Below, piece by piece: positions 1 through 36,704 of a stretch of DNA of 36,704 nt. Position numbers and translations under genes: made by a program. The notes under the pieces were generated by a model. The model saw only the letters and a list, made by a program, of their open reading frames with translations, did no database searches and was not told the origin of the DNA. Position 1 is the stretch's first letter. Every line of letters begins with the position of its first letter. This DNA comes from Pseudomonadota bacterium (GTDB lineage: Bacteria; Desulfobacterota; Desulfobacteria; Desulfobacterales; Desulfobacteraceae). The stretch spans positions 1 to 36,704 of the forward strand of contig JAHIVS010000270.1 in the NCBI GenBank assembly GCA_018816605.1. Reading direction: 5' to 3'.

Positions 1-295
1 GAAAATTTTCCGCCTTAAAGCTATCAATGCGCATGAGAATTTTACTGGGGCTTCCCAGGACCATGTTGGCAAGGCAGGCCAGGGGCAGCTTGGCCCTGAA
101 CGCCACCCCTCCGGAAAGAACCCGGATTTCCTGGATATCTTTGTCCAGGGCGGCAAGTTCGGCTGCACATGTTGCTTTCAGCCCGGGCGGGCAGACGGCA
201 AAAAAATCGTGGACCCGGGCTGTGACTCTGCGTTTGACCCTTTTTTCAAAGGCAGAAGGAGGGGATTTGGACTGGGTGTCGGAGATGGGCGTCAT
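1..295 (-). CDS. THUMP-domain class I RNA methyltransferase (N-terminal part, cut by window edge)
   Basis: Only the first 98 codons are inside the window; the gene continues leftwards. The translation starts MTPISDTQSKSPP and then gives a THUMP-type N-terminus: FFAVCPPGLKATCAAEL, VLSGGVAFRAKLPLACLAN, and SPSKILMRIDSFKAENF. This is the pattern of the RlmL/Trm14-like family, in which the THUMP domain binds structured RNA and a C-terminal SAM domain, not visible here, methylates a guanine. The ATG overlaps the stop of the PocR gene as ATGA, so the two are probably translationally coupled. The methyltransferase domain and therefore the target (23S rRNA or tRNA) cannot be judged from this window. 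Confidence 0.8.
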   Translation of the reverse strand, partial: MTPISDTQSKSPPSAFEKRVKRRVTARVHDFFAVCPPGLKATCAAELAALDKDIQEIRVLSGGVAFRAKLPLACLANMVLGSPSKILMRIDSFKAENF

Positions 296-816
296 CCTGG
301 GTGGGATTCTTTTTTGGCGTGGGCATCCAGAATCCGTAAAACCTGTTCCTGGAGATAGGCGCCTGCAGCTGCCAGCTCTTCCCGGGTGATCACGGGCAGT
401 TCCTGGGCCAGCTCTTCGGCCGTGGTTTCCTCTATGCCCGCAATTTTGTTAATGGCAAAAATATCAGCGTCACCGTCTTCTGCCAGCAGGCCGCACCCGC
501 CGGCAACGCCCAGAAATTCCCCATCATAGATGATGGGGACCACCAGTTTGATAAACCCGGCATCGCACTCTTCCATGACCAAACCCTTGGTTTTTTCTGC
601 CATGGCGCTCATGTTCATGTGGGCCGTGGAACAGATATAACTCTGGCCGTTTTTTGTGGCTTTAATGGCAGGGCACAGGTCATTGCTCCAGTTTTTGACC
701 TGGGAGATGCGAATCCCCCTGGGATTAAATACAGATCCCTGGAAATTAAATTTTGTATACAAATTATTCTCAAGCGCTTCCCAGGTTTCCATGGGGCAAA
801 TATCTGTCAGTTCCAT
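292..816 (-). CDS. Stand-alone PocR-domain ligand-binding protein
   Basis: A 174-residue protein that consists almost entirely of a PocR-type sensory domain. This fold is usually found fused to regulators or kinases and is thought to bind small ligands. Visible family features are the N-terminal segment LTDICPMETWEALENNL, the Cys-containing core (DLCPAIK, YICSTAHMNM), EECDAGFIKLVVPIIYDG, and GVAGGCGLL. There is no DNA-binding, kinase or membrane segment, so output must go through a partner. Start choice: AGGA lies 8 nt upstream of the ATG. The gene sits about 210 bp downstream of the NifX/ORP-like genes, with a long hairpin between, and overlaps the downstream methyltransferase by ATGA. The ligand is unknown. 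The several cysteines could bind a metal or cluster, but that is inference. Confidence 0.75.
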   Translation of the reverse strand: MELTDICPMETWEALENNLYTKFNFQGSVFNPRGIRISQVKNWSNDLCPAIKATKNGQSYICSTAHMNMSAMAEKTKGLVMEECDAGFIKLVVPIIYDGEFLGVAGGCGLLAEDGDADIFAINKIAGIEETTAEELAQELPVITREELAAAGAYLQEQVLRILDAHAKKESHPG

Positions 817-926
817 TGCGGTTTTCCTGTAGTGTTAAAGGTGTGATCAAATTACCAGGACCGATCCTCCTACAATTTTTAGCACAGACGCTTTTGCGAT
901 GTCAAATGGTTCATCCGGATTGGATC

Positions 927-1001
927 TGAAGCCCTGTGGGGACGACACCTTTATAGATAGGGGATAGATAGGGGGCAAGGTGCCGCCCCCACAGGGCTTC
1001 A
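927..1001 (-). repeat. 75-nt long hairpin between a NifX-like gene and the PocR gene
   Basis: Positions 927-951 pair with 977-1001. Fifteen outer pairs (927-941 with 987-1001) are perfect. On the minus-strand RNA the stem extends to 25 pairs, with only two G-U wobbles (942/986 and 945/983); on the plus strand those positions would be A-C mismatches. The 25-nt loop holds a direct repeat of the unit tagatagggg. No U-run follows, so it is not a typical terminator. It could stabilise or process the operon mRNA or be an intragenomic repeat. Confidence 0.6.
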
Positions 1002-1029
1002 GGGGGGCTTTGGAAGTTTTTTTGTGTGT

Positions 1030-1389
1030 TTACCAGTGGCCGTCCACATTGGCGGCGGTGGCAAATTCAAATTTGCCGGCCTTGTAATGGCCAATTACGT
1101 CCAGAACGGTTCCATCCGCATCATTGGCCACTTTAATGCCGGCTGCCTCAAGGGTTTTATAGGCATTGGGTCCGCAAAATCCGGTGAGAAGTACCCCAAC
1201 CCCTTTGTCGCAGATACTGGCTGCGGCCTGGATGCCGGCCCCTTTAAAAGCGTCTTTATTTTCAGTATTGTCCATCACCTCAAACTCAAGGGTATCGGTG
1301 TCCACGATGAGGATGTGGGCGGCCCGTCCAAATCGCGGGTCCACTTCGGCATCCAGGGTTTTCCCTTTTGACGTTACTGCAATTTTCAT
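1030..1389 (-). CDS. NifX/NifB-type iron-molybdenum-cofactor-binding family protein, orange-protein-like
   Basis: A 119-residue single-domain protein of the dinitrogenase iron-molybdenum cofactor family. It begins MKIAVTSKGKTLDAEVDPRF, continues with GAGIQAAASICDKGVGVLLTGFCGPNA, and ends FATAANVDGHW. This layout closely resembles the orange protein (ORP) of Desulfovibrio, a small carrier of a Mo-Cu-S cluster. The start at 1389 is chosen over a longer reading to 1458 because a good Shine-Dalgarno sequence (AAAGGAAG) lies just upstream and family members begin at MKIAV. It follows a second NifX-like gene by 44 bp and belongs to the run of minus-strand genes starting at 4108. Cluster binding is inferred from the family. 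Confidence 0.85.
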   Translation of the reverse strand: MKIAVTSKGKTLDAEVDPRFGRAAHILIVDTDTLEFEVMDNTENKDAFKGAGIQAAASICDKGVGVLLTGFCGPNAYKTLEAAGIKVANDADGTVLDVIGHYKAGKFEFATAANVDGHW

Positions 1390-1433
1390 TGTAAACTTCC
1401 TTTGTAAAATTAGAATCCAATCGGTCCTGGGAT

Positions 1434-1817
1434 CTATTGACCGCCGCCACCGCCGCAAACCTGGTCATTCTGGATTTGAGGCAGTCTGCCCTGGATCAGG
1501 TCCAGGACAACCGGTTCGATTTCTGCCCGCTGGTCGTCATGGAAGACATCAATGCCCACCTGGCGGAATCCCATGAGGGGCCGCATGCCAATGCCGCCGA
1601 CCACCAGGGCGTTGACCCTGTTTTCCGCCAGAAGATTGACCGGTACCATACATCCGCCCTGGGCATGTTCCTTATTGGCAAGGACCGTGATTTCTTTGAT
1701 CTGACCGTCCTTTACATCCACCAGGGTAAACACATCGCAATGTCCGAAATGACCCGCCCGTGTTCCTTTCAGTCCGCCTTCTCCATTTGAGGGAATGGCA
1801 ATTCTACCGTTTTTCAT
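1434..1817 (-). CDS. NifX-like protein with glycine-rich Cys tail
   Basis: A 127-residue protein of the same dinitrogenase iron-molybdenum cofactor family as its downstream neighbour. The core includes MKNGRIAIPSNGEGGLKG, AGHFGHCDVFTLVDV, NKEHAQGGCMVPVNLLAENR, VVGGIGMRPLMGF and a C-terminus DQVCGGGGGQ. Histidine and cysteine in the GHFGHC and AQGGC segments are plausible metal or cluster ligands. The start at 1817 is preferred over 1898 because the longer version would read into the palindromic repeat at 1852-1915. Gene order with two ferredoxin-bearing MinD ATPases suggests the four proteins work together in loading or maturing a metal cluster. Confidence 0.85.
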   Translation of the reverse strand: MKNGRIAIPSNGEGGLKGTRAGHFGHCDVFTLVDVKDGQIKEITVLANKEHAQGGCMVPVNLLAENRVNALVVGGIGMRPLMGFRQVGIDVFHDDQRAEIEPVVLDLIQGRLPQIQNDQVCGGGGGQ

Positions 1818-1851
1818 TACTGGATGACTCCTTTGTTTAAGTGTTGGGGTA

Positions 1852-1915
1852 TTGGGGTCAGGCTTGGGTTGTTGCATTATGCTCGCATAATGCAACAACC
1901 CAAGCCTGACCCCAA
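1852..1915. repeat. REP-like perfect palindrome, copy 1
   Basis: Positions 1852-1882 are the exact reverse complement of 1885-1915, giving 31 paired bases around a 2-nt centre. The ends carry the core GGGGTCAGGCTTG and its complement AAGCCTGACCCC. A second copy lies at 4358-4417. Short intergenic palindromes with a GGGGTCAGG end are typical of REP elements mobilised by IS200-like RAYT transposases; no such transposase is in this window. The element separates the MinD genes from the NifX-like genes and may limit read-through. Confidence 0.8.
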
Positions 1916-1923
1916 AGTTATAG

Positions 1924-2823
1924 TTACAGCATTCTTTCTTGTTTCATGACAGGATTTTCCATGATGGTCTGCCAGATCTTGCGTATGGCCCGGCTTGCAT
2001 CTGAATCTTTATGGGTTTCCAATATGGTTTTCCCCCGGATCATGGCCTTTGTAAAATTCGGGTCAAAGGGAATTCTGCCGACACTGTGGATTTTGTTGTC
2101 CCTGGCAATCTGCTCAATGGCAAGCCCCTGGTCCGGATTCAGGTCAAACTTATTGATACAGACCATGGCCGGTATCTTAAAATGGGCTGCCAATTGTGCC
2201 ACCCGTTTCATGTCATGGATGCCCGATACCGTGGGTTCAGCCACGATGAGAATGCAATTTGCCTGGCCCATGGAGGCAATGACCGGACATCCGATTCCGG
2301 GCGGGCCGTCTGTGAGGATAAGATCAAGGTGCTGTTTTCTAACCCTGTTTCTGGCCTCTTCCCGGATCAGGGCCACCAGACGGCCGGAGTTCTCCTCTGC
2401 AAGCCCTAAGCGGGCATGGATCATGGGACCGAACCGTGTATCTGACACAAACCATTGGCCGCAGGTTTTTCTGGGAAAATCGATGGCTTTTTCCGGGCAA
2501 AAATCCACGCAGACGCCGCATCCCTCGCAGTCAATCCTATCAATTGTAAAGCTTAAGGGATTGGTGTGTTCGATTACAGCATTGAACCGGCAGAGCTCTT
2601 TGCACCGCCCGCATGCCACACATTTGTCAGGATCGATGATGGCTTGGTTTCCGCCGACAAAATCGCAAGTTTCCCTGATTTCCGGGGCCATGAGCAGGTG
2701 CAGATCCGCTGCATCCACATCGGTATCACAGAGCATCATGTTTGGTGAAAGCCCTGCAAATGCAGCGGTCAGGCTTGTTTTTCCCGTGCCGCCCTTACCG
2801 CTTAATATAACCAGCTCTTTCAT
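1924..2823 (-). CDS. MinD/Mrp-superfamily P-loop ATPase with inserted ferredoxin domain (1)
   Basis: A 299-residue soluble ATPase. Residues 8-15 form a deviant Walker A (GKGGTGKT), followed by CDTDVDAADLHL. Between about residues 60 and 115 two 4Fe-4S motifs are inserted: CVACGRCKELC and CEGCGVCVDFC. The second half has the MinD-type DGPPGIGCPV and VAEPTVSGIHD segments, then INKFDLN. Proteins of this type occur in pairs in anaerobes and are part of the orange protein complex region in Desulfovibrio. The ATPase probably couples nucleotide hydrolysis to electron or cluster transfer. The gene overlaps its upstream paralogue by ATGA (2820-2823), so the two are likely made in equal amounts and form a heterodimer; that is inference. 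Confidence 0.88.
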   Translation of the reverse strand: MKELVILSGKGGTGKTSLTAAFAGLSPNMMLCDTDVDAADLHLLMAPEIRETCDFVGGNQAIIDPDKCVACGRCKELCRFNAVIEHTNPLSFTIDRIDCEGCGVCVDFCPEKAIDFPRKTCGQWFVSDTRFGPMIHARLGLAEENSGRLVALIREEARNRVRKQHLDLILTDGPPGIGCPVIASMGQANCILIVAEPTVSGIHDMKRVAQLAAHFKIPAMVCINKFDLNPDQGLAIEQIARDNKIHSVGRIPFDPNFTKAMIRGKTILETHKDSDASRAIRKIWQTIMENPVMKQERML

Positions 2824-3695
2824 CGGGCTTGCCTCCTTTGTGCCACCAGGGTTTTGATGTCATCGTAGAGCCTTAAAAATTTTTTTTCGTATTCCGGCAG
2901 GCAGGAGATGATCAATTCTCCCTTTGAATAGGCTGCTGCAATTTTTCGATCAAAGAAAATTTCCATGAGAACCGGGATCTTTTCTTTTCGGGCATAGGTC
3001 TTCACATCATCATTGCCCATGCCGGCCCGGTTGATGACAAGGCCATGGGGGATATCCAGAATTTTTACCGTCTCTACGGCCAGGCTCAGGTCATACAGTC
3101 CAAAGGGGGTGGGCTCGGTGACCAGAAGGACAAAGTCGGCCCCTTTCATGGCGGCAATAACCGGGCAGGAGGTGCCGGGTGGGGCATCGATAATGGTAAC
3201 GCCTTTGGGATCTGCATGGGTTCTGACCTGTCGGATAATGGGCGGGGCCATAACCTGGCCGATATCCATCAGGCCGCGGGTAAATCGGATTTTTTTTCCA
3301 CGGCCTGTTTGGGGATGAACGAATCCTGTCTCAATGATGCCCAGGATCCGGTCTTTTCCCCTGATGGCACCCTCGGGGCAAATGGCCATACAGCCGCCGC
3401 AGGAATGGCAAAGTTCCGGAAAGGTCAACACCTTCTTCGCAACCACGGCAATGGCGCCGAACCTGCAAATGTCCATGCACTTCTTGCAATGGGTACATTT
3501 GGCATCATCAATCCCAGGAATGGGAGCAATGACATTTTCCCTGCCCGTGAAGTCCGGGTTCAGGAAAAGATGTGCGTTGGGTTCTTCCACGTCACAGTCC
3601 AGAAGTGTTGTGGGCTCCGGAATGCAGCAGGACAGGTTGGTTGCAACCGTGGTTTTACCGGTACCGCCCTTTCCGCTGGCTATGCTGATAATCAT
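2820..3695 (-). CDS. MinD/Mrp-superfamily P-loop ATPase with inserted ferredoxin domain (2)
   Basis: A 291-residue paralogue of the downstream gene. The Walker A is SGKGGTGKTTVATNL, followed by LLDCDVEEPNAHLFL. The inserted 2x4Fe-4S region has CTHCKKCMDIC and CHSCGGCMAIC. Later segments are IDAPPGTSCPVIAAM and VTEPTPFGLYDL. It overlaps the receiver-like gene upstream by ATGA (3692-3695) and the second ATPase downstream by ATGA. Such tight coupling of three genes supports a common complex. In Desulfovibrio the comparable pair sits with the orange protein under sigma-54 control, and a sigma-54 promoter is also seen here at 4198-4213. The exact substrate or partner cluster is not known from sequence. 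Confidence 0.88.
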   Translation of the reverse strand: MIISIASGKGGTGKTTVATNLSCCIPEPTTLLDCDVEEPNAHLFLNPDFTGRENVIAPIPGIDDAKCTHCKKCMDICRFGAIAVVAKKVLTFPELCHSCGGCMAICPEGAIRGKDRILGIIETGFVHPQTGRGKKIRFTRGLMDIGQVMAPPIIRQVRTHADPKGVTIIDAPPGTSCPVIAAMKGADFVLLVTEPTPFGLYDLSLAVETVKILDIPHGLVINRAGMGNDDVKTYARKEKIPVLMEIFFDRKIAAAYSKGELIISCLPEYEKKFLRLYDDIKTLVAQRRQAR

Positions 3696-4108
3696 TTGTC
3701 GGAATTCTCCTTTCCTGCACCGGGGATAGCGGTCATGCCCATTATTTTGTTCAGATGGGCCACCAGTTTTTGTGCATCCTTTTCATCGGGTTTCAGGGGC
3801 AGCTGCATCAGGACACCGAGGCCTTCAAATGTTTCGTGGAATTCTTCCGGGGAAAGGGCGCTGGTTGCCACACAATTGACCATGGGATTTTCCATGACCA
3901 CTTGTTCCACAAGATCTCTGGCAGTGACACCGGGAAGGGTTCCGTCAATGATCACAAGCCCCACAGGCGTATCGGCAGATTGATCGGCCAGCAGGGGTAA
4001 CAATTTTTTTCCGGTGTCAACCCACTTGATTTCCAGATGGTTCCGGATCAACGCCTGTTCCAGGTTCGAAAATACAGTTTTATCCTTGCCAACAAATACG
4101 CAAATCAT
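3692..4108 (-). CDS. Receiver-like (CheY-fold) single-domain protein
   Basis: A 138-residue protein with the outline of a response-regulator receiver domain: an N-terminal hydrophobic strand (MICVFVGKD), a strand ending at Asp55 in LVIIDGTLPG, a Ser/Thr-containing strand (VATSALSP), and a PLKP motif near residue 95. The usual acidic pair after the first strand is reduced to one Asp (Asp9), so phosphorylation is uncertain. There is no output domain. It is the first gene after the sigma-54 promoter and is coupled by ATGA to the first MinD ATPase, so it probably acts with that ATPase pair. An unrelated CheY-like pseudo-receiver role is equally possible. Confidence 0.6.
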   Translation of the reverse strand: MICVFVGKDKTVFSNLEQALIRNHLEIKWVDTGKKLLPLLADQSADTPVGLVIIDGTLPGVTARDLVEQVVMENPMVNCVATSALSPEEFHETFEGLGVLMQLPLKPDEKDAQKLVAHLNKIMGMTAIPGAGKENSDK

Positions 4109-4197
4109 TTGAAGCTTCTCCCAAAGGGGGGTGTTCGGGTTAATGTCATTGAAAACAACAATCGGCTTGTTTTCGAAAAAGTTCTATAGCAAGGCTT

Positions 4198-4213
4198 AGC
4201 AAAGCCTGTGCCA
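4198..4213 (-). promoter_or_regulatory. Sigma-54 (-24/-12) promoter for the MinD/ORP-like operon
   Basis: On the minus strand the sequence reads TGGCACAGGCTTTGCT. This matches every defined position of the sigma-54 consensus (TGGCAC, purine, N4, TTGC, A/T). The GC of the -12 element lies at about 4199-4200, which puts the transcription start near 4188. That is 80 bases upstream of the receiver-like gene start at 4108, with no gene between. Confidence 0.85.
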
Positions 4214-4269
4214 GGAAGGAAAAATGAAAACATTATTAAAAATAAGAATTAAAAATCAAGGACTTATGG

Positions 4270-4326
4270 TTTGGAGGACCAAAGACGGCAAGGCGCCATC
4301 CTTATCGGGGGATCGCAAAACTGCGA
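4270..4326. promoter_or_regulatory. Candidate upstream activator sites for the sigma-54 promoter
   Basis: Two short inverted repeats lie upstream of the sigma-54 promoter. One is TTTGG-N4-CCAAA at 4270-4283. The other is TCGCA-N4-TGCGA at 4313-4326, extended imperfectly by flanking GG/CC. They are about 60 and 105 bp beyond the -24 box, a normal distance for enhancer-binding-protein sites. The cognate activator is not encoded in this window, so assignment is inference from position and symmetry. Confidence 0.4.
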
Positions 4327-4357
4327 CCAGGGGTGTCAGGAAGGGTGTTGGGGGGGC

Positions 4358-4417
4358 GGGGTCAGGCTTGCGTTATTGCATTATGCGTGCATAATGCAAT
4401 AACGCAAGCCTGACCCC
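4358..4417. repeat. REP-like perfect palindrome, copy 2
   Basis: Positions 4358-4386 are the exact reverse complement of 4389-4417 (29 pairs, 2-nt centre). The outer core GGGGTCAGGCTTG is identical to copy 1. The inner bases differ, but each change is matched on the opposite arm, so symmetry is kept. It lies 16 bp past the aroF stop and could also act as a bidirectional transcription barrier between aroF and the sigma-54 control region. Confidence 0.8.
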
Positions 4418-4433
4418 AAGGGCTCCCAAGGGC

Positions 4434-5471
4434 TTACAATTTCCCGTAGGCACAGCGGATGAGGCCCAGGGTGCTCTCCCATGAAATGCATTCATCGGTA
4501 ATGGAAACCCCGTATTTGAGGCTGCAGGCATTGCCGGAGCATTTCTGGTTTCCTTCAAAGAGGTTGCTTTCCAGCATCATGCCGATGATCCGGTCATTGC
4601 CGTCAAGGCGTTGATCCACAGCACTTTTGAACACAAAGGACTGGCCCTTGAATTTTTGGCCGGAGTTGTCATGGGAGCAGTCGATCATCACGGCATCCAG
4701 CAACCCTTTTTCCCTGAGACCGGTCTGGGCCTTGCCCACGGAAACCGGGTCATAGTTGGGGGTGGTGCCGCCCCTGAGGACGATATGACCAAAGGGATTG
4801 CCCTTGGTATTGACAACCGAGGCAAATCCATTGGGGTCAATGCCTAGAAAATGCTGGGGTGAGCTGGCGGCCTGCATGGCATTGATGGCGGCGGACAGGC
4901 TGCCGTCGGTGCTGTTCTTGAACCCAACGGGCATGGACAGGCCCGAGGCCATTTCCCTATGGGTTTGGGATTCCGTGGTCCTGGCGCCGATGGCCACCCA
5001 GGTCAAAAGGCCTGCAATATACTGGGGGGTGATGGGGTCTAAAATTTCCGTGGCCGTGGGCAGGCCCATTGCATTGATTTGAATGAGCAGGGATCTTGCA
5101 GACCGCAATCCCAGGTCCACATTATAAGAGGCGTCCAGATTCGGATCATTGATCATGCCTTTCCAGCCAATGGTGGTCCTGGGTTTTTCAAAATAGACCC
5201 GCATGACCAGATTGATTTTGTTTTTGACCTCTTGCCGGAGAAGGGTGAGTTTTTCGGCATATTCCAAGGCGGCATCACTGTCGTGGATGGAGCAGGGGCC
5301 GGCGATGACAAGGAGACGCTTGTCTTTTCCCAGCAAAATGTTTTCCACATCTTTTCGTCCGTCAATGACGGTTTGGGCCACCCCATCGGTGATGGGCAGT
5401 TCATCCTTGATGGCGGACGGGGAGGTCAGGGGTTTGAATTCTTTGACATTGACATCATAGGTCTGTTTCAT
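4434..5471 (-). CDS. aroF: 3-deoxy-7-phosphoheptulonate (DAHP) synthase, class I
   Basis: A 345-residue enzyme that condenses phosphoenolpyruvate and erythrose 4-phosphate in the first step of aromatic amino acid synthesis. Family motifs are VIAGPCSIHD, RVYFEKPRTTIGWKGMINDP, LPTATEILDPITPQYI, AIGARTTESQTHREMASG, GFKNSTDGS, HIVLRGG and MIDCSHDNSGQKFKGQ, which carry the metal-binding Cys, His, Glu and Asp and the substrate lysines and arginines. The start at 5471 is preferred to 5516 because AGGA lies 8-9 nt upstream, the protein then starts MKQTYDVNVKEF as in AroF/G/H enzymes, and the longer frame would begin inside the attenuator. The gene is preceded by a Phe/Tyr-rich leader peptide and a terminator, so expression should respond to charged tRNA-Phe and tRNA-Tyr. 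Confidence 0.95.
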   Translation of the reverse strand: MKQTYDVNVKEFKPLTSPSAIKDELPITDGVAQTVIDGRKDVENILLGKDKRLLVIAGPCSIHDSDAALEYAEKLTLLRQEVKNKINLVMRVYFEKPRTTIGWKGMINDPNLDASYNVDLGLRSARSLLIQINAMGLPTATEILDPITPQYIAGLLTWVAIGARTTESQTHREMASGLSMPVGFKNSTDGSLSAAINAMQAASSPQHFLGIDPNGFASVVNTKGNPFGHIVLRGGTTPNYDPVSVGKAQTGLREKGLLDAVMIDCSHDNSGQKFKGQSFVFKSAVDQRLDGNDRIIGMMLESNLFEGNQKCSGNACSLKYGVSITDECISWESTLGLIRCAYGKL

Positions 5472-5514
5472 GGCGGTTTCCTTTGCAGGTCTTTTACCGC
5501 CACAGCCAAAAAGC

Positions 5515-5548
5515 AAAAAGCCGCAGGCGGTTGCTGCCTGCGGCTTTT
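5515..5548 (-). terminator. Attenuator terminator of the aroF leader
   Basis: Positions 5516-5529 pair with 5535-5548 (14 pairs including four A-T at the base), and the stem is followed in the minus-strand transcript by a run of five U. It starts 12 nt after the leader-peptide stop and ends 44 nt before the aroF start. An alternative pairing exists: CTGCCTG at 5583-5577, inside the leader reading frame, is complementary to CAGGCAG at 5540-5534 in the upstream arm of the terminator. That pairing would act as the antiterminator. Confidence 0.88.
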
Positions 5549-5559
5549 GGTATTAAAAA

Positions 5560-5643
5560 TTAAATGAAGCGCAATACAGGCAGACCGGTATAAAAAAAAT
5601 ACCTAAAATAAAAATAAAATCTGTCTGTTTCGCAAAAATTCAT
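5560..5643 (-). CDS. Phe/Tyr-rich attenuation leader peptide of aroF
   Basis: A 27-codon reading frame with ATG at 5643 and TAA at 5560, preceded by AGGAG at good spacing. The peptide begins MNFCETDR, and residues 9-18 are F-Y-F-Y-F-R-Y-F-F-Y: five Phe and four Tyr in ten codons. Such a control-codon block just before a terminator is the hallmark of transcription attenuation. A ribosome stalled there for lack of Phe- or Tyr-tRNA would leave the CTGCCTG segment free to form the antiterminator. A ribosome reaching the stop would cover that segment and let the terminator form. This explains how the DAHP synthase gene could sense both end products. Confidence 0.88.
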   Translation of the reverse strand: MNFCETDRFYFYFRYFFYTGLPVLRFI

Positions 5644-5669
5644 GTTGGTCACTCCTGTTATATTTGTCT

Positions 5670-5698
5670 ACCTAAACCATATCCGGGCAGGGTGTCAA
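5670..5698 (-). promoter_or_regulatory. Putative promoter of the aroF leader
   Basis: A perfect -35 hexamer TTGACA lies at 5698-5693 on the minus strand, about 50 bases before the leader peptide start. No good -10 is seen at 17 bp (TTAGGT), and TAGGTA at 18 bp is also weak. A poor -10 would fit a regulated promoter, but the -10 call is uncertain. Confidence 0.45.
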
Positions 5699-5707
5699 GC
5701 AGTTTTC

Positions 5708-8200
5708 TCATTGTGGTGGACGCTTTCTTTCAAAGAGTTCATTTATGAGGGCCATGTACGCTATGTTTTGACAGGGCTTGGGCAGATGATCAATGCACGG
5801 ATCCTGCATTTTCAGCCGTTTGATGGATTCTAAAAAATCGATATTGCCCGAGATAAACAAGATGGGGATGGTTTTGTTTGTCTGCCGGGCGTATTTGTAA
5901 ATGTCCATTCCATTGGTGGTACCGGGAAGCACATAATCCAGACTCAGCAAATCATAGTTGTTTTTTTTCAACAATGCCATGGCAGCCTTGCCGGTTTCTG
6001 CAATATCAACCCTATGGTTGCCGGGGCCCTGGGTGAGTATTTTGGATTGCACCTCTGAGATTGCCGGTTCATCTTCCACAATGAGAATGTGTTTGTGGGA
6101 GCATATTTTGGGAACAGGTTTTGTTTTTATAGGACTTGTCTGCTTTTTGATGACCGGCAGATGAATCGTAAATTTCGTGCCGGCCCCCCATTGAGATTCA
6201 ACAAAAATAGTTCCCTGGTGTAGGTCAATATATTTTTTAACGTTGGTCATTCCATACCCGGTTCCCTTGATATCGGTTCTGTAGGAGCCGGTCATATCCT
6301 TGCCTCCCTTCAGGGTGAAAGCAGGCTTATAAATATTTTCAATATCCTCCGGAGGAATTCCGCATCCATTGTCTGTAATCTCAAAGCAGATAGTGCCCTC
6401 AAGGGCGTGGGTTCTTATCTTGATCCTGGGAGATTCATTAATGCTGACGGCATGGATTGAATTTTGTAAGAGATTTGCCAATGCATGTTCGATCATTCCG
6501 GGGTCGGCCAGCAGGTCCGGTACCCCCGGACTATCTTCTCTGGTCAGGTTGATTCCCGCAAGATCATTTTTCAATAGACCGGTCACAAGGTCGATTTTTT
6601 CACCGAGCTGGAAGAAGTCGCGTTTGGGTTCCTTGTCCTTGGCAAATGCCACAAGGTTCCGGGTCAGATTCTTGCCCCGGAGGGTCTGTTCAAATATCAG
6701 TTCAAGGGTTCTGGCTGTTTCCGCTTCCTTGCAGGTCATAAGCGAAAGTTCGGCATTGCCCATGATGATCCCCAAAATATTGTTAAAGTCATGGGCCATT
6801 TTTCCGGCAATCTGTCCGATCAGGGCCATTTTTTCATGTTCGGCGGCTGTTTTTTGTGCCCGTATTTTTTCCCGCTGTGCCTGTTTAAGGGGGGACAGGT
6901 CGATATCAATGCAGAACATTTCCTTCCCGTTAAGAGATTCTTGCATGATATGGGAAGAAAAAACCGGCACATCCTCTCCTTTCTTGTTTTTAAGAATCAG
7001 TTCGCCTGGCGGTATCTTTTCCCCAAATTCAACCCATCGGTGATGAAGCCGTAGTACCTGTTCCCTCATGCCTTTCGGGATAACAAGCGCTTCGATTTTT
7101 TTCCCCAGGGCTTCTTTCCTCGTATACCCATAGAGTTTTTCGCTGGCATGATTCCAGAAGATGATCCGCCGATTCTCATCATATCCCTGGATGGATATTT
7201 CGGAAACCGCCTCAATGATTTCGCGAAACCGTTTTTCAGATGCCAGAATTTTTTCTTCTCCGCACTTGCGGTCAATGGCAAGGGCCACCTGGTCAGAAAC
7301 CGCCGAAAGGATTTGAAGATCGTGTTTTGTATAAAGATGGGGATTTAAATAGCTCTGCACCGCCATCACCCCAATTACCTGGTCTCTGATAATGAGGGGA
7401 ACGCCCATCCAGATTAGGGGAACAGGACCCCAAACCCCGTTCCGGCCGGCCCGGTCTTCCAGGGCTTTTTTTTCCAATAAAAGGGGGCGGCGTTGGGACA
7501 CCACCAGGCCGGTTAGGGAAGTGTCCGGATTAAAATGGGTGATGGGAAAAAAATCGGAGTCTTCTGTGTCCACATGATAGGGAAAATAAAGGGTCTGTTT
7601 TTTTGGGTCCACAAGGGCAATAAAAAAATTGGTCACATCCATGATGCGGCTCAAGGAGGCATGGATGGACGGATAGAGATCCGAAAGGTTTCGGGTGGTG
7701 TTTACGGCAGTTGAAATGGCAAACAGGACATGGTTAATCTCTTGGGCCCGGTGGCGTTCCGTGACATCCCGGGTAATGCCCTCCACCCCCAGAATGGTAC
7801 CGGTCTCATCCTTATAGAAATGGGCATTGGTGGAGGCCTGCCAGAGACTGCCGTCTTTGCGCTTTAATTGGGCCTCGAAATTGTGAACAGCCCCGTTTTT
7901 TTGAAGCGCTTGTAAGAACTGTTTTCTTTCTTCGGGCCGCACATATACTTTGGGGGCCATTTCCATGCCGATGGCCTCTTCCGGCGTATACCCTGAAAGC
8001 GCGTAAACCGAAGGGGAAATAAAGGTAATTCGGCCATCAAGATCGGTCCGGTAAAACAGGTCCTGGACCTCTTCGATGAGGGTTCGGTATGTTTTTTCAC
8101 TGGCCTTTAATGCGTCTTCAATTGCGTTGCGGTCAGATGCGGCCTGTTCCAACGCCTGAATTCTTTTTTCCAGGGCTTCGTAGGTTGGTTTCTCTGGCAT
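5708..8200 (-). CDS. PAS-GAF-PAS hybrid sensor histidine kinase with C-terminal receiver
   Basis: An 830-residue soluble kinase with no membrane segment. Domains in order: short coiled coil (about 5-35); PAS (about 36-150, YRTLIEEVQDLFYRTD and GVEGITRDVTER); GAF (about 160-312); PAS (about 322-440); HisKA with the phospho-accepting His470 in AGKMAHDFNNIL; HATPase with N580, DNGCGI (610-615) and KGTGYGMTNV; then a receiver (about 703-825) with VEDEP and Asp755 in LLSLDYVLPG. The His motif HDFNN is the subtype typical of PAS-rich deltaproteobacterial kinases. It has no adjacent response regulator, so its partner is elsewhere. The GAF and PAS domains suggest a cytoplasmic small-molecule or redox signal; none is identifiable. 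GGGA lies about 7 nt before the start. Confidence 0.93.
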   Translation of the reverse strand: MPEKPTYEALEKRIQALEQAASDRNAIEDALKASEKTYRTLIEEVQDLFYRTDLDGRITFISPSVYALSGYTPEEAIGMEMAPKVYVRPEERKQFLQALQKNGAVHNFEAQLKRKDGSLWQASTNAHFYKDETGTILGVEGITRDVTERHRAQEINHVLFAISTAVNTTRNLSDLYPSIHASLSRIMDVTNFFIALVDPKKQTLYFPYHVDTEDSDFFPITHFNPDTSLTGLVVSQRRPLLLEKKALEDRAGRNGVWGPVPLIWMGVPLIIRDQVIGVMAVQSYLNPHLYTKHDLQILSAVSDQVALAIDRKCGEEKILASEKRFREIIEAVSEISIQGYDENRRIIFWNHASEKLYGYTRKEALGKKIEALVIPKGMREQVLRLHHRWVEFGEKIPPGELILKNKKGEDVPVFSSHIMQESLNGKEMFCIDIDLSPLKQAQREKIRAQKTAAEHEKMALIGQIAGKMAHDFNNILGIIMGNAELSLMTCKEAETARTLELIFEQTLRGKNLTRNLVAFAKDKEPKRDFFQLGEKIDLVTGLLKNDLAGINLTREDSPGVPDLLADPGMIEHALANLLQNSIHAVSINESPRIKIRTHALEGTICFEITDNGCGIPPEDIENIYKPAFTLKGGKDMTGSYRTDIKGTGYGMTNVKKYIDLHQGTIFVESQWGAGTKFTIHLPVIKKQTSPIKTKPVPKICSHKHILIVEDEPAISEVQSKILTQGPGNHRVDIAETGKAAMALLKKNNYDLLSLDYVLPGTTNGMDIYKYARQTNKTIPILFISGNIDFLESIKRLKMQDPCIDHLPKPCQNIAYMALINELFERKRPPQ

Positions 8201-8334
8201 AAAAATTCCCGTTAATCGTCGGATGGACCTGATGGCTGCAGGTCCGAAGCGAGATGATGATCATATTTTAAATAAAGTGAATGAACAATCACCATACAAT
8301 ATGTGGCAGGACAAAACAAATTTATTTTCAAAAC

Positions 8335-8400
8335 AGACAGCTGTCTTGTTTGGGACTTATTTTTTTACTTGACAAGGAACCTGGATAAAAAATAAGTAGA
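8335..8400 (+). promoter_or_regulatory. Promoter and operator-like repeats upstream of the liv-type operon
   Basis: A perfect 12-bp palindrome (AGACAGCTGTCT) is at 8335-8346. A perfect -35 hexamer TTGACA is at 8369-8374. The -35 is flanked by an 11-bp inverted repeat (8355-8365 with 8387-8397); the right arm covers the expected -10 region, where the best hexamer at 18 bp is TAAGTA. A protein bound to these repeats would block the promoter. No regulator gene is adjacent. Confidence 0.45.
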
Positions 8401-8447
8401 CTATACCATCTTGCCGGTCCGTTGAACTTCGAATAAGGGGTGTATCC

Positions 8448-9497
8448 ATGGATATGAAACGGGATTATTACGAGGATGTTCGCTTGATCTTGTCGCCTGT
8501 GGCCGGCCTTTGGTTTGCAGGCCTCCTGTCTTTTCTTTATCTGTTTCCTTTGTTCGTGGACAATTATTATATCTATGTGGCCAATTATATTGCCATTAAT
8601 GTCATTGTGGCCGCAGGTCTCAATCTTCTGGTGGGATATACCGGCCAGATTTCCCTGGGCCATGCAGGTTTTTTTGCCATTGGCGCCTATGGCACCGTGA
8701 CACTCATGGCAAAGGCCGGTTTCCCCTTTTTAGTGGCCCTGCCCGGTGCCGCCCTTGTGGCTGCGGGGTTTGGGTTTCTGCTGGGGCTGCCCGCCCTGCG
8801 CCTTGAAGGTCCCTATCTTTCCATTGCCACCCTGGGATTCGGGCTGACCATTACCCAGGTCATCGGGCGGATCGAATTCTTCGGGGGGCGGGAAGGGCTC
8901 CACGCCCCGGATATTGTCATGGGCCCCTGGATCATTGATACGGACAAAGAATTTTATTTTTTGCTGATCACCCTGACGATTTTTTTGCTGCTGTTCATGC
9001 GAAACCTGATCAAAACCCGTGTGGGAAGGGCCTTTATTGCCATAAGAGACGCTGATATTGCCGCCCGGACCATGGGGATCAACATTGTCGCCTATAAAAC
9101 CCTGGCCTTTGCCGTGTCTGCTTTTTACGCCGGTATCGGCGGCGGACTCTATGCCTTTGTCCTGAAATTTATCGAACCTGAAATATTTTCCCTGATGATG
9201 TCCATCATGTTTCTGGCCATGGTGGTGGTGGGGGGGTTGGGGTCGATGATGGGGGCCATCACCGGTGCCACTCTCTTGTGCTGGCTGGATTTGAAGTTGA
9301 GAAATATCCTGGATATTCCCTATGTGGGTGACTGGCTGGAGCATCTTTCCCGATCCTGGTTTTCCATTACCGGGGTCTCCAATATCCAGTTTATTGTGTT
9401 TGGGTCCATCATGATTCTGATCATGCTGTTTGAGCCCTTGGGGCTTTACGGTGTCTGGCTGAGAACCAAGCGGTATTGGCGGACCTGGCCCTTTTAG
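8448..9497 (+). CDS. livM: Branched-chain amino acid-type ABC transporter permease, LivM family
   Basis: A 349-residue integral membrane protein with about eight to ten hydrophobic segments. It carries the LivM hallmark GYTGQISLGHAGFFAIGAYG near residue 65 and a GGLGSMMGAITGA segment that contacts the ATPase. It forms the inner-membrane channel together with LivH. It is the first gene of a plus-strand operon; an AAGGGG Shine-Dalgarno lies 8 nt before the ATG. Here livM precedes livH, whereas many operons have the reverse order. The family handles branched-chain amino acids, amides, urea and various carboxylates; the attached acyl-CoA ligase gene points to a carboxylic acid rather than an amino acid. 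Confidence 0.92.
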   Translation: MDMKRDYYEDVRLILSPVAGLWFAGLLSFLYLFPLFVDNYYIYVANYIAINVIVAAGLNLLVGYTGQISLGHAGFFAIGAYGTVTLMAKAGFPFLVALPGAALVAAGFGFLLGLPALRLEGPYLSIATLGFGLTITQVIGRIEFFGGREGLHAPDIVMGPWIIDTDKEFYFLLITLTIFLLLFMRNLIKTRVGRAFIAIRDADIAARTMGINIVAYKTLAFAVSAFYAGIGGGLYAFVLKFIEPEIFSLMMSIMFLAMVVVGGLGSMMGAITGATLLCWLDLKLRNILDIPYVGDWLEHLSRSWFSITGVSNIQFIVFGSIMILIMLFEPLGLYGVWLRTKRYWRTWPF

Positions 9498-9539
9498 GCA
9501 AAGATTTTCTTTACCACGCGTTTACCTTTAGGAGGCGGA

Positions 9540-10415
9540 ATGGTTGATTTAATTCAGATGATTGTCAGCGGTTTTGCCGTGGGCAGTTCCTATGCCCTCA
9601 TGGGGCTGGCCATGGTGATTATTTACAAAACATCTGAAGTCCCCAATTTCGCCCAGGGGGAAATGGCTCTGGCCGCCTCTTTTTTTGCCATGATGCTCTT
9701 AACTTCATTTAACATACCGCTTCTGCCCGCCTTTTTTATGACCTTTGTTTTTGCGGCAGCCCTGGGCTGTTTTTTGGAGTTTGCCGTCCTTCGCCGGGCA
9801 AAAAACCCCAATGTCCTGGGCATGATCGTTATTACCATCGGCCTTGAAATGGTGCTGGTGGGCCTTGTTTCCTGGAAATTCGGTGCCGAACAAAAAAGTA
9901 TGCCCTTTCCCATCGGCCCCTATGACAGCTTCATTATCAAGGGGATTTTTATCAGCAAGCTGGATGTTTTGACACTTCTGAGTGCTCTTTTGCTCATGGG
10001 GGGGCTTTATTTCTTTTCCAGATATTCACGCCTGGGCCTTGCCATGAAGGCCACCCAGCAAAACAGTGTGGCCGCAAGGATCGTCGGGATTCGAACCCAT
10101 GGGATCATGATGATGACCTGGGCCATTTCCTCTGTGGTGGGGGCTGCGGCCGGTCTTTTGATTTCTCCGGTTATCATGAACCCCTATATGATGTGGGACC
10201 CCATGCTCAAGGGGTTTGCCGCTGCCGTCATGGGCGGGATGACCTCTTTGCCGGGAGCGGTTATTGCGGCCTATATGCTGGGTATTATTGAAAATCTTTT
10301 TGGCGGATATATCTCCATTGAATTTAAATCCGTGGTGGCCTTTGCCATTATTGTGCTGGTCCTGTGTTTTAAGCCCAGCGGACTTTTTGCAAAACATTAT
10401 GTGAAAAAAGTGTGA
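9540..10415 (+). CDS. livH: Branched-chain amino acid-type ABC transporter permease, LivH family
   Basis: A 291-residue membrane protein of the LivH family. Typical features are GFAVGSSYALMGLAMVIIYK at the N-terminus, EVPNFAQGEMALAASFFAMM, RYSRLGLAMKATQQN in the cytoplasmic coupling loop, and GGMTSLPGAVIAAYMLGIIE. About eight transmembrane segments are apparent. It follows livM by 42 bp, with AGGAGG just upstream of the ATG, and precedes the substrate-binding protein by 42 bp. It should pair with LivM and the ATPases LivG and LivF. Confidence 0.92.
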   Translation: MVDLIQMIVSGFAVGSSYALMGLAMVIIYKTSEVPNFAQGEMALAASFFAMMLLTSFNIPLLPAFFMTFVFAAALGCFLEFAVLRRAKNPNVLGMIVITIGLEMVLVGLVSWKFGAEQKSMPFPIGPYDSFIIKGIFISKLDVLTLLSALLLMGGLYFFSRYSRLGLAMKATQQNSVAARIVGIRTHGIMMMTWAISSVVGAAAGLLISPVIMNPYMMWDPMLKGFAAAVMGGMTSLPGAVIAAYMLGIIENLFGGYISIEFKSVVAFAIIVLVLCFKPSGLFAKHYVKKV

Positions 10416-10457
10416 GAAAGGAAGGGGTAATAAAAATTTAGGTAAAAGGAGGAAGAA

Positions 10458-11651
10458 ATGAACAAAAGCGTACAGTTTATTTTGGGGATTTGTCTTGCTT
10501 TTTTACTGGGGTTTACCTGGAGTGTCCAGGCAGGAGAGGGCGTTACCGACACAGAGATTCACATCGGTCAGTGGGGTCCCCAGACAGGACCGGCCGCGGC
10601 CTGGGGTTCTGTGGCAAGGGGGACCGGGGATTATTTTAAATGGATTAATGAGACCGGCGGGATCCATGGCCGGAAAATTGTCTATCATATGTTTGATGAC
10701 GGGTATAACCCGGCCAAGACCAAAGCAGGGGTAAAAGAACTCCAGGAAGGCACGGGGATTTTTGCCTGGGCTTCCGGTGTCGGCACCTCTCCCGGCCTTG
10801 CCGTTAAAGACTATCTCATGGAAAACAAGATCCCCTGGGTGGGACCGTCTGCCGGTTCTCTCAGCTGGGTGACCCCCCCTGAAAAATATTTGTTTGCTGT
10901 TTATCCCCTTTATTTTCTCGAAGCCCGTGCCCTGGTGAAATATGCGGTTGAGACCCTGGGTAAAAAACGGATCGCCGTGGCCTACCTCAATGATGAATAT
11001 GGAAAAAACGGCCTTGACGGTGCCATTGAAGAATTGAAAAAACACAATATGGAACTGGTGGCCCGGGTGCCCGTGGAAAAGGGAGATACCGACATGAAGC
11101 CCCATTTGATGGAGCTGAGGAAGTCCGATGCCGACATGGTATTGTTGTGGACCACGGTGGGACATGCGGTTCGCATTGTGGGAACTGCCAAGGCCATGGC
11201 GTTTGCCCCGCAGTTCATGAGCACCTCCACCTGTTCGGATTTTGTTCTGATGAACGAAATTTCAAAGGGATTGTGGGAAGGGGTTATCTGCGCCACCTTT
11301 GGTGAATTGACCGATTCCGATCACCCAGGGATTGTCAAATATAAGAAAGAGGTGTTTGAGGCATATGCCGCCAAGAGTGAGCGCTGGGGGTTGTTTTATG
11401 CTGCCGGTATCATCTTTACGGAACCCATGATCCAGGCGCTGAAAAATGCAGGCCGGGACCTGACAAGGGAAAAATTTGTGGCTGAAATGGAAAAGATAAA
11501 TGGGTTCAAGGGCATCGGCCCCATGATCAGTTACAAACCCTTTGATGTCAATGATATGTACAGCCGCCAGGGCGGCACCCAGACTTTTCTAGTCCAGTGC
11601 CTTGCCGATGGGAAAGCCAAGAAACTGACCGACTGGATGGAACTTAAATAA
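10458..11651 (+). CDS. Periplasmic substrate-binding protein of the LivJ/LivK type
   Basis: A 397-residue secreted binding protein. The first 25 residues are a Sec signal peptide (hydrophobic FILGICLAFLLGFTW, then SVQA before GEG). The mature part has the type I periplasmic-binding fold: IHIGQWGPQTGPAAAWG, YFKWINETGGIHGRKI, ASGVGTSPGLAVKDYLMENK, IPWVGPSAGS, IAVAYLNDEYGKNGL and KPHLMELRKSDADMVLL. Members in operons with acyl-CoA ligases often bind aromatic or aliphatic carboxylates, but ligand specificity cannot be read from this sequence. AGGAGG lies before the start. It is the third gene of the operon, between the permeases and the ATPases. Confidence 0.9.
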   Translation: MNKSVQFILGICLAFLLGFTWSVQAGEGVTDTEIHIGQWGPQTGPAAAWGSVARGTGDYFKWINETGGIHGRKIVYHMFDDGYNPAKTKAGVKELQEGTGIFAWASGVGTSPGLAVKDYLMENKIPWVGPSAGSLSWVTPPEKYLFAVYPLYFLEARALVKYAVETLGKKRIAVAYLNDEYGKNGLDGAIEELKKHNMELVARVPVEKGDTDMKPHLMELRKSDADMVLLWTTVGHAVRIVGTAKAMAFAPQFMSTSTCSDFVLMNEISKGLWEGVICATFGELTDSDHPGIVKYKKEVFEAYAAKSERWGLFYAAGIIFTEPMIQALKNAGRDLTREKFVAEMEKINGFKGIGPMISYKPFDVNDMYSRQGGTQTFLVQCLADGKAKKLTDWMELK

Positions 11652-11662
11652 AGTGGAGCCCA

Positions 11663-12442
11663 ATGGAAACCCCATTTTTTAGTGTCAGCAATTTGTCCAT
11701 TTCCTTTGGGGGTATCAAGGCCCTTGTAGACATCGGTTTTACCATGGAAAAAGGGGAAATCTTTTCGGTGATCGGTCCCAACGGCGCCGGAAAGACCACC
11801 CTGTTCAATTGTATTTCCGGGCTTTACCGGCCGGACCAGGGGAAGATCTGTTTCAAGGATCATGCCATTGAAAACAAACCCCCGGATGCCATCGCCCGCC
11901 TTGGGATTGCCAGAACATTTCAGAACATCGAGCTGTTCTCCCACATGAACACCATGGAAAATATCATGCTGGGCCGTCATATCCACATGCGGTGCGGTCT
12001 TTTCAGGGGGATGGCCATGTGGGGCGCCAAGTCCTTTGCCGCAAAAGAAGAGATCGTCCACAGACGCGCCGTGGAGAAAATCATTGACCTGCTGGAGCTT
12101 CAGAATGTGAGGAACACCCTGGTGGGTGCCTTGCCCTATGGAACCCAAAAACTGATTGAATTGGGGCGTGCCCTGGCCCTGGAGCCTTCACTTCTCCTGC
12201 TGGACGAACCCTGTGCCGGCATGAATAGCCAGGAAAAGCAGGACATGATCTTCTGGATCAAGGATATCCAGGACGATCTGGGCATTTCCATTCTGCTCAT
12301 CGAGCACGACATGAAAATGGTCATGGACATTTCCAGCCGGGTTCTGGCCATCAATTTCGGCAAACCCATCACCCTGGGAAGGCCCGGAGATGTCCAGAAA
12401 AACCCGGAAGTGCTTGCGGCCTATATCGGCCAGGAGGAATAA
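11663..12442 (+). CDS. livG: ABC transporter ATP-binding protein, LivG family
   Basis: A 259-residue ATPase. Walker A is GPNGAGKTTLFNCISG (about residues 37-52), Q-loop FQNIELF, an insert typical of LivG (HMRCGLFRGMAMWGAKSF), a degenerate signature region LPYGTQKLIELGRALA in place of LSGGQ, Walker B LLLLDEPCAGMN and the switch His in IEHDMKMVM. The signature PYGTQ is common in LivG proteins. The C-terminus (GRPGDVQKNPEVLAAYIGQEE) is diagnostic for the family. It begins 11 bp after the substrate-binding gene with GGAG in front, and is followed 2 bp later by livF. Confidence 0.93.
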   Translation: METPFFSVSNLSISFGGIKALVDIGFTMEKGEIFSVIGPNGAGKTTLFNCISGLYRPDQGKICFKDHAIENKPPDAIARLGIARTFQNIELFSHMNTMENIMLGRHIHMRCGLFRGMAMWGAKSFAAKEEIVHRRAVEKIIDLLELQNVRNTLVGALPYGTQKLIELGRALALEPSLLLLDEPCAGMNSQEKQDMIFWIKDIQDDLGISILLIEHDMKMVMDISSRVLAINFGKPITLGRPGDVQKNPEVLAAYIGQEE

Positions 12443-12444
12443 AG

Positions 12445-13221
12445 GTGTCCCCTCTGCTTGAAGTGAACAATATTGAAACCTATTATGATCTGGTCTATGC
12501 CATTCGGGGGGCCTCCTTTACCGTGGAACAGGGCAGTATCACCGCTATCCTTGGAAACAACGGGGCCGGCAAGTCCACCATCTTAAAAACAGTGATGGGG
12601 CTCATTGATGACCAGCCGGACAAGGGCAGGATTGTGTTTGACCAGCAGCCGATCCACCACAGGGATACCCATGAAATTGTCCGCATGGGCATAGCCTATG
12701 TGCCCGAAGGCCGGCAGGTGTTTAACGAGCTCACGGTCCAGGAACACCTTCGCATCGGCGCCTATCTTCGGAAAGACAGGGCCGGTATTCGCGCCGATAT
12801 CGAACAGGTGTACACCTATTTTCCGGCTCTGCGGGAAAGATGCAACCAATGGGCCGGGACCCTGTCCGGCGGGGAACAGCAGATGCTGGCCATGGGCCGG
12901 GCCCTGATGCTTAGGCCCCGACTGCTCATCCTGGATGAACCCTCCCTAGGGCTTTCCCCCATTCTGGTCAAAGAAATTTTTGCCATTATCCAGGAGATCA
13001 ACCAAAAGGGGGTGACCATTCTTCTGGTGGAACAGAATGCAAGGATGGCCCTTTCCATCTCCAATACGGGTTTGATCCTTGAAAACGGGCGGTTTGTCAA
13101 GAAAGGGGCCTCCAGGGATCTTCTGGATGACACGGATGTCAGGGAGTTCTATCTGGGCATTCAATCGGAAATTTCAGCCAAGGGCTTTCAACGATGGAAG
13201 AGGAAAAAAGCATGGCGATGA
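12445..13221 (+). CDS. livF: ABC transporter ATP-binding protein, LivF family
   Basis: A 258-residue ATPase starting at GTG; GGAGG lies at a good distance inside the end of livG. Walker A is GNNGAGKSTILKTVMG, followed by VPEGRQVFNELTVQEHLRIG, signature TLSGGEQQMLAMGRALM, Walker B LLILDEPSLGLSP and switch segment LLVEQNARMALSI. It is some 20 residues longer than typical LivF: the tail (SEISAKGFQRWKRKKAWR) runs into the start of the acyl-CoA ligase gene, so the extra residues may simply reflect the overlap. It heterodimerises with LivG to drive the permeases. Confidence 0.93.
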   Translation: MSPLLEVNNIETYYDLVYAIRGASFTVEQGSITAILGNNGAGKSTILKTVMGLIDDQPDKGRIVFDQQPIHHRDTHEIVRMGIAYVPEGRQVFNELTVQEHLRIGAYLRKDRAGIRADIEQVYTYFPALRERCNQWAGTLSGGEQQMLAMGRALMLRPRLLILDEPSLGLSPILVKEIFAIIQEINQKGVTILLVEQNARMALSISNTGLILENGRFVKKGASRDLLDDTDVREFYLGIQSEISAKGFQRWKRKKAWR

Positions 13222-15044
13222 CCACAGATAGTGTTCAAACCATTCCCCAGATCTTTAATGAAACCGTGGACCGCCATCAGGACCGGGTGGCCTTGCGGAC
13301 CAAAAAATTAGGACTCTGGCAGGATATCAGTTGGAAACACTACCATGAACGGGCACGGCAGGTGGGAACGGCACTTGTTTCCATGGGATTTGAAAGGGGA
13401 GACGCCGCCTGTATCATCGGGGACAATGCCGCAGAATGGGTCATGGCAGATATGGGGATCCAATGTGTGGGCGGTGTCAGTGTCGGCATTTATGCCACCA
13501 ATGCCTGGAGCCAGGTGGAATATGTGGTGACCCATTGTGATGCCCGGTTTTTGTTTGTGGAAAACGAAGAACAGCTGGACAAGTGGCTCATGTTCAAGGA
13601 TAAAACACCGCTGTTAAAACAGGTGATTGTCTGGGATACCCGGGGGCTCAAACAGTTTAAAGACCCCCAGGTCATGACCTTTGAGGCCCTGCTGGAAAAA
13701 GGGAAAGCGGTCTGTGAGACCCACCCGGACCTGTTTGCTGACCGCGGGGCAATGGTATTGCCCGAAGATACGGCTGTGCTGATCTATACCTCGGGCACCA
13801 CGGGCCCGCCCAAAGGCGCTGAGCTGAGCCATGGGAACGTGACCTGGATGGCCCGGGCCGTTGCCCGGACCAATGTCCTCTGCACCACAGACCAGGTGCT
13901 CTCCTTTTTGCCCCTGTGTCACATCTTCGAACGGCTTTTTACCGTGTTCATCCACATAAGATACGCCTATACCGTCAATTTTGTGGAAAAACCGGATACC
14001 ATTCTGCAGAACATGATCGAGGTTTCCCCCACCGTGGGATATGCCGTGCCCCGGATCTGGGAAAAATATTATTCCAATGTGATGATCAAGATGGCCGATG
14101 CCACCTGGTTTAAGCGGCTGGTGTTTCATGGGGCCCTTAAAATAGGAGCGCTGCGTGCGGACAGGCTTATGCGTTTTCAGCCGATTCCCCTGGGACACCG
14201 CATTCTTTTTTTTCTGGCCAATCTTATGGTTTTTCGTAAACTCAAGGAGCGGCTGGGCTTTGAACGGATTCGGGTGGCCTATTCCGGGGCTGCCCCCATT
14301 TCCCAGGAAGTGCTGCGGTTTTTCCAGTCCATTGGTATGAATCTCATCGAAGGGTACGGCCAGACCGAAGCCACAGGGGTCACCACCCTTTCCCCCGAAG
14401 GCCGGGTGCGGTTCGGCACCGTGGGCCAGGCCCTGGAGGGAACCCAGCTCAAAATCGCACCGGACGGAGAAATCCTGGTGCGATCCCCAGGGGTTTTTAA
14501 GGGGTATTATAAAAACAAAATTGCAACCCGCGAGAGCTTCCGGGACGGGTGGCTTTTAACCGGGGATGTGGGGGCCCTTGATGAAGAAGGGTTTCTAAGG
14601 ATTACGGACCGGAAAAAAGATATCATTGTTACGGCCGGGGGCAAGAACATTACGCCCCAGTATATTGAGAACAAGCTCAAGGCCAGCATCCATATCAATG
14701 ATGCAGTGGTCATTGGCGATAATCGGAAGTTTTTGTCCTGCCTGGTAATGATCGATGAAGACAATGTTATGAAGTTTGCCCAGGACAACAAGATTCAGTT
14801 TTCCACCTATGGGGACCTGACCCAGCATCCGGCCATCATCCAATTGATTGACCGGGAGATCCAGCAGGTGAACCAGACCCTTGCCCGGGTGGAAAACATC
14901 CGGAAATTCACCATTCTTCCCAAACGCCTCTATGAAGAAGACGGGGAAATGACGCCCACCATGAAGATCAAACGAAAAATTGTCAACCAAAGATTCAAGG
15001 ATATCATTGAGGCCATGTATTCGTCTTTAAAGGAGCCCGATTAA
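13212..15044 (+). CDS. AMP-forming long-chain-type acyl-CoA synthetase
   Basis: A 610-residue adenylate-forming ligase that activates a carboxylic acid to its acyl-CoA through an acyl-AMP. Motifs are the P-loop YTSGTTGPPKG (about residues 192-202), GYGQTEATGVTTLSPEG, the hinge region LRITDRKKDIIVTAGGKNI and the C-terminal lysine region (TPTMKIKRK). The pattern belongs to the FadD15/Faa1-like branch. Three nearby in-frame ATGs exist (13194, 13212, 13218). 13212 is chosen because AAGAGGA ends 7 nt before it; 13218 would give an ATGA overlap with livF. Operonic position after an ABC transporter suggests that the imported substrate is a fatty or aromatic acid trapped as CoA thioester. The 3' end overlaps the convergent methyltransferase gene by 4 bp. 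Confidence 0.92.
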   Translation: MAMTTDSVQTIPQIFNETVDRHQDRVALRTKKLGLWQDISWKHYHERARQVGTALVSMGFERGDAACIIGDNAAEWVMADMGIQCVGGVSVGIYATNAWSQVEYVVTHCDARFLFVENEEQLDKWLMFKDKTPLLKQVIVWDTRGLKQFKDPQVMTFEALLEKGKAVCETHPDLFADRGAMVLPEDTAVLIYTSGTTGPPKGAELSHGNVTWMARAVARTNVLCTTDQVLSFLPLCHIFERLFTVFIHIRYAYTVNFVEKPDTILQNMIEVSPTVGYAVPRIWEKYYSNVMIKMADATWFKRLVFHGALKIGALRADRLMRFQPIPLGHRILFFLANLMVFRKLKERLGFERIRVAYSGAAPISQEVLRFFQSIGMNLIEGYGQTEATGVTTLSPEGRVRFGTVGQALEGTQLKIAPDGEILVRSPGVFKGYYKNKIATRESFRDGWLLTGDVGALDEEGFLRITDRKKDIIVTAGGKNITPQYIENKLKASIHINDAVVIGDNRKFLSCLVMIDEDNVMKFAQDNKIQFSTYGDLTQHPAIIQLIDREIQQVNQTLARVENIRKFTILPKRLYEEDGEMTPTMKIKRKIVNQRFKDIIEAMYSSLKEPD

Positions 15045-15607
15045 ATTGAGAGCAACAGGCTTCTTCCCCCTTTTTTTTTCGGTGTGTCCACCAGGATGAA
15101 TCCTGCCTTTATGGCGGTTTCCATGATGGCCTTAAATTGGGTTTTTGATACATGAAAAACAGGTTCCACCAGGAGAAACAGGCCGCCGGGCCGCAACACT
15201 TCTTTTACCTGCTCCAGGAAGGCGCCTGTGTCAGGGGTTTCATGGACCATATAAAAGGCCAGAATAAAATCAGCCTGTGTCCCCTGGTTGAGACCAATCC
15301 GGTCCTGGGCGCAATTGTGAAGCTGTATCCTGTCGGCCAGGTTTTCCTTTGCGGCTTTTTTTTTCACCTTTTCCAGCATTTCCTTTTGCAGGTCAACGGC
15401 AATTACCTTTCCTGTTTTCCCCGCCATCTTGGCCATGTCAATGGAAAAATAGCCCGGACCGCATCCAAGGTCCACAATGGTATATCCCTTTTGAATATAG
15501 CCGTCCAGGATTTTTTTGGGGTTTTGGATGATCCTGCGGATGAAATTATCCAGGAAAAATGAATGGGAGTGGCTGCAGACATCCCCCTTGAAGTTTTTGT
15601 TGTACAT
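15041..15607 (-). CDS. Class I SAM-dependent methyltransferase
   Basis: A 188-residue methyltransferase. Motif I is TIVDLGCGPGYFSIDMAKMAG (about residues 44-64), the acidic ribose-binding strand is VIAVDLQKEML, motif II covers ADFILAFYMVHETPD and motif III LRPGGLFLLVEP. The acceptor is unknown; this Methyltransf_11/31-like group methylates small molecules or arsenite-like substrates, but the N-terminal CSHSHSF segment is not diagnostic. AGGAGG lies just upstream of the ATG. The MarR gene ends 55 bp upstream in the same direction, and both genes carry the same operator-like site in front, so the methyltransferase is a probable MarR target. Its stop overlaps that of the convergent acyl-CoA ligase gene. 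Confidence 0.85.
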   Translation of the reverse strand: MYNKNFKGDVCSHSHSFFLDNFIRRIIQNPKKILDGYIQKGYTIVDLGCGPGYFSIDMAKMAGKTGKVIAVDLQKEMLEKVKKKAAKENLADRIQLHNCAQDRIGLNQGTQADFILAFYMVHETPDTGAFLEQVKEVLRPGGLFLLVEPVFHVSKTQFKAIMETAIKAGFILVDTPKKKGGRSLLLSI

Positions 15608-15626
15608 TGGGCCTCCTGAAATTATA

Positions 15627-15645
15627 GTGTTTAGTTTGTATACGC
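15627..15645. promoter_or_regulatory. MarR operator-like inverted repeat upstream of the methyltransferase
   Basis: GTGTTTA-N5-TATACGC, an imperfect 19-bp dyad, lies about 20 bp upstream of the methyltransferase start. It matches the site in front of the marR gene (16131-16149), including flanking bases, when the latter is read on the other strand. Confidence 0.6.
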
Positions 15646-15661
15646 CTTTGGTAAAAAAATG

Positions 15662-16123
15662 TTATTCAGATGACAGATTTCTGCGGACGAGAAAATCTTC
15701 CACCCGGGTTAAAAAATCAACAATCACCTCGGTTTTTTTGGGGTCAAGATCCCGAAGGTAATGACTGAAGCCTCCGTCCATCGTTTCATGCCAGTGCTTG
15801 TGGGCCCAATAGGCCATATTCCCCTTGGCTGTCAGATAGACAATGGACCGGGACAGATTTTCAGGATCTGGTTTTTTGGTGGTCAGCCCTTTCTTTTCAA
15901 GCCGTTTCAACCCCTGGGAGACGCCTCCCTTGGTGATTCCGATCAGATTCCCGATATCGGTGACACTCAGGTTTTTATTGTCGCCGATGATCTCCACCAT
16001 ATGGATCTCCGAGTGGGAAAGGACATGGCCTGTGCCGAACTGCCTGGGTCTTTTATCCAGTTTAAGGGCCAGTGCCAGGATGGATTGAAACTTTCCATGA
16101 ATTTTTTGTTTGTGGCAATTCAT
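15662..16123 (-). CDS. MarR-family transcriptional regulator
   Basis: A 153-residue winged-helix regulator. The core is LSHSEIHMVEIIGDNKNLSV, then the recognition-helix region TDIGNLIGITKGGVSQGLKRL, followed by wing KKGLTTKKPDPENLSRSIVYL and the C-terminal dimerisation helices. It probably represses itself and the downstream methyltransferase: its own promoter (TTGACA, 15-bp gap, TATACA) is overlapped by a dyad that recurs before the methyltransferase. The inducer is unknown. Confidence 0.9.
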   Translation of the reverse strand: MNCHKQKIHGKFQSILALALKLDKRPRQFGTGHVLSHSEIHMVEIIGDNKNLSVTDIGNLIGITKGGVSQGLKRLEKKGLTTKKPDPENLSRSIVYLTAKGNMAYWAHKHWHETMDGGFSHYLRDLDPKKTEVIVDFLTRVEDFLVRRNLSSE

Positions 16124-16130
16124 GGGAAAT

Positions 16131-16158
16131 GTGTATACCTGCTAAACACTTTTGTCAA
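16131..16158 (-). promoter_or_regulatory. marR promoter with overlapping operator
   Basis: On the minus strand TTGACA (16158-16153) is followed after 15 bp by TATACA (16137-16132). The dyad GTGTTTA-N5-TATACAC (16149-16131) overlaps the spacer and the -10, and ends 8 bp before the ATG. This is a normal arrangement for MarR autorepression. Confidence 0.6.
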
Positions 16159-16328
16159 GAAAAAATTCTCCTGGCCGGGGTGACGGGCGTTATGGTGCGG
16201 CAATTTTCTGTGGGTGAATATGAAGGTATGGAAAGATCTTGTGGCCTGAAAATTTTAAAGAAAAAAATCCATTACAGGGATAATGGACTCGCCCCTTGTG
16301 GTCCGCAGCAACGACTTGTTATCTCAGA

Positions 16329-16623
16329 CTATTTGTAGGATTTTTTTCTATGTTTGATTCTGAGAACCAAAACAGTTTTATTCTCAATAATAGCAAATAG
16401 TATTCTATAATCGTCAACTCGATATTTATGCAATCGGGCAAATTTGCCTTTCAACTCTTGGAACAGCTCTGGACTGCTGGCCAAATCTGTTTCTATTTTG
16501 TCTAATATCCTTTTGACTTGATCTTTCTGTTGTTTTTGCAACTGAATCAAGTTCCCGAACAAGTTCATCAGGCATTCTAATCAATGGTAGTCCTTTCTGC
16601 CCGGCACAGTCAATCGCACCCAA
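16329..16623 (-). pseudogene. RelE/ParE-family toxin, apparently frameshifted
   Basis: The C-terminal frame (stop at 16329) gives KDQVKRILDKIETDLASS, ELKGKFARLHKYRVDDYRIL and VLVLRIKHRKKSYK, a clear RelE/ParE toxin C-terminus with the conserved Arg and Tyr residues. The expected N-terminus is not in that frame. It appears in the overlapping frame as MPDELVRELDSVAKTT, just upstream of an A-rich stretch near 16535-16545. Joining the two frames there gives a continuous RelE-like protein. No antitoxin gene is recognisable on either side. A free-standing 79-residue product starting at 16568 is possible but would lack the first helix in the right frame. A programmed shift cannot be excluded. Confidence 0.55.
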
Positions 16624-17213
16624 AGCCCTTCATATGATCCGCGCATGTTTTGTAAATTTATCAGTGTATAGAGTTTCCTCTTGCATTTTCAATCCGGGAA
16701 TGCTTATTTCCAAATAAAGTTGATTTTCGGATTTTATCCGACCTGCATTCAAATCGGCTGGATATCATTAAAATTTTCAGGGTATGCGGTTGGCTGTCGG
16801 ATAATAATTAATACCCAGGTCCGCACATCATTTTGATTAAACTTAAAAGGACGTGATCAACGACAATTATTTTTTCCCTTCAACGACAATTAGAATTCCC
16901 GTTTTTTCCTCTATATAACTAACTAATTTAATTAAAAAACGCTTTTAGTTGTCGAGGACGTTGCGCGCCCTCGACAATGCGCTGCGGATTCCATCCCCTG
17001 GCCGCAGCGCATTATAGAGTCAGGCGCTCAAGCGAACTAAATCAAGTGTTCTTGTGCCGCCTAGGTTATTGATTATGATCCCAATGGCCTGAATGTAAGA
17101 AACCAACCCTATGGAAAAGTGATAACAAGGCTTCCTTGGGTCCATTGCTTCCCGATCAGACAGGGCTTAAAAAAAACTGATCGCCATTGCCCTTACCCTG
17201 AACACCATTGATA
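16624..17213. other. 590-bp gene-free, partly AT-rich stretch with stacked inverted repeats
   Basis: No convincing coding region is seen. The stretch includes two copies of CAACGACAATTA at about 16859 and 16882, a 9-bp inverted repeat (16949-16957 with 16969-16977), and a perfect 12-bp inverted repeat (16976-16987 with 17002-17013) sharing two bases with the first. Composition changes sharply from AT-rich to GC-rich at about 16945. This looks like decayed mobile DNA next to the broken toxin gene. Confidence 0.5.
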
Positions 17214-18029
17214 TCAAAGCCCAACCAGCTTTTTCCATGAAGGGATTTGAAAAACGCAGTCGTCTGCCTCCTGTTCCATCCGAAGGAAGAGGGGCGCAGG
17301 CAGGGTAAGTGTCAGAATATCGTCTCGAAAACGCTTGCGCATGACCTCCCGGCCATCGGTCCCCATCATACCCAGCACGGCCCTGGGGGACGCTGATTCT
17401 GCCTCGGAATAGGCAAAAGCGGATATACTGCAACAATCTGTGCCCTGGGGTGCCCGGACAGGGTCGGTCCCTTGCATGACCGACCCTGCAAGCGTTACAA
17501 GACCTGAAAACTCAACCGGATTTACCGGAAATATTACGGTGCGGATATTCTCATTAAAAGAGGTGCGGCTTAAAGGTTTAAACAGAACGTACCTGTACGG
17601 AATATTGTAGCGCGGAAATTCATGAAGAATCCATTCCCTGGCCGATTTTGAACTACAATGCCTGCGCTCGCCATACTCGTACATGGATCGCCAGTTTTTA
17701 GGCGCGGCCTCTATTGTTGCTTGATATGCGGTCCTGTTTTCTGCTGATTTATGCCCCTTACTAAACAAGGCGGTATACAGATCCAACTGTTCATCCGATG
17801 CATCGAAATCGGTCCCAAAACCCAACGCCGCGCGACCGCCTGTGCAGATGATGCTCTCGCGACTGCCGCCGGCAATTTTGCCGCCTGTGCTGGCATGGGC
17901 GAACAAATGGAGAACACAACCGAATTTACCATTTTTGTACTGGAATGCACCGGCGGGAATGGTATCGCTCCAAACCACTGCCACCGGCTCGAACTCTGGC
18001 CTGAGATTTTTCACAATCGTACTTTTCAT
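17214..18029 (-). CDS. DUF169 family protein
   Basis: A 271-residue protein matching the DUF169 outline: an N-terminal LRPEFEPVAVVWSDTIP, CVLHLFAHASTGGKI, the conserved glycine-rich ICTGGRAALGFGTDF, KPLSRTSFNENIRTVIFPVNP, and a second half with GTDCCSISAFAYSEAESASPRA. Members are widespread in anaerobes and archaea; function is not established. Several Cys residues are conserved-looking and could bind a metal. AGGAG lies 6 nt before the start. The gene is followed by an empty stretch and preceded by a small transporter gene in the same direction. Confidence 0.75.
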   Translation of the reverse strand: MKSTIVKNLRPEFEPVAVVWSDTIPAGAFQYKNGKFGCVLHLFAHASTGGKIAGGSRESIICTGGRAALGFGTDFDASDEQLDLYTALFSKGHKSAENRTAYQATIEAAPKNWRSMYEYGERRHCSSKSAREWILHEFPRYNIPYRYVLFKPLSRTSFNENIRTVIFPVNPVEFSGLVTLAGSVMQGTDPVRAPQGTDCCSISAFAYSEAESASPRAVLGMMGTDGREVMRKRFRDDILTLTLPAPLFLRMEQEADDCVFQIPSWKKLVGL

Positions 18030-18099
18030 GCTGAACTCCTGTAGATAAAAGTCTTGCCCGGTTTCATTAAAACGTCATGAATATCCGGGTCTAATAAAG

Positions 18100-18513
18100 T
18101 TAATTTACAAAAAAATAGATGGCTGCAAAGGCGCTGATAATGCCCAGTCCCTCTTTCAGAGTAATAGGTTCTTTTAGAACCAGCCATCCCAAAGTAAGGG
18201 TGATCACCGGTGACAATGAAGTGAACATGGCCACCACAGACACCTTTTGGTACTTGACGGCAAAAAGGAAACCAAGGGCACCGGTAAGGCCCACGATCCC
18301 GGTCACAACGGCCAGACAAATGCCCTTGGGATTGATGTCCGGCCTGAAATCCAGGCGGGTGAGAATTACGACCCCGACAATGATGGCGCCGATAACTTCA
18401 TAGATCATGGCACTCATGGGGCTGATGTACCGGGTGGTGATTTTGGGGATAAAGCTCCATACGCCCCAGCATATTAGGGTCAGTGACGCTGGCAGAAGCC
18501 ATTGGGATATCAT
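18100..18513 (-). CDS. Small EamA/DMT-superfamily membrane transporter (single EamA domain)
   Basis: A 137-residue protein with about five hydrophobic helices and a single EamA repeat: WLLPASLTLICWGVWSFIPK at the start, AMIYEVIGAIIVGVVIL, GLTGALGFLFAVKYQKVSVV, FTSLSPVITLTLGWLVLKEP and a final helix. Single-repeat members probably work as homodimers, exporting or importing small metabolites. It lies 70 bp upstream of the DUF169 gene in the same direction and divergent from the large regulator at 18669. A 9-bp inverted repeat (18512-18520 with 18620-18628) spans the divergent interval. Confidence 0.82.
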   Translation of the reverse strand: MISQWLLPASLTLICWGVWSFIPKITTRYISPMSAMIYEVIGAIIVGVVILTRLDFRPDINPKGICLAVVTGIVGLTGALGFLFAVKYQKVSVVAMFTSLSPVITLTLGWLVLKEPITLKEGLGIISAFAAIYFFVN

Positions 18514-18668
18514 TTGGCAAATCTCCTTTTTAAAATTTCAGGCAATTAGGCTCTTAATAACAGGCCACCGTTCCTTTTATGTTCCCAAAAGCGTGACACC
18601 ACCGTCCCAAATTAAAAAATTGCCAAATCCGGGGGAATAATATAAGTTTTCTCCAGGAGAAACAGCCC

Positions 18669-21600
18669 ATGACCCAGATTGAATTTTTATTTTTCGGTCC
18701 CCCGTGTTTCCGTGTGAACGGTACGGCAGTAAAGATCAGCCGGCGCAAGGCCGTTGCATTGGCCGCCTACCTGGCTGTTACCGCCAAACCCCATTCCAGG
18801 GAAAAACTGGCCACCATGTTCTGGCCGGAAAGCGACCCGGCAAGATCCAGGGCATCTCTTCGCAAGGCTCTTTCGCTCATAATAAAGGTGCTGGGCAAGT
18901 TCTGGCTGGACATTGACAGGGAAACCATCGGTTTTGTGCCCCATGAAAACCTGCAGGTGGATGTGAACCGGTTCCTGGAACTTGCCGCCGTGCTTCCCCG
19001 GAGCAAGGGGGGGGAAAAGCGGGACAGCCCAAAGCAGATCAAACCGGAACAGGCCAGATCGGAACAGATCAGGGCGCTTGAAGGGGCGGCCCATATCTGC
19101 AAGCCTTTTTTTCTTTCGGGGTTCTTTCTCAAAGATGCCCCGGATTTTGAGGACTGGCAGATGGAACAATCCGAACGGCTAAGCCGGCGGGCTGCTGAAG
19201 TCCTGGAATACCTTACCCGGTCAGGGATGAGCCGGGGCGCATATTCACAGGCGCTTTCCCATGCCCGGCAACTGGCCGCCCTGGATCCCCTGGATGAAGG
19301 TGCCCAGCGGCTGTTGATCCGCCTTTATGCAAAAACGGGGCAGCCCGGCGTTGCCCTCCGCCAGTATGAAAAATGTAAAACCCTGCTGGAAAAGGAACTG
19401 GGCGTCCTGCCTGAAGGCGAGACAAGGGCACTTGGGGAACGTATCCGGGAAGCCGGAAGGAACGGGGAGTTCAAATCAGCCGCAACCCTGCCCCGGGTCA
19501 GGCTTCCGGCCCAGTCCACACGCTTTGTGGGCCGGAAGGATGAAATAAAAACCCTGGAAGGACTAATGGCAGCACCTGAAGTACGGCTTCTTACCCTGAC
19601 CGGGCAGGGAGGCGTCGGCAAGACCCGGCTCGCCCTGGAGCTTGCTAAAACGCTTATAGATGGTTTTCCCCATGGGGTATTTTTTATCGGGATGGCAGGC
19701 TTAAGGTCAACCGGCGAACTTGCCGGCGAACTGCTCAAGGCCCTGGGGCTTGCCTCGGACAGAAAAACCGGATTGGAAGACCAGATATTTAATTTCCTGG
19801 GGCAAAAAAAAGTCCTGCTGGTGATGGACAATTTCGAACATTTGCCCCAGGCAGGAGGCCTTGTTCTGGAATTGCTGGCAAAGGCCCCTTTTCTTAAAAT
19901 CCTGGTCACATCAAGAACCAGGCTCATGCTCGAAGGGGAACATCTTTTCTGCATATCAGACCTTTCCCGTCCCAGGTTTTTTTTGACCGGCAGTGAAAAG
20001 GCTGCTGTCCTAGGCCGAGCAAAAGAAACCTGGGATGCGGTTGCCCTTTTCCTTTCCACAGCCGAAAGGGTCAGGCCGGATGTGAAACTGGACAGGGATA
20101 ATTTTCAGGCAATATCACGGATCTGCGACCTGACCGGGGGCATGCCCCTTGCCCTGATACTGGCAGCCGGATGGATGGATGTATTCCTTCCGGGAGAAAT
20201 TGCGGACAGGATCCAGGAAAGCCTGAATTTTTTAAGGACCGATATCCGGGATATGCCTGAACGTCACCAGAGCATATCGGCTGTATTTGAAACCTCCTGG
20301 TCCTGTCTGGCCCAAAAAGAGAAAGACCTTTTGATGAAGCTTGCCGCTTTTCAGCATAGCTTTACGCTTAAGGCGGTGTCCCGGGTTGCGGGAATGGACC
20401 CGGAAACCACAGCACTTAAGACAACGGGGCTGGTAAGAAAGTCGCTTCTCCGGGCAGATCCTGAAACCGGACGTTTTGAAATGCATCCTTTGCTGAGGCA
20501 GTATGCCCGAAAACACCTGTCGGCATCCGGCCTAGAGGATGAAATACTGGATGCCCATAAATACCATTACCTATCCCTGGCCCGTGAAAATGAGCACGGC
20601 TTGATCGGTGAGGCCATGTTGGCCTGCCGCAGAAACATGGATGCGGAATTTCCCAATATCCGTCAGGCATGGCAAAGAGCCGTGGACCAAAAAGATCTTT
20701 TTGCCCTGCTTGGTGCTGCAAAGGGTGTATACATCTATTTTGACATGCATACCCGGTACCATGAAAGCCGCGCCCTGTTTCAACCGGCCAAAGTCCTTGT
20801 CATGGAAATGGCCCGTACGGAACCCTGCCCGGATATGGCCCTAATTCTCCTTTGCCGGCTGGATATGGCCGCAAGGCAGCGGCTTTCTGCCCGGCAGGCG
20901 TCAGAGCTCAAGGAGATGGCCGGGCAGTGTTTAAGGCTTGCCGTAAAACAAAAAGACCGGTCCGGCCGGGCATTTCCCCTTTTGCTGATGGGGGCTGTGG
21001 CCCAGAAAGAAAATGCATGGGACAAAGCCATCCGCCTCTTTGGCCTGAGTCTTAAGGCGTATCCCGGCATTGAACAGGCCTTCTGGGTGACGGTCCGAAT
21101 GGGGTTGTGCCGGCAGGCCCAGGGCCGGATGGACAAGGCAATGGAATATTTCTGGCAGGGCCATAAGGCCGGGAGCGAAGGAGGCGATGCGATTAAAAAG
21201 GCATGGACCCTGTGCAATATCGGGATCTGCGAACTGGGCAAGGGCAACCTTGAATCAAGCCACCTTCGCCTCCAGGAGGCTGCAGACGCCTTTGGCCGGA
21301 TCAGGGCACCCTTAGGCATGATGGCCGCATACGAGGAACTGGGCCTGATCTCCCTGCTGAAAGGAGACCTGACCGGGGCTGAAGCCTTGACCGATTTGGC
21401 CCTGGATATTTCAGAAGCGTTAGGTCTTGCCCTGTCACGGTTCAGAAATACCCTTGCCCTCAAGGGCGTTATCTTGATTGCATCGGGCGACCCCGGCCGT
21501 GCCGAAACCTTTCTTATCCGGGCCCAGGAAAACGGACAATCCTTTTTCATGGCTGGCCTGGGGATGACCTTTCTTGCCTGCCTGAAAAAAGATCCGGCAT

Positions 21601-21842
21601 TGGCCAAATTCCACCTGGGGGCTTCTGCTGACACCCTGCCGTTGGTTCATAAACCCCATTTGAATCTTTTGCACCTGCTGGCCCGGGCCTGGGTTCTGGT
21701 TGTGGACAGCCAGGATCTGCAGGCAGCAAAGACCCTGGATTTAATCTGTCATCACCCACTAAATCTTTCCGAGCTTTTCCGGGCCTGGGACCTGCCTGGG
21801 CAGCTTCTTTGCCAACTGAAGTCCAGAGGGGACGATACTTAA
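18669..21842 (+). CDS. BTAD/SARP-like STAND ATPase transcriptional regulator with TPR tail
   Basis: A 1057-residue regulator. The N-terminus (IEFLFFGPPCFRVNGTAVKISRR, split here) is an OmpR/SARP-like winged helix, followed by a BTAD helical region (about 95-265; DVNRFLELA, RLLIRLYAKTGQPGVALRQY, LEKELGVLPEGETRAL). An NB-ARC-type ATPase follows, with Walker A GQGGVGKT at 312-319 and Walker B VLLVMDNFEHL, then a winged-helix tail (MHPLLRQYARKHL). Residues from about 600 to the end are TPR-like helical repeats that would sense an inducer or partner. The start is supported by AGGAG. It is divergent from the EamA/DUF169 pair, which are its natural candidate targets. Immediately after its stop lies an attC-like site and an AT-rich gene cassette. 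Confidence 0.87.
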   Translation: MTQIEFLFFGPPCFRVNGTAVKISRRKAVALAAYLAVTAKPHSREKLATMFWPESDPARSRASLRKALSLIIKVLGKFWLDIDRETIGFVPHENLQVDVNRFLELAAVLPRSKGGEKRDSPKQIKPEQARSEQIRALEGAAHICKPFFLSGFFLKDAPDFEDWQMEQSERLSRRAAEVLEYLTRSGMSRGAYSQALSHARQLAALDPLDEGAQRLLIRLYAKTGQPGVALRQYEKCKTLLEKELGVLPEGETRALGERIREAGRNGEFKSAATLPRVRLPAQSTRFVGRKDEIKTLEGLMAAPEVRLLTLTGQGGVGKTRLALELAKTLIDGFPHGVFFIGMAGLRSTGELAGELLKALGLASDRKTGLEDQIFNFLGQKKVLLVMDNFEHLPQAGGLVLELLAKAPFLKILVTSRTRLMLEGEHLFCISDLSRPRFFLTGSEKAAVLGRAKETWDAVALFLSTAERVRPDVKLDRDNFQAISRICDLTGGMPLALILAAGWMDVFLPGEIADRIQESLNFLRTDIRDMPERHQSISAVFETSWSCLAQKEKDLLMKLAAFQHSFTLKAVSRVAGMDPETTALKTTGLVRKSLLRADPETGRFEMHPLLRQYARKHLSASGLEDEILDAHKYHYLSLARENEHGLIGEAMLACRRNMDAEFPNIRQAWQRAVDQKDLFALLGAAKGVYIYFDMHTRYHESRALFQPAKVLVMEMARTEPCPDMALILLCRLDMAARQRLSARQASELKEMAGQCLRLAVKQKDRSGRAFPLLLMGAVAQKENAWDKAIRLFGLSLKAYPGIEQAFWVTVRMGLCRQAQGRMDKAMEYFWQGHKAGSEGGDAIKKAWTLCNIGICELGKGNLESSHLRLQEAADAFGRIRAPLGMMAAYEELGLISLLKGDLTGAEALTDLALDISEALGLALSRFRNTLALKGVILIASGDPGRAETFLIRAQENGQSFFMAGLGMTFLACLKKDPALAKFHLGASADTLPLVHKPHLNLLHLLARAWVLVVDSQDLQAAKTLDLICHHPLNLSELFRAWDLPGQLLCQLKSRGDDT

Positions 21843-21894
21843 TTACAACAAACCAAATGAAGACGGGTAAACCGCTTATTTGGAAACGTTAGCC
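21843..21894 (+). other. attC-like site 1 (left boundary of gene cassette)
   Basis: Directly after the regulator stop, CCAAAT-G-AAG (21853-21862) pairs with CTTATTTGG, leaving one extrahelical G, and a small inner CGG/CCG pairing is present. The site ends with GTTAGCC at 21888-21894, a good match to the integron core GTTRRRY. The opposite core (TTACAAC, 21843-21849) keeps only the AAC end. Confidence 0.5.
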
Positions 21895-22557
21895 AGTAAA
21901 TATAGTCATGATTAAAATACAAAATCGACTAGCTATTGAACATAAAGGCGCAGCAACCAAACTTTTCTTGGATGCTTTTGGATCAAAGTTTTTTCCAATA
22001 CTTGGCAAAGGTGAAAAAACACAAAACCTGATTGAGTCCAGCATAAATAGTTATCAGTGTATTTCTGCTCTAGAAAATGGAAAACTAGTTGGGATTTTGG
22101 CAATTCAATACGGAAATGAAAGTTTCATTGACATATCGTTTTCTGAGCTTAAAGCGGTATATGGGCCAGTAAAAGGATTAGTGAAGTTAGCTCTGTTATC
22201 ATTATTCGATTATCAGCCTATCGAGAAAGAAATCCATATTGAATGCATTTCAGTAGATGGTTCATCGCGAGGAAAAGGTATTGGAACAAAACTACTAGAT
22301 GAACTGTTTTCACGATCTGAAAAAGATGGAGCTCATAAAGTAACTTTGGAGGTGGTAGATTCTAACCCTAAAGCAATTGCTCTTTATAAGAAAATTGGAT
22401 TTGTAGTTGAAAAACATTCCAAAATTTGGCCTATCAACAAAATAGTTGGATGGTCGTTTAATAACGTAATTAAAATGTACAAATCAATTGGCTAACATAT
22501 GCATCGAGAGGGGCTTCACCCGCCGCTTCGCGTCGGGCAAAGCCCCTCATGCAGGCG
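21889..22557 (+). mobile_element. Integron-type gene cassette carrying an acetyltransferase
   Basis: The segment has the anatomy of a circularisable cassette. It starts with TTAGCC just inside a GTTAGCC core, contains one AT-rich gene 13 bp further on, and ends in a hairpin site whose 5' core is GGCTAAC (22490-22496). That is the exact reverse complement of the core formed when the cassette closes on itself. Base composition contrasts with the GC-rich flanks. No integron integrase is present in the window, so this is a solitary cassette. Confidence 0.7.
21908..22495 (+). CDS. GNAT-family N-acetyltransferase (cassette-borne)
   Basis: A 195-residue acetyltransferase. The acetyl-CoA pyrophosphate loop is SRGKGIGTKLLDELF (about residues 119-133), preceded by the strand IHIECISVDG and followed by VTLEVVDSNPKAIALYKKIGF, the normal GNAT motif A/B arrangement. 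The first half (FLDAFGSKFFPILGKGEK, LVGILAIQYG) is less typical. Substrate unknown; the family ranges from antibiotics and amino acids to protein N-termini. Codon use is AT-rich and unlike the native neighbours. The stop lies inside the attC-like site, as is common in cassettes. Confidence 0.85.
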   Translation: MIKIQNRLAIEHKGAATKLFLDAFGSKFFPILGKGEKTQNLIESSINSYQCISALENGKLVGILAIQYGNESFIDISFSELKAVYGPVKGLVKLALLSLFDYQPIEKEIHIECISVDGSSRGKGIGTKLLDELFSRSEKDGAHKVTLEVVDSNPKAIALYKKIGFVVEKHSKIWPINKIVGWSFNNVIKMYKSIG

Positions 22558-22563
22558 TTGAAC
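22490..22563 (+). other. attC-like recombination site 2 (3' end of gene cassette)
   Basis: A 74-bp imperfect palindrome from GGCTAAC (22490-22496) to GTTGAAC (22557-22563, matches GTTRRRY). The arms pair as TGCAT-C-GAG with CTC-ATGCA, then GGGGCTT with AAGCCCC and CCCG with CGGG, leaving extrahelical bases as in integron attC sites. Confidence 0.7.
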
Positions 22564-22675
22564 AAAACCGCTTCGCGGAAGGAAGGGCAGCTCTAACCGT
22601 ATATTTACCCTTTATATTTATTTTTTGTTGTTCCATCATCTCCTGAACATTTACCCTAATTTTCAGGAGGTCAAA

Positions 22676-23002
22676 ATGACGGAACTCAGACGCAAATTTG
22701 AAAATCATCTTATTCTAAGGAGGTACTCGCCCAAGACAAGTACAGCTTACATCAATGCGGTCAAATTGCTGGCCCAGTATTACCGGCCATCACCTGATCT
22801 TTTGACCGACGACCAGGTTCAGGAGTATCTGCTGCATATGCTCAAAAAAAAGCGTTTGGCCTGGAACGTATGCAATGTTCACTTTTCAGGGATCAGACAC
22901 TTTTACACAAGTATTTTGAAAAGAGATATTCATCTATCCTTACCGCCCCGGCCAAGGATAAAAAAGATCGTATCCATTCACGGGGTAAGTGGGGTGATGT
23001 AA
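22676..23002 (+). pseudogene. Tyrosine recombinase, N-terminal domain only (truncated)
   Basis: The 108-residue product has only the SAM-like DNA-binding domain of a tyrosine recombinase: TELRRKFENHLILRRYSPKT, TAYINAVKLLAQYYRPSPD, LTDDQVQEYLLHMLKKKRL and NVHFSGIRHFYTSILKRDI. The catalytic domain with the Arg-His-Arg-Tyr residues is missing; the frame ends with an unrelated HGVSGVM tail soon after PPRPRIKK. The N-terminal pattern resembles the recombinases found next to IS91-like transposases and, more distantly, integron integrases. AGGAGG lies 5 nt before the ATG, in an 8-bp inverted repeat (22640-22647 with 22662-22669). It is almost certainly inactive as a recombinase. Confidence 0.75.
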
Positions 23003-23098
23003 CCGCTTGAAATCACACCCCATTTTAGTTTTTTCAACTAATTGAAATTATTACAAAAAAATCTAGATTTTTGTTTTTCTATATGTTAAGGTCTTTTC

Positions 23099-23143
23099 AT
23101 GGAGCTAAAAAGACCTTTTACAGAAGAAGATTGGGCAGCTACG
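23099..23143 (+). pseudogene. IS66-type transposase remnant (first ~15 codons)
   Basis: ATG at 23099 opens MELKRPFTEEDWAAT, matching the usual start of IS66-family transposases, where the next residues would be PEPVR. After Thr the similarity stops and the frame ends within 20 codons. The remaining transposase is absent. The call rests on a short match. Confidence 0.4.
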
Positions 23144-23232
23144 TGTTCACGTCCCCAAAGGGTACCTCTATTTTGCCATGGTGTTCTCGGTTTTGGTTGA
23201 AATCCTGAATTTAAGATTACGTAAAAAAAAAT
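23142..23232 (+). pseudogene. TerC/YoaE-type membrane protein remnant (C-terminal end)
   Basis: In a different frame directly after the IS66-like start, the sequence encodes HVPKGYLYFAMVFSVLVE followed by ILNLRLRKKK. This is the very typical C-terminal helix of TerC-family proteins. Nothing of the rest of the protein is present. The two remnants abut, so they mark a deletion joining a transposase start to a TerC end. The tail runs towards the 3' end of the convergent hgcB gene. Confidence 0.5.
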
Positions 23233-23272
23233 GGCCAAAATTGTTTTGCATAAAAAAATGTAGCAAAAATTG

Positions 23273-23563
23273 TCAGCAGCACCCGCCATCTCCGCAGGAT
23301 GCATTTTCTTTGCCCTTTATCCAGACCTGGATAATATAGGAGGCTCAGCCAACCCCGGGGTTGACCGTCAGGGCTCCGGAGGGGCAGTTGGTCACACAGG
23401 CACCGCATTCCATACAGGCATCAAAATCCACGATCTGAGCCTTGGTGTTGTGCATCTCCAGCACATGGTGGGGACAGACTTCTGTGCACAGGCTGCAGCC
23501 GATACACTTTTGTGTGTCCAGCAAAAGGGTGGAAACCGCGTCTAAATATCTGAACGCTTTCAT
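23273..23563 (-). CDS. hgcB: HgcB, 2[4Fe-4S] ferredoxin for mercury methylation, with predicted selenocysteine at residue 73
   Basis: HgcB is the ferredoxin thought to reduce the HgcA corrinoid and to handle Hg(II) for methylation. Two cluster motifs are visible: CIGCSLCTEVCP (about residues 20-31) and CMECGACVTNCP. The frame then reads LTVNPGVG, UGA at 23347-23345 (codon 73), ASYIIQVWIKGKENASCGDG and GCC, and a second UGA stop at 23275-23273, for 96 residues. HgcB proteins normally have GVGC at this point and a Cys-Cys C-terminus, both matched only if the first UGA is decoded. A SECIS-like stem-loop directly follows the UGA, so selenocysteine is the best reading. In the ND132 protein the equivalent Cys73 and the terminal cysteine pair are reported as functionally important. 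AAGGAG lies 9 nt before the ATG; hgcA ends 19 bp upstream. A TGC-to-TGA nonsense mutation is the alternative. Confidence 0.9.
23317..23334 (-). promoter_or_regulatory. Bacterial SECIS-like element in hgcB
   Basis: In the minus-strand mRNA a perfect 7-bp stem, UUAUCCA with UGGAUAA, encloses the tetraloop GGUC. The loop begins 17 nt after the UGA at 23345; in the E. coli fdhF SECIS the same GGUC loop, within the same CAGGUCUG context, begins 18 nt after its UGA. The bulged U of the fdhF stem is not seen, a normal variation outside enterics. Confidence 0.85.
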
Positions 23564-23582
23564 GGGAAATTATCTCCTTGAT

Positions 23583-24770
23583 TTAAAAGGCTGAGTAAAG
23601 CCAGAGCCCTGCGGACAGGACAAGGCTGGCCAGCTGCACCGGGATATAGCGTTTCATTTCCTTTTCAACTCCTGACGGGGAGGTGAAAGGGGTGGTGCCG
23701 GTAAAGTTCATGGCCAGAAAGGAACTGATGGCCACACAAAACAAAAATAGGGCAAGGGCGCTTGAGAAGGAAGCACTGGCCGAGGGCATGAGGCCTATCA
23801 TGAAAAAGGCGGCCAGACTGCCGATAATTCCCCCTTTGAGGGCAAATTCCCTGACAGGGATATAGGGCAGAAGGGCCGGGGTGATGACAGCGCCTGACAC
23901 TATGCCCAAGATAAGGGCGGCAAGGGCGGCAAGCCCCCGGGATCCGGCATCTGAAAAGGAAAACACGCCGGGTCCGATACCCGAGATCACCAGTAAGACC
24001 AGGGCTGCGATCATTGCCGGTTTGAGAACAATCTGCAGTTCCACCGGGGTCAGGACAATTCTTTCCACAAAACTAAAGGTCACGGTCCGCATGGCCGGGT
24101 CTGCTTTCCTATGGTTTTCCAGAAATTTTGGGATGTCCGCAGCCCGCACCGGGCCATAGACCACCCGGAATCCGGATTTTTTTTTCACACGCCTTGCCGA
24201 TACCCCTGTGGCACCCAGCTGGGGGACAATGACCCGCCTGTGGTCCACTATTTTATCAAGATTTGTGCTGTGAATCCGGTCTGCCAGTTCTTGGGTGGAA
24301 AAGGTTCCTTTTCCGGCAGCGCACCAGACATTGATCCCTTTGGTATCCAGGACCAGTATCCAGGCGTTCTGGCCGGAAAGTTCCCTTCGCAAATGATCAA
24401 AGCTCAGTTTGAAGTTGGCGGTGACAAGCACCTCTGAATTTTTGTCGGGAGACCCCAGGCCATAAAGTCCGGGGGCCACCTTGTATTGGTAACGGTTGAT
24501 TCCGCACCGGACAAGGACGGTTGAGACCCGGTCCCGGAGCCCCAGTCTTGTCTTTATCCGGGGTACTGGGCCTAGATCCGTGGTGATGAAATCTTCCACA
24601 TAGGCGCACAGGCTGTATCCCGGTTTTTCGTGGACGGATATAAAATTGGGGACAGGGCCGCAGCAATTGCTGTCTGTTTTGTCCATGGCGGGCATGAGTG
24701 TCACGCCTGAGGTGGACAGACAAGAAGAGGGGGGGTGTTTTTCCGGGGGGGTGTCTGAAACGTTTTTCAT
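23583..24770 (-). CDS. hgcA: HgcA, corrinoid methyltransferase for mercury methylation
   Basis: A 395-residue membrane-anchored corrinoid protein that transfers a methyl group to Hg(II). The diagnostic cap-helix motif NVWCAAGK is at residues 147-154, with Cys150 as the expected lower axial ligand of cobalt, followed by GTFSTQELADRI. Conserved flanking segments are YKVAPGLYGLG, VTANFKLSFD and VVPQLGATGV-like IVPQLGATGVSA. Residues from about 250 to the end form five hydrophobic helices. The N-terminus is about 55 residues longer than in Desulfovibrio-type HgcA and contains a Cys-Cys pair (DSNCCGPVP). The start at 24770 is preferred; a start at 24809 would overlap arsR and has no ribosome-binding site. 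It is in an operon with arsR upstream and hgcB downstream. Confidence 0.95.
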   Translation of the reverse strand: MKNVSDTPPEKHPPSSCLSTSGVTLMPAMDKTDSNCCGPVPNFISVHEKPGYSLCAYVEDFITTDLGPVPRIKTRLGLRDRVSTVLVRCGINRYQYKVAPGLYGLGSPDKNSEVLVTANFKLSFDHLRRELSGQNAWILVLDTKGINVWCAAGKGTFSTQELADRIHSTNLDKIVDHRRVIVPQLGATGVSARRVKKKSGFRVVYGPVRAADIPKFLENHRKADPAMRTVTFSFVERIVLTPVELQIVLKPAMIAALVLLVISGIGPGVFSFSDAGSRGLAALAALILGIVSGAVITPALLPYIPVREFALKGGIIGSLAAFFMIGLMPSASASFSSALALFLFCVAISSFLAMNFTGTTPFTSPSGVEKEMKRYIPVQLASLVLSAGLWLYSAF

Positions 24771-24792
24771 GGCTGTTTTTTGTCCCTTTGTC

Positions 24793-25059
24793 TTATAAGC
24801 GGTCAACATAATTTTTTATCTGGTTTAATACCTGTTTATCAACACAAAATCGGGTTTTGGGCCCTTCCACATCACCGCAGACAATCCCGGATGCTTTGAG
24901 CAGCTTCAGGTGCTGGCTGATGGTGGACTGGGAATAGGGGAAAATATTGACGATTTCTCCGCACACACAGGTGTTGATGCGGATGAGGTGCTCCACTATT
25001 TTTATCCGGGTGGGGTGTCCCAGGGCCTTGAATATTTTTGCAAGATCAATTGTGTCCAT
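24793..25059 (-). CDS. ArsR-family regulator of the hgcAB operon
   Basis: An 88-residue winged-helix repressor: IFKALGHPTRIKIVEHLI, NTCVCGEIVNIF, then the recognition region YSQSTISQHLKLLKASGIV and the wing EGPKTRFCVD. The CVCGE segment matches the ELCVCD-like metal-binding motif of ArsR/SmtB repressors, and a third Cys follows in the wing, so metal or metalloid (As, Hg) sensing is plausible. The start at 25059 is preferred because GAGGGG lies 9 nt upstream; a GTG at 25086 would add nine residues without a ribosome-binding site. An ArsR-like regulator of hgcAB is known in Pseudodesulfovibrio mercurii ND132, which supports the functional link. Its own promoter carries a palindrome. Confidence 0.9.
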   Translation of the reverse strand: MDTIDLAKIFKALGHPTRIKIVEHLIRINTCVCGEIVNIFPYSQSTISQHLKLLKASGIVCGDVEGPKTRFCVDKQVLNQIKNYVDRL

Positions 25060-25091
25060 CGGTTGATTCCCCTCTGTTTTCTTCACTTATC

Positions 25092-25135
25092 GTTTATCGC
25101 CTATGAACGATAAACAAACCGCTCAACTTTGTCAA
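25092..25135 (-). promoter_or_regulatory. arsR-hgcAB promoter and palindromic operator
   Basis: On the minus strand TTGACA (25135-25130), a 17-bp spacer and TATCGT (25112-25107, four of six matches) form a good sigma-70-type promoter. A perfect 8-bp dyad, GTTTATCG with CGATAAAC (25115-25108 and 25099-25092), overlaps the -10 and the start point. This is the expected position for an ArsR operator, so the operon should be autoregulated. Confidence 0.75.
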
Positions 25136-25243
25136 TAAAATTTTTCAGACCTTTACATGGCGGTTATATCCTGGTAAAGATATCAGAATCATACCTTGGA
25201 GATAAAAAATTTTAACCGGTATGGATGAAGCGTTTGGACCCAC

Positions 25244-26470
25244 ATGGACATTCAATCTGAGTATTTTGATGACGGCAGCTCATTTATCGCAATCGATCCG
25301 GTATCGATCAATCCCGCGTATCTGATGGATTTTTCTCTGTTCGACCGGTATCTCCATAAAAAAGGGCTGTATAGATTCCGATGTCTTTTGACAGATTCCC
25401 GTTCCATTCCCCAAAACCGTCTCATGGAACTGCTGCGGTCATGGGACACGGTTTATATCCATAAAAATCAGAGCCCAAATTATACCGAATATGTTAAAAA
25501 CAACCTGGAATTTATCCTGAATCATGGCGAGATTGACGTCAGAAAGAAAACCCAGACCCTTACAACCCTCTCTACACAGGTGATTAACGAATCCTTTGCC
25601 GCAAATTTTGCCTCCAAGCACGATTGCCTCCAGGTGGTTCAAAATATCGAAAAACTGATTTCCCAGGCCATGGAGTTTATCTCGGACATTGAATCCTTGA
25701 AAGGAATTGCCGATCTCATCGGCCATGATTATCAAACCCATACCCACTCGATCAAAGTGGGGTGGCTGACGGCGACCTTTATCAATTCCAACAAAGAACT
25801 GTTCGGGGTGCAAACCAAGTCACAATTAAGGGATATTATGATCCAGGCGACCGTGGCAGGCTTTCTCCACGACATTGGGAAAATAAAAATTCCCAGGCAT
25901 GTGATCAATAAAGCAGGCAAGCTGAGCAACATTGAGTATGTCCTTATCCAATCCCATACGGCCTATTCCACCAGTCTGCTGTTCGAAACCCAATTGCCCC
26001 GGTCTGCCATGCAGGCCATTTTATACCACCATGAAAATGAGGACGGCAGCGGCTATCCCTGTGGTCTGTCCGGTGATCAGATCCCCCTGATTGCAAAAAT
26101 CTGTCATATCGCCGATGTGTTTGATGCCCTGACCTCAAAGCGGCCCTACAAGCCTGCAAGAACACCTTATGAGGCGTTGAAGATCATGGCAGGAGAAAAC
26201 CCCTACCTGGAGCTGTTGAGACAATTTGAAGCCGAGGTCGATGGAAATCTTAAAATTCCTGTGGTCGCCATTGTCCGGGATGACTACGAGGCCAAACTCC
26301 GCCGCCTTCGGGAACGGGAAATCCTGGAGGAAGAGGCCCAGAAAAGGGTGGAAGTCCGGAGCAAGCTCCGGGACAAGGGTATGTCCCATTGTTTTAACAA
26401 AGACCTGCTCAGGCGGTTTATTCTGACCATCAATAAATCGGAAAGCTTTGATCTGTCCGGTCTATTGTAG
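25244..26470 (+). CDS. HD-GYP domain cyclic-di-GMP phosphodiesterase-like protein
   Basis: A 408-residue cytoplasmic protein. The C-terminal half has a complete HD-GYP signature: HDIGKIKIP with the HD pair at 209-210, SHTAYS, YHHENEDGSGYP (HHE at 262-264, GYP at 270-272) and ADVFDALTSKRPYKPARTP. Enzymes of this class linearise cyclic di-GMP. The N-terminal half (residues 1-150) matches no sensor domain I recognise. It is transcribed away from arsR-hgcAB; the 184-bp interval between start codons includes the arsR promoter, so a regulatory link is possible but unproven. No strong ribosome-binding site is seen before the start at 25244. Confidence 0.9.
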   Translation: MDIQSEYFDDGSSFIAIDPVSINPAYLMDFSLFDRYLHKKGLYRFRCLLTDSRSIPQNRLMELLRSWDTVYIHKNQSPNYTEYVKNNLEFILNHGEIDVRKKTQTLTTLSTQVINESFAANFASKHDCLQVVQNIEKLISQAMEFISDIESLKGIADLIGHDYQTHTHSIKVGWLTATFINSNKELFGVQTKSQLRDIMIQATVAGFLHDIGKIKIPRHVINKAGKLSNIEYVLIQSHTAYSTSLLFETQLPRSAMQAILYHHENEDGSGYPCGLSGDQIPLIAKICHIADVFDALTSKRPYKPARTPYEALKIMAGENPYLELLRQFEAEVDGNLKIPVVAIVRDDYEAKLRRLREREILEEEAQKRVEVRSKLRDKGMSHCFNKDLLRRFILTINKSESFDLSGLL

Positions 26471-26481
26471 GACCGTTCGCT

Positions 26482-26697
26482 TTACTTAAGGCTGGCCGGA
26501 TACCCGGCCTTTGTGACCGCTTCAATGGCCTGTTCCACAAGAGCCGGGTCCTGGGTGGAAAATTTTGCATTTTTTCCCCCAAGATCCACACAAATGTCTG
26601 AAAGGCCAGGGATGGCTTCCAGGGTTTTTTGCACCATTCCGGAGCAATGACCACAGCTCATATTGTCTACGGCCAGGGTGATTGTTTGATCTGCCAT
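26482..26697 (-). CDS. Heavy-metal-associated (HMA) domain protein, CopZ/MerP-like
   Basis: A 71-residue single HMA domain: TITLAVDNMSCGHCSGMVQK, where the CxxC pair binds a soft metal ion, then ALVEQAIEAVTKAGYPASLK. Cytoplasmic, with no signal peptide, so more CopZ-like than MerP-like. The start at 26697 is chosen because it gives the standard domain and GGAG lies 10 nt upstream; the longer frame to 26772 adds an unrelated leader. It is convergent with the HD-GYP gene and lies 1.4 kb from arsR-hgcAB. Copper is the usual ligand; mercury is only suggested by location. Confidence 0.85.
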   Translation of the reverse strand: MADQTITLAVDNMSCGHCSGMVQKTLEAIPGLSDICVDLGGKNAKFSTQDPALVEQAIEAVTKAGYPASLK

Positions 26698-26781
26698 GGG
26701 AATCTGTCTCCATTCAAAAGCATTATGGGTGTTGGTTGACAAAAAAGATAAGCAATATTGAATTTTTGTCAAATTCCGGAT

Positions 26782-26806
26782 AAAAAAAGGCCCTGGGAAC
26801 AGGCTA
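26782..26806 (-). terminator. Probable intrinsic terminator after the hybrid kinase gene
   Basis: On the minus strand AGCCTG and CAGGGCCT, overlapping the kinase stop codon, form a short GC-rich hairpin with one bulge and a UUCC loop, followed by seven U. Confidence 0.5.
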
Positions 26807-29251
26807 GTTGATCCAGGCGGTGATGGTTTTAATCAGGTTTTCAGGTTTGACCGGCTTGGAGATATAATCGTTCATGCCGGCTGCCAGACATCTTTCACGA
26901 TCTCCCTTCATGGCATTGGCCGTCATGGCGATGATGGGAATATCTTTTCTGGCATCCGTCATTGCTCTTATGGCTCGTGTGGCCTCGTACCCATCCATTT
27001 CCGGCATTTGAACATCCATGAGAATCAGGTCGTAGGGTGCCGATTCCACGGCTTTTACCGCTTGCTTTCCATTTTTAGCCGTGTCTGCAGAGTATCCGAA
27101 TTTTTTCAGCTGATGAATGGCAACTTTCAGGTTGATGGTATTGTCTTCGGCCACAAGGATACGGGTTGCCTGTCTTTTATATTCCTTGAGCGTATGGCAG
27201 GTGATGACGGTTTTTTCTGCCCCTTTACCCTCTTCTTCCCAGGAAACCCCCAATACGGAGATGATGGCATTGTAAAGATCCGATTGCTTGATGGGTTTGT
27301 TGAAATAAGCGTCAATACCGATATCTTTCATTAGAGCGCCGTCTCCGCGCACCCCCCCGGAGGTGAGCATGATGATGCGGGTGTCAGCAAGCCGTTTGTC
27401 CGCTTTGATCAACAGGGCAAGCTGTTTTCCATCCATTTTTGGCATCATCATGTCCAGGATGGCAACATCATAGGTTTTCCCTTTTTCCACGGCAGCTGTC
27501 AACTCTTCTAATGCCTCTTTACTGTTTGAAACCACCTTGGGGTCGTATTTCCACGATCTCAGGTGGGCGGCTATGATTTCGCGGTTAATGGTATTGTCAT
27601 CCACCCCGAGAATTTTTTTCCCCTGGATATCTGCGGGAAATTTCATGGCCAGGGGGAGGGTCTGGGACAGGTCCTGTTTTTCAAAAATGCCGGTAAACCA
27701 GAACCTGGATCCCCGGCCTTCTTCGCTTTCCACCTGGAGTGTTCCGCCCATCATCTCTGTCAGTTTTTTTGAAATGACCAGCCCAAGCCCTGTGCCCCCG
27801 TATTTTCGGGTTGTGGAGGCATCCACCTGGGAGAAGGGTTTGAACAGGCGGTTCCGTCTGTTTTCGGGTATGCCGATACCGGTATCGGCGACTTCAATGA
27901 GCAGGGTTACCCTGGAATCGGTTTCTGATTCCAGGGTAACCCTTATGGAGATGGACCCCTGGTCTGTAAATTTAATGGCATTGGTGGCAAGGTTCAAGAG
28001 GATCTGGCGAAGACGTCCCGGGTCCCCCCGCAGCAGAGAAGGGATTTCGGGGTGGATAAAGCAGGCCATCTCAATCTTCTTTTCATCTGCCTTAAGGGTC
28101 AGCATTTCAATGATCCCTTCAAAGGTAACCCTGATGTCAAAATCCAGGAGTTCAAATTCGAGCTTGCCGGACTCTATCTTTGAAAAATCAAGAATCTCGT
28201 TGATGATTCCCAGAAGTGCGTCTGCACTGACTTTGATGTTTTTGGCATACTCCTGCTGGTCCTTGTCCAGGCCGGTATCCAATAAAATGTCGGTCATACC
28301 GATGATGCCGTTCATGGGGGTTCTGATTTCATGGCTCATATTGGCAAGGAATTGGCTTTTTGCCCGGTTGGCAGCCTCTGCCTCCCTGGCCAGGCGCTGT
28401 ACCTGTTCAATGGTGGCTTCCAATTCATTGTTGGTGATTTTCAGCTGCCGGGTACGTTCAGCAACCCGCAGTTCCAGTTCTTCATTGAGTTTTCTTTCTT
28501 TTTCCTGGGCCTCTTTCCGGTCGAGAATCTCCTGGCCCAGCAATTCGTTGATGCGGGTCAAGGATTCCTCTCGCAGCTTGACCTGGTTGGACATGTCCTG
28601 AAATTTCGAGGTAATAATCCGGATCTCTTTTTGGGAGGCGGATTCAAACGCATAGTCATAATCTCCCTTTGCAGTCTGTTCTATCCCTGTGATCAACTGG
28701 TTTAAAGGTTTTTGAAGGATTGTCCGGATAAGAAGTCCCGTAGCCGCAACCAGCGCCGCCAATACCACGCACATGGTAATCATGACAGAGACAAGCAGAT
28801 CCCTGTTCTGTTTTTTCAGGGCGCTTGTGGTCAGGCTTATTTTTACCTTGCCAATGATCTGATTTTCATATTTGATCTGGGTGATGCGTTCGAGTATATC
28901 CCCGGCGTTTTTATCAATGTAGGTGAAAAGGGAAGTGCCGTTGCTGTCCATGACATCAAGTCCTGCAATGAAATTATTTTTCAGAAAGGATGTGCTGATG
29001 AGGGTGATGTTATCTTCGTCAAAATTCCAAATGGGCAGGGCGAGGCTTTGCTGCAGAACCGAAATATATTCAGATGATTTGAGTTGATACAGGCGGTCGG
29101 TTCTTTTGGAGAGCACCAGATAGCCCAGACTGAGCAAGAGGATTGTGGTAAGTGCAGCAACTGCGGCCTGGCTGATGATCATATCGCCGGTAAGGGATTT
29201 TCCCCAAAATCTGGATTCTGTTTTTTTTTTTGCCGGATCTGTCCTGTCCAT
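26804..29251 (-). CDS. Membrane-bound hybrid histidine kinase with two receiver domains
   Basis: An 815-residue BarA-like kinase. A transmembrane helix (about 25-48) is followed by an extracytoplasmic sensor region of about 100 residues, a second helix (about 152-176), HAMP, a coiled coil (about 225-295), HisKA with His307 in [15 protein letters not shown], and HATPase with N424, DTGIGIP and GGTGLGL. Two receivers follow: the first with DDNTIN and Asp600 in [12 protein letters not shown], the second with AEDNTIN and Asp746 in [13 protein letters not shown] and SKPVKP. There is no histidine phosphotransfer domain, so a separate HPt protein is needed. The signal is unknown. Confidence 0.93.
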
Positions 29252-29597
29252 GTGTGATTGGAATCCTTAACGCCTAGGGTTGATCTTGGTATTTAATCCC
29301 ATCGGTTTTTGATGATACGGCATTTGAAAGGCAGTCTCCTCTCCTGAGAACAGCTTGATTATCGGGAAATTCATCCTTGGTTCTGAATTTTGTTATCTGG
29401 CACTTAAAATAATGGCGGATTGATGCAATCTAGTATAAAAGAAACACCTTTAAAGTCAAGGGAAATGTAAAATCGGGATTTCCCGCCCGGGTTGGGCAGC
29501 CACAGGTTTTTAGAAAAGCGCCTGTTGACCGTGGCAGCTGTTTTTTTTCTCTGTTCACCCATTCCAAGCTGTGATAAAATACCGGATTTAAATCCAT
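29252..29597. other. 346-bp intergenic stretch between divergent genes
   Basis: No coding region is convincing. It must hold promoters for the hybrid kinase (minus) and yhbY (plus). A -10-like TAAAAT is at 29575-29580 with only a weak -35 in front. Short inverted repeats occur near 29475-29495. Nothing further is identified. Confidence 0.4.
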
Positions 29598-29921
29598 ATG
29601 CAAAGGAATCAAATTTTGACACCATTAACGGGATCACAAAGAAAATATTTAAGGGGGCTTGCCCACAACCTGAACCCGGCAGCCTTTGTGGGGCAGAAAG
29701 GGCTGACCTCCGCTCTAACCGATGAAATCAACGGGGCCCTTGATGCGGCCGAGCTGATTAAAATCAAGTTCAACGACCACAAGGAAAAAGAAGTGAAAAC
29801 CGCTTTGATTGAAGAAATCGCCGCAATTACCCAAAGCCATGTGGCCGGAATGGTAGGGCATGTGGCCATCCTGTTCCGCCGGCAGGCAGATCCTGAAAAA
29901 CAAAAAATCAAACTGCCCTGA
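29598..29921 (+). CDS. yhbY: YhbY/CRS1-YhbY (CRM) domain RNA-binding protein
   Basis: A 107-residue protein of the YhbY family, which binds pre-50S ribosomal particles. The hallmark is LTGSQRKYLRGLAHNLNPAAFVGQKGLT, written here in two parts: LTGSQRKYLRGLAHNLNP and AAFVGQKGLT. Then come EINGALDAAELIKIKF and a C-terminal GHVAILFRR. The conserved GxxG-like loop (VGQKG) is intact. It is convergent with the YheT-like hydrolase gene, with 8 bp between stops. The start is the only reasonable ATG, though the ribosome-binding site is weak. Confidence 0.88.
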   Translation: MQRNQILTPLTGSQRKYLRGLAHNLNPAAFVGQKGLTSALTDEINGALDAAELIKIKFNDHKEKEVKTALIEEIAAITQSHVAGMVGHVAILFRRQADPEKQKIKLP

Positions 29922-29929
29922 TGGGAAGG

Positions 29930-30883
29930 TTAACCGGGGCGGTTTAAAAACCAGACAGCCTGGTCTTCGGACCAGTATCGCCCCTGTTCATTAAAAGAGA
30001 CAAAGCCCACGTGTCCGCCTGACTGGGGCATTTTCAAGGTAATGTTCGGATTTTGGGCGGCCTGGGCAATGGGGAAACACTCCCGGGGTAAAAACGGATC
30101 ATTCAGGGCATTGATGATCAGGCAGGGCCGGTCAATTTCGGGGATGTACCGGAGGCTGGAGCATTTTTCCCAATAATCCCGGGCATCTTTGAATCCATGG
30201 ATGGGGGCTGTGTACCGGTCGTCAAATTGTCTGAAGGTTCTGATCCGGTCATATCCGCTATCATCCAGGGCATGGGGCATGATCGCCATTTTCTCCTTGA
30301 TTTTCCGGTGGAGCAGAACCAGAAATCGTTTCATATACAATCTGTTGGACGGTTTTTCCAGCGCCCCTGCGCTGGCCGCAAGATCGCAGGGAACAGAAAA
30401 GACCACGGCTTTTTTAACAATGGGGTCCACACGGTCCCGGCCAAGGTGAACCAGGGTCAGGTTGCCGCCAAGGCTGAATCCCACCAGGGCAATTTCCTTG
30501 TATTTTTCTTTGTTTCTGGCATGTTCAATCACCCGGGCCAGGTCATCGGTGGCGCCGTTGTGATAGGAGCGAAGCTTTCGGTTGGGCTCTCCACTGCAGG
30601 ATCGATAGTTCCAGGCCAGGGCATCCCAGTTGCTATGGTTTAATGCCTGGACCATGGCCTTCACATAGGTCCGGGTGGAATTGCCTTCAAGTCCGTGGGA
30701 GACAATGGCCAGGCGGTCATTCCCGGGAGCAGACCAGTCCAGGTCCAGAAAATCATCGTCCGCGGTTGTAATGCGTTCCCGGGTATAGACAAGGGAAGAA
30801 ATTGTTCTGAACAATACCGGGTAAATGGTCTGGATATGGCCGTTGCCAAATGGAAACACAGGGCGATATGGGAAATCCTTCAC
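29930..30883 (-). CDS. YheT-like alpha/beta hydrolase
   Basis: A 317-residue hydrolase of the YheT family. Features are GNGHIQTIYPVLFR, DDFLDLDW, VSHGLEGNSTRTYVKAM, the nucleophile elbow GFSLGGNL (G-x-S-x-G), LIINALNDPFLP and the catalytic His region SGGHVGFV. The Ser, Asp and His form the triad; substrates are probably esters, physiological role unknown. The start is taken as GTG at 30883 because AGGAG lies 7 nt before it; GTG at 30889 would be too close to that site. It is divergent from the YchF-like gene. Confidence 0.88.
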   Translation of the reverse strand: MKDFPYRPVFPFGNGHIQTIYPVLFRTISSLVYTRERITTADDDFLDLDWSAPGNDRLAIVSHGLEGNSTRTYVKAMVQALNHSNWDALAWNYRSCSGEPNRKLRSYHNGATDDLARVIEHARNKEKYKEIALVGFSLGGNLTLVHLGRDRVDPIVKKAVVFSVPCDLAASAGALEKPSNRLYMKRFLVLLHRKIKEKMAIMPHALDDSGYDRIRTFRQFDDRYTAPIHGFKDARDYWEKCSSLRYIPEIDRPCLIINALNDPFLPRECFPIAQAAQNPNITLKMPQSGGHVGFVSFNEQGRYWSEDQAVWFLNRPG

Positions 30884-30996
30884 AGGCACTCTCCTTTTGC
30901 AGGCGGTTTTTTCACTGTTTAATCGTTTTGAAATCTGATATATTAATCGGCCGGTGAAGTAAAATTAAAAATTCAATTAAGGACGGATAAACCAAG

Positions 30997-32067
30997 ATGA
31001 AGGTTGGAATCATTGGCCTGCCCCAGACAGGTAAAAAAACGTTGTTTCAGATTTTAACGGGAAACGAAATCACAGAGCCTGCAAAGGCACTCAAGCCTGT
31101 TCCGGGTACGGCAGATATACTGGATTCAAGATTCAACACCCTCAAGGAAATGTATGCTCCCAAAAAAGATGTCCGCGCCAGGATAGAGCTGGTGCTCCTG
31201 CCGAAAATGGAAGCGGAAACCATTGCAAAGGGGGATATTTTTCGGGATATCGTCGACATGGATGCCATTTGCCATGTGGTCCGGGCATTTGAAGATGATG
31301 CCATCTACCATGCAGCCGGGTCGGTGGACGCTGTCAGGGACTTTGAGATGGTCAACTCCGAACTGATCATGCATGATCAGATCTTTGTGGAAAAACGGAT
31401 GGAGCGCCTTGAGGCCATGGTGAAAAAGATCAAGGATGAAGACCAGCAAAAGGAATTGAATCTGATGATCCGGCTCAAGGAGCACCTGGAGCAGGAACTG
31501 CCCCTGCGACTCCTTGAGCTGAGCCCGGACGAGGAACGGCTGATCCGGTCCTACCCCTTTATCACCCGGAAGAAATTGCTGATTGCCGTGAACGTATCTG
31601 AACAGGATCTGGGGAACCAGGCTTTGCTGGCCGGGTTCAAGGAGAGCTGTGACCGCCTGACCATTGAGGTAATGCTGGTTTCTGCCAAGGTGGAAGCCGA
31701 GATTGCCCTCCTGGATTCAGAAGAAGAAAAGGCCGAGTTCCTGGAAGATCTGGGAATCGAGGCCACGGCCCTTGAAACCCTTACCCGCCTTTGTTTGAAA
31801 GCGTTGAACCTGATTTCCTTTTTTACGGTGGGAAAAGATGAGGTCCGGCAATGGCTGGTCCGGGAAAATTCCAAGGCCCCTGTGGCTGCCGGGGTCATCC
31901 ATTCGGATCTTCAGCGGGGATTTATCCGGGCAGAGGTCTTTAAATATGATGAACTCATTGCACTGGGATCAGAGGCAGAGCTTAAGAAAAACGGAAAGGT
32001 GTATGTGGAAGGTAAAGAGTATGTTGTCAAGGATGGAGATATTTTAAACATCCGCTTTTCCGTTTAA
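30997..32067 (+). CDS. Divergent YchF/Obg-related P-loop protein
   Basis: A 356-residue protein that aligns along its length with YchF: an N-terminal G domain, a coiled-coil insertion (EKRMERLEAMVKKIKD), the ANVSE-like LLIAVNVSEQDLG and a C-terminal TGS domain (AGVIHSDLQRGFIRAEVF, GKEYVVKDGDILNIRF). It differs at key points: the P-loop reads GLPQTGKKT instead of GLPNVGKST, and the G3 DxxG segment that follows in YchF (DIAGL) is replaced by ELVLLPKM. It may bind nucleotide with changed hydrolysis. A canonical ychF may be present elsewhere. Normal YchF binds ATP and interacts with ribosomes. Confidence 0.8.
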   Translation: MKVGIIGLPQTGKKTLFQILTGNEITEPAKALKPVPGTADILDSRFNTLKEMYAPKKDVRARIELVLLPKMEAETIAKGDIFRDIVDMDAICHVVRAFEDDAIYHAAGSVDAVRDFEMVNSELIMHDQIFVEKRMERLEAMVKKIKDEDQQKELNLMIRLKEHLEQELPLRLLELSPDEERLIRSYPFITRKKLLIAVNVSEQDLGNQALLAGFKESCDRLTIEVMLVSAKVEAEIALLDSEEEKAEFLEDLGIEATALETLTRLCLKALNLISFFTVGKDEVRQWLVRENSKAPVAAGVIHSDLQRGFIRAEVFKYDELIALGSEAELKKNGKVYVEGKEYVVKDGDILNIRFSV

Positions 32068-32261
32068 TGAGGATGGGAGCGATCCTGTTTGATGCCATGG
32101 CTGGATGAAAACGGCTTACCCCAAATGGAAATTACCGTTTGCAAAGGATGATGGGATCCAGCGGCCCATAGGTGGCCGACGTCTCCAGGTGAAAAAAAAT
32201 ACCGGACGTATTGTTTTCGATCTGAATTGACTGCCGGGCGGGATCCCACAATACCGAATGA

Positions 32262-32657
32262 TTATTCTGCAGCGTTCTTGTGGGCCTGGGTCAAGCGCTG
32301 TTTCAAATAGTTAATTTCATCTGCATCGTATTCATACAGGTCAAAACAATATCCGTCTTCTCCCAGAAGTCCTTCGGGTACCAGGTCGCCGACCTCTTCG
32401 GGATCTGTGACCATTTCCCCGTAAAAGCAGACGGAAAGCCATCTTTCTTTCGGGTCGTCATCAATGACATCCACCATGGCAAACAAAGATCTTTTTTTCT
32501 GGCTTTCATGCCGGGGGCGCAGGGAGTAGCTTACGCCCGGCCGGGCAATGAATTCCAGAGTGGTATGCTCCAGGCTGTTTAAATGGTCCATAAGTTCTGT
32601 AAACGCCTGTTTGATTCTGGTGTCGGTTTCTTTCCAGGCAGCGATAAATTCTTGCAT
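32262..32657 (-). CDS. Conserved-looking hypothetical protein
   Basis: A 131-residue soluble, acidic protein that I do not recognise. The N-terminus is helical (FIAAWKETDTRIKQAFTELM); the middle has LEFIARPGVSYSLRPRHE and LFAMVDVIDDDPKERWLSV; the C-terminal third is acidic and Tyr-rich (GYCFDLYEYDADEINYL). No signal peptide or membrane segment is present. It starts 2 bp after the moaB stop and is presumably in one transcript with pyrR and moaB. Codon use is like the neighbours, so it is likely a real gene. Confidence 0.75.
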   Translation of the reverse strand: MQEFIAAWKETDTRIKQAFTELMDHLNSLEHTTLEFIARPGVSYSLRPRHESQKKRSLFAMVDVIDDDPKERWLSVCFYGEMVTDPEEVGDLVPEGLLGEDGYCFDLYEYDADEINYLKQRLTQAHKNAAE

Positions 32658-32659
32658 AT

Positions 32660-33163
32660 TTATTCCTTTATGTGTTTTAGCAGGTGTCCGAGTTCAGGGA
32701 ATATCAGATTGTTGCAGGCCAGTTTGCAGGCATTGATGCTGCCGGGCATGCAAAATATCAGGGTCTGTTTCATAATCCCGGCCGTGGCCCGGGATAAAAT
32801 GGCGGCCGAGTCGATTTCTTCAAAACTTAACAGGGCAAACAAAGGGCCAAAGGCCGTTAATTCCTTTTCAAACAAAGGCTGTACGGCTTCAATGGTGACA
32901 TCTTTGGGGCTGATGCCGGTGCCGCCGGTCATGATCACAACATCCGGGTTGATCTTATCAATCACATGGAGAGCAAGATCCCGGATGGCGGAAACATCAT
33001 CTGTGACAACCTGGTGGATGACCACCTCGTGGCCCTCCCGCTGTGTCTGTTTTTTGATCCATGCTCCGCTCTTGTCCTCGGAAAGTTTCCGGGTGGTGGA
33101 TACACAGATTACGGCCACGCGGATATTGCCCGGGGTCTGTTCTTTGTGCAAAAGGGTACTCAT
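32660..33163 (-). CDS. moaB: Molybdenum cofactor biosynthesis protein MoaB
   Basis: A 167-residue MoaB/Mog-family protein that adenylates molybdopterin before metal insertion. Visible motifs are RVAVICVSTTRKLSEDKSG, DVVIMTGGTGISPKDVTIEA, GPLFALLSFEEIDSAAILSR and IFCMPGSINACKLA. The TGGTG loop and Asp/Glu pair are intact. Overlaps pyrR by ATGA (33160-33163) and is followed by the unknown gene. A divergent set mobA-moaE-moaC lies 0.7 kb away. Confidence 0.9.
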   Translation of the reverse strand: MSTLLHKEQTPGNIRVAVICVSTTRKLSEDKSGAWIKKQTQREGHEVVIHQVVTDDVSAIRDLALHVIDKINPDVVIMTGGTGISPKDVTIEAVQPLFEKELTAFGPLFALLSFEEIDSAAILSRATAGIMKQTLIFCMPGSINACKLACNNLIFPELGHLLKHIKE

Positions 33164-33699
33164 TTTTCAATTTCCTTATACACCATATCCTCGTTGTCAT
33201 GTTCTCTGACATGGACATGGATCATGTCTCCGGGTTCTGTATCCACAAAGATGCCCTTGTAATCTGCCTGGATGGGCAATTCCCTGTGCCCCCTGTCCAC
33301 GAGGATGGCAAGTTCCATGCGGCAGGGCCTTCCAAAATCCATGAGCGCATCCATGGCCGCCCGGATGGTGCGGCCGGTAAACAAGACATCATCCACCAGG
33401 ATAATATTTTTATCATCCACGTTAAAGGGAATATTGGAAGGCCGGACTGTCGGCTGATGGCTGATTTTGGTCCAGTCGTCCCGGTACATGTTGATGTCCA
33501 TGCTGCCCACGGGAACACGGATGCTTTCGATGTCCATTATCTGGTCTGCCAGGCGTTTGGCCAGAAAATCTCCCCGGGTTTGAATCCCGATAAGCCCCAG
33601 GTTCTGAACCCCTTTATGGGTTTCAATTATTTCATATGCGATTCTGGTGATGATCCGCTTAAAATCCTCATCATTCAGTATCATTTTTTTCTTTTTCAT
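33160..33699 (-). CDS. pyrR: PyrR-like bifunctional regulator / uracil phosphoribosyltransferase
   Basis: A 179-residue type I phosphoribosyltransferase. The PRPP-binding loop is NIILVDDVLFTGRTIRAAMD, and the PyrR-specific parts are GIQTRGDFLAKRLADQI, VPVGSMDINMYRDDW and LAILVDRGHRELPIQADYKG. In Firmicutes PyrR binds pyr mRNA; in Gram-negative bacteria it may mainly serve uracil salvage. No pyr gene is adjacent and no PyrR-type RNA site was found here. GGAGG lies 7 nt before the ATG. It is first in a minus-strand operon with moaB. Confidence 0.9.
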   Translation of the reverse strand: MKKKKMILNDEDFKRIITRIAYEIIETHKGVQNLGLIGIQTRGDFLAKRLADQIMDIESIRVPVGSMDINMYRDDWTKISHQPTVRPSNIPFNVDDKNIILVDDVLFTGRTIRAAMDALMDFGRPCRMELAILVDRGHRELPIQADYKGIFVDTEPGDMIHVHVREHDNEDMVYKEIEK

Positions 33700-33866
33700 G
33701 GACTGCCTCCCTGTAACTGGGGTAAAAGATCTGTGTACGGCACATGACTGCCCCTGACCCCAGAATCTGTATCATCTTTTTTTCCAGGGGGCAACACCTT
33801 GATTTTAAGTTTAAGTGCTTATAATACGGGACACGGATATTAACTTTTTGACCAGGTTGGGCGTGA

Positions 33867-34493
33867 ATGAAATATGAGTGCACGGGGATTATTTTAGCGG
33901 GTGGGACAAACAGAAGGTTTCCCGGGAAAAAAAAGACCTTTCACCGGGTGGGAAAGGAAATGATGCTTACCCGCATCCATTCTCTGTTTGAAAAAATGTT
34001 TAACGAGGTCATCCTTGTGGTCAATGACCCCATGGCCTTTGCCGGATGGGACATGATGGTGGTGACCGATATCCACCCTTCCCGGTGTGCCCTGGCAGGC
34101 CTCCATGCAGGCCTTTTCTATGCATCCAATCCCTGGGCTTACGTCACGGCCTGTGATGTTCCCTTTGTCAATGAAAAGGTGATCGGGCATTTGATCGGCC
34201 AGAGGGAACCGGGGAAAGAGGTAATAATCCCCAGGACTGCTGATGGCCTGGAACCTTTGTCAGCCGTTTATTCAAGGGAATGTATTCCCGTCATAGAGAA
34301 CAGTCTTGCAAACAACAATCTGATGATTAAAAAATTTTTCAGGCCGAAAAAAATCAAGGAAATACCGGTATCGGATTTAAAAAAGCTGGACCCGGCCATG
34401 CGGTTCATGTTTAATATCAATACACCCGAAGATTTTGAAAAAGCCATCATACTGGAAGCCCAAGACACAATAAAAGGGGAGGGTTCCCCTTAA
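33867..34493 (+). CDS. mobA: MobA-like molybdenum cofactor guanylyltransferase
   Basis: A 208-residue nucleotidyltransferase that attaches GMP to molybdopterin to make the dinucleotide cofactor used by DMSO-reductase-type enzymes, such as formate dehydrogenases. Key segments are GIILAGGTNRRFPGKKK (the LAGG-x-S/T-x-R-x-G-x-x-K motif, with Phe-Pro inserted before Gly), VVTDIHPSRCALAGLHAGL, YVTACDVPFVNE and FMFNINTPEDFEKA. First gene of a plus-strand run with moaE and moaC. The ribosome-binding site is weak. Confidence 0.88.
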   Translation: MKYECTGIILAGGTNRRFPGKKKTFHRVGKEMMLTRIHSLFEKMFNEVILVVNDPMAFAGWDMMVVTDIHPSRCALAGLHAGLFYASNPWAYVTACDVPFVNEKVIGHLIGQREPGKEVIIPRTADGLEPLSAVYSRECIPVIENSLANNNLMIKKFFRPKKIKEIPVSDLKKLDPAMRFMFNINTPEDFEKAIILEAQDTIKGEGSP

Positions 34494-34509
34494 AGATTAG
34501 GAGCTGCAT

Positions 34510-34872
34510 ATGCGTATTGCCACATTGCTTGAACAGATCAAACAACATCCCGACTATTCAAAGGCCGGAATGGTCCTGTGCCATAACGGGGTTGTCCGGG
34601 CCACCTCCCGGGAGGGTAAGGCTGTCACGGGCCTGTCCATTGTTGTGGACCATGACCGGCTGGCCAGTATTATTGCACAGCAAAAGGCCATTCCCGGCAT
34701 TGTGGAGATTCTTGTCCACATAGAAGAGAAAAAATACCTGTCCGTGGGAGATGATGTGATGTTTCTTCTGGTGGCAGGGGATATTCGGGAGACCGTGATC
34801 AAAACCCTGACCGATACCTTGAACCAAATCAAGTCCGAAGTGACACAAAAGACACAATTTTTTGTTGAATAA
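34510..34872 (+). CDS. moaE: MoaE-like molybdopterin synthase large-subunit family protein
   Basis: A 120-residue protein resembling MoaE, the catalytic subunit that puts dithiolene sulfur on precursor Z. Segments are GMVLCHNGVVRATSREGK, VEILVHIEEKKYLSVGDDVMF and a final IKSEVTQKTQFF, which corresponds to the lysine-containing MoaE C-terminus. It is shorter than E. coli MoaE (150 residues) and divergent, so it could be a variant with another partner. No moaD is in the window. It sits 16 bp after mobA and 12 bp before moaC. Confidence 0.7.
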   Translation: MRIATLLEQIKQHPDYSKAGMVLCHNGVVRATSREGKAVTGLSIVVDHDRLASIIAQQKAIPGIVEILVHIEEKKYLSVGDDVMFLLVAGDIRETVIKTLTDTLNQIKSEVTQKTQFFVE

Positions 34873-34884
34873 AGGAAAAAGAAT

Positions 34885-35382
34885 ATGACCGATTTTACGC
34901 ACCTTGACGCCCAGGGACGGGTCCGGATGGTGGATGTGGGGGAGAAACCCGAAACCAAGCGGATGGCCGTGGCCGCGGGGAGCGTTGCCATGGACTTGGG
35001 GACCCTTGATCTCATCCTGGACCAAGGGGTGAAAAAAGGAAATGTTCTGGAGACCGCCCGCATTGCAGGGGTCATGGCGGCCAAACGAACAGCCGACCTG
35101 ATTCCCATGTGCCATCCCTTAAATATTACCCATGCCCGGGTTGATTTTTTTCCGGACAGGGCCGGGTCAATGATCCATATTGAGGCTGAGGTCTCTTTGA
35201 GCGGCAGGACCGGCGTTGAAATGGAAGCCATGACCGCAGTGTCCGTGGCAGCCCTGACCATCTATGACATGTGCAAATCCTATGACAGGGCCATGGTCAT
35301 TTCCCAAATTTTTCTCAAATCAAAATCAGGGGGTAAAAGCGGGATCTATACGGCCGGGACCGATGGAAGCCCTGCAAAATAA
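34885..35382 (+). CDS. moaC: Cyclic pyranopterin monophosphate synthase MoaC
   Basis: A 165-residue MoaC that, with MoaA, makes the first pyranopterin intermediate of molybdenum cofactor from GTP. Diagnostic motifs are MVDVGEKPETKRMAVAAG, GVMAAKRTADLIPMCHPL, GVEMEAMTAVSVAALTIYDM and the C-terminal SGGKSG. All catalytic Lys, His and Asp positions visible in the family are present. It overlaps the start of rmuC by 20 bp. Confidence 0.95.
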   Translation: MTDFTHLDAQGRVRMVDVGEKPETKRMAVAAGSVAMDLGTLDLILDQGVKKGNVLETARIAGVMAAKRTADLIPMCHPLNITHARVDFFPDRAGSMIHIEAEVSLSGRTGVEMEAMTAVSVAALTIYDMCKSYDRAMVISQIFLKSKSGGKSGIYTAGTDGSPAK

Positions 35383-36571
35383 TATCCTTTCACTGGAAAC
35401 CCTTTTCCTGCTTGGGATCGGGCTTACGCTTGGGTTTTGTCTGGGGGTTCTGGTGAGCATTCTTCTGGCCAGGTCCGGAGCCCTGTTTTCTTCAGGCCGG
35501 CTCAAAGAATTGTCCAGCCAGGCTTTGAATGAGAATTCCACCCAGTTTATGGAACTGGCCCAATCCTATTTTTCAGGGTATGTCCGGGAGGCCAGAAAAG
35601 ACTTTGACATCAAGGGTGATGAGATTATACGGACGGTGGACCCGGTCCGCCAGATTCTGGATAAATATGAAACCCATCTGGGCATCATGGAAAAGGACCG
35701 GGAAAACGCCTTTGGGGCCATCACCGAAAGACTTCGGGAAATGGCCCAGACCCAGGCCCACCTGCACAAGGAGACCTCCAACCTGGTCAAGGCCCTGCGG
35801 GAACCCCATGTCCGGGGCAGATGGGGGGAGATTACCTTACGGAAAGTTGCCGAACTTTCGGGTATGGTGGCCCATTGCGATTTTGAAGAGCAATTGTCCC
35901 AGGGAACGGGAAAGGGCAGCCTGCGGCCGGATATGGTGGTGACCCTGCCCGGGAACCGGCAGATCCTCGTGGATGCAAAGGTCCCCCTGATTGCCTATCT
36001 GGATGCCCTGGAAGCAGGGGATGACAAGGAAAGAAAGATTCGGATGCAGGACCATGCCCGCCAGGTGCTGGCCCATATCGCCAACCTTTCTTCCAAGGAC
36101 TATACAGCCCATTTTTCTCCCACCCCGGAGTTTGTGGTGCTCTTTATCCCGGGTGAGAGTTTTTTTTCCGCAGCCCTTTCCATCAAGCCTGACCTCATTG
36201 AAAAAGGGATCGAAAAAGGGGTGATCCTTGCCACTCCCACCACCCTGATCGCCCTGTTAAAAACCGTCTCCTACTCCTGGCAGCAGCAAAAAGGCTATGA
36301 AAATGCCGAACAGATCAGATCCCTCGGGGCATTATTGCACGGCAGGCTTTGTTCCATGACCGATCATATGAACCAGCTGGGCCGGGATATTGAAAAATGC
36401 GCTGCCACCTTTAACCGGACCGTGGGCACCATGGAAAAAAGGGTGATGACATCTGCCCGAAAGTTGGAGACCCTTTCCGTTTCTTCCCACAAGATTCCGG
36501 ATCTTGATTCCCTGGATCCTGGCGTCGGAACCACCCAACACTTTAATACAAGGCATGATGATGCGGTTTAA
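35363..36571 (+). CDS. rmuC: RmuC-family DNA recombination protein
   Basis: A 402-residue RmuC protein, a nuclease-like protein that limits rearrangements at inverted repeats. An N-terminal membrane anchor (ETLFLLGIGLTLGFCLGVLV) is followed by a long coiled-coil region (about 45-165), then the RmuC core LREPHVRGRWGEITLRKVAE, LSGMVAHCDFEEQ, RPDMVVTLPGNRQILVDAKV, FVVLFIPGESFFSAAL and ILATPTTLIALLKTVSYSW. The start is placed at 35363 because a start at 35264 would add a spurious leader lying in moaC. The Asp-Ala-Lys in VDAKVPL is the nuclease-like motif. Confidence 0.92.
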   Translation: MEALQNNILSLETLFLLGIGLTLGFCLGVLVSILLARSGALFSSGRLKELSSQALNENSTQFMELAQSYFSGYVREARKDFDIKGDEIIRTVDPVRQILDKYETHLGIMEKDRENAFGAITERLREMAQTQAHLHKETSNLVKALREPHVRGRWGEITLRKVAELSGMVAHCDFEEQLSQGTGKGSLRPDMVVTLPGNRQILVDAKVPLIAYLDALEAGDDKERKIRMQDHARQVLAHIANLSSKDYTAHFSPTPEFVVLFIPGESFFSAALSIKPDLIEKGIEKGVILATPTTLIALLKTVSYSWQQQKGYENAEQIRSLGALLHGRLCSMTDHMNQLGRDIEKCAATFNRTVGTMEKRVMTSARKLETLSVSSHKIPDLDSLDPGVGTTQHFNTRHDDAV

Positions 36572-36704
36572 CTTTTGGTATATCAACCTGTTTGTTTTCT
36601 GTTTGTTTGCAGCCCTTTTTTCGGGGTGCGGGGTTCCAGGTCCCAAAGGCCCCAAGCCTCCCCCGGAGATGCCCCTGACAAAGCTGTCCGTCGGACAGTA
36701 CCCC
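36561..36704 (+). CDS. Lipoprotein, N-terminal part (cut by window end)
   Basis: 48 codons are visible. MRFNFWYINLFVFCLFAALF is a lipoprotein signal peptide, followed by the lipobox SGCG, with Cys as the lipid-bearing residue, and a Pro-rich linker (GPKGPKPPPEMPLTKL). The first of three in-frame ATGs is 36555; 36561 is chosen because AAGG lies 7 nt upstream. It overlaps the end of rmuC by 11 bp. A Pro-rich linker followed by LTKLSVGQYP is reminiscent of MltA-type murein transglycosylases, but the catalytic part is outside, so function is undetermined. Confidence 0.75.
   Translation, partial: MRFNFWYINLFVFCLFAALFSGCGVPGPKGPKPPPEMPLTKLSVGQYP

What the first reader, a model, noticed from the sequence alone, without database searches (positions are those of the whole stretch)
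23273..23563. HgcB appears to be a selenoprotein: in-frame UGA at the conserved Cys73 with a textbook SECIS-like stem-loop
The hgcB frame does not end at the first UGA (23347-23345). It continues for 23 codons in the same frame with the normal HgcB tail (ASYIIQVW, CGDG, terminal Cys-Cys) before a real stop. The UGA replaces exactly the cysteine of the GVGC motif. Immediately downstream a 7-bp perfect stem with a GGUC loop (23317-23334) starts at the right distance for a bacterial SECIS. Cys73 and the C-terminal cysteines of HgcB are, to my knowledge, reported as needed for Hg methylation. A selenol there would bind Hg(II) far more tightly and could change the methylation step. I know of no description of a selenocysteine HgcB. 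Standard gene calling would report a truncated 72-residue protein.
Basis: partly seen in the sequence, partly recalled or inferred. Interest (0 to 1): 0.97.

Follow-up and report, generated by a model that had tools for sequence, protein, structure and literature searches.

The report
Selenocysteine HgcB in mercury-methylating Desulfobacula relatives
In this relative of Desulfobacula the mercury-methylation protein HgcB has a UGA codon, predicted to be read as selenocysteine, where most other HgcB proteins sampled have a key cysteine; such HgcB proteins were already proposed in 2023, and all 53 sampled members of its likely family in which hgcB was found carry the same UGA, often beside an HgcA protein without a cysteine pair that most others have.

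Summary
hgcB (23563-23273, minus) has an in-frame UGA at codon 73, exactly where HgcB has its conserved cysteine, then 23 conserved codons and a perfect 7-bp stem with a GGUC loop (23334-23317). The selenocysteine reading is strongly supported. Of 215 distinct hgcAB loci, 64 have UGA at codon 73 and all 64 keep the perfect stem; none of the 151 cysteine-type loci has it. Silent sites in the stem are frozen only in the UGA type. The nearest genome held has selA, selB, selD and tRNA-Sec.
It is not new as a kind: a 2026 review lists HgcB with motif GVGU as a selenoprotein, citing Haft and Gwadz 2023, which I could not read.
Possibly new: the UGA form is in 53 of 53 sampled family members with hgcB and in none of 64 loci fetched from outside the class. 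No locus has selenocysteine both in the HgcA arm (33 loci) and in HgcB (64). In the UGA type the HgcA arm's Cys-Cys is missing in 49 of 62 readable loci. This suggests, on one or two origins only, that Sec73 and the HgcA pair share a mercury-handling role. That role, and Sec insertion itself, are untested.

The parts
23273..23563 (-). hgcB, 96 codons plus UGA stop; codon 73 is UGA (predicted Sec)
   Evidence: NF040864 122.8 bits read through
23345..23347 (-). in-frame UGA at the position of the conserved Cys73
   Evidence: UGA at the same codon in 64 of 215 distinct loci
23317..23334 (-). SECIS-like stem-loop: TTATCCA - GGTC - TGGATAA, beginning 10 nt after the UGA
   Evidence: perfect in 64 of 64 UGA loci, 0 of 151 Cys loci; silent sites frozen
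23273..23275 (-). true stop codon, also UGA, after the terminal Cys-Cys
23583..24809 (-). hgcA ORF (408 codons from the first ATG; ATG at 24770-24768 is a plausible start)
   Evidence: NF040863 447.9 bits, cut-off 275; start choice by reading the sequence
24660..24665 (-). HgcA N-terminal Cys-Cys pair (TGC TGC, CCGP), present in this window; Sec-containing or missing in many relatives
   Evidence: comparison
24321..24323 (-). HgcA cysteine of NVWCAA, the cobalt ligand by homology to Cys93 of ND132
   Evidence: read; role from PMC7305189 and PMC11588087 passages
24793..25086 (-). ArsR/SmtB-family regulator gene directly upstream of hgcA
   Evidence: ORF; NF033788 67 bits, cut-off 55 (bases 24794-25059); arsR upstream of hgcAB reported in PMC10349881

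Best explanation
The hgcB gene at 23563-23273 (minus strand) has an in-frame UGA at codon 73 followed by a conserved stem-loop with a GGUC loop, and this UGA is predicted to be translated as selenocysteine, giving a 96-residue HgcB with a likely selenol in place of Cys73. How it would work: SelD and SelA charge tRNA-Sec; SelB binds the stem-loop 10 nt after the UGA and delivers Sec; translation continues through the helical extension to the terminal Cys-Cys and ends at the second UGA. Shown here: the codon, the stem and its silent-site conservation, the UGA in 53 sampled family members, the machinery in the nearest genome. Inferred: Sec insertion itself; and that Sec73, like Cys73 in the published HgcAB model, receives Hg(II) or methylmercury from the C-terminal Cys-Cys tail after methylation at the corrinoid of HgcA. 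Inferred with less weight: once HgcB has Sec73, the N-terminal Cys-Cys (or Cys-Sec) of HgcA becomes dispensable, so the two sites share one mercury-handling job.
For: UGA at codon 73 in 64 of 215 distinct hgcAB loci, the rest TGC 92 and TGT 59; 53 of 53 matching genomes of the nearest genome's family. Stem 7/7 Watson-Crick in 64/64 UGA and 0/151 Cys loci; loop begins GG in 63/64 against 12/151. Frozen codons in UGA loci: Ile77 ATT 64/64, Ile78 ATC 64/64, Gln79 CAG 63/64, Ile82 ATA 64/64; 50 in-class Cys loci mix codons there. Val80, which makes the GGU loop, in 62/64 UGA loci (Gly in 2); in-class Cys loci have Thr, Gly or Ser in 45 of 50. Window against six same-genus relatives: 22 synonymous and 9 amino-acid codon changes after the UGA, 103 and 78 before it. 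Machinery in G001: selA 613.6, selB 347.3, selD 369.0 bits, all over cut-off; tRNA-Sec 76.9 bits against 47. C73A abolishes methylation in ND132 (PMC7305189 passage). HgcA pair missing in 49 of 62 readable UGA loci and 5 of 48 readable in-class Cys loci; on the tree 11 against 4 state changes on lengths 11.6 and 21.6, two-sided p 0.004; by a stricter rule 38 of 62 against 3 of 48, 14 against 2 changes, p 2.3e-5.
Against: No protein-level evidence. The window's own assembly is not held; machinery was seen only in the nearest genome (24% shared 31-mers), and tRNA-Sec passes its cut-off in 307 of 389 genomes of the class and in 5 of 14 control genomes, so it is not specific. Base pairs are invariant, so there is no covariation; five of the seven pairs follow from the residues IIQxWIK. 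All UGA loci but L126 form one clade of the HgcA tree, and a single origin is not rejected (p-AU 0.277, 58-row subset), so the HgcA association rests on one or two origins; the independent-pairs test has 2 pairs and is not significant. The HgcA pair is kept in 13 of 62 readable UGA loci, this window included. Its state was read by a motif rule in a poorly aligned arm. By hand, the 20 'lost' Cys-type loci include 3 with CC just inside my anchor, 4 with CxC and at least 3 unreadable. One UGA locus, L017, has a Cys-UGA in frame about 51 codons upstream of the anchor; I read it as non-coding because it lies before the first Met.
Confidence: 0.88

Rival explanations
1. UGA is a true stop and HgcB is a functional 72-residue two-cluster ferredoxin; the tail is a relic.
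For: The 72-residue form alone passes the NF040864 cut-off, 100.9 against 99 bits, and has both cluster motifs.
Against: In 64 UGA loci the stem codons after the UGA are frozen although the clade spans a tree length of about 12; the tail changes mostly silently against six same-genus relatives, 22 silent to 9 amino-acid changes in all, though one of the six shows 1 to 3. C73A abolishes methylation in ND132 and the double C94A/C95A mutant loses 95% (PMC7305189 passage).
Confidence: 0.04
2. Sequencing error or frameshift artefact at a Cys codon.
For: No raw reads are available here.
Against: The same UGA in 53 genomes of the family and in 9 loci (8 genomes) of six other families, including isolates Desulfospira joergensenii DSM 10085 (L069) and Desulfocicer vacuolatum DSM 3385 (L098).
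Confidence: 0.01
3. UGA is read through as another amino acid (Trp, Cys) by a variant code or near-cognate suppression.
For: Read-through alone would also keep the tail in frame.
Against: UGA is also the stop of the same gene; the complete Sec machinery is in the nearest genome; the stem is absent from all 151 Cys loci; the residue is Cys in all 151 non-UGA loci.
Confidence: 0.03
4. The missing HgcA Cys-Cys reflects drift of one lineage's N-terminal arm and has nothing to do with Sec73.
For: Essentially one UGA clade; single origin not rejected; independent-pairs test not significant with 2 pairs.
Against: State changes recur within the clade, 11 or 14 by rule, while the in-class Cys loci change 4 or 2 times on a longer tree; the arm itself persists, with an LMPSM-like stretch in 52 of 64 UGA loci by a loose pattern. 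The outlier L126 has UGA and no HgcA pair at the site, while its sister L171 has Cys73 and CC.
Confidence: 0.5

Closest known systems
Selenocysteine HgcB, motif GVGU (NF040864; Haft and Gwadz 2023, seen only as cited in PMC13188914 and PMC11588087)
   Same: Same family, same motif GVG-Sec at the same cysteine.
   Different: No difference found; this is a further member. The original paper could not be read, so its taxa, SECIS and any HgcA comparison are unknown to me.
HgcB of Pseudodesulfovibrio mercurii ND132 (Cys73, Cys94, Cys95)
   Same: Two-cluster ferredoxin, C-terminal Cys-Cys, next to hgcA.
   Different: Cysteine at 73 in ND132; Sec predicted here.
Selenocysteine HgcA, motif CU (NF040863 entry in PMC13188914, refs 61 and 63)
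   Same: The other half of the same gene pair; Sec in a cysteine pair.
   Different: In the loci here Sec lies in the N-terminal arm of HgcA; 33 of 215 loci, all with Cys73 HgcB. The window's HgcA has CC.
Putative mercuric transport selenoprotein (PF02411, C/SxxU, table of PMC13188914)
   Same: Another predicted mercury-handling selenoprotein.
   Different: A transport protein of another family; no comparison was run.

Membership tests
HgcB (NF040864) | score above the curated cut-off | tested here: met
   122.8 bits against 99
HgcB (NF040864) | two CxxCxxCxxxCP cluster motifs | tested here: met
   CIGCSLCTEVCP and CMECGACVTNCP
HgcB (NF040864) | Cys, or Sec as the review lists it, at residue 73 in GVG[C/U] | tested here: met
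   GVG-UGA, not Cys; the review gives GVGU for NF040864; that the UGA is decoded as Sec is predicted, not shown
HgcB (NF040864) | C-terminal Cys-Cys | tested here: met
   ...GDGGCC
HgcB (NF040864) | adjacent hgcA with NVWCA motif | tested here: met
   hgcA 23583-24809, NVWCAA
bacterial selenoprotein | in-frame UGA aligned with a Cys of homologues | tested here: met
   64 UGA against 151 TGC/TGT at codon 73
bacterial selenoprotein | stem-loop with G in the apical loop just after the UGA | tested here: met
   stem in 64 of 64 against 0 of 151; the rule itself is recalled
bacterial selenoprotein | selA, selB, selC, selD in the genome | tested here: inconclusive
   all four in the nearest genome G001; the window's own genome is not held
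bacterial selenoprotein | selenium in the purified protein | not testable with these tools
   needs 75Se labelling or mass spectrometry
Sec-HgcB of Haft and Gwadz 2023 | motif GVGU in an NF040864 protein | tested here: met
   GVG-UGA; motif from the review's table

The most novel reading that the evidence does not exclude
Sec73 of HgcB and the N-terminal Cys-Cys/Cys-Sec arm of HgcA are interchangeable mercury-handling sites of one complex: methylators carry a selenol in HgcA or in HgcB, not both, and gain of Sec73 frees HgcA to lose its arm cysteines. If so, laboratory work on an HgcA model that starts after this arm would have missed half of the mercury relay.
Probability: 0.33. Interest if true: 0.75.

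Novelty: new member of a known kind. Interest (0 to 1): 0.45.

Why it matters
HgcAB makes methylmercury, and Cys73 of HgcB is essential in ND132, yet a family of sulfate reducers around Desulfobacula appears to use selenium there. Protein collections hold these genes largely as 72-residue truncations, so surveys and expression constructs can miss the tail. Selenium dependence, the frozen stem-loop and the link to the HgcA cysteine pair can be tested in cultured strains such as Desulfospira joergensenii DSM 10085 and Desulfocicer vacuolatum DSM 3385.

Tried and rejected
Single-sequence folding of the window stem against shuffles was uninformative (z -0.67). Rfam at gathering thresholds and ARAGORN found nothing in the window. 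Covariation was not pursued because the pairs are invariant. Two UGA origins: the best tree needs two changes, but one origin is not rejected (p-AU 0.277, 58 of 208 rows; the full-set run did not finish). L126 might carry a recombined 3' end of hgcB (93% to L098 over 54 nt after the UGA, at most 70% ungapped to any other locus over 216 nt before it), but its HgcA sister L171 already has a near-stem, so convergence is equally possible; left open. Independent-pairs test: 2 pairs, not significant. First counts of the HgcA pair took one unreadable arm, L020, as 'lost'; one search repeats them without it and is what I cite. My arm parser stops at a UGA not preceded by Cys; this hid three Sec forms in Cys-type loci (L197, L220, L240, added by hand) and was checked for UGA-type loci. 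A first crude motif read showed an Asn-UGA in L140; its duplicate L061 has a readable arm without Sec. A paper search for truncated hgcB in Desulfobacula found nothing. Passages of PMC12013277, PMC10469668 and PMC11205478 (it lists Desulfospira joergensenii as a putative methylator) added little.

Full report
What is there. The minus strand 23563-23273 encodes HgcB with UGA at codon 73, in the motif GVG-UGA, followed by ASYIIQVWIKGKENASCGDGGCC and a second UGA that is the stop. The read-through scores 122.8 bits with NF040864, the first 72 residues alone 100.9, cut-off 99. Upstream on the same strand lie hgcA (NF040863, 447.9 bits) and an ArsR-family gene (NF033788, 67 bits), an arrangement reported for bacterial methylators (PMC10349881, passages).

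Relatives. The window's assembly is not held; the nearest genome, G001, shares 24% of sampled 31-mers and has HgcB at 92% identity with the same UGA. Its locus has the same contig coordinates as L040, titled Desulfobacula sp. S2_67. In a class-wide sample 160 of 389 genomes matched HgcB at E 1e-22. All 53 matching genomes of G001's family have TGA at codon 73; 9 more UGA loci in 8 genomes came from six other families (f12 three, f26 two, f22, f30, f55, f58 one each), with Cys-type members also seen in f12, f26, f30 and f58. In the phylum-wide sample 108 of 395 matched at E 1e-20; the 64 distinct loci from outside the class that were fetched and kept all have Cys (not every match was fetched). 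The searches used a UGA-type query and so favour near relatives. Named isolates with UGA: Desulfospira joergensenii DSM 10085 (L069) and Desulfocicer vacuolatum DSM 3385 (L098).

Data set. From 289 records (window and 288 loci), 215 distinct loci with hgcA and hgcB remained after dropping 56 duplicates, 9 without upstream hgcA and 7 without a usable hgcB hit; 2 had no hit at all. Codon 73: 64 TGA, 92 TGC, 59 TGT.

The stem-loop. The 7-bp stem is perfect in 64 of 64 UGA loci and in 0 of 151 Cys loci; the loop begins GG in 63 of 64 against 12 of 151. Silent sites are frozen in the UGA type: ATT 64/64, ATC 64/64, CAG 63/64, ATA 64/64 at codons 77, 78, 79, 82, while codons 74, 84, 85, 86, 88 and 90 vary; 50 Cys loci of the class mix codons at 77-79 and 82. 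The UGA clade spans a tree length of about 12, so recency does not explain this. The loop also shapes the protein: residue 80 is Val in 62 and Gly in 2 of 64 UGA loci, and Thr, Gly or Ser in 45 of 50 in-class Cys loci. The residues IIQxWIK already give five of the seven pairs (read from the codons), so the gene is pre-adapted; the chance of a full stem with a GG loop among uniform synonymous codons is 3.7%.

Machinery. G001 has selA (613.6 bits), selB (347.3), selD (369.0, itself with one in-frame TGA) and tRNA-Sec (76.9 bits, gathering 47). Of 16 genomes with UGA-hgcB given to pass the cut-off for selA, 14 for selB, 15 for selD. Of 14 control genomes 1, 2 and 2 pass. tRNA-Sec passes in 307 of 389 genomes of the class and in 5 of 14 controls, so its presence is not specific.

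Annotation. A search of 5.8 billion proteins with the first 72 residues gave 117 hits, 82 ending in GVG, of which 73 are exactly 72 residues. With the read-through, 674 hits, 120 listed; the best listed is 74% identical and has Leu at 73.

HgcA. The window's HgcA has Cys-Cys (CCGP) in its N-terminal arm. Beside Cys73 HgcB the arm has CC in 92, Sec in 33 (Cys-Sec 30, Leu-Sec 2, Thr-Sec 1), neither in 20, unreadable in 6; beside UGA-type HgcB it has CC in 13, neither in 49, unreadable in 2, Sec in none. In the window's class alone: Cys73 40 CC, 3 Sec, 5 neither, 2 unreadable; UGA 9 CC, 34 neither, 2 unreadable. Fisher p 5e-14 ignores kinship. On a 208-row HgcA tree the UGA loci form one clade of 63 (SH-aLRT 99) plus L126. 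The pair's state changes 11 times in the clade and 4 times in in-class Cys loci on a longer tree (p 0.004); with the rule 'no CC, C-Sec or CxC within 45 residues', 14 against 2 (p 2.3e-5). Against this: one or two origins only, single origin not rejected, independent pairs not significant, motif calls in an unaligned arm, and one UGA locus (L017) with an in-frame Cys-UGA far upstream that I read as non-coding.

Mechanism. PMC7305189 (passages) reports that C73A abolishes methylation in ND132, places Cys73 at the start of the helical extension about 13 angstrom from cluster B, and proposes that the C-terminal cysteines deliver methylmercury to Cys73. I infer that Sec73 takes this role as a selenolate. 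Why selenium helps is not known; stronger but exchangeable Hg-Se bonding is general chemistry, recalled. That the HgcA arm pair acts in the same relay is my inference.

What is known. Review PMC13188914 (table and reference passages) lists HgcB GVGU and HgcA CU as selenoproteins with Haft and Gwadz 2023; PMC11588087 (passages) mentions the same. Haft and Gwadz was not held, so nothing of its text was seen. Searches for hgcB or hgcA with selenocysteine or selenoprotein and with selenium or selenol terms (10 of 13 listed) showed no title or abstract start that reports an experimental test; only these listings and the passages named were seen, and the library omits most subscription papers. I saw no mention of the HgcA/HgcB exclusion in the passages read; the unread paper may hold it.

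Verdict. A correct and well-supported observation of a published kind of selenoprotein, with a possibly new evolutionary link to HgcA.

Noticed in passing
L096, L105, L106, L108, L113, L114, L115, L117 and others (33 of 215 loci): HgcA with Sec in the N-terminal arm (mostly C-UGA-GP). In L114, L117, L105 and L193 the cobalt-ligand Cys is residue 114 after the UGA, while ND132 numbering puts it at 93, so the ND132 gene model would start about 21 residues after this site. Whether ND132 has the UGA was not tested.
   Followed up: partly
L014 (also L046), codon 91 of hgcB: A second in-frame UGA in the tail (ASC-UGA-DSGCC); early stop, second Sec or assembly error is undecided.
   Followed up: partly
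L126 (G135): UGA-type hgcB 3' end together with a Cys-type hgcA and Cys-type hgcB front; recombination or convergence.
   Followed up: partly
L018 and L123 (G367): Two different UGA-type hgcB copies in one genome, one beside an HgcA with CCGP.
   Followed up: no
P0001: A UGA-clade-like HgcB with Leu at residue 73 (GVGLATYIIQVW): Sec loss or sequencing error.
   Followed up: no
L017, about 51 codons upstream of the HgcA anchor: In-frame Cys-UGA-Gly before the first Met of HgcA in a UGA-type locus; read as non-coding.
   Followed up: partly
window 18669-21842 (+): Large BTAD / NB-ARC / TPR regulator-like protein a little downstream of the hgc locus.
   Followed up: no
window 26804-29251 (-) and 25244-26470 (+): Histidine kinase with receiver domains, and an HD-domain protein next to arsR-hgcAB.
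   Followed up: no
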